NCBI RefSeq assembly: GCF_036023875.1
Contig: NZ_CP107931.1
Span: forward strand, 4,340,001-4,404,000
DNA: 64,000 nucleotides
From: Mycobacterium sp. NBC_00419
GTDB lineage: Bacteria > Actinomycetota > Actinomycetes > Mycobacteriales > Mycobacteriaceae
Direction: 5' to 3'
Each line of letters begins with the position of its first letter. The first letter of the stretch is position 1. Shown piece after piece: positions 1 to 64,000 of this stretch. The notes below the pieces were generated by a model, which was not told the DNA's origin, did not search any database, and saw nothing but the letters and a program-made list of their open reading frames with translations. Both the position numbers and the translations under genes were made by a program.

Positions 1-81
1 GAAGTCGTCACTGCCGGCGAGCTCACATGCCTGCTCGATCAGCTTGTCGGCGTCCAGGCGCGCGGCGATCGCACTGGTCAT
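1..81 (-). CDS. Sulfotransferase-like protein, N-terminus only (partial)
   Basis: Only the first 26 residues lie in the window; the rest continues to the left. The ATG at 81-79 overlaps the TGA of the DUF1214 gene by 4 bases, so the two are translationally coupled. The visible N-terminus (RLDADKLIEQACELAG followed by SDDF) resembles the start of mycobacterial sulfotransferases of the Sulfotransfer_3 type, but no catalytic motif is visible, so the family is an inference. The start codon and frame are well supported by the overlap. Confidence 0.45.
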   Translation of the reverse strand, partial: MTSAIAARLDADKLIEQACELAGSDDF

Positions 82-1172
82 CGCTGAACCTCCTTGTCCA
101 CAAGACGAACTGAGACCTCGGGTGCTGTCGGGTTGTCCAGCCAGCGCAGGGTGATGAACCCTCGTCGCCGTCCACCGGTGTCCAGCCAGTAGCCCTCGCC
201 GCTGTCCTCGGCGCCGATGTTGATCCGGATCGCGCCGTCCGCGCCGGGCTCGACGCCCGCGTTGGTCACCGAACTCTGGCGCACCAGGGGCTCGAGGCAT
301 TCATGCCAGATGTTCTCCAAAGTGATCGACCAGTAGCGGGTTTCGGGCGGCCGGAATTCCAGGTGAAGGCTCTGATGCGCCTCGAGGTCGAACAGGCCGA
401 GCATGTAGAGGTTGTCCGGTGTGGTGTTCTCCCCGCCGAGGGCGCCGGCCTCCGAGGTGATCAACGTGTTCGGGTTGTCCAGCAGATCCGGACGCACGGT
501 GCGATGCAGTGTCGTCAGCTTCACGATCGTCCAGCCCAGGGCGGTCAGCTGCTCGGCCAGTTGCTCATCGGTCACCGGCGCCGATGGTTCCTGGTCGCCG
601 AGACGCGAAATATGAAGCTCTACAGGGACTTCGGTCTGCGGATCGGAGACGTAGTCGCGGACGACGATCGAGGTGGCGTCCTCGGGAATCTGGACGAACT
701 GGGCGCCGTCGAGGTCGGTGTCGGTGGGCTTGGCCGCGGCGAAGACGATGTCGAATCGGCCGTCGTCGTCGAGCACGAGGTCGCGATCCGACAGGTAGTT
801 GCTCATCCGCCGCGGGTTCAGCCCGGTGCCGGCGAGCACCTGCAGACCGAGGTAGGTCGACGTGCCGCGGGTGCCGGTGAGCCGGTAGGCACGGTCGCCG
901 CTGATCATCGCCAGGGGATAGGAGCCGTGCGGGTTCGGGCCGCCGACGAAGCGTGAGGACGTGCACATCTGCACGAAGTGCGGATGATCCGGATCGGTGT
1001 CGACGGACAGTTCCGTGCACAGTGCCGTCACCCGGTTGAGCACCCGCAGCCCCTCGAGGAGTTCGCGTTCGTCGCGGGCATCCTGGGTGATCATCTCGGT
1101 CGTGTCGGCCAGGACCTTGCGGACGAAACCCCACGCCTCCAGTGACTTCTCGCCACTCATCGGCTGCCTCAT
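78..1172 (-). CDS. DUF1214 domain-containing protein
   Basis: A 364-residue protein with no signal peptide or membrane segment. The C-terminal half carries the DUF1214 signature region (tryptophan and tyrosine rich, around RPPETRYWSITLENIW and the later EGYWLDT). The family is common in mycobacteria, often beside TetR regulators and sulfotransferases, but its biochemical role is unknown. I chose the ATG at 1172 because it overlaps the stop of tetR (ATGA); an upstream ATG at 1193 lies inside tetR and one at 1160 is also possible. It is the middle gene of a tetR-DUF1214-sulfotransferase-like operon. Confidence 0.8.
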   Translation of the reverse strand: MRQPMSGEKSLEAWGFVRKVLADTTEMITQDARDERELLEGLRVLNRVTALCTELSVDTDPDHPHFVQMCTSSRFVGGPNPHGSYPLAMISGDRAYRLTGTRGTSTYLGLQVLAGTGLNPRRMSNYLSDRDLVLDDDGRFDIVFAAAKPTDTDLDGAQFVQIPEDATSIVVRDYVSDPQTEVPVELHISRLGDQEPSAPVTDEQLAEQLTALGWTIVKLTTLHRTVRPDLLDNPNTLITSEAGALGGENTTPDNLYMLGLFDLEAHQSLHLEFRPPETRYWSITLENIWHECLEPLVRQSSVTNAGVEPGADGAIRINIGAEDSGEGYWLDTGGRRRGFITLRWLDNPTAPEVSVRLVDKEVQR

Positions 1173-1765
1173 TTCTGGTCGGTGATCGAGCACGGCGCCA
1201 TCGAGGCGACCGCGCGGGAGATTCGTTCGGACAGCGAGCCGCCGTCGCGCAGCCAGTCGTCGAGGGAGATCCGGACGGCGGCCATCGTCAGGGCGCCGAT
1301 GAGGCGCGGCCGCGGATCGTCGACGGTCAGGTCGGGCAGGCGCGGGGCGATGGTCTCGGCGATCGCGTTCTCGAAGCTCAGGTAGGACAGCAGGGTCCAG
1401 GCGCGCAGGCTCAGCGAGTCACGGGTCTGGCGCTCGATGTCGGCGATCGTGTCCGAGATCGCCTCGAATCCGTCGCCGAGTTCGCAGAATGCCGCGGTGA
1501 GGGCATCGATCGCGGAAAGTTGCGGGGCCTGCCGGCGCAGCGCGTCGGTGATCGCGGAGATCCACATCGCGGTGAAGCCTTCGGCGACCGCGTACTCCTT
1601 GGATTCGAAGTACCGGAAGAAGGTGGCCCTGGCGACGTCGGCTTCGGCGGCGATGCGGTCGGCGGTGGCCGCCGCCAGGCCGTCGTCCATGACCAGCCGT
1701 GCGGCGGCGCCGGCGATGCGTTCCCTGGTCCGCTGACCCTTCCGGACACGCACGCTGCCAGCCAC
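1169..1765 (-). CDS. TetR family transcriptional regulator
   Basis: A 198-residue protein with an N-terminal TetR helix-turn-helix at about residues 12-58 (TRERIAGAAARLV, then DVARATFFRYFESKEY, the usual recognition helix and following tyrosine). The C-terminal ligand domain is unassigned. It starts with GTG at 1765. No ribosome binding site precedes it, but a TACATT -10 box ends 6 bases upstream, so the transcript is probably leaderless. It is first in the operon with the DUF1214 and sulfotransferase-like genes and likely regulates them and itself. Confidence 0.85.
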   Translation of the reverse strand: MAGSVRVRKGQRTRERIAGAAARLVMDDGLAAATADRIAAEADVARATFFRYFESKEYAVAEGFTAMWISAITDALRRQAPQLSAIDALTAAFCELGDGFEAISDTIADIERQTRDSLSLRAWTLLSYLSFENAIAETIAPRLPDLTVDDPRPRLIGALTMAAVRISLDDWLRDGGSLSERISRAVASMAPCSITDQK

Positions 1766-1790
1766 GAGGTCAATGTAGACAAAGTCTCAC
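1766..1790 (-). promoter_or_regulatory. tetR promoter with overlapping operator
   Basis: Read on the minus strand, a TACATT -10 hexamer (1777-1772) lies exactly 6 bases before the GTG start. Directly upstream and partly overlapping it is the palindrome AGAC-TTT-GTCT (1787-1777). An inverted repeat over the -10 box fits autorepression by the adjacent TetR. The link to that protein is inference. Confidence 0.45.
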
Positions 1791-1965
1791 TTTCGTACCC
1801 GTCTTTTCGCCCAAACGCACACACGGGCGCAGAAGTCCCAGGAAGAGCCCGCCATTGCGTCGATCTCGGCACCGGTGCTGTCGGTGCCCGGGATTAATGT
1901 GCTTTCGGACGCGGTTGTAGACCGCGTACCATTGGAAATCCGGTCGAACCTCGGCCGGGGTGCGA

Positions 1966-2336
1966 GGGGCTGAAGGGTTTCGACTTCGCGCATCGAATCA
2001 AGGGAAGCGTGCCGGTGCAGGCAAATGACCACCGTAAGCGTCGTTGCAACCAATTAAGCGCCGATTCCAATCAGCGCGACTACGCCCTCGCTGCCTAAGT
2101 AGCGACTGCGTGTCTGTCAGACCGGGAGCGCCCTCGGCCCGGATCCTGGCATCAGCTAGAGGGACAAACCGATGAGTCCGGTCGCGGGACTCAGCGGGAC
2201 ATCAAACAGCGACTGGGATCGTCATCCTGACTTGTTCGCGTGAGCAGGAGATCCAAGTAGAGACATAGCGAACTGCGCACGGAGAAGTCTTGAGGGAATG
2301 CCGTAGGACCCGGGTTCAATTCCCGGCAGCTCCACC
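1966..2336 (+). ncRNA. ssrA: tmRNA (ssrA)
   Basis: The tRNA-like ends are present: GGGGCTG at 1966 pairs with CAGCTCC at 2327-2333, followed by A and CC, and the T arm (GGACCCGGGTTCAATTCCCGG) sits just before. The tag reading frame at 2060-2098 starts with a GCC resume codon and encodes ADSNQRDYALAA followed by TAA. The YALAA end is the proteolysis signal used across bacteria, and the whole tag is of mycobacterial type. Length is about 371 bases, normal for the family. The genomic 3' end reads ACCC rather than a clean CCA, so the last A may be added after processing. It rescues stalled ribosomes together with SmpB, whose gene is not in the window. A strong terminator follows. Confidence 0.96.
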
Positions 2337-2342
2337 CACGAG

Positions 2343-2378
2343 AACAGGCCAGGCCGAAAGGCCTGGCCTGTTTTGTTT
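2343..2378 (+). terminator. Rho-independent terminator of ssrA
   Basis: A perfect 13-bp stem (2343-2355 with 2360-2372) closes a GAAA tetraloop and is followed by a T-rich run (TTTTGTTT), just after the tmRNA 3' end. Confidence 0.93.
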
Positions 2379-2488
2379 CTCAACACTCTTGCGAACCCGG
2401 TGCACGGGCGCGGCCGGGGGCTACGGGACCCGAACAATGCTGGTCCCAGGCAAGCGATCAGACCTCTGCGGGGTCTAGCGTTGGCGAA

Positions 2489-2860
2489 ATGGGTTACCTC
2501 AACGACGACGAGTGGCAGGAGCCGGATAGCTGCACCGACAGCCCGCTAGGTCGTAACGAGGTCGCTCGGACGAGCCGGGATGTCGAGGCTGGCGAGTTCG
2601 CCATCGACGATCCCGTCATCTTGGGGCCGGGGTTGCCGCCCGAGGATGGTTCCTGTGGTCAGTTCGCTGTGCAATTTCATGTCACCACGACAACGGTGGT
2701 TGGGCTCAAGCGCATCGCCGATGCGCGCGGGGTGAGCGTGCCGGAATTGTGCCGACAGGTCGTCGGTGTTTTCGTTGCACAGCAGGAAGGCGAGCTGAGC
2801 GCGCTGCTCGCCGCTGAGGCCGAGGTCGCCGCCTACCGGCCCAGCCTGCGCCAGTCGTAG
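2489..2860 (+). CDS. Hypothetical protein, 123 residues
   Basis: A small acidic protein. Residues about 1-55 look unstructured. Residues about 60-95 (QFHVTTTTVVGLKRIADA and the following VSVPELCRQVVGVFV) have a strand followed by two helices, somewhat like a ribbon-helix-helix fold, but this is only an impression. Codon use fits a real gene. No clear ribosome binding site precedes the ATG. It lies alone between ssrA and the arsenic island and is convergent with the aquaporin gene. Function unknown. Confidence 0.5.
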   Translation: MGYLNDDEWQEPDSCTDSPLGRNEVARTSRDVEAGEFAIDDPVILGPGLPPEDGSCGQFAVQFHVTTTTVVGLKRIADARGVSVPELCRQVVGVFVAQQEGELSALLAAEAEVAAYRPSLRQS

Positions 2861-2876
2861 TCCAGTCGACGTGATG

Positions 2877-2908
2877 GGCGCGGGCACAACACCTCGGGGG
2901 TGTGCGCC
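2877..2908. terminator. Possible bidirectional terminator hairpin
   Basis: Between two convergent genes, GGCGC (2877-2881) pairs with GCGCC (2904-2908) and ACACC (2889-2893) with GGTGT (2899-2903), with a 7-base bulge on the left arm. There is no T-run, so this is a weak candidate. Confidence 0.3.
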
Positions 2909-2918
2909 ATGACTGTGC

Positions 2919-3656
2919 TCAAGCGGTGTCGCTGAGGTCCTCGTGAGGGACGACAACGTCGTCGGCGTCGGCGGCGATATCGGGGAAGAGGGTGCTGATG
3001 AGCGCCAAACCGACTAGGGCGCCGACGATTTGAGCAGCGATGAATCCGGGTGCTGAACTTGGCGCGATGCCGGCGAAGGTGTCCGAGAACATCCTGCCGA
3101 TCGTCACCGCGGGGTTCGCGAACGAGGTGGAGCTGGTGAACCAATACGCGGCGCCGATGTAGGCCCCGACAGCTGCGGCCGACAGTGCTGCGCGCCCGGT
3201 GCGGGCCAGCGCGAAGATCAGTGCGATCAGACCCGCGGTGGCGACCACTTCACCGACAAGGTGTCCGGTGGTGATGCGGTCCTTGGTGGCGATCTCGAAG
3301 ACCCGTCGGTCGAACATCAGGTTCGCCAGCCACGAGCCGGTGATGGCGCCGGCGGTCTGAGCCACGGCGTAGGCGATAGCGTCCCTGCCGTGGATGCCGG
3401 TGCCTGCGCGTCGCCCGAGCAGCCAGTCGGATGCGGTGACGACGGGGTTGAAGTGGGCGCCGGACACCGGGCCGAACAGCAGGATCAACACCGCCAGGCC
3501 GAAGACTGTCGCCATCGAGTTCTCCAGCAACTGAAGCCCGACGTCATGTGGCGACAACTGGGCGGCCGCGATGCCCGATCCCACCACGACGGTGACCAGT
3601 AACCCGCTGCCAACGAACTCCGCCAGAGCCCGCCGGGTCAGAGGGGCGGTGTGCAT
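2919..3656 (-). CDS. MIP/aquaporin family channel, probably for arsenite
   Basis: A 245-residue membrane protein with six expected transmembrane segments and the two half-helix motifs of the aquaporin family: NPV at residues 70-72 (inside GAHFNPVV) and NPA at 181-183. The NPV variant in the first motif is seen in aquaglyceroporins such as AqpS that sit in arsenic operons and pass As(OH)3. Its place next to ACR3, and a promoter matching those of acr3 and arsR, support the same role here: arsenite made by the reductases could leave down its gradient. The ATG at 3656 has GGGAG 9 bases upstream. The 5' leader is about 94 bases and includes a short open frame. Confidence 0.85.
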   Translation of the reverse strand: MHTAPLTRRALAEFVGSGLLVTVVVGSGIAAAQLSPHDVGLQLLENSMATVFGLAVLILLFGPVSGAHFNPVVTASDWLLGRRAGTGIHGRDAIAYAVAQTAGAITGSWLANLMFDRRVFEIATKDRITTGHLVGEVVATAGLIALIFALARTGRAALSAAAVGAYIGAAYWFTSSTSFANPAVTIGRMFSDTFAGIAPSSAPGFIAAQIVGALVGLALISTLFPDIAADADDVVVPHEDLSDTA

Positions 3657-3705
3657 CAGCGGCTCCCATTCGGGGTGCCTGGCTCAGGCGATGCCCTCCG
3701 AGGCC

Positions 3706-3750
3706 TCACGCGCAAGCCTCGCAACTACCGGGGGCGGCTAGATTCGACAT
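3706..3750 (-). CDS. Candidate leaderless leader peptide, 14 residues
   Basis: Reading from the ATG at 3750, the frame encodes MSNLAAPGSCEACA and stops at 3706. The ATG is exactly 6 bases after the CAATAT -10 box of the aquaporin promoter, the spacing expected if transcription begins at the A of the ATG. It ends 49 bases before the channel gene. Two cysteines close to the stop recall cysteine-responsive leader peptides described in mycobacteria. This is a prediction; no RBS or homologue evidence is available from the sequence alone. Confidence 0.35.
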   Translation of the reverse strand: MSNLAAPGSCEACA

Positions 3751-3785
3751 CCGTCTATATTGACGATCATCGAATCAAGGGACAA
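3751..3785 (-). promoter_or_regulatory. Aquaporin promoter with ArsR-type operator
   Basis: On the minus strand: TTGTCC (3785-3780), a 17-base spacer, CAATAT (3762-3757). The spacer contains TTGATTCGAT, and TCGAATC follows the -10, making an inverted repeat around it. The same arrangement precedes acr3 and arsR. Confidence 0.6.
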
Positions 3786-3792
3786 GCAAACT

Positions 3793-4887
3793 TTAGGTAA
3801 ACGGCCTGGCGTTCCCTGTCGTGGGGAAGTGCCGCCGCAGGGCCAGAGAGACGTAGACGAGGCCGACGAGGACGGGTACCTCGATCAGCGGGCCCACGAC
3901 TCCGGCCAGCGCTTGGCCGGAGGTCGCGCCGAAGGTCGCGATGGCCACGGCGATGGCGAGTTCGAAGTTGTTGCCCGCGGAGGTGAATGCCAGAGTCGTC
4001 GTGCGCGGGTAGCCCAGCTTCAATGCGGCGCCGACCAGATAGCCGCCGGTCCACATGATCGCGAAGTAGGCCAGCAGGGGCAGCGCGATGCGCACCACGT
4101 CCAGTGGCCGGGAGGTGATCTGGTCGCCTTGAAGCGCGAAGAGGATCACGATGGTGAACAGCAGCCCGTAGAGCGCCCACGGTCCGATCCGGGGCAGGAA
4201 CGTCGTCTCGTACCACGTTGCGCCCTTGGCCTTTTCGCCGTAGCGGCGGGTCAGATACCCGGCAACCAGCGGGATGCCGAGAAAGATCAGCACCGACTTG
4301 GCGATCTGCCACATCGAGATGTTCAGCGAGGTCTGATTCATGCCCAGCCAGCCGGGCAGCACCGTCAGGTAGAACCAGGCCAGCACCGCGAAGATCAGGA
4401 CCTGGATCACCGAGTTGATGGCGACCAGGACGGCGGCGGCCTCCCGGTCCCCGAGCGCCAGGTCGTTCCAGATGATCACCATCGCGATACACGGTGCGAG
4501 GCCGACGATGATGATGCCGGTGCGGTAGGCGGGCAGGTCCGGCAGGAACACCCAGGCCAGCGTAAACATCAGGGCCGGGCCAATGACCCACACCAGGAAC
4601 AGCGCGGCCAGCAGCATCTTGCGGTCGCGGGTGACGGTGCCCAGACGGTCGTAGCGCACCTTGGCCAGCACCGGGTACATCATCACCAGCAACCCGATGG
4701 CGATGGGCAGCGAGATTCCGTCGATCTGCACCGCACTGATCGCGTGTCCCAGTCCCGGGACGAGCCGGCCCAGCAGTAGTCCCAGGCCCATGGCCGCGGC
4801 GATCCACACCGGCAGCAGCCGGTTGAGTGTGGACAGCTTGGTCGCGACCGGCGCATCGGAGTCAGATGATGTGGTCGCCTCGGTCAC
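3793..4887 (-). CDS. acr3: ACR3 family arsenite efflux pump
   Basis: A 364-residue inner-membrane protein with about ten transmembrane segments that extrudes arsenite using the proton gradient. The conserved cysteine of transmembrane segment 4 is present in GLAPCIAMVIIWNDLA, and the conserved glutamate of segment 9 in AGNNFELAIAVA. Length is typical for ACR3. It starts with GTG at 4887, with GGGAGC about 9 bases upstream. The next gene on the strand is the aquaporin, separated by 136 bases and its own promoter. Preceded by a promoter of the shared arsenic type. Confidence 0.95.
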   Translation of the reverse strand: MTEATTSSDSDAPVATKLSTLNRLLPVWIAAAMGLGLLLGRLVPGLGHAISAVQIDGISLPIAIGLLVMMYPVLAKVRYDRLGTVTRDRKMLLAALFLVWVIGPALMFTLAWVFLPDLPAYRTGIIIVGLAPCIAMVIIWNDLALGDREAAAVLVAINSVIQVLIFAVLAWFYLTVLPGWLGMNQTSLNISMWQIAKSVLIFLGIPLVAGYLTRRYGEKAKGATWYETTFLPRIGPWALYGLLFTIVILFALQGDQITSRPLDVVRIALPLLAYFAIMWTGGYLVGAALKLGYPRTTTLAFTSAGNNFELAIAVAIATFGATSGQALAGVVGPLIEVPVLVGLVYVSLALRRHFPTTGNARPFT

Positions 4888-4920
4888 CCTGATGCTCCCG
4901 TCAATCCGCTATTTCGATAC

Positions 4921-4955
4921 TCGTCGATATTGGCAGCCGTCGAATTAAGAGGCAA
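4921..4955 (-). promoter_or_regulatory. acr3 promoter with ArsR-type operator
   Basis: On the minus strand: TTGCCT (4955-4950), 17-base spacer, CAATAT (4932-4927). The spacer holds TTAATTCGAC and the transcript start region GTATCGAAAT, a variant of the repeat seen at the aquaporin and arsR promoters. Here no ATG falls at the predicted start, so the mRNA has a leader of about 33 bases with its own RBS. Confidence 0.6.
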
Positions 4956-4985
4956 GCCACCTGCCGTTGTCACGGATCGGCCGGC

Positions 4986-5423
4986 CTACGCAGAGGGGGC
5001 CTCGGCGCCGCCGCAGCAGGCCGTCTCCTCGACCACCGGCAGCGACCCGAAGAAGCTCTCCGAATCTGCCAGCTTGGTGTAGACCTCCCACCGCTCCCCG
5101 CCGGGACCGGTGACCCACACTTTGTCCTGGGTGGCGAAGCAGCACGTGGTGCCGATCTCCTCCTCGGTGAACATCCCCTCGTCGCTCAGGCGGGCGATCT
5201 CGGCGTGGACCTGATCGCTGGACTCGACCTCGACCCCGAGGTGATTAAGGCTGCCGCCCTGTCCGGGGTTCTCCAGCAATACCAGCTTCAGCGGCGGCTC
5301 GGCGATGGCGAAGTTGGCGTAGCCCGGCTTGACCTTGGCCGGCGCGGTGTTGAACAGCTTGGAGTAGAACGCGATGGCTTCGTCGATGTCATCGACGTTG
5401 AGGGCCAACTGAACTCGGGACAT
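4986..5423 (-). CDS. cadI: ArsI/CadI family glyoxalase-fold protein
   Basis: A 145-residue VOC-fold protein very like mycobacterial CadI (cadmium-inducible) and ArsI, the C-As lyase that splits methylarsenite. ArsI features are visible: His61, the vicinal pair Cys94-Cys95 in GTTCCFATQDKVWV, and Glu113 in GERWEVYT. The C-terminus adds another pair, Cys136-Cys137. I chose the ATG at 5423 because AGGAGG lies 6 bases upstream; an in-frame ATG at 5450 would place that RBS inside the gene. It is divergent from the second arsR, with palindromic operators between. Whether it acts as lyase or metal-binding protein cannot be told from sequence. Confidence 0.88.
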   Translation of the reverse strand: MSRVQLALNVDDIDEAIAFYSKLFNTAPAKVKPGYANFAIAEPPLKLVLLENPGQGGSLNHLGVEVESSDQVHAEIARLSDEGMFTEEEIGTTCCFATQDKVWVTGPGGERWEVYTKLADSESFFGSLPVVEETACCGGAEAPSA

Positions 5424-5444
5424 GGGTGCCTCCTCATACCTATG

Positions 5445-5501
5445 CGACATATGTCGAACCTCTGGGCAATCGCTAGCATGCCACCTTTTCGATATATGTC
5501 A
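5445..5501. promoter_or_regulatory. Paired operators between cadI and arsR2
   Basis: CGACATATGTCG at 5445-5456 is a perfect 12-bp palindrome. CGATATATGTCA at 5490-5501 repeats it with one half changed. They lie between divergent cadI and arsR2. On the minus strand the second copy includes TTGACA, a consensus -35 for cadI. Binding by the adjacent ArsR-type repressor is inferred. Confidence 0.6.
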
Positions 5502-5523
5502 AGCAATGTGGCATCATGGGTTC

Positions 5524-5883
5524 ATGCCCAAAGCGCTGCCTGTCATCGACATCTCCGCGCCCGTCTGTTGCGCACCGGTGGCAGCAGGGGTGATGAGCGA
5601 CGACGACGCCCTGCAGATCGCACTGCGCCTCAAGGCCCTGGCCGATCCGGCCCGGGTGAAGATCATGTCGCTGCTCTTCGGCGCGGCCCAGGACGGTCAC
5701 AACACCGGCGAGCTGGCGGCCGCGATCGGGGTCAGTGAGTCCACCGTCAGCCATCACCTCACCCAGCTACGCAACGCGGGCCTCGTCGAGTCGACTCGAC
5801 GGGGCATGAACGTCTTCCACCGACCGCACCATGCCGCGGTGGCCGCCCTGGCGGTGGTCTTGGATCCGAACTGCTGCTCCTAG
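5524..5883 (+). CDS. arsR: ArsR/SmtB family metalloregulator (second copy)
   Basis: A 119-residue winged-helix repressor. The recognition helix region is VSESTVSHHLTQLRNAGLVE. Metal ligands probably come from the cysteine pairs at the ends: Cys16-Cys17 (APVCCAP) and the C-terminal NCCS, rather than from a central CxC. This differs from the other ArsR in the island and suggests a different inducer or affinity. The ATG at 5524 was chosen over an earlier in-frame ATG at 5422, which would run back through the operators. Divergent from cadI; its stop is 8 bases from the arsC stop. Confidence 0.85.
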   Translation: MPKALPVIDISAPVCCAPVAAGVMSDDDALQIALRLKALADPARVKIMSLLFGAAQDGHNTGELAAAIGVSESTVSHHLTQLRNAGLVESTRRGMNVFHRPHHAAVAALAVVLDPNCCS

Positions 5884-5891
5884 AACCGTTT

Positions 5892-6308
5892 TCAGCTGTT
5901 AACGGTGTCGGGAAGCAGTTCGGCGATGAGGTCTTCGACGCGGGCTTTGATCTGATCGCGGATCGGGCGCACCGCTTCCACTCCCTTGCCGGCAGGGTCC
6001 TCGAGCACCCAGTCGCGGTAGCTCTTTCCGGGGAAGAACGGGCAGGTGTCACCACATCCCATGGTGATCACCACGTCGGAGGCTTGTACCGCGTCGGTGG
6101 TGAGGATTTTCGGGTTCTGGGTCGAGATGTCGATACCGACCTCGGCCATGGCCTCCACGGCCGCGGGGTTGACCGCGTCGGCGGGCGCGCTGCCCGCTGA
6201 GCGGACCTCGATGGCGTCACCGGCCAGCGCCGCGAGGAACCCGGCCGCCATTTGAGAGCGGCCGGCATTGTGGATGCAGACGAACAGCACGGACGGTTTG
6301 GCGCTCAT
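5892..6308 (-). CDS. arsC: Arsenate reductase, low-molecular-weight phosphatase type
   Basis: A 138-residue enzyme that reduces arsenate to arsenite. The phosphatase loop CIHNAGRS gives catalytic Cys11 and Arg17, and VLEDPAG supplies the general acid Asp104. Two more cysteines, Cys85 and Cys89 (TMGCGDTCPFFPGK), fit the thiol relay of thioredoxin-coupled ArsC. The ATG at 6308 overlaps the arsR stop by 4 bases, so the two are one operon driven by the arsR promoter. Confidence 0.93.
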   Translation of the reverse strand: MSAKPSVLFVCIHNAGRSQMAAGFLAALAGDAIEVRSAGSAPADAVNPAAVEAMAEVGIDISTQNPKILTTDAVQASDVVITMGCGDTCPFFPGKSYRDWVLEDPAGKGVEAVRPIRDQIKARVEDLIAELLPDTVNS

Positions 6309-6688
6309 CGACAGGTCCTTTCGGCGGATACCACGGGCAGATTGGAGGTGTCGAGGGCCAGAACCGCCGACAACTGTTCCAGGGCAGACGGAATCACCCA
6401 GTAATACACCCAGGTCCCGCGGCGTTCGCAGTCCAGCAGGCCCGCCTCCCGCAGGGTCTTGAGGTGATGGGAGATCGTCGGTTGGGACACCTCGAATGCG
6501 GGGGAGATGTCGCACACGCAGCACTCGCCGCCCTCGTGGCTGGCGATCAGGCTCAGAATCCGCAGCCGCACCGGATCGCCCAGCGCCTTGAACATCCGCG
6601 CCAGTTCACCAGCCCAGTCGACGTCGAGCGGCTGGTTGGCCAGTGGGGGGCAGCACGGCTCACCATCTGCAGACGAGGTCATCGACAT
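6305..6688 (-). CDS. arsR: ArsR family arsenic-responsive repressor
   Basis: A 127-residue winged-helix repressor. The arsenite site is recognisable as GGECCVCDI (Cys56, Cys57, Cys59), and the DNA helix follows in VSQPTISHHLKTLREAGLL. This is the classical ArsR arrangement: arsenite binding releases DNA. Two in-frame ATGs (6688, 6682) are possible; 6688 sits exactly 6 bases after the -10 box, so translation is probably leaderless. First gene of an arsR-arsC operon. Confidence 0.93.
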   Translation of the reverse strand: MSMTSSADGEPCCPPLANQPLDVDWAGELARMFKALGDPVRLRILSLIASHEGGECCVCDISPAFEVSQPTISHHLKTLREAGLLDCERRGTWVYYWVIPSALEQLSAVLALDTSNLPVVSAERTCR

Positions 6689-6723
6689 GCGTCTATATTG
6701 ATGGGGATCGAATCAACCGTCAA
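6689..6723 (-). promoter_or_regulatory. arsR promoter, leaderless, with operator
   Basis: On the minus strand: TTGACG (6723-6718), 17-base spacer, CAATAT (6700-6695), then 6 bases and the ATG of arsR. The spacer contains TTGATTCGAT and GTCGAT follows the start, matching the elements at 3751-3785 and 4921-4955. Repression by ArsR is inferred. Confidence 0.65.
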
Positions 6724-6767
6724 CTGCCGCCGGTCGCCTTTTCCCGGCAGGGAAGGGATCGCCCCAC

Positions 6768-7187
6768 GTGTCCAAGCCTGCTGTGCTGTTTGTCTGCGTG
6801 AAGAACGCGGGCAAGTCGCAGATGGCGGCCGCCTTGATGCGCAAGCTCGTCGGTGACCGCGTTGACGTCTACAGCGCCGGCACCAACCCAGGCGACGCGC
6901 TCAACGACCTCTCGGTGCGAGTACTCGCCGAGGTCGGCGCCCCAGTGGACGGTGAGCATCCCAAACCGATCGACCCGAGGCTGCTGGAGCACGTCAACGT
7001 GGTCGTGACACTCGGCAGCGAGGCCCACCTCGACACTGCTGCCACCCCGTCGCAGACCTGGATCACCGACGAACCCTCCACGCGCGGGATCGACGGCATC
7101 GAGCGCATGCGCCTGATCCGCGACGACATCGCCGCCCGCGTCCAGACGCTGGCCGCCCAATTGCTCACCACCACCGAAATCCCCTGA
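6768..7187 (+). CDS. Arsenate reductase, mycothiol-dependent ArsC1-like
   Basis: A 139-residue low-molecular-weight phosphatase fold protein with loop CVKNAGKS (Cys10, and Lys16 where arginine is usual). This lysine-containing loop and the lack of the second cysteine pair resemble the mycothiol/mycoredoxin-dependent arsenate reductases known from Corynebacterium glutamicum. It is therefore mechanistically distinct from the other ArsC of the island. GTG start at 6768 with GGGAAGGG upstream; followed 22 bases later by arsD. Confidence 0.82.
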   Translation: MSKPAVLFVCVKNAGKSQMAAALMRKLVGDRVDVYSAGTNPGDALNDLSVRVLAEVGAPVDGEHPKPIDPRLLEHVNVVVTLGSEAHLDTAATPSQTWITDEPSTRGIDGIERMRLIRDDIAARVQTLAAQLLTTTEIP

Positions 7188-7209
7188 TCCACAAAGGAAC
7201 ACCACCCTC

Positions 7210-7605
7210 ATGCCCGTTATCGCCGTCTTCGAACCCGCCCTGTGCTGCAACACCGGCGTCTGTGGAGAGGATGTCGACCAGAACCTGGTCACCTTCACCG
7301 CAGACATGGCCTGGCTGCTCGAGCAGGGCGCGTCCATCACCCGCCACAACCTGGCCAACGACCCGCTCGCGTTCGCTCACAACGAGGGCGTCAGGAGCTT
7401 CCTCGAGATCGCCGGATCGGCTGGGCTCCCGCTGGTGTCCGTCGACGGTGTCACCGTCGTGACGGGCCGATACCCGACCCGCGCCGAACTCGCCCGCTGG
7501 GCTGGCGTCGACACCCCCGCCGGCGTACCGGCTGGCGCCATCAGCCTGGGCCTGACCGAAACCGGGTCGGCGTGCTGCCCGCCCGGTGAGTCGGGCTGCT
7601 GTTGA
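7210..7605 (+). CDS. arsD: ArsD arsenite metallochaperone
   Basis: A 131-residue ArsD family protein. It has the metal-binding Cys12-Cys13 and Cys18 (ALCCNTGVC) and further cysteine pairs at the C-terminus (SACCPPGESGCC). ArsD hands arsenite to ArsA and raises its ATPase activity. Lies between the ArsC1-like gene and arsA, as expected for arsDA pairs. AAAGGA precedes the ATG. Confidence 0.93.
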   Translation: MPVIAVFEPALCCNTGVCGEDVDQNLVTFTADMAWLLEQGASITRHNLANDPLAFAHNEGVRSFLEIAGSAGLPLVSVDGVTVVTGRYPTRAELARWAGVDTPAGVPAGAISLGLTETGSACCPPGESGCC

Positions 7606-7654
7606 ACCACACCGCCGCACCACATAACGCACTCCCGTAGGAGGGCTGCCCGCT

Positions 7655-9469
7655 ATGGCATCACCTGATCTAACCTTCCTCACCGACCCCCCGCGGTTCC
7701 TGTTCTTCACCGGCAAGGGCGGAGTCGGTAAGACATCCATCGCCTGCGCAGCAGCTTTGGCGCTTGTCGGCGCAGGCAAGCGCGTACTGCTGGTATCCAC
7801 CGACCCGGCCTCCAACGTGGGGCAGGTCTTCGGGATCGCCATCGGCAACACCATCACCGCCATCCCCGCCGTGGCGGGACTGTCGGCCCTGGAGATCGAC
7901 CCCGAGGCCGCCGCCGCGGATTACCGCGAACGCATCGTCGGTCCAGTGCGCGGGCTGCTGCCTGAGGCCGAGATCGCCTCCATCACCGAACAACTCTCCG
8001 GCTCATGCACCACCGAGGTGGCCTCCTTCGATGAGTTCACTGCCCTACTCACCGAGAGCGAGGGTGCCGTCGCCGGCTTCGATCACATCCTGTTCGACAC
8101 CGCCCCCACCGGGCACACCATCCGGCTGCTGCAACTGCCCGGGAACTGGACGGAGTTCCTCGACGCCGGCAAGGGGGACGCGTCGTGTCTGGGTCCTCTC
8201 GCGGGCCTGGACAAGCAGAAGAGCACCTACGCCGCCGCGGTCGCCGCGCTGGCCGATCCCGACCGCACCCGCCTCGTGTTGGTGAGTCGCCCGACCCGTT
8301 CGGCGCTGCGTGAGATCGACCGCACCCATGCTGAATTGGCTGCACTCGGGATGAATCGCCAGAACGTCGTCGTCAACGCCGTCATGCCACAACCGGCCGA
8401 TGACACTGACCCGTTGGCCAGCGCGGTGTACCGCCGCGAGCAAGCAGCCCTCAGCGACATGCCGGCCGCGCTGCGCACCCTGCCGATTGACTACATCGAC
8501 CTCAAGGCCGACAACATGGTTGGTCTCGACGCCCTGCACACCCTGTTCGACACCACGCCCGTTACCCCGGCCGGCGACAACGCTCCCGCCACCCCACATC
8601 CGGTGGCGGTCGCACCGCTTCGCGATCTGGTCGATGACATCGAGCGCGGCGGAAAGGGACTGGTGATGTGCATGGGCAAGGGCGGGGTCGGCAAGACCAC
8701 CGTTGCGGCCGCCATTGCAGTCGCGTTGGCCGAGCGCGGGCACGACGTCCACCTGAGCACCACAGATCCCGCCGCCCACCTCGCTGAAACTCTGCAAGGC
8801 GGTGTCGAGCACCTGCACGTTTCCCGCATCGATCCCGCCGAAGCCAGCCGCACCTATCGCGAGCGGGTCATGACGACCAAAGGCGCCCACCTCGACGAGG
8901 CAGGCCGCGCCACCCTCGCGGAGGACCTGCGCTCGCCCTGCACCGAAGAGGTTGCTGTCTTCCAAGCCTTTTCCAAGGTGATTCATGAATCACGCAGCAA
9001 GTTCGTCGTCCTCGACACCGCACCCACCGGACATACGCTCCTGCTGTTGGATGCCACCGGCTCCTATCACCGCGATATTGCGCGCCAGATGGGCGACAGC
9101 GGGCATTACACCACCCCGCTCATGCGGCTACAGGACCCCGAAGTCACCAAAGTCGTTCTCGTGACGCTGGCTGAAACGACACCGGTGCTCGAAGCAGCCG
9201 GCCTTCAACACGACCTCGAACGTGCCGGCATCCGCCCCTGGGCGTGGGTCATCAACAACTCGGTGGCCGCCGCCGCGCCCACCAACCCGCTTCTACATCA
9301 GCGAGCCGTCGCCGAAATCGACGAAATCGACACCGTCCGAAGCAAATACGCCACCCGATACGCCGTCATCCCGCTGTTGGCCGAGGAACCCGTCGGGATC
9401 CCCGCTCTCGAAGGTCTGACGGCGCCGAACTCGCACTGCTGGCCTGCCAGCAGTTCAAGCAGGCCGTGA
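7655..9469 (+). CDS. arsA: ArsA arsenite-stimulated ATPase, frameshifted C-terminus
   Basis: A 604-residue tandem ATPase with two P-loops: GKGGVGKT at residues 20-27 and again near 342-349, each followed by the DTAPTGHT switch motif. Metal-site cysteines are in SGSCTTEV and SPCTEEV. ArsA takes arsenite from ArsD and normally powers an efflux pump; the pump here is ACR3 rather than ArsB. At about 9418-9424 the frame changes: the last 16 residues look random, while the other frame reads GAELALLACQQFKQAVM and stops at 9474. A single missing G at that spot would restore a normal end. RBS GTAGGAGGG. Last gene of the plus-strand ars operon. Confidence 0.92.
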   Translation: MASPDLTFLTDPPRFLFFTGKGGVGKTSIACAAALALVGAGKRVLLVSTDPASNVGQVFGIAIGNTITAIPAVAGLSALEIDPEAAAADYRERIVGPVRGLLPEAEIASITEQLSGSCTTEVASFDEFTALLTESEGAVAGFDHILFDTAPTGHTIRLLQLPGNWTEFLDAGKGDASCLGPLAGLDKQKSTYAAAVAALADPDRTRLVLVSRPTRSALREIDRTHAELAALGMNRQNVVVNAVMPQPADDTDPLASAVYRREQAALSDMPAALRTLPIDYIDLKADNMVGLDALHTLFDTTPVTPAGDNAPATPHPVAVAPLRDLVDDIERGGKGLVMCMGKGGVGKTTVAAAIAVALAERGHDVHLSTTDPAAHLAETLQGGVEHLHVSRIDPAEASRTYRERVMTTKGAHLDEAGRATLAEDLRSPCTEEVAVFQAFSKVIHESRSKFVVLDTAPTGHTLLLLDATGSYHRDIARQMGDSGHYTTPLMRLQDPEVTKVVLVTLAETTPVLEAAGLQHDLERAGIRPWAWVINNSVAAAAPTNPLLHQRAVAEIDEIDTVRSKYATRYAVIPLLAEEPVGIPALEGLTAPNSHCWPASSSSRP

Positions 9470-9522
9470 TGTGATGACGGGACGTACGTCGGCGGCTACC
9501 GGGAGTGGGTGGACGGCGGAAA

Positions 9523-10098
9523 TTACCAGCGGCCCAGGATGTTCCGGACATTCGCGATTCCGGACTCGAGGATCTCGTCGGAGAACGCACGGTCGGTGAC
9601 GGCGCGGGCGAGTTGCATGGTGGCCACCAGAATGGTGAACACGCCGATAGCGTCCGAACGCGCCGAGGTGGGATCGTCCGGTGACAGCCGTGCGGACACC
9701 ATGTCGACGATGTCCTGCATCGCTTGGGTGTACGAGCGCCGGGTGGTCGTGTCGCAACGGCCTATCTCGTCGAGCAGCGCGGCGGACGGGCACCCGGTCT
9801 CCGGATGGTCGCGGTGCTGCGGCGACAGATACTCGCGCACGAATGCCTCGAAGTCTGCTACGTCGGGGGATGAGGGCAGGTTCGCCTGCCATATGAGCAT
9901 CTGATCGGCCAGGACGTTGGCCACCAGATCGTCCTTGGATGTGAAGTGCGCGTAGAACGCACCGTTGGTCAGTTGCGCGTCCGACATGATCGCGGCGATT
10001 CCCGAACTGTCGATGCCGTTCCGCTTGAACCGTCGGCCGGCGGTTTCGAGAATCCTCTTGCGCGTCTCGCTCTTGTGCTCCGCGGTATAGCGCGCCAC
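9523..10098 (-). CDS. TetR family transcriptional regulator
   Basis: A 191-residue repressor. The helix-turn-helix covers about residues 8-55 (ETRKRILETAGRRF then LTNGAFYAHFTSKDDL). The C-terminal domain is of the TetR_C type found with regulators of xenobiotic or lipid genes. I chose GTG at 10098 because a near-perfect ribosome site, AAGGAGGTGA, sits just upstream; longer starts would place it inside the gene. Divergent from the ene-reductase operon, which it probably controls. Confidence 0.85.
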   Translation of the reverse strand: MARYTAEHKSETRKRILETAGRRFKRNGIDSSGIAAIMSDAQLTNGAFYAHFTSKDDLVANVLADQMLIWQANLPSSPDVADFEAFVREYLSPQHRDHPETGCPSAALLDEIGRCDTTTRRSYTQAMQDIVDMVSARLSPDDPTSARSDAIGVFTILVATMQLARAVTDRAFSDEILESGIANVRNILGRW

Positions 10099-10207
10099 CG
10101 TCACCTCCTTGCTCGTCATCCAGTGGGCTTCTTGCGCATCATAACGCATTGACTTATGGTCATAATATTACAGTCGTAATCCAATCGACGTCGAAGGTGC
10201 CTCCCCG
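10099..10207. promoter_or_regulatory. Divergent promoter region, tetR / ene-reductase operon
   Basis: AT-rich for this genome. Around 10150-10185 it contains TTGACTTATGGTCATAATAT and a related TTACAGTCGTAAT, giving half sites TTATG/CATAA and TTAC/GTAA that could be a TetR operator. No sharper assignment is possible by eye. Confidence 0.4.
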
Positions 10208-11455
10208 ATGACTGCTCTGCACGACCCCCTGACCCTGCCCTGCGGGCTGGTGCTGCCAAACCGGATCATGAAGGCCTCGATGAGCGAGGCCCTCGCCGAG
10301 TCCACCCATGCTCCCGGTGCGCGCCTCGAACAGCTCTACCGCACCTGGAGCCACGGTGGGTATGGGCTGCTGATCACCGGCAACGTCATGGTGGATCGCG
10401 CTCAATTGGGCGAACCCGGCAACGTGGTGATCGAGGATGACCGTGACCTCGATCCTCTCACGCGGTGGTCCAAGGCCGCGCACGACGGTGGGGTGCCCAT
10501 CTGGGCTCAGCTCAATCACCCTGGCCGACAGTCCAATCCGTTGGCCATCGGCCACACCCCGGTGGCGCCGAGTGCGGTGCCGCTGAATCTGCCCGGCTCG
10601 GCGACACCGCGCGAACTGACGTCGGTGGAGATCGAGGACATCATCGAGCGCTTCGTGACGGCGGCGACGGTCTGTGAGACTGCCGGATTCGACGGCGTCC
10701 AGATCCACGCGGCGCACGGCTACCTCGTCACCCAGTTCTTGTCGCCGCTGTCCAACCTGCGAACCGACGAGTGGGGTGGCGACCCGGCGCGACGCATGCG
10801 GTTCCTGTTCGAGATCGTTCGCCGGATACGTGCCCGGGTGTCGCCGGGCTTCGCAGTCGGGGTGAAGTTGAACTCGGCTGACTTCCAGCGCGGCGGATTC
10901 AGCGAGGAGGAGTCTCGCGCCGTGGTGGCCGCCCTGGCTGACGAGGGCATCGACCTCCTCGAAATCAGCGGCGGCAACTACGAATCGCCGGCCATGGCGG
11001 GCTCGGCTGCGGCCAGTACCCGCGCCCGCGAGGCGTACTTCCTGGACTACGCCCGCACGGTCCGGCAGATAGCCGGGGGAGTGCCGTTGGCCGTCACCGG
11101 CGGATTCCGTTCACGCTCAGCCATGCAGGACGCACTGCAAGCCGGTGATTGCGACGTCATCGGCATAGCCCGCCCTGCGGCGACGGTCCCGGACGCGGCG
11201 CACGCCATCCTGTCCGACCGCCTGCCAGTGCTGGCCACCCGCGAACTGAGTTACGGAATACCCAGCGCTCTGGGCAACGTGATTGACGGCAAGGCGCTCG
11301 ACGGCGTGCTGAACATCGGTTGGCACACCGATCAACTGCACCGGATGGGCGCGGGGAAAGAACCCGACCTCAAGCGTGGCCGCCTCGCCACCACACTTGC
11401 TCTGCTGCGGCGCAACGGCAGGGTCTCGCGGCGTCCCAAGCGCAGTGTCCGATGA
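10208..11455 (+). CDS. Old yellow enzyme family NADH:flavin oxidoreductase
   Basis: A 415-residue FMN-dependent TIM-barrel ene-reductase. Family features are in order: LPNRIMKASMSEALAE near the N-terminus, AQLNHPGRQ, then the substrate/FMN motif GVQIHAAHGYLVTQFLSP and the phosphate-binding region AVTGGFRS. Reduces activated C=C bonds. First of an operon with SDR, alpha/beta hydrolase, thioesterase and an unknown protein, all tightly coupled, and divergent from tetR. The substrate is unknown; a lipid or terpenoid route is plausible. Confidence 0.9.
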   Translation: MTALHDPLTLPCGLVLPNRIMKASMSEALAESTHAPGARLEQLYRTWSHGGYGLLITGNVMVDRAQLGEPGNVVIEDDRDLDPLTRWSKAAHDGGVPIWAQLNHPGRQSNPLAIGHTPVAPSAVPLNLPGSATPRELTSVEIEDIIERFVTAATVCETAGFDGVQIHAAHGYLVTQFLSPLSNLRTDEWGGDPARRMRFLFEIVRRIRARVSPGFAVGVKLNSADFQRGGFSEEESRAVVAALADEGIDLLEISGGNYESPAMAGSAAASTRAREAYFLDYARTVRQIAGGVPLAVTGGFRSRSAMQDALQAGDCDVIGIARPAATVPDAAHAILSDRLPVLATRELSYGIPSALGNVIDGKALDGVLNIGWHTDQLHRMGAGKEPDLKRGRLATTLALLRRNGRVSRRPKRSVR

Positions 11456-12330
11456 AGGGGCCCAACTACGATCTGCGTGGAAAAGTCGTCCTCATCACCG
11501 GGGGAACCGGCGGGATCGGCAGCGCCACTGCACGCGAACTGCTGGGCCGCGGAGCCAAAGTGGCCATCGCCGACCTTGACCCGCAGACCCCGCAGCTCGG
11601 TGCCGCGATGTCATCGACCTCGGCGATGGGGGTGGTCGCCGACGTCCGCGCCCGCGAGACCCTCGATGCCGCCGTCGACGCCGTCGTCGATCGCTTCGGC
11701 CGCCTCGACGTCGCGATCGCCAACGCGGGCATCCTGGCCCGAACCGGAACGTTGCGCACCACACCGGTGTCTTCGGTCGAGTCCCTCCTCGCGGTGAACG
11801 TCACCGGTGTGGTCAACACTGTCCAGGCCGCGATGGATCAGGTCACTGCCCAACGTGGCCAATTCGCCTTGATCAGTTCGGTGTTCGCGTTCGCCAACGG
11901 GATGGGAACCATTCCCTACGCGATGAGCAAGGCCGCGGTGGAACAGCTCGGCCGAGGATTGCGGGTGGAGCTCGCCAACCATGGCGTCTCCACCTTGATC
12001 GCTTACTTCTCGATGGTTCACACCGCGATGATCACCGAGGGTGTAGACGGCGATCCGCTGGCCGACCGGCTTCTCGCGACGATGCCGAAGACGATGTTGA
12101 AGCGCATCGCCCCCGAGACTGCTGCGACCGCCATTGTCGACGGACTCGCCCGTCGATCGCCGACTGTGTTCGCCCCCTCCCGATGGAAGCCGCTCTCAGC
12201 GCTGCGCGGCCTGGTCAATCCCATGCTGGATTCCCGCATGACCAGCGACCTTAGGACCCAGGCCGCCCTATCCGCACTCGACGCCCGACCCGCCACCCCC
12301 ATGACAGCAGAAGCGAAAGGCACACGATGA
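11452..12330 (+). CDS. Short-chain dehydrogenase/reductase
   Basis: A 292-residue SDR with cofactor loop TGGTGGIG, NAG in the fourth strand (IANAGIL), catalytic Ser (SSVFAFA) and YAMSK for the Tyr/Lys pair. The C-terminal 60 residues extend beyond the classical fold. The aspartate after strand 2 (IADLDPQT) suggests NAD+. The ATG at 11452 overlaps the ene-reductase stop (ATGA). Confidence 0.9.
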   Translation: MKGPNYDLRGKVVLITGGTGGIGSATARELLGRGAKVAIADLDPQTPQLGAAMSSTSAMGVVADVRARETLDAAVDAVVDRFGRLDVAIANAGILARTGTLRTTPVSSVESLLAVNVTGVVNTVQAAMDQVTAQRGQFALISSVFAFANGMGTIPYAMSKAAVEQLGRGLRVELANHGVSTLIAYFSMVHTAMITEGVDGDPLADRLLATMPKTMLKRIAPETAATAIVDGLARRSPTVFAPSRWKPLSALRGLVNPMLDSRMTSDLRTQAALSALDARPATPMTAEAKGTR

Positions 12331-13184
12331 CAACCACATTCACCACCTGGAAAGACACCCCCACCCGGAAGGTCAACGTCGGCGGCGTCGACTTCGCGTA
12401 CCGGGAACTCGGAACAGGATCGGGCGTTCCGGTCGTTTTCCTGCATCACCTGACCGCGGTTCTCGACGACTGGGATCCACGCATCATCGACGGCATCGCC
12501 CAGCACCACCGCGTGATCACCTTCGACAACCGGGGGGTCGGGGCCACCGATTCCTCGGTGCCCGGCACCGTCGAGCAGATGGGCACCGACGCCGTCGCCT
12601 TCATCCGCGCCATGGGACTCGACTACGTCGACCTGTTCGGCTTCTCGTTGGGCGGCGGCGTCGCCCAGATGGTCGCGCTGCAGCAACCTCAACTAGTCCG
12701 TCGGATGATCCTGGCCGGCACCGGGCCACGCGGCGGGGGCGGCATCGACAAGATGGCCTCCATCGTCGGCACCGCCTATCTCAAGGCGGCTCTCACCCGC
12801 AGCGATCCGAGGAATTTCCTGTTCTTCCCTCGCACGCCCGAGGGGAAGCGGGCCGCGGCCGACTACCTGAGCCGCCTCAAGGAACGCACTCACGATCGCG
12901 ACAAGCCAATCTCCATGCAGGCCCGCATCGCCCAGATCAAGGCGATCCGGCACGCCGGCAAGTCCGCCCCCGACGATCTCTCGCTCATCACCCAGCCCGT
13001 CCTGGTCGCGAACGGCGACCACGACCTGATGGTTGACAGCAACCACTCCGCCGACATGGCACGCCGACTCCCCAACGCCCAGTTGATCATCTACCCCGGT
13101 TCCGGACACGGCGGCGTGTTCCAGCACCACCAAGCCTTCCTCGCCGAGGCGCTGCGCTTCCTCGCCGACGGTCAACAGCGGTGA
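12327..13184 (+). CDS. Alpha/beta hydrolase
   Basis: A 285-residue cytoplasmic hydrolase. The nucleophile elbow is GFSLGG, preceded by FDNRGVG and followed by the acid in ANGDHDLMV and the histidine in GSGHGG. Similar to bacterial haloperoxidase/esterase types. It is a close paralogue of the hydrolase at 22836-23747, including the FLHHLTA / FLNHLAA and LLAGTGP-like segments. Coupled to the SDR before it by ATGA. Confidence 0.88.
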   Translation: MTTTFTTWKDTPTRKVNVGGVDFAYRELGTGSGVPVVFLHHLTAVLDDWDPRIIDGIAQHHRVITFDNRGVGATDSSVPGTVEQMGTDAVAFIRAMGLDYVDLFGFSLGGGVAQMVALQQPQLVRRMILAGTGPRGGGGIDKMASIVGTAYLKAALTRSDPRNFLFFPRTPEGKRAAADYLSRLKERTHDRDKPISMQARIAQIKAIRHAGKSAPDDLSLITQPVLVANGDHDLMVDSNHSADMARRLPNAQLIIYPGSGHGGVFQHHQAFLAEALRFLADGQQR

Positions 13185-13651
13185 CGCAACGCGCGCCCGT
13201 ACCGGCTGTTCCCCCGGAGCTCAGCGGTATCGAGTTCATGACGAGGATGGCCGCCGGGGAGCTGCCGGCGGCCCCCATCGCCGGCCACTTCGGAATGGAT
13301 CTGATCGAGGTTGGCCCTGGTACCGTCACGTTCCGTTGCCGTCCCGACGAATCGCACTACAACCCGATCGGCACAGTCCACGGCGGCCTGGTCTGCACGC
13401 TGCTCGACTCTGCCCTCGGGTGCGCCACGCACACGACCCTCCCTGCGGGCAGCGGCTACACGTCCATCGAGATCAAGGTCAACTATCTGCGCCCTGTGTC
13501 CGCAGGCAACGGGGACCTGATCTGTCGAGGGCGGGTCACCAAAGCGGGTCGCCGGGTCGCGTTCGCTGAAGGCGAGGTCGTCGACGAGCAGGGCAAGGTG
13601 GTCGCAACGGCATCGGGAAGCCTGCTGATCTTCCCGCTTCAAGGGAGTTGA
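13181..13651 (+). CDS. PaaI-type hotdog thioesterase
   Basis: A 156-residue hotdog-fold acyl-CoA thioesterase. The family signature is PIGTVHGGLVCTLLDSALG. Probably releases CoA from an intermediate of this operon. The GTG at 13181 overlaps the hydrolase stop (GTGA). Confidence 0.88.
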   Translation: MTQRAPVPAVPPELSGIEFMTRMAAGELPAAPIAGHFGMDLIEVGPGTVTFRCRPDESHYNPIGTVHGGLVCTLLDSALGCATHTTLPAGSGYTSIEIKVNYLRPVSAGNGDLICRGRVTKAGRRVAFAEGEVVDEQGKVVATASGSLLIFPLQGS

Positions 13652-13657
13652 TCGCCA

Positions 13658-14395
13658 GTGGCTGAATCGGCCGACTTTCTCACCGTCGATGTCTACGACC
13701 ATCCGCCGCGTGGTCCGTGGCTGTGGAGTCGGCGTGTCAAGGCCGCGTTGCAGCAGAACATTCCGGGCTTGCGGGCCGCGACGGTCAACCACTCCAACCA
13801 CATGACGCACGAGGTGGTCCCTACAAGCTTCCTTCCGCCGGGGCGGTGTCTTATCGCGGCGTGGGATTCACCCGAGTCGGCGCTGGCGGCCTTCCGCGGA
13901 CCGCTCGCCTGCGCGGTGGAGTCGCCCCGCCGCTATAGTCTCGACGGCGAGGTGGTCCGGGCGCGCGTCGAACATGCCGGTGACCATTGGCACGGATGGA
14001 ATCCGTCGGACGAAGGCAGCAGAGCCATCGCGTCCGACGAACCTCTGGTCGTCCTCGTGCACGGCATTCTCAAGCCCCGAAACCTGCTCGGTTTCCTCAA
14101 GAACAATGTGCATGCCGCGTCGAGGGCGGCCTTCCATCCCGGCCACCGCGGCAGCGTCGACATTTCGTCGCAACTTCCGTTCGAGCACACCTCCCTCAGC
14201 TTGTGGAAGACGGCGAAACTGGCGCGTGACTATGCGTATGCACCCGGCGGACACGCGCACGCGATGGACCACGCCCGAACCGCCGATACCCACCGCATGG
14301 GGGTCTATCTGCAGGTGCGCCCGTTGGCGAGTTCTGGTTCGCTGGGCCTGGATTCGCCCGCGTTCCCTGATCTGCCACCCGCGCATCGCAAATAG
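13658..14395 (+). CDS. Conserved hypothetical, possibly CrtA-like
   Basis: A 245-residue soluble protein with no signal peptide. The layout (SFLPPGRCLIAAWDSPESAL in the middle, later HGILKPRNLLGFLKNN) recalls the spheroidene monooxygenase-like family found in mycobacteria, but no catalytic residue can be pointed to, so this is a weak assignment. GTG start at 13658, 6 bases after the thioesterase stop, so it belongs to the same operon. Confidence 0.6.
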   Translation: MAESADFLTVDVYDHPPRGPWLWSRRVKAALQQNIPGLRAATVNHSNHMTHEVVPTSFLPPGRCLIAAWDSPESALAAFRGPLACAVESPRRYSLDGEVVRARVEHAGDHWHGWNPSDEGSRAIASDEPLVVLVHGILKPRNLLGFLKNNVHAASRAAFHPGHRGSVDISSQLPFEHTSLSLWKTAKLARDYAYAPGGHAHAMDHARTADTHRMGVYLQVRPLASSGSLGLDSPAFPDLPPAHRK

Positions 14396-14540
14396 CTGAG
14401 GGTGAGGCGGGCCGCAAATCGTATTGATGTCGTCAGCACCCCGCGTGTTCCGGAGGTGCTTTCGGCCTGGCCTGTTTGTCTGCCGCCGCTATCGCAGGGG
14501 TACGTACGAGCCGTCGGGGCCGTTCATTTGCCAGTGCCAA
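14396..14540. other. Intergenic stretch with possible minus-strand gene remnant
   Basis: No intact gene. On the minus strand 14539-14489 reads WHWQMNGPDGSYVPLR then stop, which looks like a protein C-terminus but has no start or upstream part. Beyond it, AAACAGGCCAGGCCGAAAG resembles the left half of the ssrA terminator without its partner. Probably debris from the same event that left the truncated genes to the right. Confidence 0.35.
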
Positions 14541-14768
14541 TCAGCGAAGGGTCAGCCAACCCAGGCTTGCCACACCGGCTACCACGCAGTAGATGGCGAA
14601 TGGTGTGAGTGTGCGCGTCTCGAAATAGCGGACGAGAAACCGTACGGCGAGATAGGCCGATACGAAGGACGCCAGACTGCCGACCAACACCTGGCCATGT
14701 ATCCCGGCGCCCAATGGGCCAAAAAGATCTGGGATCTTCAGCAGCCCCGCGGCCAAGATGATGGGAGG
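14541..14768 (-). pseudogene. 3' fragment of uppP (undecaprenyl-diphosphatase)
   Basis: The last ~75 codons of an UppP/BacA-type protein remain in frame: PIILAAGLLKIPDLFGPLG, then two hydrophobic segments and RTLTPFAIYCVVAGVASL, a normal end for the family, followed by TGA. The N-terminal two thirds, including catalytic motifs, are missing. Similarity ends near 14765, where an unrelated plus-strand fragment starts. Cannot be functional. Confidence 0.7.
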
Positions 14769-15106
14769 AAGCGGACTCCGGAACGGCGAGCAGTGAAGTC
14801 GCGCCCGAACCCGCAGGCCCGCTGGGTGCACACTTCCCGTCGGCCGAGATTGCCAAGTTACGCCAGATCGTCGACGACACCGCAGGGAAGGTCCGTGCAG
14901 CGGACTGGGCCGGGGCCAAAGACCGGATCACCGATCTCGAAACTGCCTGGGACAGTGACGAAGCCAGCTTGCGGCCGATGGACGAAGCTGGCTGGCACCG
15001 CCTTGACAGTCAGATCGATCAGGCTTTGCATGCCGTGCGTGCTGACAAACCCGACCAGACCAAGGCGGGCGAGGATCTGACTGCGTTGTCAAACTCGTTG
15101 CAGTGA
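14762..15106 (+). pseudogene. 3' fragment of a conserved actinobacterial protein
   Basis: An open frame without a start codon, ending in TGA at 15104-15106. It reads ADSGTASSEVAPEPAG, a linker, then an alpha-helical domain (AEIAKLRQIVDDTAGKVRA, DWAGAKDRITDLETAWDSDE). This domain resembles the C-terminal part of mycobacterial secreted or membrane proteins of unknown role. An in-frame stop at 14759 and the lack of ATG/GTG show that the 5' part is lost. Confidence 0.55.
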
Positions 15107-15124
15107 CGGCGAATCCCGAAGCGC

Positions 15125-15931
15125 TTACTGAGGCGCCGGCCGTTTGCGCCGCAAGGCTGAGCGCCATCGCCGTGATGAGGCGTGACTGTCGCCTGACCGC
15201 GTGATGATGCCCCGTGCAATCAGTTCAAGCGTCACCACGACCGCGCAGGTCTGCGACAGCAGTATTGCCAGCAAGATCAGGATCTGGACGGCACCGGCCT
15301 GGGCCGCTGAACCCGTGCTGAGCAAGACCCCGACGAAGGCTCCCGGCAGGGTCACGATCCCCACCGTTCTGGTCTGGTCGAGGTTAGGTAGCAGAGCGTC
15401 GGTGGCGGTGGTGCCGATCATCTCCATTCTCGCCTCGCGGTCGCCGAAACCGAGACTCAACGCCGCCTCGACCTCACCGGCTCGGGTGGTAAGGGTTTCA
15501 AGAGCACGGCGGGCCGCAACTGAGGTCGCGGTCATGGTGCTGCCCAGGATGATTCCGGTGACGGGCACGAGCGCGGCGCCCTTCATCGGTACCAGACCGG
15601 ACCCCGTCAGAACGGGAAGTACGGAGGCCAGACCCGCCCCGAGTGCCACGGCAAGCAGCCAGGAGCGGTTCGACTGACTGCGGCGTGCCGCGGTCACCGC
15701 TGCGGCAACGAACATGACAGCCAGCACCAGGACCGATGTCCACAGGGTTCGCAATGCCGTGGACAGGATGGCGGCCACCGCGGACAGTTGCACTACCGCG
15801 CGTAGTGCAGCGCGGGGCACGGTGAGCGCCGAACCCAGAGTGGTCACCCAGTACAGTGCCGCGGCGGCAAGAACCATCAGCGCACAGACCACCAACAAAG
15901 TCGGGCCAAGCAGGTGTGGTGCGAACTGCAT
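15125..15931 (-). CDS. fetB: FetB/UPF0014 family ABC transporter permease
   Basis: A 268-residue membrane protein with about seven hydrophobic segments. It contains the UPF0014/FetB core (ATSVAARRALETLTTRAGEVEA, then SLGFGDREA and MIGTTATDALLPNLDQTRTVG and LPGAFVG). FetAB exports iron in Escherichia coli. The ATPase partner FetA is not adjacent, so the permease is an orphan here. ATG at 15931; no clear RBS. Confidence 0.85.
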   Translation of the reverse strand: MQFAPHLLGPTLLVVCALMVLAAAALYWVTTLGSALTVPRAALRAVVQLSAVAAILSTALRTLWTSVLVLAVMFVAAAVTAARRSQSNRSWLLAVALGAGLASVLPVLTGSGLVPMKGAALVPVTGIILGSTMTATSVAARRALETLTTRAGEVEAALSLGFGDREARMEMIGTTATDALLPNLDQTRTVGIVTLPGAFVGVLLSTGSAAQAGAVQILILLAILLSQTCAVVVTLELIARGIITRSGDSHASSRRWRSALRRKRPAPQ

Positions 15932-16068
15932 ATGACCGCCGATCTTGTTGGTCGAGAACCCCCAGCATCAAACTAGTCCGTCGTCGTCGCCGATAGAGGT
16001 CCAGTTCGCTGCAGCGCACCATCGAGAAAGGGGCTAGGCCGAAACGCTTGGCCGCTTTTGTGCATCCG

Positions 16069-18015
16069 CTACATCTTGATGCTCGGCACCAACCGGGTGA
16101 GGTTCCACAACTGGTTGCGTCGGGCCGCCAGCGAGGTCAGCAGGATCGACCCCAAGGACAGGGTGACCATGAAGATCAGCGCCTGCCACAGCCGATCGTC
16201 GATGCCGCCGAGGATCAACTGCCGTAGCCCGTTGACGCCGTAGGTCATCGGGTCGAGCCAGTGCAGAGCCTGAAACGGCTTGGTCGTGGTCTCGACGGGA
16301 TAGAGCCCGCCGGCGCTGACCAGCTGCAACATCAGCAGAGTCATCAGGAGAACCTTTCCCAAGACCGGGCCGAGCAGGGCGCTGATCGCTTGTGCCACTG
16401 CGATGAAGGCGCAGGAAGCCAGGATCATGAAGCCCAGCATCGCCACCGGGTGTTCCGCGTGTACGTGCAGCGCGAAGCGTACGACGCAGTACAGGATGAC
16501 CGCCTGGGGAATCCCGATGAGGACGGCGGGCAGGTAACTGGCCAGCGTTACCCGGATCGGGCTGATCTCGGCGGCGATGGCCCGAGCTTGCAGCGGACGG
16601 AACGCCATCCACAACAGCATGGCGCCGAAGAACAGTGCGAGCGTGAGGAAGAACGGTGCCATGCCGGTGCCGAAGTTCGGCGCCGAATTCTCATGTGAGC
16701 TCGTCAGCTGAACCGGACCACCAATCGTCTCGGCGATGGCGTCCTTCTGCTGGGGCGTCCAGTCGGGGACCTTCTGCGCGCCCTCGGTGAGCTTGGTCGC
16801 CAGCTCGTGGGAGCCGGAATTCAACTGCGCCGTGCCGGATTTCAGCTGCCGGGCGCCGTCGTCGAGTGTGGCGATGCCGGCGTTGAGTTGTGCATTTCCC
16901 GAGGCCACCTGCTTGGCGCCATCCCTAAGTTGCGTGAGCTTGTCGGTGAGTTCCTTGCCCTTGGTGGAGATATCGGTCAGCGCGGACCCGACAGGACCGC
17001 CCGCGCTGGCGGTGGCACGTGCCTTGTCGAGCTTCGCCTGGATGTTCGAGGTTCGCTGGTGGGCCAGCAATTGGTCGCGGGTATCGCGCAGTTTCGTGGT
17101 GGCCATTACCGACACCGGATCCTGGTTGGCCGACAGGTTGTCGATGATCGAGTTCAGCGACTCGGCCGCGGCATCTTGCGCCCCGGTGATGGTGTCGAGT
17201 TCGTCGGACGCCTCGGCCAGCGCTGACGAGCTGTCCTGTACCTGGCCGTTGACCTGATCGCTCTGAGTACCGATCTGTGCCAACAGGTTGGTGATCTTCA
17301 GCAGAGGATCGGTCGCGGTGTTGATACCGTCTGAGAGCTTGCGGGAACCGACCGCCAGCTCCGCGGATCCGCTGCGGGCAGCATCGAGGCCGGCCACCAA
17401 CTGGCCTGCGCCAGTATCGAGTTGGGTTGCGCCGTCGGAGAGCTTGTTCGCGCCGTCGGCCGCCTGTTTGATGCCTGCGCCCGAGGTGGTGATCACCGAG
17501 AGGACCTGGTTGACCGCCTGCCCCGAGATCCTGGTCGACACGGCGTTGAGCACCTGCTCCACCGCGGTGCGGCCGATGCTCGACGAGATGTAGTTGTTGG
17601 CGTCGTTGTATTCGGCGATCAGTTGTGCCTTGCGCGGGTTACCGGTGGTGGGTGACGCGATGGCCTCGCTGAAGTCCGGCGGTAGTTCCAGCATGAAGTA
17701 GTACTTGCCGTGTGCGACCCCGTCGCGCGCCTCGGCGTCATCGACGACGTGCCAGTCCAGGCTGGCGTCATCGGTGAGCCGGCCGGCGATCTCGGTGCCG
17801 ACGTTCATCGGCTCACCGGAGACCTCGGTGCCCCGGTCCGAATTGACCAGTGCTACCGGCAGTTTGTTCACGTGACCGAACGGATCCCAGTACGCCCAGA
17901 GATACAGCGCGCCGTAGGTTAGTGGCATCAGCATGAGGACGACGACGGCGATGCGCGTCATCCGATTACGGGCGAAGCGTTTGATCTCCGACCCGAGGGC
18001 AAGTCCGCCCACCAT
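16069..18015 (-). CDS. YhgE/Pip family membrane protein (ABC-2 type)
   Basis: A 648-residue protein: one N-terminal transmembrane helix (about 20-40), the YhgE/Pip N-domain (LPVALVNSDRGTEVSGEP), a long extracytoplasmic region (about 60-430) rich in heptad-like repeats (KLSDGATQLDTGAGQLVAG, QLKSGTAQLNSGSHELA) that should form a coiled coil, then a block of about five membrane helices. The family includes phage infection proteins and components linked to type VII secretion in Firmicutes; in actinobacteria the role is unsettled. Directly downstream (4 bases) of an ABC ATPase-like gene, so the two probably form one transporter. Confidence 0.85.
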   Translation of the reverse strand: MVGGLALGSEIKRFARNRMTRIAVVVLMLMPLTYGALYLWAYWDPFGHVNKLPVALVNSDRGTEVSGEPMNVGTEIAGRLTDDASLDWHVVDDAEARDGVAHGKYYFMLELPPDFSEAIASPTTGNPRKAQLIAEYNDANNYISSSIGRTAVEQVLNAVSTRISGQAVNQVLSVITTSGAGIKQAADGANKLSDGATQLDTGAGQLVAGLDAARSGSAELAVGSRKLSDGINTATDPLLKITNLLAQIGTQSDQVNGQVQDSSSALAEASDELDTITGAQDAAAESLNSIIDNLSANQDPVSVMATTKLRDTRDQLLAHQRTSNIQAKLDKARATASAGGPVGSALTDISTKGKELTDKLTQLRDGAKQVASGNAQLNAGIATLDDGARQLKSGTAQLNSGSHELATKLTEGAQKVPDWTPQQKDAIAETIGGPVQLTSSHENSAPNFGTGMAPFFLTLALFFGAMLLWMAFRPLQARAIAAEISPIRVTLASYLPAVLIGIPQAVILYCVVRFALHVHAEHPVAMLGFMILASCAFIAVAQAISALLGPVLGKVLLMTLLMLQLVSAGGLYPVETTTKPFQALHWLDPMTYGVNGLRQLILGGIDDRLWQALIFMVTLSLGSILLTSLAARRNQLWNLTRLVPSIKM

Positions 18016-18019
18016 CTTC

Positions 18020-18718
18020 TTAGTCCTTCCCCGAGGTATTCGGGATGTGTACTTCGTGCTCGGGTGCCTGCTCGCCGAGCGAATTCGTCACGCCCACAAC
18101 GACCAGGTGGTCGGCGGCGATGGCGCCGAGGCGTTGCACGGCCTGCGACCGCTGTCCGTTGTCGCGGACCTGTTCGAGATCACCGACCACCAGGACCGGC
18201 CGCTCCGAGTACAGCGCCAGGGCGATCTGCAGCAGGAACATCTCTAGGTCGCCCAGGTCCCCGATGTAGTCGGTCGATGCCGGGCGTTCGATGTCCCCGA
18301 ACACTTCAGCCAGTACGTTTCGGTCGGCATCGTTACGCGACCGGTGGAACAGGGGGGCTAGCCACCGGCGCTGTTCGGTCACGACTGTTCCCACGGTGAC
18401 CGCATCGTCCAGATCGTCGATGTCGCCGAAAGCCGCGATCGCGCAGTGCCGGCGGATCGCCCGCGGCGCGGTCTCACCGAACACGGCGACGCTGCCGTTG
18501 CTCGGCCTGAGCCGTCCGGCCAGGGTGAGCAGCAGTGCCTTCTGGCTGTGGCCGCCGGGCATGTGCACCGCGTGCAGGCCGCGATCAAGGTCCAAGTCGA
18601 CGTCGCTGAACAGTGGGCCGTGCTCACCGTCGAACGTCAAACCCCGCGACACGATGATCGCCTCGCCGTCGGCGCCGGGATGCGCCTGCGCAGTGTGGGC
18701 CGGAGCGTGTCGGCTCAT
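18020..18718 (-). CDS. Degenerate ABC ATPase-like partner of YhgE protein
   Basis: A 232-residue protein laid out like an ABC ATPase: GLTFDGEHGPLFSDVDLDLD at the start, a Walker A position at residues 54-61, an FGE/gamma-loop region, and ERPVLVVGDLEQV at Walker B. The motifs are degenerate: Walker A reads PGGHSQKA, keeping the lysine but losing the GxGKS/T pattern; the signature LSGGQ is replaced by LGDLEMF; Walker B lacks the DEP form. ATP hydrolysis is doubtful; it may be a regulatory or structural subunit. ATG at 18718 chosen for AGGAGG 6 bases upstream. Divergent from a tetR. Confidence 0.75.
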   Translation of the reverse strand: MSRHAPAHTAQAHPGADGEAIIVSRGLTFDGEHGPLFSDVDLDLDRGLHAVHMPGGHSQKALLLTLAGRLRPSNGSVAVFGETAPRAIRRHCAIAAFGDIDDLDDAVTVGTVVTEQRRWLAPLFHRSRNDADRNVLAEVFGDIERPASTDYIGDLGDLEMFLLQIALALYSERPVLVVGDLEQVRDNGQRSQAVQRLGAIAADHLVVVGVTNSLGEQAPEHEVHIPNTSGKD

Positions 18719-18761
18719 GGTCGCCTCCTGGGTTGCTGTCTCAACGGGTCGATGATTCAAT

Positions 18762-18792
18762 ACGATATGCATCGAATACGGAATGCATCGAG
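18762..18792. promoter_or_regulatory. Repeated operator between ABC-like gene and tetR
   Basis: ATGCATCGA occurs at 18767-18775 and again at 18783-18791, 16 bp apart, each centred on the palindrome ATGCAT, in the short divergent region before tetR. Probably the site of that TetR; the spacing fits two dimers on one DNA face. Confidence 0.5.
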
Positions 18793-18810
18793 TTTGAGAG
18801 GCAGTTTGTC

Positions 18811-19422
18811 GTGAAGGTCACAGAGACGCGGGAAACCCGCCGGCGAAGCAACACCCGGGCCCGTTTGATCGAGGCCACCGACGAACTCATCCGGGACAGT
18901 GGCCGGACCTGGTTCGGCGTGGAGGAGGTGTGCCGGGCGGCCGGCTACACCCGTGGGGCCTTCTACTCCAGTTATGACGACATGGAGGATCTGCTCTTCG
19001 AGGTATACGAGCATCAGAACGAGGCCCTCGTCGAGCGGTTGCGGAGCACCGCCGAACCACTGCTGCGAACCAAGGGAGTTCTCCGGACAGACCGCGTGGT
19101 GCGCCAATTACTGAAGGCTGGCGTCGCCGATCAACCGCGCATTGCCCTACATGCCGCCCTGGTGGCACGCGCCGCCCATCAGCCCGACATCGCCCGGGCA
19201 CTGGATGCCCAAGTTGAACGCCTCCGCGAAGGGCTGCAAGGGATTTTCGTCGAACTGATCGCCAAGACCGGCCGGACCATGACCGTCTCGCCGGAGATCT
19301 TCACCCGCGCGCTGATGGCCGCCCAGGCTGGCGCCTCCGGCCAGTTCCTCAGCGATCGCGCCGCCACCGAGGAAGTCCGCTACCTCATCGCACTGGCCGT
19401 TGTCGAGGGACTGTCCGCGTGA
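18811..19422 (+). CDS. TetR family transcriptional regulator
   Basis: A 203-residue repressor with the helix-turn-helix at about 10-58 (NTRARLIEATDELI then YTRGAFYSSYDDMEDL). GTG start at 18811 (VKVTETRETRR). An earlier in-frame ATG at 18733 would run through the operator repeats. Divergent from the ABC-like/YhgE pair, which it presumably represses. Confidence 0.85.
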   Translation: MKVTETRETRRRSNTRARLIEATDELIRDSGRTWFGVEEVCRAAGYTRGAFYSSYDDMEDLLFEVYEHQNEALVERLRSTAEPLLRTKGVLRTDRVVRQLLKAGVADQPRIALHAALVARAAHQPDIARALDAQVERLREGLQGIFVELIAKTGRTMTVSPEIFTRALMAAQAGASGQFLSDRAATEEVRYLIALAVVEGLSA

Positions 19423-19435
19423 CGGTGATAAGACC

Positions 19436-19465
19436 CAGGCCGAAAGAACAAGGCCTGTTTGCTTT
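19436..19465 (+). terminator. Terminator after tetR
   Basis: CAGGCC (19436-19441) and GGCCTG (19452-19457) form a 6-bp stem followed by TTTGCTTTT, 14 bases after the tetR stop. Confidence 0.55.
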
Positions 19466-19539
19466 TCCGTCAATATCGCTCTCGTTGAATGTGGGAAGCT
19501 GCTGGTCCATACATGCGCAAAGTGGGTTACATTCAACGC

Positions 19540-20424
19540 ATGCCTTTTCGCTCCACGCGAGGGCATCCGGTGGGGGGCGGCCAGTCACGCGGTCGTTGGG
19601 TCGGGCTGGTTGCTTCGCCCATGTTCATCGCGAGCGTCCTTGTGGTCGCTCCTATCGCGGCGACCGCGGCGTCGGCCGCCGACTGCGCTGATGCCGAGGT
19701 CGTCTTCGCGCGTGGCACCGATGAGCCGCCGGGTCTCGGCCGCGTCGGCGATGCATTCGTCGACTCACTGCGCAGGCAAGTCCCCGGCATGAACATCGGC
19801 ACCTACGCCGTCAACTACAAGGCCGGCAAGCTGCAGTTGCACGGCGGCGACGGCGCCGATGACGCGATCGCCCATATCAAGTCCACGGTGTCGTCGTGCC
19901 CCGACACCAAGATCGTCCTGGGCGGCTTCTCGCAGGGTGCCAGCGTGATCGACATCGTCGCGGGTGTTCCGATGGGTGGCATCACCTGGGGCAACTCCCT
20001 TCCGCCTCAGTACGCCGACACCGTCGCGGCTGTCGCGACCTTCGGCAATGTGGCGGGCCGCACCGGGGGATCTCTGCCGACGCAGAGCGCACTTCTCGGT
20101 TCCAAGGCGATCGACCTGTGTAACCCTGGCGACCCGATCTGTCACGCGGGCCCGGGCAACGCATGGAGCGGACATACCGAGGGCTACGTCCCCGGGTACA
20201 CAGACCAGGCGGCCGCCTTTGTGGCGGCCATGCTGCTGTCGGGGTACGGCCCGGTGACTCCGGGCTACGGCCCCGACCCGTCGTTGCACGGTCCGCAACC
20301 GGGATATGGGCCAGCGACCCCCGGCTTTGGTTCGCAGCCGCCCGGGCCTGGGCCGTCAACCGTCGGGCCTGACGCGCCGTATCCCGAGTTCGGATTCGCG
20401 TCAGCGGTCTCCGTCACTCGGTGA
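19540..20424 (+). CDS. Cutinase family secreted esterase with GYGP-rich tail
   Basis: A 294-residue exported serine esterase. Signal peptide about 1-47 (hydrophobic [19 protein letters not shown]). Nucleophile Ser131 in GGFSQGA; acid in GDPICHAG; histidine in GHTEGY; four cysteines for the usual disulfides. After about residue 235 a tail of GYGP/GPGP repeats follows, likely an extended wall-spanning segment. The ATG at 19540 is 6 bases after a TACATT -10 box, so it is probably leaderless. Mycobacterial cutinase-like proteins hydrolyse lipids or polyester-like substrates. Its end overlaps the convergent hydrolase by 11 bases. Confidence 0.9.
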
Positions 20425-22075
20425 ATGCCCGGGAGTACCGGCAGCCATCGCGCTCCACCCACGGTGTCGTCCCGTTGACCGGCGGCCCGAATGTGATGCG
20501 CTCGGGCAGTCTCGGGTCGGCACCGATGCGAAAAGTCCGCCAGCCCAGGGGAACAAGCTCGCAGTCGTCGGTGGGAGCCTCGACGCCGCCGGGCGCGATC
20601 AGCACCAGTCGCCCCTGGCGCAGCACCACTCTGAAGTTGGTGTACCACGGCGTGTACGAACGGTAATGTCCGCAGAACGATTCCAGCTCGCCGGACGGCA
20701 TGTCCGGCGGCGTCGGTGTGCCGGCACGGGCGAACGTCCGCGGGCCCCAATGCCAGGCGTCGTCCTGAAAGGTCAGCGAGAATCTCGCCAGTGACAGGTT
20801 GCGGACCACCGCGCCGCGGGTCCACGTGCGCAGCAAGGGTTCCCGCTTGCCGCCGAACTCGAGAGCCAATCGCACGCGATCGCCGCTGCGTTCCTCGACA
20901 GTGATCCGAATCGACCGCGGTTCATCAGACTTCGCAGCCATGTCGATGAATTCGCCGACATAGCCATCGCTTTCGACGCTCGCTGGCCACCACTGTGGCA
21001 AGAGCCCTGCGGTATCGACGGAACCGGGAGACTTCAGCTCAGCGGCAACACTGCGGGCGATCGCCTCGGCGATCGGGCTGTCGCCGTTGGCGTTGGTGAG
21101 CACGCAGACCGCGATTCCGTCGTCGAGATCGGCCAGCAGGAACGAGGCGTAGCCGACCATGCCGCCGCCGTGTGACACCACGGTGCGCCCGGCCACCTGT
21201 TCGACGTTGATGCCCAGGCCGTAGCGGCTGGTCTCGGTGGCAGCGACACCGGCCAGCGACAGGACGTCCTCGCCGGCGGGGGCTGTGGAACCCACCATGG
21301 TCTCGAATTCGGTTGGTTCGAGGATCGTCGTGTGATCGACGGTGCCCCGGCCCAGCAGCATGCGCGCGAATACCGCCAGGTCCGACGCGGTGGCCGCGAT
21401 ATTGCCGTCAGCTCCGGCCACCTCCAGCCACGGCGCCTGCACCAACGCGTCACCAGGGCTCCAGGGCTGGTCGTCATGCAAAGCCTGATAGCCCCGCGCC
21501 AGCGATGCATAGTCGGCGTGCGTCACACAGGTGATGGTGGACGTCATCTTCAGGGGTGCCAGGATGTGCTCGCGAACGAGGTCGACGATCCGACGCCCGG
21601 AGACCTCGCGGGTCACCTGGCCGAGCAGCAGAAAGCCCAGATTTGAGTAGTGGAAGAAACTTCCGGGTGCGGCCGGCGACACACTGCCGGTGAAGGTAGC
21701 GACCTGGCCCAGCTCGTCGGGCAGCGCCTCGGTGCTGGCCACCAGGCCGGCCGTATGGGTGAGCAGCCGCTCGACGGTGATCCCCTCGGCGCGCAGGGGT
21801 TCGGGCAGCCAATCGAGCACGGCGCCGAGGGGCTCGTCGAGCCGGATGAGGCCGCGGCGTGCCAATTGCAGGATGGCGATCGCGTTGAACACCTTGCTGA
21901 TCGAGCCGATCTCGAAAAGGTGTTGTGCCGCAACGGGAATGCCGGCGCTCACGTCGGCATGACCGAATCGGTGGGTGAACAGCTCGCGATCTCTGTCGAC
22001 GGCCACCACGACGCCGCCGGGGACTGCCCAGTGTTCGGCGATCGTGGCTGCCAGCGCTCGCGCCGATTCGCTCAT
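20414..22075 (-). CDS. Beta-lactamase-fold serine hydrolase
   Basis: A 553-residue class C beta-lactamase-family protein. The SxxK motif is in [13 protein letters not shown], the YxN motif in [11 protein letters not shown], and the third motif in SHGGGMVGY. The last ~200 residues form an extra beta-rich domain seen in esterase/peptidase members. No signal peptide, so probably cytoplasmic. ATG at 22075 (MSESARAL) preferred over 22087. A perfect 14-bp palindrome lies 22 bases upstream and suggests tight repression. Confidence 0.85.
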
Positions 22076-22096
22076 TGCCGTCCGCAATACAACATA

Positions 22097-22110
22097 CTTA
22101 GTATACTAAG
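22097..22110. promoter_or_regulatory. Perfect palindrome in front of serine hydrolase
   Basis: CTTAGTATACTAAG is a perfect 14-bp inverted repeat and also supplies TAGTAT/TATACT, either of which could be a -10 box. A typical site for a TetR or MarR dimer; the regulator is unknown. Confidence 0.55.
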
Positions 22111-22143
22111 CGCTGATGGCCGGCACGGCGCGGTGCGTCGGCG

Positions 22144-22839
22144 TCACCCGCGCAGGCGCTCACCCACGGGCAGGTTCATCCGGGCGCGCACCTCGCGGGT
22201 CATCTCGTCGGCCAAGACCTCGTCGGCACCGGATTCGATCCCGTCGAGCACCTGCCGAACGACGTCAGCGGGGTCCGACTTCGGGCCGTCGGCGAATGCG
22301 CCCATATCAGTGTCCACCAGACCCACGTAGACGCCCACCACCTGCACGCCGCGCGGACCCAGTTCGAGTCGCATCGAGTCGGTGGCGCTCCACAGCGCGG
22401 CCTTTGTCACGCTGTAGCTTGCGCCGACGGGCAGCCATGCGAGTACCGATGCCACGTTGACGATTGCTCCGGAGTTGGCCGCGATCCGATCGGCGAAGGC
22501 CGATGCCATCGCGAGGGGGCCGAACAGGTTCGTCTCCATCTCCGCACGCAGGCCGGAGGAGTCCGGGTGCAGAACCGAGGCCCCGCGGACGATGCCGGCG
22601 TTGTTGATGAGAACACTGACATCGGAGGCGATGTCGGCCGCATTGGCGATCGACGCTGCGTCGGTGACATCGAGCCCGAGCGCAACGACGCGGGGGTCGT
22701 CGACGTCGATCGCCAGCGGATCACGGGCAGCGGCATAGATCTTCGCCGCTCCTCGATCGAGAAGCTGTTCGACGTATTGGCGGCCCATGCCCCGGTTGGC
22801 GCCGGTGACGAGCACTGTTTGATTGGCGAGCGACGTCAT
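22144..22839 (-). CDS. Short-chain dehydrogenase/reductase
   Basis: A 231-residue SDR with TGANRGMG, NNAG (LINNAGIV), catalytic Ser (NVASVLAW) and YSVTK. The arginine after strand 2 (AAARDPLA) suggests NADP(H). ATG overlaps the upstream hydrolase stop (ATGA), so the two are one operon controlled from the paired operators at 23761-23834. Confidence 0.9.
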   Translation of the reverse strand: MTSLANQTVLVTGANRGMGRQYVEQLLDRGAAKIYAAARDPLAIDVDDPRVVALGLDVTDAASIANAADIASDVSVLINNAGIVRGASVLHPDSSGLRAEMETNLFGPLAMASAFADRIAANSGAIVNVASVLAWLPVGASYSVTKAALWSATDSMRLELGPRGVQVVGVYVGLVDTDMGAFADGPKSDPADVVRQVLDGIESGADEVLADEMTREVRARMNLPVGERLRG

Positions 22840-23747
22840 GAGGCGGTCGATCCCAGGAATGCGAGTGCCTCGGGAACGAAGCGTTCATGGGCCTGGAAGA
22901 TGCCACCGTGCCCGGCGTCGGCGTAGATGCGCAGGGTGGCATTCGGCAGGCGCTGAGCCAAGTCATAGGAGTTGCTGGAGGGGACCATTCGATCATTGTC
23001 GCCATTGGCCACCAGCACGGGCTGGTGAATGCGTGACAAGTCCGCGGGCTTCTCGAGGCCGAAGGCGTGAATCGCCTTGAGCTGCGTGCGGAATGCGCCG
23101 ATCGCCATCGCCTTGTCGCGGTCCTTCGTCCGTTCCTTGAGCCGCTTGATGAACGCGCGCCCCTGCGCCTTCCCGTTCTGCGTCCTGGTGAAGAAGAGAA
23201 GCTCCTTGGGGTCTTTGAAGGTGGCGTAGGCGTGCAGCGTGTCGAGGTAGGTCAGCTTCGTCACGTTGGCGATGCCGTCGCCTCCCGCCGGCCCGGTCCC
23301 CGCGAGGATGATCTTGCGCACCAGCGCCGGCTCTTGTTGGGCGATCACTTGGGCGACCATTCCGCCCAGCGAGAACCCGAGGAGATCGACCTGATCGAAT
23401 CCCAGCGCCCGGATGAATGCGACGGCGTCGCGGGCCATCGCCTGGACCGTGTCCGGTGTCTTGCCCTCGGAACCACCGACGCCACGATTGTCGAACGTGA
23501 TCACACGGTGCTTGGTCGCGATGCCGTCGACGACCCTGGGATCCCAGTTGTCGAGGTTGGCGGCCAGGTGATTCAGGAAGATCACCGGTATGCCGGTATC
23601 GGTACCCAGCTCCCGATATACGAAGCGGGTCCCGCCCACCGACACGGACTTCGTCGGCGCATCCCGGTACGACGTGGCGCCTGAGTGCACGCTCGCCGGG
23701 CGCAGATGGCTTGCGCCATCGTGGGGGGTGGTTCGTTCGCTTGCCAT
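22836..23747 (-). CDS. Alpha/beta hydrolase (paralogue of 12327-13184)
   Basis: A 303-residue hydrolase with nucleophile elbow GFSLGG, FDNRGVG before it, acid in ANGDNDRMV and histidine in DAGHGG. It closely follows the sequence of the hydrolase at 12327-13184 but has an extra ~25-residue N-terminus. Strong RBS (AAAGGAG) before the ATG. First gene of a two-gene operon with the SDR. Confidence 0.88.
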   Translation of the reverse strand: MASERTTPHDGASHLRPASVHSGATSYRDAPTKSVSVGGTRFVYRELGTDTGIPVIFLNHLAANLDNWDPRVVDGIATKHRVITFDNRGVGGSEGKTPDTVQAMARDAVAFIRALGFDQVDLLGFSLGGMVAQVIAQQEPALVRKIILAGTGPAGGDGIANVTKLTYLDTLHAYATFKDPKELLFFTRTQNGKAQGRAFIKRLKERTKDRDKAMAIGAFRTQLKAIHAFGLEKPADLSRIHQPVLVANGDNDRMVPSSNSYDLAQRLPNATLRIYADAGHGGIFQAHERFVPEALAFLGSTAS

Positions 23748-23760
23748 GGTTTTCTCCTTT

Positions 23761-23834
23761 GTATACCGATCGGTGTACTTGCTGAGTTCGACGCTATCAC
23801 TTCGCAGATCCGGTTAGTACACCGAACGGTGTGC
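23761..23834. promoter_or_regulatory. Paired TetR operators, hydrolase-SDR promoter
   Basis: GTATACCGATCGGTGTAC at 23761-23778 and GTACACCGAACGGTGTGC at 23817-23834, centres 56 bp apart. Both match the palindrome GTANACCGANCGGTNTAC found in pairs at two further promoters nearby. The nearer site ends directly before the RBS of the hydrolase. Confidence 0.8.
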
Positions 23835-23874
23835 TTTGAGTATGACCTCGCTCACCGGTGATCGGCGAGCGGCC

Positions 23875-24699
23875 TCATTTCGATGTTGTTGCCGCTGCCA
23901 GAACCGCGTCATTCACCGCGGTCGGTGTGATGGCGACGACGGCTGTCTGGGCGCGGCTGGCCAAATCCAGCAGGTAGCGACGTTTGGGACGTCTCGATGT
24001 CAGCGCGTGATCCACGGCCTTCGTGACCCTCTTGGGATCGGCGGCGATCTTCTGCATGCGTCCCAACAACTTCCGGGTGCCGGCGAGGTGTGACGCATAG
24101 AGCCGGCGATGCTCCTCGCTGAGTTTCGCAACCATACGATCGTGGTCGGCGAGCACGTCAGCCCACATATCGGTGCGGATCGGCCCTGGCTCGATGAGCG
24201 ACACGGGAATCTTCCACGGACGCAATTCCATCCGGAGTGCGTCGGCGAGGGATTCGATGGCGTACTTCGATGCGTTGTAGGCGCCGGTGCCCGGGGTCGT
24301 GATCAACCCGCTGACCGAGGACATAAACACCACGCGCCCTCCGGACGCACGGATCCTCGGCAGTACCGCCTGGGTCACCGCGATCTGTGAGATGACGTTG
24401 ACGTCGAGTTGTTGGGTCAGATCGTCGAGCGATAGCCCCTCGACCGGCCCGTTGACGATGATGCCGGCATTGTTGACGACGCCGTTCAGCTCAGCGGGCA
24501 GCTGATCGGGGAGTGCGGCTATGGCAGACCGGTCGGTGATGTCGAGGGCGATCGGGTGAACGCCGGGTAGGCGGCCGAGGCTGCTCAGGGCGGCATCGGA
24601 CCGGGCGGTCGCGTAGACGTCCCAGCCGCGTGTGCTCATGTGCTCGGTGATCGCCAGGCCGATTCCTCTACCTGCGCCGGTAACCAGTACGGAAGGCAT
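23875..24699 (-). CDS. Short-chain dehydrogenase/reductase
   Basis: A 274-residue SDR with TGAGRGIG, NNAG, catalytic Ser (FMSSVSGL) and YNASK. The arginine after strand 2 (TARSDAAL) suggests NADP(H). The C-terminal 70 residues, basic with RRPKRRYLLDLA, are like those of SDRs acting on retinol- or steroid-like substrates. Second in an operon after the DUF4345 gene (4-base gap). Confidence 0.88.
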   Translation of the reverse strand: MPSVLVTGAGRGIGLAITEHMSTRGWDVYATARSDAALSSLGRLPGVHPIALDITDRSAIAALPDQLPAELNGVVNNAGIIVNGPVEGLSLDDLTQQLDVNVISQIAVTQAVLPRIRASGGRVVFMSSVSGLITTPGTGAYNASKYAIESLADALRMELRPWKIPVSLIEPGPIRTDMWADVLADHDRMVAKLSEEHRRLYASHLAGTRKLLGRMQKIAADPKRVTKAVDHALTSRRPKRRYLLDLASRAQTAVVAITPTAVNDAVLAAATTSK

Positions 24700-24703
24700 C
24701 TGC

Positions 24704-25117
24704 TCACACCGCCTTCGCGGACAGGCGCCGCTGCCAGGTGAGCAGAATCGGCACGCCGATGGTCTCGAGGCCGATGGCCCCCACGATCATGGGATGCGGA
24801 CGCCCGCGTTGTTTCCAGGAGATCATCCGCACCAGTCCGCCCACTGCGACGGTGGACAACGCGAACGTGGTGGCCTGGGATCGCTCGATGCGCCCCAACT
24901 CCCGCAGGATCGTGAGGCCTGCAGCGAACTTGAACACGCTGGCGTAGCGCAGGGCGCTGTCGACGGTCGGAGCCACGTCGGGTGAACCGCCGGGCACGGC
25001 CCGCGGGCCGCGCAGAATCTCACCCACTGCGCTGGTCATTGGTATTGCGGAAAGAGCTCCCAGGGTCCATTGCAGCGCCGTGCGGTTGGGGCTGGGGGCG
25101 TGGAGGGTGGTGGTCAC
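24704..25117 (-). CDS. DUF4345-like small membrane protein
   Basis: A 137-residue protein with three or four hydrophobic segments (LQWTLGALSAIPMTSA, FKFAAGLTILREL, FALSTVAVGGLVRM, MIVGAIGLETIGVPILL). The pattern matches the DUF4345 family, whose role is unknown. GTG start at 25117 with AGGAGACC upstream. First gene of the operon with the SDR and divergent from tetR across two operators. Confidence 0.7.
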   Translation of the reverse strand: MTTTLHAPSPNRTALQWTLGALSAIPMTSAVGEILRGPRAVPGGSPDVAPTVDSALRYASVFKFAAGLTILRELGRIERSQATTFALSTVAVGGLVRMISWKQRGRPHPMIVGAIGLETIGVPILLTWQRRLSAKAV

Positions 25118-25151
25118 GGTGGTGGTCTCCTGAGGGCCGATGCGTCCGTTT

Positions 25152-25222
25152 GTAAACCGATTGGTTTACTTATGGAGGCGACGCTACACGGTGATCGCCT
25201 AAAGGTAAACCTATCGGTATGC
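25152..25222. promoter_or_regulatory. Paired TetR operators, divergent DUF4345 / tetR promoters
   Basis: GTAAACCGATTGGTTTAC at 25152-25169 and GTAAACCTATCGGTATGC at 25205-25222, centres 53 bp apart. The second overlaps the TATGCT -10 box (25218-25223) of tetR, whose ATG is 6 bases further on, so binding there would block tetR itself. Confidence 0.82.
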
Positions 25223-25229
25223 TTAGGTC

Positions 25230-25841
25230 ATGAACGCAGATGTCACGGAGCGCAAAACTCCTCAAAGGGCCGGGGCCGGCGGCCGGGGTGCACGCCAGCG
25301 GATCCTGGCGGCGGCGGTCAAGTTGTTCTACCGCGATGGCATCAACGCCACGGGCGTGGAGCGGCTCGCCAACGAAGCAACCGTCTCCAAGCGCACTCTC
25401 TACCAACACTTTCCGAGCAAGGAAGCTGTGGTTGAGGAGTATCTGCGCGTCATCCAGCAGCATGTGGGTGATCCGCTGCGGCCCGGGCCGGACGATCTAC
25501 GGCGGACTCCCCGCGCGCGCATCCTGGCGTTGTTCGAGACACCTTCACCCGACGGGCAGATGCGGGGCTGCCCGTTCCACAATGCGGCCGTCGAGGCGGC
25601 CGAGACCATGCCCGAGGTCCACGAGATCGTGCAGGCACACAAGCGCAGCTACATCGACGGTGTGGCACGCCTGGCCAAGGAAGCCGGCGCCGGCAATCCC
25701 AAGCTGCTCGCCAATCAACTCGCCGTGCTCTACGAGGGGGCGGCCGCCCTGTCGACGTCTTTGGATGATCCGACCCCCTGGACACACGCCCGCAAGGCCG
25801 CGCAGACGCTCATCGACCTGGCGGCTACTTCACCGCGATGA
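25230..25841 (+). CDS. TetR family regulator of the local regulon
   Basis: A 203-residue repressor with the helix-turn-helix at about 20-65 (RQRILAAAVKLFY then VSKRTLYQHFPSKEAVVEEY) and a TetR_C-type ligand domain containing GCPFHNAAVEAAE. Probably leaderless, as the -10 box ends 6 bases before the ATG. It sits between promoters that share one palindrome, so it is the natural candidate for controlling 22144-26826. Its end overlaps the convergent oxidoreductase by 17 bases. Confidence 0.88.
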   Translation: MNADVTERKTPQRAGAGGRGARQRILAAAVKLFYRDGINATGVERLANEATVSKRTLYQHFPSKEAVVEEYLRVIQQHVGDPLRPGPDDLRRTPRARILALFETPSPDGQMRGCPFHNAAVEAAETMPEVHEIVQAHKRSYIDGVARLAKEAGAGNPKLLANQLAVLYEGAAALSTSLDDPTPWTHARKAAQTLIDLAATSPR

Positions 25842-26826
25842 CGACCTTGCCCTTTGTCCGCCCGGCCTCGACGTAGGCCAACGCGTCGTTGGTCGCCTCG
25901 AAATCGAAGACCTTATCCACCAGTGGCCGGATGACACCCGATTCGATTAGGCCGGTGATCTTCTGCAGTTGGCCGCCGTCGGCCCTCATGAACAGGAACG
26001 AGTACCGCACACCAAGTCGTTTGGCCTGAGCTCTGACTCCGCGGCTCAACGCCCGCGTGACGAGCCCGACGAACCACGGCGCGCCGAGTTGTGTGGCAAA
26101 GGCGGGGTCCGGCGGCCCGGAAATGGAGACGAGGATCCCGCCGGGTTTGAGAACCCGAAGAGATTTCTTGAGTGCTGCGTTGTCCTGGCTGTGCAGCACG
26201 ACGTCGTACCCGCTCAGTTCGGTTTCGAAATCTTGCGACTTGTAGTCGATGACCACGTCGGCGCCGAGTTCCCGGACCAGGTCGAAGCTGGCCGGGCTGC
26301 AGGTGGTGGCCACGGTTGCGCCGAGATGCTTGGCGAGCTGAATCGCCACCGTGCCGACGCCACCGGAGCCTGCCTGGATGAAGACCTTCTGCCCCGCGGT
26401 GAGCTGCGCCGTCTCGACGAGCGCCTGCCACGCGGTCAACGCAACGAGCGGTATCGAGGCGGCCTGTTCCATGGTGAGGTTGGCCGGTGCATGGGCGACG
26501 TCCCGCTCGTGCATCGCGATGAATTCGGCGAATGTGCCAATCCGGGCGGCATCCGGGCGGGCGTAGACGGTGTCGCCAGGCTTGAATGCGGATACCCGCG
26601 AACCGACGCGCGTCACGACACCGGCGGCGTCATTGCCCATGATGGTCGGCAACCTATAGGGCAGAACGAGTTTGAACTCCCCGTCGCGGATCTTGGCGTC
26701 AACGAGATTCACGCCGGCGGCATAGACCTCCACCAGCACATCGTGGTCGCCTGCGCGGGGAGTGTTGACGTCGGTCAGCGTCAGTCGGCCGTTCTTGCGG
26801 TAGCGATCGAGGACAAAGGCCTTCAT
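25825..26826 (-). CDS. NADPH:quinone oxidoreductase-like MDR enzyme
   Basis: A 333-residue medium-chain reductase without the zinc cysteines. GroES-like N-domain, then the nucleotide-binding motif QAGSGGVGTVAIQLAKHLGA. The GSGGVG form is typical of zinc-free quinone oxidoreductases. Probably NADPH-dependent reduction of quinones or enones. Two operators of the shared type lie in its promoter. Confidence 0.9.
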   Translation of the reverse strand: MKAFVLDRYRKNGRLTLTDVNTPRAGDHDVLVEVYAAGVNLVDAKIRDGEFKLVLPYRLPTIMGNDAAGVVTRVGSRVSAFKPGDTVYARPDAARIGTFAEFIAMHERDVAHAPANLTMEQAASIPLVALTAWQALVETAQLTAGQKVFIQAGSGGVGTVAIQLAKHLGATVATTCSPASFDLVRELGADVVIDYKSQDFETELSGYDVVLHSQDNAALKKSLRVLKPGGILVSISGPPDPAFATQLGAPWFVGLVTRALSRGVRAQAKRLGVRYSFLFMRADGGQLQKITGLIESGVIRPLVDKVFDFEATNDALAYVEAGRTKGKVVIAVK

Positions 26827-26848
26827 GGGGTGGCTCTTCTCATCAGTG

Positions 26849-26913
26849 GTACACCGAATGGTTTACCTAGGACGGTACCCCGACCCGATGGAGAAGTAAA
26901 CCGACCGGTGTCA
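26849..26913. promoter_or_regulatory. Paired TetR operators, oxidoreductase promoter
   Basis: GTACACCGAATGGTTTAC at 26849-26866 and GTAAACCGACCGGTGTCA at 26896-26913, centres 47 bp apart, upstream of the MDR gene. Third occurrence of the paired motif. Confidence 0.8.
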
Positions 26914-26956
26914 CTATGACCGTGCAGCGCTGCGCTCCCGGCTGACCGGGATGCGC

Positions 26957-27370
26957 TCAGCTCACTTTCGTGAGTGTGAAGGCCGTGGTCGCCACTCCTG
27001 AGGTGCCATCGCATGCCGGGCCGTATGCGCTGTTCAACGTGCCCTGCAGGCTGGCGGCGTCCCAGGTGTACACCTGATCCGCCGGGTAGCGGTTGCCCTC
27101 GCAGATGTCCCCAACAGGGTTTCTCACACTGAGAACCCACTGGCCGTTAGTGAACGTTGCATCGCCCTGCACGTTGCCCCGTTCGCCGGCGATGTGGGCG
27201 ACGCATCCCTCGGTCGCGCACGCCGATGACACCGTCACCAGGGTGGGATCGCCAAGCTGAGGTTCGTATCGGTACACACCGTTGAAGCCGTCGTCGGCGA
27301 GCGCCGTACCCGCCAGCACCAGGCCGAAGCCGGCGAGAACCGCGGCCACCGCCGCACCTTTAAGGTTCAT
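26957..27370 (-). CDS. Secreted hypothetical protein, 137 residues
   Basis: Signal peptide about 1-25 (MNLKGAAVAAVLAGFGLVLA then TALA) and a mature domain with four cysteines, likely two disulfides, and tryptophans in beta-rich context. It resembles small secreted mycobacterial proteins of unknown role. ATG at 27370 chosen for the signal peptide and the G-rich site upstream; an earlier ATG would spoil the signal. Transcribed alone. Confidence 0.72.
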   Translation of the reverse strand: MNLKGAAVAAVLAGFGLVLAGTALADDGFNGVYRYEPQLGDPTLVTVSSACATEGCVAHIAGERGNVQGDATFTNGQWVLSVRNPVGDICEGNRYPADQVYTWDAASLQGTLNSAYGPACDGTSGVATTAFTLTKVS

Positions 27371-27473
27371 GGAAATACCCCCCGAAGTCGGTGGTCGCCG
27401 TACACCGGAGACCACCACCACGGTATCTATATCGGTAGATGACGTGTGGACTTTTCCGGCATCCCCGCAGGCC

Positions 27474-29825
27474 TTACTGCTTGGCCAGGGCGATCTTCAT
27501 CTGGGCCTCGTAGTCCTCGACGTGCTCGCCGCTGACGTCCACGATCACCCGATGGATCCGGCCGTCGAACTTGAAGGGCGGGTCGTAGTCGGGCGTGACC
27601 GACGACCCGGTGTCGGCCCCGACGAGCATGGCGCCGCCCTGGGCGAGCCGGATGGGGGTGGTCACCGGGAACTCGCCCCGGCCGACCTCGGTGCCGTCGA
27701 CGAACAAGGTGACAGTGCCGGGCGTGCCCTTGCCGTTCTTGACATCCGGTTGGCCGGTCGGCGCGAACTCCACGGACAGGAAGTGCCGGCCGCTCGGGAT
27801 GCGGTCAGCCGATCGGACGGTGAAGACGTCCTTGGCGACGTAGTTGTGTGCGTAGCACAGCAGCCCGTCCTTGACGTACAGCGTGATTCCGCCATCGTTG
27901 CCGCCCATCGAGAGCAGCACGCCAGCCGATTCGTCGGTGAGCTCGACGTCGGCGTTGATCGAGTAGGGCCGGTTGAGGATCTTCGGTGCCGAGGCCGCCG
28001 AGATCGACTGGGTGCCGGGGTAGAGCACGTAACGGCTGCGGCTGGCTGCGATCTGCGGGCGTTCGTCGGCGATGCGGACCACGCCGCGGCTGTCGATCGG
28101 CAGCACGTTGTACTTGCCGGCTTCGTTGTACCACAACGTGATCATCGCGATCAGTCGTGCGGGCTCTGCCTCGGCCAGGTTGGTGGTTTCGGCGACGTCC
28201 TCGGCGACGTGGTAGAGCTCCCAGCCCGTCGCGTCGAGCTCGCTGAGCATGTCAGCAGTGATGGGATCGCCGAACTTGTGTGTCGATTCGGCGAACGAGG
28301 TTCCTGGCCAAGGGCATACGGCGCGCCAGCCGTCATGGTAGAGCGAGCGGTGGCCGAGCATCTCGAAGTACTGGGTCATATGCTTTGTGGGCGCGGCATC
28401 GTCGTCGAAGGTGTGCGCGAAGCTGACTCCTTCGATCGGTGACTGGGTGATACCGGCGATGGCCGCCGGAGCCTCGACCTTGAGCGCGTCGAGCACCGTC
28501 GGCACCATGTCGATGAGATGCGCATAGTGTGAGCGCAGTTCGCCGCGCGCGGCGATGCCGCGCGGCCAGGTGACGATGAATGGGTCGGTCGAGCCGCCAC
28601 GGTAGGTCTCCCGCTTCCATCGGCGGAACGGGGTGTTGCCTGCGTGCGTCCAGCCCCAGGGGAAATGGTTGAACACCGTCGGGCCGCCGATCTCGTCGAT
28701 GCGCGCCAGCCCTTCCTCGACGGTATCGGCGACATTGTTGAAGAACCGGACCTCGTTGACCGAACCGGTGGGGCCGCCTTCTGCGCTGGACCCGTTGTCG
28801 GAGATCAACATGATGACCGTGTTGTCGTACTCGCCAATGTCTTTCAGGAACTGCACGAGCTCGCCGATGTAATGGTCGGTGTGCTCAAGGAATCCGGCGA
28901 ACACCTCCATCATCCGCGAGAAGAGCCTTCGCTCGTCGGCTGACAGTGTCTCCCAGTCCGCGACGTCGGGATCGGGCGCGGAGAGTTCGGCCGTGGCGGG
29001 AACCAGACCGAGTTGCTTCTGCCGCTCAAACACCTCGCGGCGGTAAACCTCCCAGCCTTTGTCGAACTTGCCGGCGTAACGGTCAGCCCACTCCTTGGGT
29101 ACGTGATGCGGTGAATGCATCGCGCCCAGTGCGAAATACAGGAAGAACGGCTTGTTCGGAGCGACCTGCTTGGCGTCGGCGATCATCGCGGTGGCCCTCT
29201 CCACCAAGTCGGGCGTCAGGTGATAGCCCTGCTCCGGGGTGGTCTCGGGTTCGGTCTGCGAGTTGTCACGGACCAGTTCGGGGTAGTACTGGTGGGTGTC
29301 GCCGCCGAGGAACCCGTAGAAACGTTCGAATCCACGCCCCAGCGGCCAGCGGTCGTACGGACCGGCCGCGGTCATCGTCTCCTCGGGGGCCAGGTGCCAC
29401 TTCCCGACGCAGTAGGTGTTGTAGCCCTGGGCTCGCAGAATCTCGGAGAGGAAGCCGTTCTCGAACGGGATGTAGCCGTCGGACCCGGGGTAGCCCGTCG
29501 ACCCGTTGGTGAGGCAGGCCAGGTGATTCGAGTGGTGATTGCGTCCGTTGAGGATGCACGAGCGCGATGGCGAACACAGCGCGGTGGTGTTCATGTTGGA
29601 GAACTTCAGGCCGTCCGCCGCCAAGGCATCGATGTTGGGTGTGGAGATCGGGCTGCCGTAGCAGCCCAGGTGTCCGTAGCCGGTGTCGTCGAGAACGATG
29701 AACACCACATTCGGGGCGTCCTCGGGGGCTCGCGTGGGCGCCGGCCAGGCCGGGGTCGACTCGTCCGCGGTACGGGCGATGACGCCGGGAAAGGTTGTCC
29801 CGGGCTGATATTCGGTGATTGCCAC
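27474..29825 (-). CDS. Arylsulfatase, type I (formylglycine-dependent)
   Basis: A 783-residue sulfatase. Metal ligands in FIVLDDTGYGHLG, the modified Cys84 in the CxPxR motif (LCSPSRSC), and TGRNHH-like NGRNHHSNH after it. Cys84 must be oxidised to formylglycine; the maturation enzyme is encoded at 35470-36348. The last ~200 residues are a beta-rich C-terminal domain seen in large arylsulfatases. No signal peptide. GTG start with GAAGGG upstream. Third gene of a minus-strand operon. Confidence 0.92.
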   Translation of the reverse strand: MAITEYQPGTTFPGVIARTADESTPAWPAPTRAPEDAPNVVFIVLDDTGYGHLGCYGSPISTPNIDALAADGLKFSNMNTTALCSPSRSCILNGRNHHSNHLACLTNGSTGYPGSDGYIPFENGFLSEILRAQGYNTYCVGKWHLAPEETMTAAGPYDRWPLGRGFERFYGFLGGDTHQYYPELVRDNSQTEPETTPEQGYHLTPDLVERATAMIADAKQVAPNKPFFLYFALGAMHSPHHVPKEWADRYAGKFDKGWEVYRREVFERQKQLGLVPATAELSAPDPDVADWETLSADERRLFSRMMEVFAGFLEHTDHYIGELVQFLKDIGEYDNTVIMLISDNGSSAEGGPTGSVNEVRFFNNVADTVEEGLARIDEIGGPTVFNHFPWGWTHAGNTPFRRWKRETYRGGSTDPFIVTWPRGIAARGELRSHYAHLIDMVPTVLDALKVEAPAAIAGITQSPIEGVSFAHTFDDDAAPTKHMTQYFEMLGHRSLYHDGWRAVCPWPGTSFAESTHKFGDPITADMLSELDATGWELYHVAEDVAETTNLAEAEPARLIAMITLWYNEAGKYNVLPIDSRGVVRIADERPQIAASRSRYVLYPGTQSISAASAPKILNRPYSINADVELTDESAGVLLSMGGNDGGITLYVKDGLLCYAHNYVAKDVFTVRSADRIPSGRHFLSVEFAPTGQPDVKNGKGTPGTVTLFVDGTEVGRGEFPVTTPIRLAQGGAMLVGADTGSSVTPDYDPPFKFDGRIHRVIVDVSGEHVEDYEAQMKIALAKQ

Positions 29826-29837
29826 TAGCTGAACCCT

Positions 29838-30515
29838 TCAGATGATGCCGAAACCATGTAAACCCTTGTAGAGAAACCACCCGCCGAACACCAATCCGAG
29901 CGCGATCATGATCACCCGGTTGTGGTCCTGCAGCCAGCGCAGACTGTTATCCAGGAACGCCCGGGACCTGTTCGGGAAGAACGCGGCGGCCGCGATGACC
30001 GCCAGATGTGTACTGACACCGAGCACGACGAACGCGATGTAGGTGACGGTGTTGGTGCTGCGGGGCATCCCTGCGTCACCGATCGTGCCGATCGCGGCGA
30101 ACGTGAACACCCACAGCTTGACCGAGATCAGGATCACCGCGGCGCCGAGTAGGAACGCCTTGCCCGGTGTCATCGACGACAGCGCCGTCATCCACTTCGG
30201 CGGGGGATCGTCGGAGTCGTCACCGCCGAGCAGTTCGCGGATTGCGGTGACGAGCAACAAGACCGCGACCACCAGCAGCACCGAGGACACCACCCAGCCG
30301 TGCCCGCCCTGGGTGTCGTCGCGCCTGCCCCAGTGCAGGATCGTGCCGAAGACCAGGCCCTGCAACAGCCGAACCAGGACCATTCCGCTCACCGCGGCCG
30401 TCGCGGTCCGCACCCGCCCCGGTGTCCCCAGCAGGGCGAGGGTGATCACCAACTCGATCGGCATGAGCGCGCTGGCGATGATGAACGGGGCCAGGCTGGC
30501 CCACAGCGATCCCAC
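29838..30515 (-). CDS. GAP family membrane protein
   Basis: A 225-residue protein with about six hydrophobic segments. It matches the Sap/GAP family (GPL-addressing protein), which in mycobacteria is linked to surface glycolipid or sulfolipid export. Start GTG at 30515, one base after the stop of the upstream sulfatase, and 12 bases before the downstream one, so it is cotranscribed with both. A link between sulfated lipids and the sulfatases is attractive but inferred. Confidence 0.78.
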   Translation of the reverse strand: MGSLWASLAPFIIASALMPIELVITLALLGTPGRVRTATAAVSGMVLVRLLQGLVFGTILHWGRRDDTQGGHGWVVSSVLLVVAVLLLVTAIRELLGGDDSDDPPPKWMTALSSMTPGKAFLLGAAVILISVKLWVFTFAAIGTIGDAGMPRSTNTVTYIAFVVLGVSTHLAVIAAAAFFPNRSRAFLDNSLRWLQDHNRVIMIALGLVFGGWFLYKGLHGFGII

Positions 30516-30516
30516 G

Positions 30517-32844
30517 TCAGCCGCTTGTGCCGGGCGGGAACACCTCGACGTCGACGTAGTCGATGGATCCGGTGAACCGGAACGGGCGCCGGTCGAAATA
30601 GTCGGGGGAGACGGGCGAGCCGAGATCGACTCCGACACCGAAGGTTTCGCTGGCGGTGAAGGCGGCGGGAACGGTGCGGGCCACGGCCACCTTGCCGACC
30701 TCGGCACCGTCGACGGCCAGTGTCACCATTGCCGGCCCGGCCGGTGCGGGGGAGTCGAATGCCGTGGTGACGGTGATGACGTGGGAGCCGCTGGGAATCG
30801 GTGCTGCGCTGCGGGCCTGGTAGCGGTCGATGATCAGCATGTTGTACTCGTAGACCAGGTGGCCGGCATCCATGAACAACGTCAGTCCGCCGGAAAATCC
30901 ACCCAGGGCGTACAGCACGCCGGATGCGTTGTCGGGCAGGGTCAGCGCGATCTCGACGCGGCTGTCCTGGCGACCCAGACCCGGCGCGGTGAACTCCGGC
31001 ATCCGAGTGCATGCGGTGTCGAAGCGCCATCGCGTGTACGGCGAGGAGATGCGGTCCTCCGGATGTGCGCGCAGCCACAACCCGGCACCAACCGGCCAGA
31101 CCAGATTGTCCCGCGACACCTCCTTGAACAGTTCCTTGAGCTCGGTGAGCTTCTCCGGCTGGGCTGCGGCGAGGTCGTTGGCTTGGGAGAAGTCCTCGGG
31201 TAGGTAGTACAGCTCCCACGGTTCGGTCTCGGCGTTCCAGGCTGCCATCCGGGCGGCGGTACTGGCGGTGTCCCAAGGCACGAACGGGCCGAACGCACAG
31301 GCGTACCAGCCGTCGCGGTAGATGCCCCGGCTGGCCGAATTCTCGAAGTACTGCACCGACTTTCGGCCCGGCTCATCGGCGCCGTCGAAGGTGTAGGCCA
31401 GGCTCACGCCGTCGAGCGGCTTCTGCTCGTGGCCGTCGACGACCTCCGGCGCGGTGATACCGAGGATTTCGTAGAGGGTGGGGGCGATGTCGTTGACGTG
31501 GTGGAACTGGCCGCGGACCGCGGCGTCCGGGGCGATTCGGCGCGGCCACGAGATCGCCATCGGGTTGCGGGTGCCGCCGAAGTGGCTGGCCACCAGTTTG
31601 GTGTGGTGGAAGGGTGTGTTACCGGCCCATGCCCAGCCGGCGTGATACATGTTGTCGGTCTTCGGTGAACCGAGTGCGTCCAGGCCGCCAAGGGTCTCCA
31701 GCGCGGCCAGCTGGTCGTCGACGGTGGTCGGAATGCCGTTCTGGGCAAGGAGTTCGCTGATGCTGCCGCGTTGGCCTTCGGCGCTGGATCCGTTGTCGCC
31801 GAAGATGTAGATGACCATCGTGTTGTCGGCGATGCCCTGGCGGTCCAGTTCGTCGAGCACCCGCTCGATCTGGACGTCGACGTGCTCGAGGAAGCCGGCG
31901 AACACCTCCATCAGGCGCCGCTGGAACGGCCGCTGCTCCTCGGGGATGTCGTCCCAGCCCTGCATGCTCTCGGCGCGCGGCGTCAGTTCGGCATCGGTTG
32001 GAATCCAGCCCGTGGTCTTCTGCCGGGCGAAGACCCGCTCCCGATAGGCGTCCCAGCCGTCGTCGAATCTGCCCTCGTACTTGTCGGCCCATTCCTTGGC
32101 GACGTGGTGCGGTCCGTGCGCAGCGCCCGGGGCCCAGTACATGAAGAACGGGCGGTCGGGGGCGTATGCCCGGTGCTGGCGCAACCAGGAGATGGCATTG
32201 TCGGCGAGGTCCTCGGATAGGTGGTACCCCTCGCGCTCCGGCGGCTCGACCGGGTTGAGGTTCTGATACAGCCGCGGCTCCCACTGCGAGGTCTCGCCGG
32301 CGATGAAGCCGTAGAAGTAGTCGAAGCCGTGCCCGGTGGGCCAGCGGTCGAATGGCCCCATCGCGGTGGTCTGGGTGGCGGGGGAGTTGTGCCACTTGCC
32401 GAACGCCGACGTGCAGTAGCCATAGTGGCCGAGCACCTCGGCGACGGTGGCGGTGTCCTTGCCGATGACCCCGGTGTAGCCGTCCCAGTCGACGGCGCGT
32501 TCGGCGATGGTGCCGGAATGCACGCGGTGGTGGTTGCGTCCGGTCAGCAGCGCCGCGCGGGTCGGCGAGCAGATCGACGTGGTGTGAAAAGTGTTGTAGC
32601 AGAGACCATTTTCGGCAACGCGTCGGAAGGCCGGGGTATGCACTTCGCCGCCGACCACATCGGACAGGCCGAACCCGACGTCGTCGAGCAGGACGATGAG
32701 GATGTTCGGGGCGTCCTCGGGGAGGTGCCGCGGCTCGGTGCGCCGCTGATGGGTGGATTCGCCCAGCGTGTAGCCGGCGGTACTGGCCGACTGCGCGGCC
32801 GGGAACGGGAGAGTCGATCCGTCGTCCAGGCGCGGGTCTGTCAT
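30517..32844 (-). CDS. Arylsulfatase, type I (formylglycine-dependent)
   Basis: A 775-residue sulfatase, paralogous to 27474-29825. Metal motif VLLDDVGFGLSDV, modified Cys92 in CSPTR, then AALLTGRNHHRVHSG. The C-terminal beta-rich domain is also present. ATG at 32844 is the first gene of the minus-strand operon and divergent from the third sulfatase. Confidence 0.92.
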   Translation of the reverse strand: MTDPRLDDGSTLPFPAAQSASTAGYTLGESTHQRRTEPRHLPEDAPNILIVLLDDVGFGLSDVVGGEVHTPAFRRVAENGLCYNTFHTTSICSPTRAALLTGRNHHRVHSGTIAERAVDWDGYTGVIGKDTATVAEVLGHYGYCTSAFGKWHNSPATQTTAMGPFDRWPTGHGFDYFYGFIAGETSQWEPRLYQNLNPVEPPEREGYHLSEDLADNAISWLRQHRAYAPDRPFFMYWAPGAAHGPHHVAKEWADKYEGRFDDGWDAYRERVFARQKTTGWIPTDAELTPRAESMQGWDDIPEEQRPFQRRLMEVFAGFLEHVDVQIERVLDELDRQGIADNTMVIYIFGDNGSSAEGQRGSISELLAQNGIPTTVDDQLAALETLGGLDALGSPKTDNMYHAGWAWAGNTPFHHTKLVASHFGGTRNPMAISWPRRIAPDAAVRGQFHHVNDIAPTLYEILGITAPEVVDGHEQKPLDGVSLAYTFDGADEPGRKSVQYFENSASRGIYRDGWYACAFGPFVPWDTASTAARMAAWNAETEPWELYYLPEDFSQANDLAAAQPEKLTELKELFKEVSRDNLVWPVGAGLWLRAHPEDRISSPYTRWRFDTACTRMPEFTAPGLGRQDSRVEIALTLPDNASGVLYALGGFSGGLTLFMDAGHLVYEYNMLIIDRYQARSAAPIPSGSHVITVTTAFDSPAPAGPAMVTLAVDGAEVGKVAVARTVPAAFTASETFGVGVDLGSPVSPDYFDRRPFRFTGSIDYVDVEVFPPGTSG

Positions 32845-33014
32845 GGCTCACCAGCTTTCGTCGACGCAGACGGTACCCCCGAGGACGCCGCGGCGAGCCC
32901 CTTCGCGGTGCCGAAACAGTGACGGAAGGGGCGATAACGCAGATGCGGGTGTCAGCTTCGCCTAGAGTCCGACGGACACGGTCGAGAACACGAGCCGGAA
33001 GCGAGGGGCGCGTC

Positions 33015-34559
33015 ATGCCTGGGGACCAACCGAACATTCTGGTGATCTGGGGCGATGACATCGGCATCACCAACCTGAGCTGTTACAGCGACGGGCTGAT
33101 GGGCTACCGAACCCCCAACATCGATCGCATCGCCGCCGAGGGCATGCGGTTCACCGACTCCTACGGCGAGCAGAGCTGCACCGCGGGCCGCTCGTCGTTC
33201 ATCACTGGCCAGAGCGTGTATCGCACCGGCCTGAGCAAGGTCGGCATGCCCGGTTTCGACATCGGCCTGTCCGCAGACGACCCCACAATCGCCGAGCTGC
33301 TCAAGCCGCTCGGGTATGCCACCGGCCAGTTCGGTAAGAACCACTTGGGCGACCTCAACAAGCACCTGCCCACCGCACACGGTTTCGACGAGTTCTTCGG
33401 CAACCTGTACCACCTCAACGCCGAAGAGGAACCGGAGAACCCCAACTATCCGACCGAAGAAGAGGCGCCGCGGCTTCGCAAGATGATGTTGCCGCGCGGT
33501 GTCATCCACTCCTGGGCCACCGAGGAGGTCTCTGATGAGATCGACGAACGGTACGGCCCGGTCGGCCGGCAGCGCATCGAGGACACCGGACCGCTCACCA
33601 AGAAGCGGATGGAGACCATCGACGACGAGACCACCACGGCGGCGATCGATTTCATCAAGCGCCAGCACGAGTCCGATACGCCGTTCTTCGTGTGGATGAA
33701 CACCACGCACATGCATTTCCGCACCCACACCAAACCGGAGAGTCTGGGCCAGGCCGGTCGTTGGCAGTCGCCCTACCACGACACGATGATCGACCACGAC
33801 AACACCGTCGGCCGGTTGCTGGACGTCGTCGACGAACTCGGCATCACCGAGGACACCATCGTCATCTACTCCACCGACAACGGCCCGCACGCCAACAGCT
33901 GGCCGGACGGCGCCACCACCCCGTTCCGCAGTGAGAAGAACACCGGCTGGGAGGGCGCCTTCCGGGTCCCGGAGATGATCCGCTGGCCCGGACGTATTCC
34001 GGCCGGAGTGGTGTCCAACGAAATTGTCCAACACCACGACTGGCTGCCGACGTTCCTGGCCGCGGCCGGTGACGCCGACATCGTCACCAAGCTCAAACAG
34101 GGCTACACGATCGGCGACAAGACCTACCACGTCCACATCGACGGCTACAACATCCTGCCGTACCTCACCGGCGAGGAGGACAAGAGTCCACGCCGGGGCA
34201 TGATCTATTTCTCCGACGACTGCGACGTGCTCGGTTTGCGCTACGAGAACTGGAAGATCGTGTTCCTCGAGCAGCGTTGCCAGGGCACGCTGCAGATCTG
34301 GTTCGAACCGTTCACCGAACTGCGGGCACCCAAGATCTTCAACCTGCGCACCGATCCGTTCGAGCGCGCCGACGTCACCTCCAACACCTACTGGGACTGG
34401 GTTCTGGAGAACGTCTTCATCGCCCTGTACGGCAACGCCCTGGTTTTGCAGTTCCTCGACACGTTCAAGGAGTTTCCGCCCCGCAGCGAGCCGGCGTCGT
34501 TCACCATCACCGCCGCGGTGGAGAAGCTCAAGAAGCACTTCGAGTCCCGCGGCGGCTGA
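33015..34559 (+). CDS. Arylsulfatase-like protein with CTAGR motif
   Basis: A 514-residue sulfatase-family protein, shorter than the other two. Metal motif VIWGDDIGITN and modification site Cys55 in SCTAGRSS, i.e. CxAxR rather than CxPxR. Later DNGPHANSW and the conserved histidines (MHFRTH) of the active site are present. RBS GAGGGG and ATG at 33015 give MPGDQPNILV, a normal family start; an earlier in-frame ATG at 32919 looks like leader. First in an operon with HAD hydrolase, FGE and BASS transporter. Confidence 0.88.
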   Translation: MPGDQPNILVIWGDDIGITNLSCYSDGLMGYRTPNIDRIAAEGMRFTDSYGEQSCTAGRSSFITGQSVYRTGLSKVGMPGFDIGLSADDPTIAELLKPLGYATGQFGKNHLGDLNKHLPTAHGFDEFFGNLYHLNAEEEPENPNYPTEEEAPRLRKMMLPRGVIHSWATEEVSDEIDERYGPVGRQRIEDTGPLTKKRMETIDDETTTAAIDFIKRQHESDTPFFVWMNTTHMHFRTHTKPESLGQAGRWQSPYHDTMIDHDNTVGRLLDVVDELGITEDTIVIYSTDNGPHANSWPDGATTPFRSEKNTGWEGAFRVPEMIRWPGRIPAGVVSNEIVQHHDWLPTFLAAAGDADIVTKLKQGYTIGDKTYHVHIDGYNILPYLTGEEDKSPRRGMIYFSDDCDVLGLRYENWKIVFLEQRCQGTLQIWFEPFTELRAPKIFNLRTDPFERADVTSNTYWDWVLENVFIALYGNALVLQFLDTFKEFPPRSEPASFTITAAVEKLKKHFESRGG

Positions 34560-34561
34560 GC

Positions 34562-35473
34562 TTGGCGGGATTGGACTCCTGGACAGACGGGCCGACCAAG
34601 TCGGCGATCGTCGACTTCGTTGACCGCGTCACCACCGCGGGAACGGATTTCGTTGAGCCGCAGGCGCGTATCGCGGTCTTCGACAATGACGGCACGCTGT
34701 GGGTGGAGAAGCCGGCGTATGTCCAGCTGGACTTCCTGGTGCGCCGACTCGCCGAGCAGGCGGCCGCCGACGCGTCGCTGGCCGAACGGCAGCCCTACGC
34801 AGCCGCGGCTGCCGGTGACCTCGACTGGTTCGGCGACGCGGTCACCAAGCACTACGACGGGGACGATTCGCAGCTGACAGTCCTTGCCGGGGGCATTCTT
34901 TCGGCCTATCAGGGTCTGACGGTCGAGCAGCACGCCGAGCAGGTCAAGGCGTTCTTCGCCGACGCGCGACACCCGAGCTTGAACCGCCCGTACACCTCCT
35001 GCGGGTACGCACCAATGGTGGAGTTGCTGGGCTACCTCGAAGCCCACGGCTTCACCAGCTACATCGCCTCCGGGGGCGGTCGGGACTTCATGCGCCCGGT
35101 GACAACTCAGATGTACGGGATACCGCCGGAACGGGTGATCGGCAGCTCGGTGGGCCTGGACTTCACCGACGGTCACTTGGTGACCACGTCGCGGCCCGAG
35201 GTCCTCAACGACGGCCCGGCCAAGGCTGTGCGGATCTGGGGGCGCACGGGTCGACGGCCTATCTTCGCGGCGGGAAACTCCAACGGCGACATCGAAATGC
35301 TCCAGTTCACCGACGCGTCACCCGGACTCTCGATGAACATGCTCGTCCTGCACGACGACGAACAGCGCGAATTCGCCTATACCGCAGGCGCAGAACGTGC
35401 ACTGAACCTCGCGGCCGACTCCGGCTGGGCGGTGACCAGCATGCGTGGTGAGTGGTCGAGAATTTTCGCGTGA
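34562..35473 (+). CDS. HAD superfamily hydrolase
   Basis: A 303-residue phosphoserine-phosphatase-like HAD protein. Motif I is DNDGT at 41-45 (FDNDGTLWVEKP), motif II around ASGGGRDFM, and motif IV in AAGNSNGDIEML. A TTG at 34562 is the likeliest start, two bases after the sulfatase stop. Its end overlaps the FGE start. Such HAD proteins recur between sulfatase and FGE genes in actinobacteria; its substrate is unknown. Confidence 0.82.
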   Translation: MAGLDSWTDGPTKSAIVDFVDRVTTAGTDFVEPQARIAVFDNDGTLWVEKPAYVQLDFLVRRLAEQAAADASLAERQPYAAAAAGDLDWFGDAVTKHYDGDDSQLTVLAGGILSAYQGLTVEQHAEQVKAFFADARHPSLNRPYTSCGYAPMVELLGYLEAHGFTSYIASGGGRDFMRPVTTQMYGIPPERVIGSSVGLDFTDGHLVTTSRPEVLNDGPAKAVRIWGRTGRRPIFAAGNSNGDIEMLQFTDASPGLSMNMLVLHDDEQREFAYTAGAERALNLAADSGWAVTSMRGEWSRIFA

Positions 35474-36348
35474 CTGGTGACCTCGTCTGGATTCCCGCAC
35501 AGAGCGCCGCGCTCGGGTCCGATCAGCACTACCCGGAGGAAGGTCCGGTCCGGCAGGTCGATATCGAGGGTTTCTGGATTCAGCCCCGCCAGGTGACCAA
35601 CGCCGACTTCGCCCAATTCGTCGATGCTACAGGCTATGTCACGGTCGCTGAACGGCCGTTGGATCCCGCCGACTATCCCGATGCGCCGTCGGAGAACCTG
35701 CAGCCGGGTTCGATGGTGTTCCACCGCACCAGCGGGCCCGTGGACCTTCGGCACCTGAGCCAGTGGTGGAGCTGGACACCGGGCGCGTCATGGCGCAGGC
35801 CCGTCGGGCCGCTCTCCTCGATCGACAAACGTGCCGACCACCCCGTCGTGCACGTCGCCTACGAGGATGTCGAGGCCTACACCGCGTGGGCCGACCTTGC
35901 GCTGCCCACCGAATCCGAATGGGAGATCGCCGCCCGCGGCGGCCTCGGCCACACCACCTACACCTGGGGTGACGAACCGGAAGCGCCCGGTCAGCGGCTC
36001 GCCAACTATTGGCACGGTGAGTTCCCGTGGCGCCCGGATGCGGGTTACGGGCGCACCGCGCCGGTCGGCAGCTTCCCGCCCAATGGGTACGGACTGTTCG
36101 ACATGGCGGGCAATGTCTGGGAGTGGACCAGCGACTGGTACGTCGACACCCGCGCCGGGGACCCCTGTTGTGAGGCAGGCAGCTATGACGCCGGGCAGCC
36201 GCAGTTCAAGGTTCCGCGCAAGGTCATCAAGGGCGGCTCGTTTCTCTGTGCCGACAACTACTGCCTGCGCTATCGGCCGGCCGCCCGGCGGCCCCAGATG
36301 GTCGATACCGGCATGAGCCACATCGGCTTTCGCTGCGTGAAGCGGTAG
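35470..36348 (+). CDS. Formylglycine-generating enzyme (sulfatase activator)
   Basis: A 292-residue FGE/SUMF1 family enzyme that oxidises the sulfatase cysteine to formylglycine using oxygen and copper. Catalytic pair Cys260 and Cys265 in GGSFLCADNYCLRYRPAARR, with GNVWEWTSDWY and HIGFRCVKR, all hallmarks of active FGE. Very close to mycobacterial FGE at the C-terminus. GTG start at 35470 overlaps the HAD stop (GTGA). Confidence 0.92.
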   Translation: MTGDLVWIPAQSAALGSDQHYPEEGPVRQVDIEGFWIQPRQVTNADFAQFVDATGYVTVAERPLDPADYPDAPSENLQPGSMVFHRTSGPVDLRHLSQWWSWTPGASWRRPVGPLSSIDKRADHPVVHVAYEDVEAYTAWADLALPTESEWEIAARGGLGHTTYTWGDEPEAPGQRLANYWHGEFPWRPDAGYGRTAPVGSFPPNGYGLFDMAGNVWEWTSDWYVDTRAGDPCCEAGSYDAGQPQFKVPRKVIKGGSFLCADNYCLRYRPAARRPQMVDTGMSHIGFRCVKR

Positions 36349-36357
36349 TGGGGGATC

Positions 36358-37212
36358 GTGGATTGGGCGGTGGCGGCGAAAGCCGCCTTCGGGGTCAGCC
36401 TCGGCGTGCTGGTATTCGGCTCCGGATTGGGCGCCCGATTCACCGACATCACCGCCTTGCTGCGCCGGCCGGGGTTACTCGTTCGCTCGTTGATTGCGGT
36501 GCTGGTTGTGGCGCCGGTGCTCGCAGTGGTGCTGGTCCGGGTATTCGACCTCAACCAGGAAGTTGCCATTGCGTTGGTGGCGCTGTCGGTGTCACCGCTG
36601 CCGCCGCTGCTGCCCAGCCGGGGCGAAAAAGCAGGCGGGCGAACCGAATACGGGCTTGGTCTGGTGCTGCTACTGGCCGTGTGCGGCGTGCCGTTCATCA
36701 TGGTGTCCACCGAAGCACTACAGGCGGTCTTCGGCCGCGATTACATCTCGGCTCCGTGGACGATCGCCAAACTGTTGATCCTGACCATGGTGGTCCCTTT
36801 GGTCGCCGGAATGGTGCTCGCCCGTTTCTCGCCGTTGACAGCGCGGCGACTCGAAGGACCCATCGAACGTGTGCAGCGGTGGCTACTGCCGATCGCAATG
36901 GTCGTTCTGCTGATCTCGGCTGCCCCCGACATGTGGTCGCTGCTGGGCAATCACACGCTGCTTGCGCTGGGCATCTTTGTCCTGGGCAGCTTCGCCGCGG
37001 GCCATCTACTGGGCGGCCCGGACCGCCGCGATGCCGCGGTGCTGGCCTTCGCCACGAGCTGTCGGCATCCGGCGACAGCGTTGGCGTTGGCATCGGCCAA
37101 CTTCCCCGACACCGAAGAGCATGCGGCGGTCGCACTCTACGGCCTGATGACGGCCGCGGTGGGCGCGGTCTACACCCTGTGGCTAAGGCGGCACCGAGCC
37201 AAGGCGGGGTAG
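36358..37212 (+). CDS. BASS family (bile acid:sodium symporter-like) transporter
   Basis: A 284-residue membrane protein with about nine hydrophobic segments. The tail region FATSCRHPATALALASANF matches the crossover region of BASS family carriers, which move organic anions including sulfated compounds. GTG at 36358 with GGGGGA upstream, 9 bases after FGE, so probably the last gene of the sulfatase operon. A role in taking up sulfated substrates or exporting desulfated acids is inferred. Confidence 0.78.
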   Translation: MDWAVAAKAAFGVSLGVLVFGSGLGARFTDITALLRRPGLLVRSLIAVLVVAPVLAVVLVRVFDLNQEVAIALVALSVSPLPPLLPSRGEKAGGRTEYGLGLVLLLAVCGVPFIMVSTEALQAVFGRDYISAPWTIAKLLILTMVVPLVAGMVLARFSPLTARRLEGPIERVQRWLLPIAMVVLLISAAPDMWSLLGNHTLLALGIFVLGSFAAGHLLGGPDRRDAAVLAFATSCRHPATALALASANFPDTEEHAAVALYGLMTAAVGAVYTLWLRRHRAKAG

Positions 37213-37397
37213 CTCCTCGAAATCCGGGGTGCGATGTCTGACGTAGGAGGACGCTGCATGTGGAGCCGCGGGTGTTTCGAACCGCATTTTTGACGCATGC
37301 GATAAATTTGCGGTTGGGATGGCGTGGCGGGGCTTGATGCGTCACCAGGTCGCGTCGGGTGGTGAAGCGCGCTGGCCACGCGGGGTTAGGGGACATT

Positions 37398-39743
37398 GTG
37401 TGGATTCGTAACGTCGGGCCCATCGCTGGAGCGTGTGTGCTTGCTGCCGGCCTCTTCGTCGGCGGAACTGTCGCCACCCCATCTGCCCTGATGAGAGCCG
37501 CGGTCGCTCTCCCCGGCGGCGGTGGCGGTGGTGGTGGCAATGGTGGCAACGGCGACGGCAGCGGCAACGGCATCAAACAACACATTCCCGGTGGATTCGG
37601 CGGCGGTGGAGGCGGTGGATTCGGTGGCGGTGGCGGCGGCGGCATCAAACAACACATTCCCGCTGGATTCGGCGGCGGTGGGGGTGTCGGCGGTGGACGA
37701 CTCGCCCCCGGCGGACTAGGCGGCGGCGACGGCATCCGCGGCAACAACGGCAATGGCATTGGCGGCACTAACGGCCTCGGCGGCGCGAACGGGATCAGTG
37801 TGCCCGGCCGCAGTGCGGCCGCCCCGTCGGCCGCCAGTGGAGTTTCGGTGCCGGCTGCGATTGCCGCGGTGTTGGTGCCGGGCATGGACCCGGCGCTGAT
37901 CACGCAGAACCCCGACGGTTCGCTGGCCTACCTCGGAACAACACTGGTGGGGGTCGACACAGCGGACTGGTCATCGCCGGTTGTCATCAACGGTGTGCTC
38001 CAAATGTTGCACCCACCGGTGAACGTCCTCAAGCAACCAGGACCCGGGGACGGCATGTCCCCGGGCCAACCTGGCGGGATGGGCTGTGCCCAAGGCAATG
38101 CGTCGTGGTGTGGCGGTGGCGGCGACGGCGGCGAGAACGGCGGGGAGAACGGGAACGGGAACGGGAACGGGAACGGGAACGGGAACAACGGTAACGGGAA
38201 CGGCGGCAATAACGGCAACGGCGGCGGCGACGGCGGCGATAACGGCAACCACCATGGCGGCGGCAATAACGGCAACGGCAACGGCAACGGCGGTGGCGAC
38301 GGTGGCGATGGTGGCGACGGCGGTCCTGAGGTGCCGTCTCTGCCGTCGTTGCCGCAGGCGCGTCCGGATGTGTCGTTGCCGCAGGTGGTTCCGCCGGCGC
38401 AGGGGTTGACGCCGACTGTGCCGTTGCGCCCGGATGTGTCGTTGCCGGAGGTGACGCCGCCGGGGCCGCCGGATGTGTCGCCGATAACGCCGGGGAGGCC
38501 GGCGTTGCCGTCGTTGCCGCAGGCGCGTCCGGATGTGTCGTTGCCTGAGGTGGTTCCGCCGGGTCCGCCGGATGTGTCGCCGGTGACGCCGGGTAGGCCG
38601 GTGTTGCCGTCGTTGCCGCAGGTGCGTCCGGATGTGTCGTTGCCTGAGGTGGTGCCGCCGGGGCCGCCGGATGTGTCGCCGGTGACGCCGGGTAGGCCGG
38701 TGTTGCCGTCGTTGCCGCAGGTGCGTCCGGATGTGTCGTTGCCTGAGGTGGTGCCGCCGGGTCCGCCGGATGTGTCGCCGGTGACGCCGGGTAGGCCGGT
38801 GTTGCCGTCGTTGCCGCAGGTGCGTCCGGATGTGTCGTTGCCTGAGGTGGTGCCGCCGGGTCCGCCGGATGTGTCGCCGGTGACGCCGGGTAGGCCGGTG
38901 TTGCCGTCGTTGCCGCAGGCGCGTCCGGATGTGTCGTTGCCTGAGGTGGTTCCGCCGGGGCCGCCGGATGTGTCGCCGGTGACGCCGGGTAGGCCGGTGT
39001 TGCCGTCGTTGCCGCAGGCGCGTCCGGATGTGTCGTTGCCTGAGGTGGTGCCGCCGGGTCCGCCGGATGTGTCGCCGGTGACGCCGGGTAGGCCGGTGTT
39101 GCCGTCGTTGCCGCAGGTGCGTCCGGATGTGTCGTTGCCTGAGGTGGTTCCGCCGGGGCCGCCGGATGTGTCGCCGCTGACGCCGATGGTGCCGGCGCGC
39201 CCGGGTGCCTCGTTGCCTGAGGTGACGTCGCCGGTGCCGCCCGCGCAAGGGTTGACACCGACAGTGCCACTGGCCCCGAATGTGTCTCTGCCGCAGGTTG
39301 TTCCGCCCGGTTTCGGTGGTGGCGTGGCACCTCCTGGGACTGTGTTGCCGGGTACGCCGACTGTTCCTGGTGTGGGATTGCCGCCCGGTGCCGGCGGTGT
39401 CGTGACCCCGCCGGGGGCCACGCAACTGGGTATGCCGACCGCTCCGGGTGTCGGGTCGCCGCCTTCGGCAGCAGGTGCGGTACCTGGTGGGGTGCCGCTC
39501 ACTCCGGGTCAGGTCATTGGGACTGATCCGTTGGTGTCAAACAGCATTCAGCCCTTGCCTGGTACATTCGCTCCCGGGGCCGGACCGGTCCCGGGAACGC
39601 CCAGCGGTTCCGTCAGCGCTCCCGCTGGGGTCTATCCGGCTCCGGGCACGGCGCCTGATTCGCCGCCTACCGGGTCCGGCGGTGCCACGCAGTATCCGAT
39701 TCAGGCGCCGACCGGTTTGGTCGACCCTGCGATGTTCCCCTGA
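37398..39743 (+). CDS. Secreted Gly/Asn-rich and Pro-rich tandem-repeat protein
   Basis: A 781-residue protein of low complexity. An N-terminal hydrophobic segment (GPIAGACVLAAGLFVGG) could be a signal peptide or anchor. Next come Gly-rich stretches with two copies of GIKQHIP (about 38-95), a short folded-looking part (about 140-215) with two cysteines, an NGN/GGD-rich block (about 250-310), then the tandem repeats at 38427-39200, each 33 residues of RPDVSLPEVVPPGPPDVSPVTPGRP type, and a Pro-rich tail. It ends PTGLVDPAMFP, with no C-terminal LPXTG-hydrophobic-basic sorting signal. GTG at 37398 has AGGGGA upstream. The next gene, 16 bases on, is a sortase-like protein. Confidence 0.78.
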   Translation: MWIRNVGPIAGACVLAAGLFVGGTVATPSALMRAAVALPGGGGGGGGNGGNGDGSGNGIKQHIPGGFGGGGGGGFGGGGGGGIKQHIPAGFGGGGGVGGGRLAPGGLGGGDGIRGNNGNGIGGTNGLGGANGISVPGRSAAAPSAASGVSVPAAIAAVLVPGMDPALITQNPDGSLAYLGTTLVGVDTADWSSPVVINGVLQMLHPPVNVLKQPGPGDGMSPGQPGGMGCAQGNASWCGGGGDGGENGGENGNGNGNGNGNGNNGNGNGGNNGNGGGDGGDNGNHHGGGNNGNGNGNGGGDGGDGGDGGPEVPSLPSLPQARPDVSLPQVVPPAQGLTPTVPLRPDVSLPEVTPPGPPDVSPITPGRPALPSLPQARPDVSLPEVVPPGPPDVSPVTPGRPVLPSLPQVRPDVSLPEVVPPGPPDVSPVTPGRPVLPSLPQVRPDVSLPEVVPPGPPDVSPVTPGRPVLPSLPQVRPDVSLPEVVPPGPPDVSPVTPGRPVLPSLPQARPDVSLPEVVPPGPPDVSPVTPGRPVLPSLPQARPDVSLPEVVPPGPPDVSPVTPGRPVLPSLPQVRPDVSLPEVVPPGPPDVSPLTPMVPARPGASLPEVTSPVPPAQGLTPTVPLAPNVSLPQVVPPGFGGGVAPPGTVLPGTPTVPGVGLPPGAGGVVTPPGATQLGMPTAPGVGSPPSAAGAVPGGVPLTPGQVIGTDPLVSNSIQPLPGTFAPGAGPVPGTPSGSVSAPAGVYPAPGTAPDSPPTGSGGATQYPIQAPTGLVDPAMFP
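38427..39200 (+). repeat. 99-bp tandem repeats, eight units
   Basis: Units begin at 38427, 38526, 38625, 38724, 38823, 38922, 39021 and 39120. Units 2-7 are nearly identical at DNA level, differing mainly in GGT/GGG, GTT/GTG and one Ala/Val codon; the first and last are diverged. In frame with the protein, so copy changes keep the reading frame. Confidence 0.95.
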
Positions 39744-39759
39744 TGCGGGCGAGGACATC

Positions 39760-40386
39760 GTGACCCGCCGCGCCGCTGCCGCAGCGATCACGATTGTGTC
39801 GATCGCCCTGGCGTCGCCCGGAGCGGCTTGGGCGCAACCGGTTTCGGACAACGCGTCGGTGATGGTGATGCCGCTACCGGCCAGTCCACCTCCGGTCGAA
39901 GGCGCGGCCTTTGTTCCCGCTCAACTCGACATCCCGTCGATCGCAGTGACAGCCGTCGTCGCCCCGGTGGGGACAGTGATGGCCCCGGCGCCGTTCCTCG
40001 GGGGCGAGATGGTGCCGACGTTTGCCGTCCCGCCTGATGGCTCCACCGTCGGGTGGTGGGCCGACGGACCGATGGTCGGCATATCGGGAATGTCGATTAT
40101 ATTGGGGCACAATAAGATCGGTGGCTACGCGGTGTTCAACCGGCTTGGTGAGCTGCATGCCGGTGACGACGTCACGCTGTCCGACGGAACCGGCAACGCC
40201 CGAGCCGATTTCCACATCACCGGTGTAGTTGCCGGTGTTCCGAAGGGCGACCATGATGCGCTGCGGCGGGTGCTATCCGAGAATGCCGACAGCGCGCAAC
40301 TGGCGTTGATCACCTGCGGTGGCGACTTCGACCCCAGTTATCGGGCCAGCGCCGACAACGTCGTCGCCTTCGCTGCGAGGTCGTGA
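39760..40386 (+). CDS. Class F-like sortase
   Basis: A 208-residue exported transpeptidase-fold protein. Signal peptide about 1-26 (AAITIVSIALASPGAAWA). The sortase triad is complete: His117 (SIILGHNKIGG), Cys186 (LALITCGGDF) and Arg195 (YRASADN). The catalytic domain follows LDIPSIAV, the common first strand of classes E and F. GTG start at 39760 with GAGGA 6 bases upstream. Immediately after the repeat protein, so probably cotranscribed with it. Class F sortases in mycobacteria have no well-defined substrate. Confidence 0.85.
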   Translation: MTRRAAAAAITIVSIALASPGAAWAQPVSDNASVMVMPLPASPPPVEGAAFVPAQLDIPSIAVTAVVAPVGTVMAPAPFLGGEMVPTFAVPPDGSTVGWWADGPMVGISGMSIILGHNKIGGYAVFNRLGELHAGDDVTLSDGTGNARADFHITGVVAGVPKGDHDALRRVLSENADSAQLALITCGGDFDPSYRASADNVVAFAARS

Positions 40387-40471
40387 TGTCAGCACACCAC
40401 GAAGTTAGGGCTGCTGCGGGGAGAATGCCCTGTGCATGAGGATGCTCCCGCGTAGCGCCCGGAGTTGCGGC

Positions 40472-41674
40472 TCAGGCTGCAGCGCTGTGCAGACGCAGGG
40501 GCAGCGACTCGTGTCGTCGAATGATGTTGTTGAGAGCCCACTTCGGCTCTCCGGTCAACTCCAGGCGGTCGGCGCGCGCGATCAGGGCCCGCAGGAACGC
40601 GGTGGTTTCCAGGCGGGCGAGCGCTTGCCCGGCGCAGGCGTGGGCGCCGTGGCCGAAGCCGAGGTGGCGGCCCGCCTCGCGGGTGATGTCGAAGGCATCC
40701 GGGTTGTCCCACTCGAGCTCGTCGCGGTTGGCCGAGGCGTAGATCACCAGCACCTGTGCGCCCGCGCGCAGCGGTGTGCCACCGACCTCGGTGTCGACGC
40801 CGACGCGCCGGCCGAAAGCGCGCACGGGTGACTCGTATCTAACGATCTCGTTGATCGCGTTGGGGATTCGTTCCGGTTCGTGTTTGAGCAGCTGCCACTG
40901 ATCGGGGTGGGTGGCAAACAGGCTCAGCGCGTTGGAAATTGCGCTGATGGTGGTGTCCAGCGCCGGCCCGAGGTAGTCGACCAGCAGGGCCGTGCAGTCC
41001 TTCTTGCTGAGTTCGCCGCTGTGTACTGCGGCGAGCAGCTCGTCGGCCATGCTGCCGGGGATGGCGGCGCGGCTCTTCACGACGTGGCGGGCGAAGCGCA
41101 GCATCTGCATCGCACCCGGCAGTGTCCTGACCATCCTGCCGTTGGCCGGACCCAGCGCGTCGAATGTCGCGCCGGCCCAATCCAAGAGGTGCTCGCGCTG
41201 ATCGGTGGGCCAGCCCACCAGATCGGGCATCACCGACATCGGTAGCGCAGTTGCCAGCTCCGCGCCGTCAATGCCACCCCGGCGCACCGCGCTCTCGACC
41301 AGTTGTTCGGCCCGGTCGTGGATTTGGTCACTGATCGCATTCAGTGCCCGGGGCAGCATTCGGTGGGCGATCTGCTTTCGGCGCAGGTCATGTTCGGGTC
41401 CGTCGCTGGCCAAGGTGGTGCCGCGCGACAGTCGGTTGCTGAGCCGATTGAGCGCCACCCCGCCGGTCGAGATGAACCTCTCGTCGTCGCGCAGCACCGC
41501 TTTGCATTCGGTGTAGCGCGGCAGTGCGTGCACCTTCTGCTTCGGCAACCACACCACCGGTCCCAGTTCCCGCAGGCGCCGGTAGTGCGGATAGGGGTCG
41601 AGGATTGCCGCGCTGCTGTAGACGTCGCCGCGATAGGCGACGCGGTCAGGGCCGCTGGATGAGTTTTCGTTCAA
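40472..41674 (-). CDS. Cytochrome P450
   Basis: A 400-residue soluble P450. Heme ligand Cys347 in FGHGAHACAGQALA; ExxR in INEIVRYESPVRAFGR. The I-helix reads YLGPALDTTI, where the usual acid-alcohol pair is replaced by Asp-Thr. Transcribed alone; no ferredoxin gene is adjacent, so redox partners are elsewhere. CYP family not assignable by eye. Confidence 0.92.
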   Translation of the reverse strand: MNENSSSGPDRVAYRGDVYSSAAILDPYPHYRRLRELGPVVWLPKQKVHALPRYTECKAVLRDDERFISTGGVALNRLSNRLSRGTTLASDGPEHDLRRKQIAHRMLPRALNAISDQIHDRAEQLVESAVRRGGIDGAELATALPMSVMPDLVGWPTDQREHLLDWAGATFDALGPANGRMVRTLPGAMQMLRFARHVVKSRAAIPGSMADELLAAVHSGELSKKDCTALLVDYLGPALDTTISAISNALSLFATHPDQWQLLKHEPERIPNAINEIVRYESPVRAFGRRVGVDTEVGGTPLRAGAQVLVIYASANRDELEWDNPDAFDITREAGRHLGFGHGAHACAGQALARLETTAFLRALIARADRLELTGEPKWALNNIIRRHESLPLRLHSAAA

Positions 41675-41732
41675 ATGACGAAATCGTCACATGCGATCAG
41701 TCCGTCAGTCAATAGCTGTCGGCGGGTCCGAC

Positions 41733-42461
41733 CTACAGTCGGCCCGCCGCAAACGCCGCGCCCTGCGCGGTCATGCCGTTCACGCTGTAGAGGGCGTGCG
41801 CGATCGTCGGGCCTCCGCCGGGAGCGCCGTTGCAGATCGTGTCCCCCTCGGCGCACAGATTGAGCGTCTTGGGCGCATACGGCGCCCCGATCGTCACCGC
41901 GGGCGATCCGTTCTCCCGCATGAACTCATCCGACGGCTCGCCGAACAGCACGACCGCGGCGACGTGGTCGGCCACCTCCGGGGGGAGCGGCTGCGGAATG
42001 TAGGACTTGAATGCCGCCGGGACGGTCTCCGGAACCGACGGCGCGGTGACGAATCCGGCCAGTGCCGCGCCCTGCGAGTAGCCGCCAAGCACGATCTTCG
42101 TATTAGGACAGTTCGCCGCTTCGGACCGAATGTGGTCGCCCGCGTCGCGGATGCCGTCGACGACGGTCTTGGCGAAGTCGACCCCTGCCGCGAAGTTCGA
42201 GCTGGCGGCGTAGTCGACCGAGTAGACATCGACCGACCGCGGCACGACCTGCGCACGCAGCGCGTCGACAAATGCCTGCCCGACGCCTCCGACACCCGGT
42301 GGCTCGCCGGTGCCGCGCGCGAAGACCACGTCGACGTCAGGGCACGGCTGCGCCGCTGACGACGGTGCCGGTGCACCCAGCAGCGCCGCCCCTGCGGCCA
42401 GCACCGCCGCGGCCACACCGGTGATCCGGCCGGCGCCTCGGTTTGAACTCGTCTCGGTCAT
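41733..42461 (-). CDS. Cutinase family secreted esterase
   Basis: A 242-residue exported cutinase. Signal peptide about 1-36 (VAAAVLAAGAALLGAPAP). Nucleophile Ser129 in GGYSQGA, acid in EGDTICNG, histidine in HALYS; cysteines at 40 and 118 for the first disulfide. ATG at 42461 has GGGAGG 5 bases upstream. It lacks the Pro/Gly tail of the cutinase at 19540. Confidence 0.92.
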   Translation of the reverse strand: MTETSSNRGAGRITGVAAAVLAAGAALLGAPAPSSAAQPCPDVDVVFARGTGEPPGVGGVGQAFVDALRAQVVPRSVDVYSVDYAASSNFAAGVDFAKTVVDGIRDAGDHIRSEAANCPNTKIVLGGYSQGAALAGFVTAPSVPETVPAAFKSYIPQPLPPEVADHVAAVVLFGEPSDEFMRENGSPAVTIGAPYAPKTLNLCAEGDTICNGAPGGGPTIAHALYSVNGMTAQGAAFAAGRL

Positions 42462-42584
42462 GGCTGCCTCCCTCTGCCGCCGGGCCGGCTGGCGGGCCCT
42501 TCGTAGGTGCGGCATACCCGGATGGCGGCCACATCAACACGTCCGGCCACCCGGTGTGGCGCCTCGGAGTGCAATCGACCCAAC

Positions 42585-42613
42585 TTGCGCAGCATTGCCC
42601 AGCAAACTGTATT
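42585..42613 (+). promoter_or_regulatory. Probable promoter of secreted hydrolase
   Basis: TTGCGC (42585-42590), a 17-base spacer and TGTATT (42608-42613), placing the transcript start about 12 bases before the ATG at 42632. Confidence 0.4.
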
Positions 42614-42631
42614 GTCGTCCTGGGTTGGGGG

Positions 42632-43954
42632 TTCATGGGGATGAGCAATTTTCGAAACGTGAGTCGATTCGCGATCGCGGCTGCCCTGGGCTGGGCAGCG
42701 CTGACCTTCCTGGCCTGCGGAACAGCAGCGGCCGACAACCCGTCCGGGAGCGCCGGCTCGGCCGACGGACACCCGACGCACAGCGTGACCTCCACGGCCG
42801 CCAAGGCGCACGGTCAGTCCGCGCGCCGCGTCTCTGGGACCGCCACGAGTGCGGCATCGACGGCGCGACGAGTGGCGTTGAGCACCAACAGATTCCGGGC
42901 CGTCGAACCCGTAAAGGCCCGGTCGGTGACCGCCCGGCCGGCCAGAGCGGAGAAGCCGGCCGTCAGTTCCCCGGCTACCGAAGCCTCGGACGTCCCCTAC
43001 GCCGACTGGAATGCGGACAGCGCGTTGTTCACCGGCCACCCGTCGTTGCTCAACCAGGTCTTCAACAATGCGCTGTGGGTACTCCAGCAGGTCACGTCTC
43101 ACACCGCGTCAGCGCCCACGTCCACGATGCTGAACCAGGCCACCCCACCCTGGTACGCCACGCTCGGGCTCACGGTGAGCCAGACCGAGTACGACGGGAT
43201 GCCGGTCTACACGCTGGCCCCGGCGGCCCCCTCGGGAAGCGTCGTGGTGGCCGTCCACGGCGGCGGGTACGTGAGTCAACCACTGGTCTTCGAGTGGTTG
43301 GCCGACGGCGCGATCGCGCGGCAGACCGGGGCGACCGTCGTGGTGCCGATCTACCCACTGGCCGGCGCCGGTGGGAGCGCCGCAACGGTGGTTCCGCAGT
43401 TCGCCGACTTTCTGACCACCCTGGTCGACGCTCACGGTGCCGAACACGTAAGCCTGATGGGGGCGTCGGCCGGCGGGGGACTGGCGCTTGCCGCGACGCA
43501 GGAGTTGGTGAGCCGCGGTGCGGCGACACCCGGCCGGATGGTGTTGATTTCGCCGTGGCTGGACGCGACGGTCAGTGATCCGGCCAGCCAGACCATTTGG
43601 GATCCCCTGCTCGACGTGGCACTGCTGCAGAGCTTCGGGCGGCAGTGGGCCGCCGGCCTGGATCCCGCCGATCCGCGGGTCAGCCCGCTCTACGGCTCGC
43701 TGGCAGGGTTGCCGCCGACGACGGTCTACAGCGGGTCCCACGACCTGCTCGCTCCCGACACGCTGCGGCTGCGCCGACAGGCCATCGCCCAGGGGCTCGA
43801 CATGACCTTCGTCCTGCGCGACCGTCAGTTCCACGGCTGGCCACTGTTCGTCCCGCTGCCGGACGCGGTGCTGTCGTTGCGGACCATCGAGACACAACTG
43901 GGTCTTACCGCAACGGCCCCGACACGCAAGGGCACTCGTCCGCGGCATGGCTGA
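42632..43954 (+). CDS. Secreted alpha/beta hydrolase (HSL-like)
   Basis: About 440 residues. N-terminal signal peptide (RFAIAAALGWAALTFLACG), a Ser/Ala-rich linker (about 30-115), then an HSL/acetyl-hydrolase-type catalytic domain: oxyanion HGGGYV, nucleophile in GASAGGGLAL, acid in SGSHDLLAPD, histidine in HGWPLF. ATG at 42632 or 42638, both after GGGGG. Probably a surface esterase or lipase. Confidence 0.85.
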   Translation, partial: FMGMSNFRNVSRFAIAAALGWAALTFLACGTAAADNPSGSAGSADGHPTHSVTSTAAKAHGQSARRVSGTATSAASTARRVALSTNRFRAVEPVKARSVTARPARAEKPAVSSPATEASDVPYADWNADSALFTGHPSLLNQVFNNALWVLQQVTSHTASAPTSTMLNQATPPWYATLGLTVSQTEYDGMPVYTLAPAAPSGSVVVAVHGGGYVSQPLVFEWLADGAIARQTGATVVVPIYPLAGAGGSAATVVPQFADFLTTLVDAHGAEHVSLMGASAGGGLALAATQELVSRGAATPGRMVLISPWLDATVSDPASQTIWDPLLDVALLQSFGRQWAAGLDPADPRVSPLYGSLAGLPPTTVYSGSHDLLAPDTLRLRRQAIAQGLDMTFVLRDRQFHGWPLFVPLPDAVLSLRTIETQLGLTATAPTRKGTRPRHG

Positions 43955-44012
43955 ACTTCCTGTCCAACCAGCATCCGGATTGCTACGGTGCGCTGGACGA
44001 AAGCGAGTGCTC

Positions 44013-44489
44013 ATGACACGCACGACGTATGCAGTGATTGTTCTGGCAGCGGTGGCCGGGTTGACGGGAACAGCGTGCAGCAACAGTGGCTCCACGACAA
44101 CCTCGACGACAACGGAGTCTGCGACCGCTTCCGCGAGCGCAGTCGACAAAGGCCAGTTACCCTCGCTGATACCGACGCTGGCCAATACCCAGGTCACCAA
44201 AGGGCCCGACGACATTGCCGACAACGGAATTCACCTTCACTTCCAGGTCCCCGGCTCGCCGGCTGACGTCATGAACGCCTTCAAGACCGCGCTGGCAGGC
44301 CAGAAGTGGGACCTCACCACGATCGTCAGCTCGGGCGGCAGTGATGGCGGCGGTGCCACCTATACCGGAAACAACGGCGCGGCCTACGGCGTGTTCGACG
44401 GCGGCGGATACAAGGACACCACCTACATCGACGTGTGTGCCTGGCCGTCCAAGCCGGCCGACCCCAACTGCACCCGCGGCGGCCGGTAA
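44013..44489 (+). CDS. Lipoprotein, 158 residues
   Basis: Signal peptide with lipobox LTGTAC, so residue Cys20 or nearby is lipidated. A Thr/Ser-rich linker follows (STTTSTTTESATASASA), then a small domain with about 100 residues ending in a cysteine pair (VCAWPSKPADPNC). The domain is not recognised. ATG at 44013; the longer frame from 43947 would spoil the signal peptide. Confidence 0.7.
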   Translation: MTRTTYAVIVLAAVAGLTGTACSNSGSTTTSTTTESATASASAVDKGQLPSLIPTLANTQVTKGPDDIADNGIHLHFQVPGSPADVMNAFKTALAGQKWDLTTIVSSGGSDGGGATYTGNNGAAYGVFDGGGYKDTTYIDVCAWPSKPADPNCTRGGR

Positions 44490-44521
44490 GCCATATTGAC
44501 CGACGGAAAGCCCTGTCTTCG

Positions 44522-45271
44522 ATGATGTTTCGAGGAGCAGGACGGCGGCATCGCGCCGCGCTCGTGATCGTGGCAGTGGTGGTGATTGCCGTTGTCGTCG
44601 CGTTGGTACTCGAACGGCGTCAACAGCCGGCCCGCGACGCCTCGGCGAACAGCACCTCGAGCCTGCTCGTCATGACGTGGGGCCCGAGCCTGTGCACCGT
44701 GGAGCGGGCCAATTCGGGCTGCCGCAGCGGGCACGTCGGCAACCTCGGCCCCACACTGATCCTGCATGGCCTGTGGCCGCAACCGTCGAGCGAAAAATAC
44801 TGTCCGCTGCCCTCGGGGCAACGCGATGCGAGCCTGCCGGCACTGAACCTGCCGCCGAATCTGCAAGCCGACCTGCGGTCGAAGATGTCCGACATCACGA
44901 TCCTGGCGCCGCACGAATGGAAGGCGCACGGCACCTGCTCGGGGGTCACCGCGCAGGAGTACTTCAGTGTCGCGGCATCCCTTGCCGGGCAGGCGATTCA
45001 GGTACTCAACCCGGCGTTCTTGAGCGCGCCGGGCGGCCGGGTGTCGCTGGAGGCGCTGCGCCGGGTCATCGGCGCTGCGTTCGGCCCGGAGGCAGCGAAA
45101 CGGGTCAGCCTGCGCTGCCGCGGCGACGACGGGCAGGCCGTCGCCTACGAGGTGCAGCTCTCCCTGCCGCCGGTGTCGGATCTGGTGCGCGACACCGTGG
45201 CCCTGCGCGACGTGATCACCAGGGGCCCAACGCTGTCCGGCGGCTGCAGACGGGGCGACGTACCGCGCTGA
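44522..45271 (+). CDS. RNase T2 family ribonuclease, membrane-anchored
   Basis: About 249 residues. One N-terminal membrane helix (ALVIVAVVVIAVVVALVL) after a basic start, then the RNase T2 domain facing outward. Both catalytic motifs are present: CAS I as LILHGLWPQ and CAS II as PHEWKAHGTCSG, with the expected cysteines. Catalytic histidines are in these motifs. It would cleave single-stranded RNA outside the cytoplasm. ATG at 44522 (or 44525). Follows the lipoprotein gene by 32 bases. Confidence 0.88.
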   Translation: MMFRGAGRRHRAALVIVAVVVIAVVVALVLERRQQPARDASANSTSSLLVMTWGPSLCTVERANSGCRSGHVGNLGPTLILHGLWPQPSSEKYCPLPSGQRDASLPALNLPPNLQADLRSKMSDITILAPHEWKAHGTCSGVTAQEYFSVAASLAGQAIQVLNPAFLSAPGGRVSLEALRRVIGAAFGPEAAKRVSLRCRGDDGQAVAYEVQLSLPPVSDLVRDTVALRDVITRGPTLSGGCRRGDVPR

Positions 45272-45371
45272 GGCCCGGGCGGGCGGCGATGTTGGGATCG
45301 GTAGCCGACGGCAGGCGGCCAAATTGTCGGGACGGCGTCGCAGTGGCGCCGCACCTGCGAAAGGACCACCG

Positions 45372-45656
45372 ATGAAGTTCCTGCCCCCCAACGTCGAGCA
45401 GCAGATCGCACGCGTCGATCGTCAGAAGAGCCTCGTCATCGCTATCAGCTCCGCACTGGTCGCGCTGTGGTGCGCCTACCGCGTCGTGTGGGCTCTGTAC
45501 CTGGCGGTGACCTACGACTTCCTGTTTGGCTCGCTGATCTTCTCGGTGATCCTGTGGGGAGTGATCGGCGTCGTCGCAGCGGTGTCCGCGATCGCGTTCT
45601 TCGGCCAGTACTCCAAGGGCCCGGCCCCCGCACCCGACGACACCAACCCGGTGTGA
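45372..45656 (+). CDS. Small membrane protein, 94 residues
   Basis: Two hydrophobic helices (VIAISSALVALWCAYRVVWAL; and LIFSVILWGVIGVVAAVSAIA) between a charged N-terminus and a short Pro-rich cytoplasmic tail. ATG at 45372 with AAAGGA upstream. Function unknown. Confidence 0.7.
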   Translation: MKFLPPNVEQQIARVDRQKSLVIAISSALVALWCAYRVVWALYLAVTYDFLFGSLIFSVILWGVIGVVAAVSAIAFFGQYSKGPAPAPDDTNPV

Positions 45657-45663
45657 GCCCAGG

Positions 45664-47085
45664 TCAGGGCAGCACGGTGTGCATCAGCATCACGTTGTAG
45701 GCCGACCACAGCGAGAGGTTGTAGTACACGTCTCGGCCGGTCGACCACGGGTGTAGGAACGGCGCGTAGATGCCGCCGGGGAACTGCATGGAGGACACCA
45801 GCATCTGCTCGGGTCCCCAAGGCCCCTGCGGCGCCGGCGCGGTGCGCATCACCACGTCGTTGTTGCCGTTGCAGTACAGCACCATGTACTGCTTGAGATA
45901 GGTGTTGAACTGTGCCGACATCTCGCCCACCGGGCCCGGGATCACCGGCGTGGCGGCCCCGGGGTTACCCGGGACCCACGAGTTGCTGCCCGAACTCCAG
46001 TACTCGTACTTGGTCAGGTCCGGGACGTAGGCGGGCTGCACGCGAGCGATGAACGCCGAGCCGCCGCGCCCGTTGGGCGTGCCGAAGGTGTACAGGTACG
46101 GGTCGCCCGGTCCGGGTTTGAGGAAGGCGCCCATCTGGAAGTTCTCGTTGCCCGCGTCGGGGGTGCGGATGGTTCCCGGGTACACACCCCAGGTTTCGCC
46201 GTTGTTGTCGGAGACCGCGATCGCCGAGTAGTTGGTGGTCCACGCGCCGTTGGCGTCCCAGCTCTTGATGGACATGAAGTTCATGAACTGCTTGCCACCG
46301 AAGCCGACCCCGGCCGTCGGGATGATCCCGGTCTCTTCCGGTGCGGTGTTGATGCTGTTGACCACCTGTTTGGAGATGCCCTGGCGCCAGACCGGCGACC
46401 CGGAATACGGATTGCCGGGCACACCGTCGGCCACGGCGACGGTGTTCGCCAGCGACCGGTCCTGGGTGCGGAACAGCGTGTTGTATCGCCACTGCTTGCC
46501 CGGAATCTGGCAGAAACCGTTGGTGTCGCCGAACGCCATCAGCACCTGCTGATTAGCGGAATCGCCGTTGTCCCACATGATTCCGAGGTCGGTACCGGTG
46601 ATCGCGAAACGCTCGACGGTGCGGTTGGGGCTGTCCGGGCCGGTGACCCAGCCGACCAGCGACGTTCCGGGCGGTGCCGTCGACGGTGCCGGTTGCACCG
46701 CCGCTGCCGGGGCCTGTTGCACGACCTGGGGGGTCTGCGTAGTGGCGGCGCCGGGCTGGGGAGACGGCGCGACCGCCGCCTCCTTTTGCACCTGACCCGA
46801 TTTGGGTATCAGCGCTTTGATGATCGCCAGCGGCAGCTGGCCGAGTTTGGGCAGCGGCGCTGCATCGTTGGCGCCGGTGGGCTTGTGCCCGATCGGGCGG
46901 TCAAAAGGTGCGATCCGGGAGGGGTTGGGAATCTCGAACGCCTGATTGGGCTGCGGCTGGGCTTGCGCGGCCGCGCCCTGACACGGCTCCGCGCTCGCGG
47001 GCGGCGCGGTACACAGCGAGGCGCACAGTCCGAGGACAAGCACCGACGCCGTCGATCGCGCGGGAATTCGGGAACGCGGCGCCAC
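45664..47085 (-). CDS. DUF4185 secreted protein
   Basis: A 473-residue exported protein. Signal peptide about 1-33 (STASVLVLGLCASLCTAPP then ASA), a Pro/Gln-rich linker (about 35-140), and a DUF4185 beta-propeller-like domain with FGDTNGFCQIPG, SIKSWDANGAWTTNYSAIA and PHPWSTGRDVYYNLSLWSAYNVML-type blocks. The family resembles glycoside hydrolase propellers and is common in mycobacteria; no activity is established. GTG at 47085 with GAAAGG upstream. Confidence 0.85.
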   Translation of the reverse strand: MAPRSRIPARSTASVLVLGLCASLCTAPPASAEPCQGAAAQAQPQPNQAFEIPNPSRIAPFDRPIGHKPTGANDAAPLPKLGQLPLAIIKALIPKSGQVQKEAAVAPSPQPGAATTQTPQVVQQAPAAAVQPAPSTAPPGTSLVGWVTGPDSPNRTVERFAITGTDLGIMWDNGDSANQQVLMAFGDTNGFCQIPGKQWRYNTLFRTQDRSLANTVAVADGVPGNPYSGSPVWRQGISKQVVNSINTAPEETGIIPTAGVGFGGKQFMNFMSIKSWDANGAWTTNYSAIAVSDNNGETWGVYPGTIRTPDAGNENFQMGAFLKPGPGDPYLYTFGTPNGRGGSAFIARVQPAYVPDLTKYEYWSSGSNSWVPGNPGAATPVIPGPVGEMSAQFNTYLKQYMVLYCNGNNDVVMRTAPAPQGPWGPEQMLVSSMQFPGGIYAPFLHPWSTGRDVYYNLSLWSAYNVMLMHTVLP

Positions 47086-47301
47086 AGCACACCTTTCGGG
47101 GCGAGACGTCGCAAGAGACGCCAGAAGGATGACCAAAGTGACGATAGTTATTGAAGTGACAGTTGTGACCAGTGATACCCAAAGCGGTGTTCATCCGTGA
47201 CCGTGTCGCAATCAGGTCGGTTGGTGTCCGGCAGGCGAACACTGGGCCACCGGATTTCGACGTTTTCCCATCGTTTTGGGCCAGACGGGCACACTGGGAG
47301 C

Positions 47302-48144
47302 GTGATCACGCGGACGACGGCATTCGTTGCCGGCCTCATCGTTGTCGCCGCACTCACCACTGGACCCGCGTGGGCCGCCCCTGGTGATCCGCCGGGTGCA
47401 CTGACCTTCGGCGGCATGCAGCGCACCTACGTCCTGCACGTCCCCCCGGGCCTCCAGAACCCGTCGGGTCTGGTCATCAACCTGCACGGCGCCGGGCAGA
47501 CCGGCGCCATCCAGGCCGGGGTCACCAACTACAACGCAATCGCCGACCGGTACGGGTTCGTCGTGGCCTACCCCGACGGCATCGACATGAGCTGGGCAGA
47601 CGGGCGTGGCGCTTCGGTGCCCGACCGGGACGGGGTCGACGACGTCGGATTCCTCGCCGCGCTGATTGGCCAACTCAGTCGCGATTTCGGCATTCCACCG
47701 GGGCGCGTCTTCGTGACCGGGATGTCGGCCGGCGCGTTCATGGCCAACCGGCTGGCGTGTGACCGGGCCGACCTGGTGTCGGCGGTCGCGCCGGTGGCCG
47801 GAACGCTGGGAGTCGGGGTGGCGTGCAACCCCTCCAAGCCGGTCTCGGTGCTCGCCATTCACGGCACCGACGATCCGGTGGTGCCCTTCGCCGGGGGACC
47901 CATGGTGGGGCGCGGCGGGCCCAGCGAGATCGTCAGCGCACCGGCGATGGCAGAACGGTGGCGGGCGCTGGATCAATGCCCGAGTGTGCCCGCGCCGAAC
48001 CCGCAGGGATTCACGGTGAGCGGTTGCGCCGGCGGAACCCAGGTCGAGTTCGTCAGCGTCAATGGCGCAGGGCACACCTGGCCGATGAACCCGGCCGTCG
48101 ACGCGTCCGCGGCCACTGGACAGTTCTTCGCCTCGCGGGTCTGA
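47302..48144 (+). CDS. Secreted PHB-depolymerase/LpqC-like esterase
   Basis: A 280-residue exported esterase. Signal peptide about 1-25 (AFVAGLIVVAALTTGPAWA). Nucleophile in TGMSAGAFM, oxyanion region NLHGAGQTG, acid in HGTDDPVVPF and histidine in GAGHTWP, the pattern of polyhydroxybutyrate-depolymerase-like and feruloyl-type esterases. GTG at 47302 with GGGAG upstream. Divergent from DUF4185. Confidence 0.88.
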   Translation: MITRTTAFVAGLIVVAALTTGPAWAAPGDPPGALTFGGMQRTYVLHVPPGLQNPSGLVINLHGAGQTGAIQAGVTNYNAIADRYGFVVAYPDGIDMSWADGRGASVPDRDGVDDVGFLAALIGQLSRDFGIPPGRVFVTGMSAGAFMANRLACDRADLVSAVAPVAGTLGVGVACNPSKPVSVLAIHGTDDPVVPFAGGPMVGRGGPSEIVSAPAMAERWRALDQCPSVPAPNPQGFTVSGCAGGTQVEFVSVNGAGHTWPMNPAVDASAATGQFFASRV

Positions 48145-48208
48145 GCCCTTCTCGCCACGTGGCGACGAATCACGTTGGCCGACAACGTCTTCTATTCCGG
48201 TACGGGCG

Positions 48209-48610
48209 TCACTCCACGGACTGCCAGTTGTGCTCCAGCCACTCCAGGTAGCCGTGCTCGGCGGCGCTCAGCGTGCTGACCCGGATCGGGACGTGCTTCT
48301 TCCGTTCCGGTGAATGTGGCCTGTGCGGGCGCTGATTCCACGCGTCGGTACCTTCCCGGGCCCGCCAATAGGCATCGCTGGGACTGGGGAAGCGCCACGA
48401 CTTGCGGGTGCGCGACACCTCGGCCAGGCTGCCGTCCGCCTGCAGGAACCACAGTCTCTTGTCATTGCCGACTAGCAGGGGACGGGCCCGCTTTCCCTGG
48501 CGCGGGACGTGCTGATGTGCCCACGCCGCCAGGGTCTGCAGATCGTCGCAGACCGCGTACGGCGGGATACCCGGCAGGAAGAACCACGTCGCTTCGAACA
48601 CTTCGGCCAT
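48209..48610 (-). CDS. Hypothetical protein, 133 residues
   Basis: A soluble basic protein with many aromatic and tryptophan residues (FEATWFFLPG, SPSDAYWRAREG, HGYLEWLEHNWQ). A strong site, AAGAGGAGA, lies upstream of the ATG at 48610, so it is a real gene. No recognisable motif. Confidence 0.65.
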   Translation of the reverse strand: MAEVFEATWFFLPGIPPYAVCDDLQTLAAWAHQHVPRQGKRARPLLVGNDKRLWFLQADGSLAEVSRTRKSWRFPSPSDAYWRAREGTDAWNQRPHRPHSPERKKHVPIRVSTLSAAEHGYLEWLEHNWQSVE

Positions 48611-48664
48611 CGTCGTCTCCTCTTGGCCCTGGGGCAGACAACGTAACGGCGGGCACCGACAACC

Positions 48665-49168
48665 TCAGCGCCGAGCAGACCCGGTCATCGGCTGGCCGTC
48701 GGTGCCCTGCAGCAGGCAGATCACCGTGCTCGGGTACGGGTTGTTCGAGGTGCGATCCTGCTCGGAGTCGATGAGGTAGCTCAGGGTGTACGGCCCTCCG
48801 CCGGTGTACCTGGCCAGCCCGGCGTCGCACTGCTGATTGCCGACGCCGGTCAGCGCGGCGTTGACCGGTATCGGTGCGCGCAGAAATGTCTCGGCCTGGT
48901 GCGGGCCGGCGCAGTCGACGACGGACACCATCACCACCGCGGGATCGCTCGGGGGCGGATCGGCCAGGCAGTCGCCGGCCTGCAAGTCCACCCACCTGAC
49001 GGTGCGCGGCGCCGGCGCCGGAGCCGGGATGGCGACGACGGTGGTGGTCTGGGTCGCCGTGCTCGATGACGTCGTGGTCAGGGTTGCCGTGGTGTACGGA
49101 CTGCCGCCGCATGCCGCGACCGCAGACAGGCCCACAGCGGCCGTCGCGCCCCACAGCACCTTTCGCAT
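48665..49168 (-). CDS. Lipoprotein with septum-formation-like domain
   Basis: A 167-residue lipoprotein: signal peptide ending in lipobox LSAVAAC, a Thr-rich linker, then a domain with WVDLQAGDCLADPPP and VDCAGPHQAETF, the cysteine pattern of the actinobacterial septum-formation-like domain. It is anchored outside the membrane. Role unknown. Confidence 0.72.
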   Translation of the reverse strand: MRKVLWGATAAVGLSAVAACGGSPYTTATLTTTSSSTATQTTTVVAIPAPAPAPRTVRWVDLQAGDCLADPPPSDPAVVMVSVVDCAGPHQAETFLRAPIPVNAALTGVGNQQCDAGLARYTGGGPYTLSYLIDSEQDRTSNNPYPSTVICLLQGTDGQPMTGSARR

Positions 49169-49220
49169 ACCGCCGTGTTTACCCGACCGGCTCGGGCGGG
49201 TGCAGCAGAACCTTCCAGGT

Positions 49221-49343
49221 TCACTCGCCGCCGTCGCAGCGGTACAGGCCGACGGTCACCGAGGCACTGCGGCGGGTGATCACCGACCAGCGGGCGCCGG
49301 CATCCTGCCAGCGCTGCAACACCGCCACCGGATTGTCGCCCAT
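49221..49343 (-). CDS. Small conserved-type protein, 40 residues
   Basis: A complete short frame on the minus strand from ATG at 49343 to TGA at 49221. It begins MGDNPVAVLQRWQDAGARW and ends VGLYRCDGGE. The layout (short helix with LQRWxDxGAxW, two strands, LxRCDGGEE-type end) resembles small proteins seen in other mycobacteria. GGGGTG lies just upstream of the start. Function unknown. Confidence 0.6.
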   Translation of the reverse strand: MGDNPVAVLQRWQDAGARWSVITRRSASVTVGLYRCDGGE

Positions 49344-49375
49344 CACCCCATGATGCCCGTGCGATGATCCCGAGC

Positions 49376-50236
49376 ATGCGACTCGGCTTGCACGCACTCG
49401 GGATCGGATCAGGTTCCGGGCGGGAAGTCATCGAATCCGTCGCCCGCTCTGCTGAGCAGCACGGCTTCGCCACGTTGTGGTCCGGCGAGCACGTGGTGAT
49501 GGTCGACGAGTCGGCATCGCGTTACCCGTATGCCGACGACGGACAGATCGCGGTGCCCGCGATCGCGGACTGGATCGACCCGATGATCGGGCTGTCGTTC
49601 GCCGCCGCGGCGACACACAGCATCGGTCTGGCGACCGGAGTGCTGCTGCTCCCCGAACACAACCCGGTGATCGTCGCCAAGCAGGCCGCCAGCCTGGACA
49701 AGCTCAGCGGCGGCCGATTCGCGCTCGGGGTCGGAATCGGTTGGTCCCGTGAGGAATTCGACGCTCTCGGTATCCCCTTCGAGCGTCGTGCGGCCCGCAC
49801 CGCCGACTACGTCGCCGCCATGCGCATCCTGTGGCGCGACGACATCGCCTCCCACGCAGGAGAATTCACCAAGTTCTCGGCGATCCGGGTGAACCCGAAA
49901 CCGGTGCACAACCGCGGAATCCCGATCCTGTTCGGCGGAAACAGCGAGCCCGCACTGCGCCGGGTCGCACAGTGGGGTGACGGCTGGTACGGCTTCAACC
50001 TGCGCGACACCGACGAGGTCGCCGCCAAACTGGCCACGCTGCATCGGTTGTGCGAGGAGACCGGTCGGGACGCCGGCGAACTGCGGCTGGCCGTCGCGCT
50101 GGCCGATCCGCACCCGTCGGACACCGCCCGCCTGGCAGAGTTGGGAGTCGACGAACACGTTCTGGTGGCTTCGCCGCCGGAGGACCCGGACCAGGCTGCA
50201 GAATGGGTCGGGGGTCTCGCCGCAGCGTGGCAGTGA
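49376..50236 (+). CDS. F420-dependent LLM-class oxidoreductase
   Basis: A 286-residue luciferase-like TIM-barrel enzyme. Features: WSGEHVVMVDE near residue 35, LLPEHNPVIVAKQAASLDKLSGGRFALGVGIGW, split here as a well-known F420-family block, and PILFGGNSEPALRRVA. Uses coenzyme F420 for hydride transfer in most mycobacterial members. ATG at 49376 gives the usual MRLGLHALG start; an ATG at 49364 is also in frame. Followed by two small genes in the same direction. Confidence 0.88.
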   Translation: MRLGLHALGIGSGSGREVIESVARSAEQHGFATLWSGEHVVMVDESASRYPYADDGQIAVPAIADWIDPMIGLSFAAAATHSIGLATGVLLLPEHNPVIVAKQAASLDKLSGGRFALGVGIGWSREEFDALGIPFERRAARTADYVAAMRILWRDDIASHAGEFTKFSAIRVNPKPVHNRGIPILFGGNSEPALRRVAQWGDGWYGFNLRDTDEVAAKLATLHRLCEETGRDAGELRLAVALADPHPSDTARLAELGVDEHVLVASPPEDPDQAAEWVGGLAAAWQ

Positions 50237-50245
50237 GGGGGAGTC

Positions 50246-50680
50246 GTGGACACCTGGGTCGCGGTCGCGGTGGCAGTGATCTTCGTATGGCTGGGCATGG
50301 TGCTGGCGATCTCGTTCATCGAGGCGCCGCTGAAGTTCCGGGCTCCCGGCGTCACCATTGCGCTCGGCCTGGGAATCGGGCGGCTGGTGTTCCGCGCGCT
50401 CAACGCCTGTGAGATCGCCCTGGCGATCGTCGTGGTGGCCGCGTTGGTGGCCGGCAGGCCCGGCGTCGGCGTCATCGCGGGGGCCCTGGTGGCCATCGGT
50501 GCGCTGCTGGTCCAGGTGATCGGACTGCGGCCCGCGCTGACCAAACGTTCCGATGCCGTGTTGGCCGATCCCAGCCAAGCCGAGGCGGGCCGCTCGCACG
50601 CGCACTTCGTCTACGTCGGGTTCGAGATCGTCAAAGTCGTGGCACTGCTGGTCACCGGCGTCCTGCTGCTGACCGCGTGA
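50246..50680 (+). CDS. Four-helix membrane protein, 144 residues
   Basis: Four hydrophobic segments (VAVAVAVIFVWLGMVLAI, IALAIVVVAALVA, GVIAGALVAIGALLVQVIG, VKVVALLVTGVLLLT) with a conserved-looking SFIEAPLKFRAPG after the first, as in small DUF4149-like proteins. GTG start 9 bases after the LLM gene, with GAGGGGGAG upstream. Confidence 0.65.
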   Translation: MDTWVAVAVAVIFVWLGMVLAISFIEAPLKFRAPGVTIALGLGIGRLVFRALNACEIALAIVVVAALVAGRPGVGVIAGALVAIGALLVQVIGLRPALTKRSDAVLADPSQAEAGRSHAHFVYVGFEIVKVVALLVTGVLLLTA

Positions 50681-50696
50681 AATTACGGAGGAAGTC

Positions 50697-51032
50697 ATGG
50701 AGTTCGTATCTCTGTCCCAGCTCGCCGACGAGCATCTCGAGGCCGCGCGGTCGTCGAACAGCGGCCGCTCGGCGCACACCGTGCACGGCGGCCATGACCA
50801 TCAGCTTCGCCAGACCCTCATCGCCTTGGCCGCCGGTCGCGACCTCAGCGAGCACCAGAGCCCGGGGGAGACCACGCTGCAGGTGCTGCGCGGTCACGTC
50901 CAGTTGGCCACCGCCGACGACAGCTGGGACGGCCTGCCCGGCGACCTGCTGGTGGTGCCACGCGAGCGGCACGGGCTGCACGCCGTAGACGACTCGGCGA
51001 TCCTGCTGACCGTGCTGTCACCTATGTCGTGA
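50697..51032 (+). CDS. Cupin domain protein
   Basis: A 111-residue single-cupin protein. Metal ligand positions are visible as GGHDHQLRQ, and the second motif region as GDLLVVPRERHGLHAV. Fold is clear, substrate unknown. GGAGGAA precedes the ATG; last in the LLM operon. Confidence 0.8.
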   Translation: MEFVSLSQLADEHLEAARSSNSGRSAHTVHGGHDHQLRQTLIALAAGRDLSEHQSPGETTLQVLRGHVQLATADDSWDGLPGDLLVVPRERHGLHAVDDSAILLTVLSPMS

Positions 51033-51124
51033 ACTCACACAGCGCGCGCTCGGCATCTTGGTTCTGGCCTTCATGAAAAGTTTTGGCCTGCATAAGAAGT
51101 TGTCGCGCGGGTAGGCTGCGGCGC

Positions 51125-51931
51125 ATGGGAGCGCGCACCGGGTACGCCGATGGGACGTTCAGCTGGGTCGACCTGGCCACGACGGACCCGGCGGCCGCCA
51201 CAGCGTTCTATGGGACGCTCTTCGGCTGGACGCCGGACGAGCGACGCATGCCGGACGGTTGCTCGTACACGGTGTTGCGTCGCGAGCAGCAGGAGGTCGC
51301 CGGGCTCTATGCGCTCGGGGCGACCGACCCCGCCGGTGGTGAGGCACGCTGGAACTCGCACGTCTCGGTCGCCGACGTCGACGCGATGGCAGCCCGCGCC
51401 CGTGCGTTGGGAGGCACCGTCCTCGCCGGGCCTCTGGATTTCGGAGACCGAGGGCGATTGGTAGTCGTGCGCGATCCGCGCGGGTCCGTCATCTACCTCT
51501 GTCAGCCCGGCCGGCACTTCGGCGCAACCTGCGTGAACGAGCCCGGCTGCCTGACGTGGAATGAGCTCACCACCCCGGATGTCGATGCCCTGATCGCCTT
51601 CTACTCTGGCCTGTTCGGCTGGCGCATCGAGTTTCTCGCTGGCATGCCGATGCCTTACTGGGTGATCCGTGTGGGAGCACCTGGGGTGCTGGTGCCTTCG
51701 GGCGACAACGGCGGGCTACGCGGTCTGACAGCAGCGGACGCTGGCGTGCCGTCGTGCTGGCTGCCCTACTTCGTCGTGGCCGACGTGACCGAGGCCGGCG
51801 CAGTCGCGGTCGCCGCCGGCGGCACGGTTCTCGCGGGGCCGGCCGAGCAGCCGAAAGGCCGCTTCAGCCTGTTGCGCGACCCTCAGGGCGCCAGCTTCCT
51901 GGTCTTCGAAAGCAACAAGCTCGACCCGTGA
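51125..51931 (+). CDS. VOC (glyoxalase) family protein, two domains
   Basis: A 268-residue protein of two VOC domains: residues about 8-125 (WVDLATTDPAAATAFYGTLF) and 140-265 (WNELTTPDVDALIAFYSGLF). Each repeats the domain start and the following strand pattern. Similar proteins act as dioxygenases, lyases or antibiotic-binding proteins; no specific role is indicated. ATG at 51125. Confidence 0.82.
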   Translation: MGARTGYADGTFSWVDLATTDPAAATAFYGTLFGWTPDERRMPDGCSYTVLRREQQEVAGLYALGATDPAGGEARWNSHVSVADVDAMAARARALGGTVLAGPLDFGDRGRLVVVRDPRGSVIYLCQPGRHFGATCVNEPGCLTWNELTTPDVDALIAFYSGLFGWRIEFLAGMPMPYWVIRVGAPGVLVPSGDNGGLRGLTAADAGVPSCWLPYFVVADVTEAGAVAVAAGGTVLAGPAEQPKGRFSLLRDPQGASFLVFESNKLDP

Positions 51932-51945
51932 AGGGCGGAGCCAGC

Positions 51946-52821
51946 GTGATCCCGGCCGAGGAGTTGGTGTTCGGCTCTGGACCCGAATGTCCAACCGAAC
52001 TGCTCTGTCTGCCGCTGCTGCAGACACGGTATGGGCTCACCTTCAAGGACTTTCGTGTCACCGACTCCGGAGGGCCGCGCACCGTCGACGCGCTCGAAAG
52101 GGGAGCGATTCAGGTTGGCGTGCTCTTCACCACCGATCCGCGCCTGCTCGCCGGTGACTTCGTCCTACTCGAGGATGATCGGCACGCCCAGCCCGCCGAG
52201 TGCGTGACGCCTATCCTGCGCGACGAGTTGCGCGAGGCACACGGCGCGCCCCTCGCCGCGACCATCGACGCGGTGAACGCGGAACTCACGACCGAGCGCC
52301 TTGCCGAGCTCAATCGCCGCGTCCTTCTCGGGGCATCTCCCGCGGCGACGGCGGCTGAATTCCTCGCCGAGCGGCGATGCGGCCCGACGTCGCGCGCACC
52401 GGGGAGAAACCGACCGGTGATTGTCGTCGGCTCGGCCAACTTCGCCGAGAGCGTGACCGTGGCCGAGCTTTACGCACACGCGCTGGCGGGCGCAGGCTTC
52501 CCGGTCGAGCGGCGCCTCGAGATTGGCAACCGCGACGAGTACTTTCCGCTGCTCTGCCACGGCGTGGTCGGCCTCGTCCCCGAGTATGTGGGCAGCCTCC
52601 TTGCATACTTGGACGGCAGCCGGGGCGGGATCTCGGATCCACCCCAAGCCCATGCGGCGCTCGCGCAGGCGTTGCAGGGAACGGGCCTTGTCGCTCTGCA
52701 GCCGGCGCGGGCCGCGAACACGAACGGCATCGTCGTGACCGCCGCGACCGCGGCGCGCTACGGGCTGACGAGGATCAGTGATCTCGGCCGGGCGATCGGC
52801 GACCCGCACGAGAGCGAGTGA
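51946..52821 (+). CDS. OpuAC-like binding protein with lobes in swapped order
   Basis: A 291-residue protein related to the glycine betaine/choline binding proteins (OpuAC). The first half (about 1-135) matches the C-terminal half of a normal member: ELVFGSGPECPTELLCLPLL, FTTDPRLLAGDFVLLEDD, and AELNRRVLLG. The second half (about 155-285) matches a normal N-terminal half: VVGSANFAESVTVAELYA, GLVPEYVGSLLAYLDG, ANTNGIVVT, YGLTRISDL. The lobes thus appear swapped. There is no signal peptide and no ABC genes nearby. GTG at 51946 has GGGCGGAG upstream; GTG at 51928 overlapping the VOC stop is also possible. Confidence 0.75.
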   Translation: MIPAEELVFGSGPECPTELLCLPLLQTRYGLTFKDFRVTDSGGPRTVDALERGAIQVGVLFTTDPRLLAGDFVLLEDDRHAQPAECVTPILRDELREAHGAPLAATIDAVNAELTTERLAELNRRVLLGASPAATAAEFLAERRCGPTSRAPGRNRPVIVVGSANFAESVTVAELYAHALAGAGFPVERRLEIGNRDEYFPLLCHGVVGLVPEYVGSLLAYLDGSRGGISDPPQAHAALAQALQGTGLVALQPARAANTNGIVVTAATAARYGLTRISDLGRAIGDPHESE

Positions 52822-52846
52822 CCGCACTCCTAAGGGGAGACACGCC

Positions 52847-53920
52847 CTAGAAGCGGTAGTCGGCCAGGTCGGTGGTGCCGCGGCGCTGCCCGCCGTCGAG
52901 CATCAACAGTGCGGGCACCATCTCGGAGGTCACCAGGGCATGGCTGCCCGTCACCTCGTCGATCAGATCGAAACAGCTGGCGATCACCTCGGGGGTGTCG
53001 ACGACGATGGTGGTCACCGGCACCTGGCGCCCGTATTGGATGAGCTTGTCGCCGTGCGGCTTCTGATCACCGTGGAATCCCCAGATGCCGCGCAATACCG
53101 TTGCGCCGGTGACGGTTTCGGACTCCCACAGCTTGCGCACCAGGGCGCGGTGGATTGGCTCGCCGTCGTAGTGGGTGGCTTCGGAGGTGTAGATCATCAG
53201 CTTCTGGCGCAGCTCACGGCCGTGGGCGTCGACGGCAGGTAGCGCTGGCGGGCGGCCCAACAACTGCCCGTCGCGTTTGCAGACCTGGACGCGCTCGACG
53301 GTGACCAGCGGCTGATAGAGCACCGCCTCCAACCCGGGCAGCACCTGCTGCACCTGGTCGGAGGTGCCGACGGCGACGATCATCACCGGGACGTCGGTGT
53401 TGCGGCTGAAGAAATGGGCACGGCGTCGCTGCCCGTGCGAGGTGCCGTCGACGCCGAGGAACACCGAGGCTCCGGCGAATCCGTGGCGGTGCAGTAGGTC
53501 GCACACCGCGTAGTAGGCGGGCAGCCCGTTAACCCGGCGGCGCCGGCCGACGTAAAGGGTGAGTTTGACGGCGTCGCGGTCGGGCAGGGGAGCACCGGCG
53601 AGATGGCTGCTCAGCAGTCGGGCCCGTTCCAGGGTGATCAGGCCGCGCGGGGTCATCGCCACGACGTCGCTCACCAGCGCACCGATCACCGCCTCGGAGT
53701 CGACGGCGGCGATCGCGACCGGCGGATCCTCGGACAGCGTCAAGGACTGGTCGCTGCGGATGATGTGACGCGGTCCGAAGCTGGCGATGCCGCGCAGCAG
53801 CACGCTGGCGGCCACCTCGTGCTCGGCGTAGGTGTCCAGCAAGGCCTCGGCCAGGAATCGCGAGCCGGCACGTGCGCGCTCACCGAAGTAGGTGGTCAGC
53901 TTGAGGTAGGTGTCACTCAT
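52847..53920 (-). CDS. Tandem DUF190 protein
   Basis: A 357-residue protein of three related blocks of DUF190 type, each beginning KLT-YFGERxRx or similar (LKLTTYFGERARAGSRFLAEAL, KLTLYVGRRRRVNGLP) and containing ASVLLRGI / ASVFLGVDG / ATVLRGIWGFHG. DUF190 has a PII-like fold. ATG overlaps the second crcB stop (ATGA), so it is cotranscribed with the fluoride channel pair and may be a cytoplasmic partner or sensor. Confidence 0.82.
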   Translation of the reverse strand: MSDTYLKLTTYFGERARAGSRFLAEALLDTYAEHEVAASVLLRGIASFGPRHIIRSDQSLTLSEDPPVAIAAVDSEAVIGALVSDVVAMTPRGLITLERARLLSSHLAGAPLPDRDAVKLTLYVGRRRRVNGLPAYYAVCDLLHRHGFAGASVFLGVDGTSHGQRRRAHFFSRNTDVPVMIVAVGTSDQVQQVLPGLEAVLYQPLVTVERVQVCKRDGQLLGRPPALPAVDAHGRELRQKLMIYTSEATHYDGEPIHRALVRKLWESETVTGATVLRGIWGFHGDQKPHGDKLIQYGRQVPVTTIVVDTPEVIASCFDLIDEVTGSHALVTSEMVPALLMLDGGQRRGTTDLADYRF

Positions 53921-54282
53921 ATCAGGCTCGCTATCCACTGGCCGAGCATCGCGGCGGGCAGGCCGAGCGCCACGCTGACCACCAGGTTGGCGACGGCCGG
54001 CTTGATCTGGCGTTCCTCGGTGAGGCGTTGGGTTTCCAGCATCCAGGTCGAGAAGGTCGTGTAGGCGCCGACGAATGCGGTGCCCGCCAGCAGGGCGGCC
54101 TGGTGGCTCAGGGTCAGCCCGGTGACGAAACCGAGCAGCACCGCCCCGGAGATGTTGACGGTCAACGTGCCGAACGGAAACGACCTGGCCGCCCGGCGCG
54201 CCACCGCGCGGTCGACCACGAACCGGGCCACCGAGCCCAGCCCGCCGATGACCAGCACACCGGCCCACACCGCGACGCTCAC
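53917..54282 (-). CDS. crcB: CrcB/Fluc fluoride channel subunit
   Basis: A 121-residue protein with four membrane helices. Family motifs: [31 protein letters not shown] and the fluoride-path [12 protein letters not shown]. Two different CrcB proteins pair in opposite orientation in many Gram-positive bacteria, as is likely here. GTG at 54282 overlaps the first crcB stop. Confidence 0.92.
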
Positions 54283-54677
54283 GCGCGAATCCTGACCCGG
54301 CGCACCAGCACTGTCGCGGCGGACACCGCCAGCAGGCCGGCGGCGATGCTGGCCACCGTGTAGCCGATCGCCAGGCCGTAGTGCTGGTGTTCGATCATGC
54401 GCACCGTCTCGACCTGCATCGTGGAGAACGTCGTCAACCCGCCGCACAGGCCGGTGCCCAGCAGGGGGCGGCGGTAGCTCGACAGCGGCAGTCGTTCCAG
54501 CAGGCGGGTGGTGAAGTAGCCGAGCAGGAACGCCCCGACGATGTTGACGACGAACGTCGGCCACGGCCAGCGGGCGGGGTCGGGCACGGCCAGCGTCGCC
54601 AGCGCGGCCCGCGCGGCGGTGCCGATCGCGCCGCCGGCGAATATGGCCGCCAATTCGCGGTTGTCATGGCCGAACAC
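54279..54677 (-). CDS. crcB: CrcB/Fluc fluoride channel subunit
   Basis: A 132-residue CrcB protein: [32 protein letters not shown] and [13 protein letters not shown]. Exports fluoride passively as a dual-topology dimer, probably with the next gene. GTG at 54677 with GGGAG upstream. First of a three-gene operon; divergent from pgm. Confidence 0.92.
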
Positions 54678-54745
54678 GGGCTACTCCCTTAACCGTCAGT
54701 GAATCCGCGAGCCAGTATCGCCTGTGGCGGGCAGAATTGGGTCCC

Positions 54746-56388
<1,643 letters not shown>

Positions 56389-56392
<4 letters not shown>

Positions 56393-57657
56393 GTTCCGTC
56401 GCGGAGGGTGACTGTCCCTCGGAAGAGGCGCAGGCCGGTCTTCCCCGGGAGGTCTGGGTTCTGATCGCGTCCAACGCGGTCATCGCCTTGGGGTACGGCG
56501 TGGTGGCACCGGTGCTGCCGCAGTATGCGCGGCACTTCGGGGTGAGCCTCACCGCGGCGACGTTCGTCATCACGGCCTTCGCGGTGATGCGGCTGGTCTT
56601 CGCGCCCGCGTCCGGTCTGCTGGTGCAGAAGCTGGGGGAGCGCCGCATCTACGTCAGCGGCCTGCTGATCGTGGCGGTGTCCACCGCGGCATGCGCATTC
56701 GCCCACACGTACTGGCAGCTGCTGCTGTTCCGGTCTCTCGGCGGTGTCGGGTCCACGATGTTCTTCGTCTCCGCGTTGGGTCTGATGATCCGGATCAGCC
56801 CCCACAATGCGCGCGGCCGGGTGGCCGGGATGTTCTCCAGTGCGTTCCTGGTGGGGTCGGTCGCCGGACCCCTGGTCGGCAGCCTGACCGCGGGGCTGGG
56901 GTTGTCGGCGCCGTTCCTCATTTACGGCGCCGCGCTGCTGATCGCGGCGGCGGTGGTGTTCATCAGCCTGCGGCACTCGTCGCTGGCCGCCGCAGCCCCG
57001 GCCGACGAGCTGACGGTGACGGTGAGGGTGGCGCTGCGGCACCCGGCGTACCGGGCGGCGCTGCTGTCGAATCTGGCCACCGGCTGGTCGGCGTTCGGGC
57101 TGCGCGTCGCGCTGGTGCCGCTGTTCATCACCGAGGTGTTCCACCGCGGGCCCGGATGGGCGGGTGCGGCGCTGGCGACGTTCGCGATCGGCAACGTCGC
57201 GGCGGTGATTCCGTCGGGACGGCTGTCGGACCGCACCGGGCGCCGGCCGCTGCTGATCACCGGGTTGGCGTTGGCCGGGGTGTCGACGGCCGTGGTGGGG
57301 TTGTCCTCGTCGCTGCCGGTGTTCCTGGCAGGTGCGGTGATCGCCGGGGCGGCCACCGGCATGTTCTCCTCACCGCAGCAGGCCGCGGTGGCCGACATCA
57401 TCGGCAGCAAGGCGCGCGGTGGGACGGCGGTGGCGACCTTCCAGATGATGTCGGATTTCGGGTCGATCATCGGCTCGCTGGGTGTCGGGCTGATCGCCCA
57501 GCATCTGTCGTTCAGCTGGGCGTTCGCGGTCAGTGGGGCGATCCTGGTGCTGGCGTCCATCGGGTGGGTGTTCGCGCCGGAAACCCGCGACAGCGAGCCG
57601 CTGGAGCACACCCCGGCCCGTCCGCTGGGCCCGGAAGCCGCCGGCGAGCTGCCCTAG
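56389..57657 (+). CDS. MFS family transporter
   Basis: A 422-residue major facilitator with about 12 membrane helices. Motif A appears in the second half as [13 protein letters not shown]. Probably a drug/H+ antiporter type efflux protein, but the substrate is open. GTG at 56389 overlaps the pgm stop (GTGA), so it is cotranscribed. The C-terminus is a short charged tail. Confidence 0.88.
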
Positions 57658-57671
57658 TGATGCGTCCTACG

Positions 57672-57730
57672 CCGAGATTGCATTCACGCAGGAAAAGTGC
57701 GAGTGGACGGCTGCGTGAGTGCAATCTCGG
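57672..57730. repeat. 20-bp inverted repeat, 19-bp spacer
   Basis: Arms 57672-57691 and 57711-57730 match at 19 of 20 positions when one is reversed. The outer core reads CCGAGATTGCA. It lies 15 bases after the MFS stop and before tRNA-Ala. It could act as a transcription terminator-like hairpin or be a copy of a dispersed mycobacterial palindrome; there is no T-run. Confidence 0.7.
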
Positions 57731-57832
57731 TGCAGGTCAGCGGCAGTTGCGCCCGGGTAGCCGCTTGTTGCCTGCTCTGACCAGCGATTTTGAGCCGCAC
57801 CCGCCGGTGGTGTAACTTCGACTGGCACACCT

Positions 57833-57908
57833 GGGGCTATGGCGCAGTTGGTAGCGCACCACACTGGCAGTGTGGGGGTCAGGGGTTCGAATCCCCTTAG
57901 CTCCACCA
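57833..57908 (+). tRNA. tRNA-Ala (anticodon GGC)
   Basis: Full cloverleaf: acceptor GGGGCTA with TAGCTCC, D arm GCGC-AGTTGGTA-GCGC, anticodon arm CCACA-CTGGCAG-TGTGG (anticodon GGC, reads GCC), T arm AGGGG-TTCGAAT-CCCCT. The 3' CCA is encoded (57906-57908). Confidence 0.97.
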
Positions 57909-57911
57909 GGA

Positions 57912-57940
57912 AAAGCCCCGGCCAATGGCCGGGGCTTTCT
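57912..57940 (+). terminator. Terminator of tRNA-Ala
   Basis: AAAGCCCCGGCC (57912-57923) pairs with GGCCGGGGCTTT (57927-57938) across a 3-base loop, followed by CT; the T-run is inside the stem. It lies right after the tRNA. Confidence 0.85.
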
Positions 57941-57946
57941 CAATAC

Positions 57947-58585
57947 CTAGGGCGTGGCGAGTCCAGAGGCGGGCGGGTCGATACCGAATGACCGCGCGAT
58001 GAAGGGGACGACCGAGACTTCGATGTGTTGGCGGATGCCGTCAGCCCCGATGCCAGGGCCATCGAAAAGCGCAGTCCCGATCAAGGCCAAGACAATGCGG
58101 GCGTCGCCGGCTGGATCAGTGACGGTGATGACTCCTTCGCGGCCACCTTCCGCCAGTACCTCGACCAGGGGCGCGGTCAGTGCTGCCAAGCAACGGTCCA
58201 TGGGCTCGGAATGCTGAGGGCGCAGCCCGCGGAACGCGGTGGCAAACAGCGTGGCGGGTTTGGCGAAGTCCCCGTCCAACCCGCGCGTGACGAGCGTGCC
58301 GACGTATTGCCAGATCCGTTGGTCGACCGGCGCACTCGGATCGATGATTCCGTCCACGGTATCGGCAATGCGAAGCAAGTCCCGTTCCCACAGCGCTGCG
58401 AGCAGCTCGTCCTTGGTGTCGAATTGGCGGTAGAAGCTCCGGGTCGACATCCTCGCCTGCCTGAGCACGCTGGAGACCTTGAACCCCCACCACCCGCTGC
58501 GGGCTAGAACTGTCGACGCCGAGTCGATAAGCAGGTTGCGCTCGTCAGCGTCTCTGGTCTCAGCCATACCCTCAGTCCGCGCCAT
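57947..58585 (-). CDS. TetR family transcriptional regulator
   Basis: A 212-residue repressor with the helix-turn-helix at about 12-62 (RNLLIDSASTVLA then MSTRSFYRQFDTKDELLAALW) and a TetR_C-type C-domain. It ends just after the tRNA terminator. By position it likely controls the catabolic genes to the right. Confidence 0.82.
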   Translation of the reverse strand: MARTEGMAETRDADERNLLIDSASTVLARSGWWGFKVSSVLRQARMSTRSFYRQFDTKDELLAALWERDLLRIADTVDGIIDPSAPVDQRIWQYVGTLVTRGLDGDFAKPATLFATAFRGLRPQHSEPMDRCLAALTAPLVEVLAEGGREGVITVTDPAGDARIVLALIGTALFDGPGIGADGIRQHIEVSVVPFIARSFGIDPPASGLATP

Positions 58586-58692
58586 CTGATCTCGTGCGTG
58601 TCGTAGGTCACTTTACTGCGTCGAGCTCCGGCTGTTCCGGCACGTTGACAGCTTCGCCGAACTCATCGGGGTGACGTCGAGAAGACCAACGT

Positions 58693-59733
58693 TCATCTCA
58701 CGTTCTGACTGACGACGTAGTGGTTGACCGGTGTGGACTCCGCGCGCTCCAACACCCCGCGCGTCACCAGAAGCTCCAGATGCGCCAGGACCTCAAGGAT
58801 GGCGGTCATGCCGTGTACCGGTCCGAGTTCGTCGACGGTGCGTTCATGTCGGGTCCACAACATCTGCTGGGCGACGTGATAGGCGGAGGCGTTGCCCGCT
58901 GCCACCAGCTCGCGGGCTCGATCAAGACGCTCCCGGTGGTGTTCGATGAGTGCTTCGGCTCGCGCCTTGACCGTCGGGGTGACACCACCGTGGGCAGGGA
59001 GCATCCACGTGTCCGGCAGCTCTACGAAGAGCTGCAATGACGCCAGATATGACCGCAGCGGCAACGCTTCCGGCGCTCGTTCCAGGCCGATCGACGGTGT
59101 GATCCGGGGCAGGATGTGGTCGCCAGTGAATGTGAGGCCTGCTCGGTGGTCCTCATACACCAGGTGACCTCGGGTGTGGCCCGGCGTGGCGCGGGCAACG
59201 AGATCGATTCCACCGCAGTCGATGTGCTCACCGCCGTCGAGCCAGACGTCGGGCGGGCCGAAGGGGACATCGCGCTCGAACGGCTCCAGGGGCAAGTCGG
59301 CGATCGTCTGCGCCAAATCGACTGCCCCGGCTTTGAGAAGTAGCTGTGCCTGGATGGGGTACGCGCCGGTGCGTTCGTCAAACGATTCGATCGAGTGGCG
59401 TTCTCCGCTGCCGATCATCACCGCGGTGCCATAGCGTCGTTGCCAATCGATGGCACGGGAATAGTGATCCCAATGAGCGTGCGTGACAACGATGCGCCGC
59501 ACGTCGGCGGGGGTGTAGCCGAGCCGGGCAAGGGCGTCGATCAGGACCGTCTCACTGTGCTCATCGGCCCAGCCCGAATCCACCAACGTCACGCCGTCGG
59601 TTCCGAGGATGGCGTAGACGTTCACCACCTTCAGGTCTGTCAACGGCAGCGGTAACGGAATTTTGACGACGTGAGGTGGCAGATCCACCGCAGCATCGAT
59701 GTCTCGGTCGTCGGTTAAACGGCGGTTCGACAT
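58693..59733 (-). CDS. Metallo-beta-lactamase fold hydrolase
   Basis: A 346-residue protein with the HxHxDH metal site at 85-90 (THAHWDHYSR), ATPGHTRGHLVY for the next histidine, FTGDHILP for the aspartate and PAHGGVTP near the end. The C-terminal ~80 residues form a helical domain (HHRERLDRARELVAAGN) as in CoA- or lactone-acting members of the family. ATG at 59733, a likely start, with GGAGAGGG upstream. Divergent from the SDR operon. Confidence 0.85.
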   Translation of the reverse strand: MSNRRLTDDRDIDAAVDLPPHVVKIPLPLPLTDLKVVNVYAILGTDGVTLVDSGWADEHSETVLIDALARLGYTPADVRRIVVTHAHWDHYSRAIDWQRRYGTAVMIGSGERHSIESFDERTGAYPIQAQLLLKAGAVDLAQTIADLPLEPFERDVPFGPPDVWLDGGEHIDCGGIDLVARATPGHTRGHLVYEDHRAGLTFTGDHILPRITPSIGLERAPEALPLRSYLASLQLFVELPDTWMLPAHGGVTPTVKARAEALIEHHRERLDRARELVAAGNASAYHVAQQMLWTRHERTVDELGPVHGMTAILEVLAHLELLVTRGVLERAESTPVNHYVVSQNVR

Positions 59734-59917
59734 CTCGGCGAATCCCTCTCCTCCGACTGCAAAGCCGCAATTTAACACATGATAAAAAGCTGGAGTTCGC
59801 TTGTGCTGTTGGCGCAACGAACCCCGGTGAAGCGCGGTGGGGTAGTTGAACCAATCTCGTGAGTAGTTTAATATTGATTAGAAATTGGTCCGTCTTCTGG
59901 TTGGAGCCACACAGTCC
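59734..59917. promoter_or_regulatory. Divergent promoter region, MBL hydrolase / SDR operon
   Basis: AT-rich. It contains TTTAACACATGATAAAAAG near 59770-59790 and TAGTTTAATATTGATTAGAAA near 59863-59884. TAATAT or TTAAAT could serve as -10 boxes in either direction. No clear palindrome is shared with the other operators of the window. Confidence 0.35.
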
Positions 59918-60652
59918 ATGGTTGATTCCTTGCTTGCCGAGCGCGTGGCCATCGTCACTGGGGCTGGTCAGGGCATCGGCCGTGAAATTGCCCGGTCGCT
60001 ACACGCGCACGGCGCACACGTTGTGCTTGTCGACCTTGATGGCGATGCCGCCAAGTCCGCAGCCGACGAGGTCGGTGGTCTCGGGCTGGCCTGTGACGTG
60101 ACGTCCGAGGAGCAGGTGAAGGCGGTCGTTCGCGACACTGTGGGCCAGTTCGGTCGCCTCGACGTGTTCGTCAACAACGCCGGTATCACCAGGGACGCCT
60201 CCCTGAAGAGGATGACCGTCGATCAGTTTGACGCTGTCATCACCGTGCACCTGCGCGGCACCTGGCTGGGGGTGCGCGAGGCGTCGGCGGTGATGCGCGA
60301 GGCGAAGACGGGCAGCATCATCAACATCTCGTCGCTGTCCGGAAAATCCGGTAACCCCGGCCAGACCAACTACAGCGCCGCCAAGGCCGGCATCGTCGGA
60401 TTGACCAAGTCCGCGGCCAAGGAATTGGCGCACCACAACGTCCGGGTCAACGCCGTGCAACCGGGACTCATCCGCACTCCGATGACCGAGGCCATGCCCC
60501 CGGAAATCTTCGCCCAGCGAGAGGCCGACGTCCCGATGAAGCGCGCGGGAGAACCGGCCGAGGTCGCCGGCGCGGTGGTGTTCCTGGCCTCGGATCTGTC
60601 GAGCTACATCACCGGCACGGTCATCGAGGTCGGCGGGGGCCGATATATATGA
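59918..60652 (+). CDS. FabG-like short-chain dehydrogenase
   Basis: A 244-residue SDR with [12 protein letters not shown] (VNNAGITRD), catalytic Ser (NISSLSGK) and YSAAK; aspartate after strand 2 (LVDLDGDA) suggests NAD(H). FabG-like sequence ([17 protein letters not shown]). ATG at 59918. First of an operon with three enoyl-CoA hydratases, so likely a 3-hydroxyacyl-CoA or cyclic-alcohol dehydrogenase of the same route. Confidence 0.9.
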
Positions 60653-61419
60653 CATCAGTGTTGGCCACCGAAGAAGCAGGGATCGGCCGCATCACCCTCA
60701 ACCGGCCGGAACAACTCAACGCCATCAACGTCGAGTTGGGCGTGGAACTTCAGCAGGCGATAGCCCGGCTGGGTTCAGATCCAGACGTCAACGTCATCAT
60801 CATTCGGGGCGCGGGCGGAAACTTCTGTGCCGGGGGTGATTTCGCGGAGGTGGAACGACTTCGCGAGCAAGGGCCCGACGCGTTGCGGACCCTGTTCGAG
60901 GCTTTCCGGCGGGCCTGCGACGCCATTGCCGCTATCGAGATTCCGGTGGTGGCAGCCGTGGAGGGCGTTGCCGCCGCCGGTGGGTTCGAGCTGCTGCAGG
61001 CGGCAGACATTGTGCTCACCAGCGACGATGCGCGGATCGCGGACAATCACGTGCGATTCGGCATGATCCCCGGTGGCGGCAGTACCGCGCGGCTACCACG
61101 TCTGGTCGGTGTGCAGCAGGCCATGGGATTGCTGCTCAGCGGTGACCGGCTCACCGGCACTCAAGCCGTCGGCCTTGGCTTGGCCTACCGCAGCTTTCCG
61201 CACTCCGAATTCAACCGGGCCACCGAGGAATTCGTGACAACCATGGCCGGACGGGAGCGCAGCGCCCTGGTGACCATCAAACGGTTGGTGATCTCCGGAC
61301 TGTCTGAATCCCTGGCCGCCGCAGTGGATGACGAACTCGACGCCGTCGTCAACCACATCAGCCAAGGAGCCGGCCGCAACGGTGCGTCGGCGTTCAGTAA
61401 ACGAGGAGCAGCGCAGTGA
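60649..61419 (+). CDS. Enoyl-CoA hydratase/isomerase family protein (1)
   Basis: A 256-residue crotonase-fold protein. Oxyanion-hole regions [12 protein letters not shown] and [20 protein letters not shown] are present. At the catalytic positions the first is Gly-rich and the second reads [15 protein letters not shown], with no obvious pair of glutamates. Activity cannot be fixed: hydratase, isomerase or ring hydrolase. ATG overlaps the SDR stop. Confidence 0.88.
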
Positions 61420-62228
61420 CCAGCTCAGCAACCGAACTCAGCGCCACGGCACCCGTCGCGCTCGACGTGGACGCAGGCATTGCGCGGCTACGGCTGAATC
61501 GGCCCGAGGTATCCAACGGGCTCAACGTCGAATTACTTAAATCCCTGCACCAGGCGATTCTGGCGTGCCACGCAGATCCCAAAGTGCGGGTGGTGTTGCT
61601 GACCGGTGAAGGACGCAACTTCTGCGCCGGCGGCGACATCCACACGTTCGAATCCAAGGGTGCCAACCTGCCCGATTACCTGCGCGAAGCAACGGCCTGG
61701 CTGCAGCTGGCATCCGCGGCGTTGATCCAACTGCGGGTCCCCGTCGTAACGGCAGTCCAGGGCTTCGCTGCCGGTGGTGGTGGCCTCGGGCTGGTGTGCG
61801 CCTCCGATATCGTGGTCGCCGCCGAATCGGCGAAGTTCTTCTCCGGTGCCGTGCGGGTGGGAATGGCGCCCGACGGGGGAGTGTCGGTGACTCTCGCCCA
61901 ACTCGTCGGCCTGCGGCAGGCGTTGCGGATCGTCCTGACCAACCCGACGATCACCGCGACCGAGGCCCGTGACATCGGCCTGATCACCGAAGTCGTCGCC
62001 GACGACGAGCTGCAGAATCGGGTGGAGGATTTGGCAGCCCAACTCGTCGAGCTCCCCACCCAGGCGCTGTCGGCGAGCAAGCGACTGGTGTGGAGCGGAG
62101 TCGGTGCATCCGTCGAACAGCGGCTGGCCGAAGAGGCGCGCACCGTCTCCGAACTCTCCGGCACCGCCGACGCACTGGAGGGCCTGCGGGCCGTTATCGA
62201 GCGACGACCGCCCAGGTTCCAGAAGTGA
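61416..62228 (+). CDS. Enoyl-CoA hydratase/isomerase family protein (2)
   Basis: A 270-residue crotonase-fold protein with GRNFCAGGDIHTFE, VQGFAAGGGGLGLVCASDIVVA and the acyl-pocket motif RVGMAPDGGVSVTLAQLVG. The Asp in this last motif stands where a catalytic acid sits in some members. Overlaps gene (1) by GTGA. Confidence 0.88.
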   Translation: MTSSATELSATAPVALDVDAGIARLRLNRPEVSNGLNVELLKSLHQAILACHADPKVRVVLLTGEGRNFCAGGDIHTFESKGANLPDYLREATAWLQLASAALIQLRVPVVTAVQGFAAGGGGLGLVCASDIVVAAESAKFFSGAVRVGMAPDGGVSVTLAQLVGLRQALRIVLTNPTITATEARDIGLITEVVADDELQNRVEDLAAQLVELPTQALSASKRLVWSGVGASVEQRLAEEARTVSELSGTADALEGLRAVIERRPPRFQK

Positions 62229-63019
62229 CCACCCCCGCGGTGTTGACCGAGCAGATCGGTGCTGTCGCGGTGGTGACGCTCAACCGCCCCGACAAGCTCA
62301 ACGCGATCGACATCCCGCTGCGGTTGGCCCTCGCCGAGGCGCTCGAGACCGCCGACAGCGACCAGGACGTGCGCGCCATCGTGCTCACGGGCGAAGGCAA
62401 GGCATTCTGCTCGGGCGGTGACATCTCCTCCATGGAGCGGATGACGCCCCAGGATGCCCTGGAGCGAGCGCAGCTGGCGCAGCGCGTCATCCGCGCCATC
62501 TGGAATACCGGCAAGCCCGTCATCGCAGCGGTCGAAGGAGCGGCGTTCGGCGCAGGCACCGCACTGGCTGCGGCCTGTGATCGCGTGGTGGCTGCACAGG
62601 ACGCGCGGTTCGCCACCACCTTCACCAAGGTCGGGCTGGCCGGGGATATGGGCGCGTACGTCTCGCTGCCGGCCCGCGTCGGGGTGGCGCGGACCCGGCA
62701 GATGCTGATGCTGCCCAGAACAATTGGAGCGCCGGAGGCATTGGAGATCGGCCTCGTCGACGCGCTCGTGGAGACAGGAACTGCACGCGCCGTCGCGCTG
62801 GAGGACGCCACGCGTCTGGCGTCAGGTCCGTCTGCAGCGTTCGGGGTGATCAAGTCGTTGCTCGCGGTGGCGCCCGGCCTGTCCCCGTTCGAGGTGCTTG
62901 ACCGGGAGGCCGCTGCGCAGGCCGTGCTCTTCGGCAGCGATGACTTTGTCGAGGGCGTCACCGCGTTCCGGGAAAAACGTCCTGCCATTTTCGGCATCAG
63001 GGAAGGAGTTCGAGAATGA
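62225..63019 (+). CDS. Enoyl-CoA hydratase/isomerase family protein (3)
   Basis: A 264-residue crotonase-fold protein with GKAFCSGGDISSME, VEGAAFGAGTALAAACDRVVA and FTKVGLAGDMGAYVSLPARVG. Overlaps gene (2) by GTGA; ends overlap the Rieske gene (ATGA). Three diverged crotonase-fold genes in one operon suggest successive steps in one CoA-linked route. Confidence 0.88.
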   Translation: MTTPAVLTEQIGAVAVVTLNRPDKLNAIDIPLRLALAEALETADSDQDVRAIVLTGEGKAFCSGGDISSMERMTPQDALERAQLAQRVIRAIWNTGKPVIAAVEGAAFGAGTALAAACDRVVAAQDARFATTFTKVGLAGDMGAYVSLPARVGVARTRQMLMLPRTIGAPEALEIGLVDALVETGTARAVALEDATRLASGPSAAFGVIKSLLAVAPGLSPFEVLDREAAAQAVLFGSDDFVEGVTAFREKRPAIFGIREGVRE

Positions 63020-64000
63020 CTTCGGAAGCAGTGGGTCTTGAGATCCCCGAAGGCACAAGAGCATCCCGTGTGGGACCGCTGATCCAGCGGGACAAGGTGC
63101 ACGGCTCGCTGTACACGGACCCGGCGATCTTCGCCGAGGAGCTGGCGAAGATCTGGTACCGCACCTGGGTGTTCGTCGGCCATGAAAGCGAAGTCAGTCA
63201 ACCCGGCGACTATGTGCGCAAGAAGCTCGGCTTGCAGGACGTCATCATGACGCGCGATCGCGACGGTCAGATTCATCTGCTGCTGAACCGGTGCGCGCAC
63301 CGTGGCAACCAGGTGTGCAACGACGCCAAGGGGAACTCGGCGACCTTCCGCTGCCCGCTGCACGGGTGGACGTTCCGAAACACCGGCGAACTCATCGGTT
63401 TCCCGTTCTTCAAGGGCTACGGCAGCCGCAAGCTCGATCTCGCGATGGGACGGGTGGCTCGCGTCGACTCCTACCAGGGCTTCGTGTTCGGTAGCTTCGC
63501 CGAAGATGGCCCGTCGCTGATCGAACACCTCGGGGCTGCCGCCGGCGAGATCGACCGGTTGGTCCGGCTCTCTCCCGAAGGGCGCGTCGAACTGACTGCC
63601 GGCTGGCTCGGCCATGAGACCCATTCGAACTGGAAGTTGCTGGCGGAGAACGAGACTGACGGCTACCACCCGCAGTTCGTCCACGGCTCGATCTTCGGGG
63701 TCACCGGCAGCACGATCGCGCCGCTGTACAGCGACGCGTCGACCGCCGTCACCCGCGACCTGGGCAACGGTCACAGCGAGAACGACCTACGGCCGGAATT
63801 CCGGAAGTTCGCCGAGCCGATGCGCTGGTTCGGCACCACCGAAGAGCGGGTACCGGACTACGTCGCGGCGATGCGGGCACTGCACGGCGAAGCCGCCGAG
63901 CAGATCCTCATCGAGGGTGCTCCGCACGTGATGATCTTCCCCAACCTGTTCATCGCCGAGATCCAGGTGTTCAACATCCAGCCCGTGGCGTTCAACCAGT
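63016..64000 (+). CDS. Rieske oxygenase large subunit (partial)
   Basis: The first 328 residues of an aromatic-ring hydroxylating dioxygenase alpha subunit; the gene continues to the right. Rieske cluster ligands: Cys93 and His95 (CAHRGNQ), Cys113 and His116 (CPLHGW). Mononuclear iron site: NETDGYHPQFVH with His218 and His223, the aspartate ligand lying beyond the window. Binds a ring substrate and adds oxygen, probably the first step of the route served by the upstream hydratases. ATG overlaps the preceding stop. Confidence 0.93.
   Translation, partial: MTSEAVGLEIPEGTRASRVGPLIQRDKVHGSLYTDPAIFAEELAKIWYRTWVFVGHESEVSQPGDYVRKKLGLQDVIMTRDRDGQIHLLLNRCAHRGNQVCNDAKGNSATFRCPLHGWTFRNTGELIGFPFFKGYGSRKLDLAMGRVARVDSYQGFVFGSFAEDGPSLIEHLGAAAGEIDRLVRLSPEGRVELTAGWLGHETHSNWKLLAENETDGYHPQFVHGSIFGVTGSTIAPLYSDASTAVTRDLGNGHSENDLRPEFRKFAEPMRWFGTTEERVPDYVAAMRALHGEAAEQILIEGAPHVMIFPNLFIAEIQVFNIQPVAFNQ

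Follow-up and report, generated by a model that had tools for sequence, protein, structure and literature searches.

The locus described here raises the question of what a sortase might do in a mycobacterium, and of how such an enzyme might act on a neighboring protein that lacks the usual sorting signal. A 2022 review describes mycobacteria as seemingly without sortase genes and states that sortase activity is unreported in any of them (PMC8875947). In a stretch of 64,000 nucleotides from Mycobacterium sp. NBC_00419, in the following termed the window, the gene for a sortase of 208 amino acids (39760..40386) starts 16 bases past the end of the gene for an apparently exported, Gly/Asn/Pro-rich repeat protein of 781 amino acids (37398..39743), both on the + strand. 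An initial annotation had described these two reading frames and their spacing, which we find as given, and had interpreted them as a possible dedicated surface-display pair.

The smaller protein scores 55.5 bits against the Pfam sortase family PF04203, for which the curated cutoff is 26.6, and is the one match to this family in the whole genome of 5,615,436 bases. Its AlphaFold2 model has a mean pLDDT of 84.4, with 153 of 208 residues at 90 or above and confident prediction from approximately residue 51, and in a comparison of this model with the PDB all 50 matches listed were sortases (TM-scores of 0.42–0.51 by query length); the predicted fold is the sortase β-barrel. The triad named in the initial annotation, His117 (40108..40110, +), Cys186 (40315..40317, +) and Arg195 (40342..40344, +), is complete in this protein but not fixed in the family: histidine and cysteine occur in 45 of 45 aligned relatives, whereas arginine, the usual third residue, is found in 27 and missing from 18. 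A dN/dS of 0.26 relative to the orthologue in genome G167 (208 codons) shows that the sortase is under purifying selection.

The enzyme had also been associated with class F. This is indeed the nearest class, but the score of 82.4 bits against the class F model NF033748 is about half of the NCBIfam cutoff of 166. Seven members of its clade reach 55–90 bits with this model, five ordinary class F sortases 188–209 bits and L013 160 bits, while the class E model, whose cutoff is 160, yields 15 bits. A quick tree was built from 71 rows, comprising the clade and ordinary class F but no other sortase class and so implying no sister relation; in it, a branch with an SH-aLRT value of 100 divides 28 clade rows from 43 ordinary class F rows. 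Because of the sub-cutoff score and this fully supported branch, we file the sortase as a neighbor of class F and not as a member.

The larger protein, proposed here as the dedicated substrate, has orthologues in genomes G167 and G123 and contains 163 Gly and 159 Pro residues, but 3 Lys. As judged by eye, its N-terminus resembles a signal peptide (residues 1–37; 37398..37508, +), with 79% identity to G167 and 65% to G123. A conserved middle domain with the signature PGMDPALITxNPDGSLxYxGTTxVGVDT (37848..38111, +; 85% and 40% identity, respectively) precedes an array of 33-residue Pro-rich repeats (38425..39185, +), for which Tandem Repeats Finder gives 7.7 copies of a 99-bp unit at 96% matches, nearly the eight repeats counted initially. 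There were no family matches in Pfam or NCBIfam at E-values up to 1, and a protein search with residues 130–245 returned nothing, the query's own sequence included. Relative to the G167 locus, dN/dS is 0.25 for the signal peptide (39 codons) and 0.15 for the middle domain (87 codons), so that the frame is under selection at the protein level and a non-coding frame is ruled out.

It is the C-terminus of this protein that bears on the question of sorting. Of a classical signal, composed of LPXTG, a hydrophobic segment and a basic tail, the protein contains none, and the initial annotation had considered it to lack a sorting signal altogether. This went too far, as the protein ends in YPIQAPTG (39693..39716, +) and the eight residues LVDPAMFP (39717..39740, +), and the parts that are absent from this short tail are the hydrophobic segment and the basic end only. 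We propose YPIQAPTG, the sole exact match to its pattern in the genome and a feature common to the upstream partners of related sortases, as a non-canonical sorting motif with predicted cleavage between T and G.

We then asked where else the pair occurs. At a threshold of E ≤ 1e-8, a search of 396 genomes of the genus gave sortase matches in seven, the window genome (G000), G167, G268, G123, G162, G018 and G667. The intact sortase of the window type is found in four, G000, G123, G167 and G268; the enzymes of G167 and G268, near-copies of each other, are 68% identical to that of the window, the one of G123 54%. As G167 and G268 are near-identical, the loci with full context amount to three separate mycobacterial lineages. 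G162 has an ordinary class F-like sortase adjoining a DUF4397 protein, while G018 keeps about 33 sortase residues and what is left in G667 is a fragment of about 58, with altered residues near the catalytic histidine. The unit is rare in the genus, with signs of loss in these last two genomes. Two weak matches in G042 were dropped as chance-like by tblastn. A protein search with the sortase returned 62 relatives, among them entries labeled Mycobacterium sp., Mycolicibacterium porcinum, Mycolicibacterium sp. XJ870, Williamsia and Skermania, and a contig search with the sortase alone contained no mycobacterial locus among the 80 matches listed of 201.

In all four mycobacterial genomes with an intact sortase, a partner of the repeat type is located directly upstream, and this co-conservation, whose absence the initial annotation had named as a refutation, supports the idea of a dedicated pair. 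The upstream genes of G167 and G123 encode Gly/Pro-rich proteins that share the N-terminus, middle domain and tail with the window protein and differ in their repeats; in G268 the contig end falls within the partner gene, whose tail is present. P0049, a metagenome protein in which the partner runs into the sortase, also carries EYPVQAPTGLVD. Between the window and G123 proteins 14 of the last 17 residues are identical, while the alignment of the 143 residues ahead of this tail is no better than that of shuffled sequence (score 126; shuffles with a mean of 106 and a maximum of 147). P0065 shares the N-terminus and the middle domain, but its translation lacks the QAPTG tail; it was the one match obtained with the G123 partner as a protein query (66% identity over 26% of the query). 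A typical LPXTG substrate had been named as the case that would speak against a dedicated pair, and no LPXTG-anchor protein was detected in the window's own genome (PF00746) or in five carrier genomes (TIGR01167).

The significance of the C-terminal motif emerges from related loci outside the genus. A search with the sortase alignment covered 401 genomes of the family, 135 of which had a match, and we examined 16 of these loci, 14 of them with scores exceeding 150 bits and two belonging to ordinary class F (92–95 bits). In 12 of the 14 related loci the directly upstream gene encodes [YFW]PxQ[AS]xTG near its C-terminus, in the forms FPVQAQTG, YPVQSATG, YPVQARTG (twice), WPVQAPTG, YPTQSKTG (twice, in near-identical loci), YPMQSRTG, YPVQSPTG, YPLQAGTG, FPVQAATG and YPIQAATG. 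A hydrophobic stretch and an Arg-rich end follow within 34–50 residues in 11 of the 12, with the weakest post-motif hydropathy, 1.26, in L145 and values of 1.78 or more in the others; the one motif locus without such a tail is G582. These 11 loci are thus predicted to hold a full sorting signal in which QAxTG/QSxTG replaces LPXTG. The partners range from about 110 to more than 1,300 residues, match no family and have no evident likeness beyond motif and tail. The near-identical pair L144 and L146 has EPIQMPQTA and a membrane segment in place of the motif, which is absent from the three ordinary loci compared (L013, L150 and L151).

Specificity was assessed with the DNA pattern TWYCCNNTNCARKCNNNNACNGG. 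In 13 of 14 carriers this pattern matched exactly once per genome, always within the sortase's upstream neighbor, and the reversed pattern used as a control gave 0 matches in the 14 carrier genomes. In the carrier that was missed, G398, the motif begins with Trp instead of Tyr/Phe (WPVQAPTG). Within the genus the pattern occurs in 16 of 297 genomes, namely in every one of the 4 carriers and in 12 of the remaining 293, and it occurs in 3 of 40 family genomes whose sortases are of other kinds. The resulting association (13/14 carriers versus 15/333 others, Fisher p = 4e-15; 11/12 versus 14/389 in the sweep of 401 family genomes, which overlaps the other samples, Fisher p = 5e-14) is partly circular, as the motif was first read off the same loci. 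The position and uniqueness of the match beside the sortase are free of that circularity, and a chance occurrence of the motif is rejected. The off-target matches, 15 in the genus and other-sortase samples and 15 in 14 genomes of the sweep (three genomes being in both), are in no case followed by a hydrophobic or basic tail; four lie inside a conserved regulator-like protein, and several look by eye like wrong frames. Those in L175, L178, L190, L191 and L192 lie at most 25 residues from a stop, and there may be tail-less substrates among them. Matches in the window's own genome at 2–3 mismatches, which were not shown to be C-terminal, were discarded; one of these, L018, seemed to fall in no evident gene, and the others were compared by tblastn.

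Ordinary class F sortases provide the closest comparison. The set consisted of 80 named class F loci among 201 matches, and in 70 of the 80 loci listed an ORF with a transmembrane tail and a basic end is found just upstream of the sortase. The expression PxGG[VA]x[TA]G, written after viewing these tails, precedes the membrane segment in 53 of the 70 adjacent as opposed to 3 of 112 non-adjacent TM-tailed ORFs in the loci listed, while none of the 80 contains the QA motif. The class, the best match for the window sortase, resembles the present clade in its gene order, the adjacent upstream gene encoding an exported partner whose TG motif lies ahead of a membrane segment, but differs in the motif itself. 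The x-T-G end common to P-x-Q-[AS]-x-T-G and P-x-G-G-[VA]-x-T-G would fit a shared cleavage between T and G.

Other sortases cleave LPXTG between T and G, and the hydrophobic segment and basic tail hold known substrates at the membrane. For the mycobacterial locus, the sequences show a unit of two genes that are conserved together, a motif in common with relatives whose sorting signal is complete, and the loss of the tail. From these we infer that the sortase probably serves a single dedicated substrate and carries out transpeptidation at QAPT/G onto an amine of the cell wall. Both proteins would be exported, the sortase would recognize YPxQAPTG at the repeat protein's C-terminal end and cleave between T and G, and the new Thr end would be transferred to an amine, most likely that on the side chain of meso-diaminopimelate, whether in peptidoglycan or in a precursor of it; general knowledge of the actinobacterial wall makes diaminopimelate the likely acceptor. 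The long Gly/Pro repeat protein would thereby be attached to the wall, by a unit that would still work without a membrane-held substrate.

Alternatively, the sortase might recognize QAPTG and mainly trim the protein by hydrolysis, or link it to a partner that is not peptidoglycan, for instance to a second protein. Trimming would suit a substrate without a hydrophobic or basic tail and an enzyme with a signal-peptidase-I-like site, its relatives having lipobox-like or membrane-anchor-like N-termini, but it offers no obvious reason for keeping a one-to-one pair. With 3 Lys in 781 residues, pilus-type polymerization through Lys is rejected, and we consider this alternative unlikely. The tail might also be kept for export, binding or stability, with the sortase a relic or directed at an unseen target. 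The low number of intact units, 4 in 396 genomes of the genus, and the remnants in G018 and G667 would agree with a relic; however, purifying selection acts on the sortase, and partners in other genera share the motif and not the rest of the protein, which renders this quite improbable. The site suggested in the initial annotation, an internal LPGT-like sequence, is rejected as a sorting signal and hardly credible, for although the window protein has LPGTF and LPGTP near its C-terminus and LPGTF recurs in the G167 tail, inspection by eye shows no LPGT in P0049 or toward the C-terminus of the G123 protein, sortase signals are terminal and not internal, and what relatives share is QAxTG; its suggestion that the Gly-rich part serves as the acceptor is likewise not supported.

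Wall attachment through QAPTG, the preferred reading, has to accommodate one peculiarity of the mycobacterial loci. The partners end 7–8 residues after the motif in the window, G167 and G123, and after 4 in G582, and none of the four has a hydrophobic or basic end; by the evidence of these termini, the mycobacterial substrates keep the motif, whereas their hydrophobic segment and basic tail are gone. On the enzyme side, the N-terminus resembles a signal peptide (39760..39834, +), with AWA before Gln26 as a signal-peptidase-I-like site. The pattern A[WE]A[QEH] is found near the N-terminus in 29 of the 51 listed relatives P0003–P0053, many of the others being truncated entries, while three sister-clade sortases have the lipobox-like sequences LAGC, VAGC and LAAC, with four more seen by eye in related loci. 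The mycobacterial sortase may thus be cleaved and released. We tentatively put forward, with considerable doubt, a distinct class of sortases, belonging to mycolic-acid bacteria and reading QAxTG/QSxTG, whose mycobacterial branch has become membrane-free on both sides, with a soluble secreted enzyme and a substrate that stops a few residues past the motif, and sorts away from the plasma membrane, on the finished wall or at the outer envelope. As the substrate has no membrane hold, the reaction would occur away from the membrane, or the unit would have shifted to trimming; the chief doubt is how such a substrate would meet the enzyme.

Partial parallels exist. QVPTG is a pilus motif of streptococci, handled by the class B/C pilus enzymes of Firmicutes, and resembles QAPTG in its Q-x-P-T-G form. 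SrtB of S. aureus differs from the window sortase in motif, family and phylum, and its substrate retains a full sorting signal. The likeness lies in one enzyme serving one substrate with a non-LPXTG motif, NPQTN (PMC3297441). Streptomyces class E sortases are likewise actinobacterial enzymes with an unusual motif, LAXTG, which differs from QAPTG (PMC5148588). A 2026 study of all five Actinoplanes sortases leaves the class F substrates open and finds neighbors of two class F genes to have the right layout but 'no' recognized motif (PMC13251363). Our literature search found neither QAxTG/QAPTG alongside a sortase nor a named sortase-substrate pair in mycobacteria. If the proposed reading is true, some mycobacteria, thought to be sortase-free, own a dedicated wall-anchoring pair. 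The motifs QAxTG/QSxTG and PxGG[VA]x[TA]G make the gap in class F substrates testable by peptide cleavage, and a substrate that has no membrane segment would bring the required site of sorting into question.

At ordinary class F sortases, an exported partner carrying the pattern PxGG[VA]x[TA]G was found upstream of the sortase in the comparison set of 80 named loci (L026–L105), retained from 201 matches. With a pattern written after the tails had been seen, 53 of 70 adjacent TM-tailed ORFs showed it ahead of the membrane segment, as against 3 of 112 non-adjacent ones. As judged from sequence, PxGG[VA]x[TA]G is likely to be a class F sorting motif.

Within the clade of the window sortase, the partners of two near-identical loci, L144 (5304–5735) and L146 (4690–5127), bear a different variant of the clade's QAxTG/QSxTG motif, EPIQMPQTA, followed by a membrane segment. 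Outside the genus, the partner of locus L147 (genome G582, 4251–5162) stops directly after its motif (YPIQAATG-GTGA), while the relatives L148 and L149 retain the membrane tail, and the tailless partner possibly represents a second loss. Note that in the mycobacterial genome G123 (L012), the partner C-terminus also contains a partial second motif copy, YPAQAPSD, some 30 residues ahead of the last one.

As evidenced by the alignment of 45 sortases, the His and Cys of the catalytic triad are invariant, and the Arg is missing from the Arg195 column in 18 sequences, by eye mostly from the non-mycobacterial clade. Several sister-clade sortases start with lipobox-like sequences (P0046, P0050 and P0051; loci L136, L139, L140 and L145) and look as if they were lipid-anchored.

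Both in the window (35452–36348) and in the mycobacterial genome G167 (L010, 13653–14549), the surroundings of the pair include a gene that, by eye, resembles one for a formylglycine-generating enzyme; it is found on opposite sides of the pair in the two cases. Several clade units outside the genus have large membrane-associated proteins nearby (L138, 7037–8752; L139, 2988–4694; L145, 6636–8387), by eye one family, which we take to be DUF4012-like.

Since sortase remnants are present in the mycobacterial genomes G018 (L014, 7172–7267) and G667 (L154, 5447–5620), the sequences point to a loss of the sortase-partner unit in some mycobacteria.
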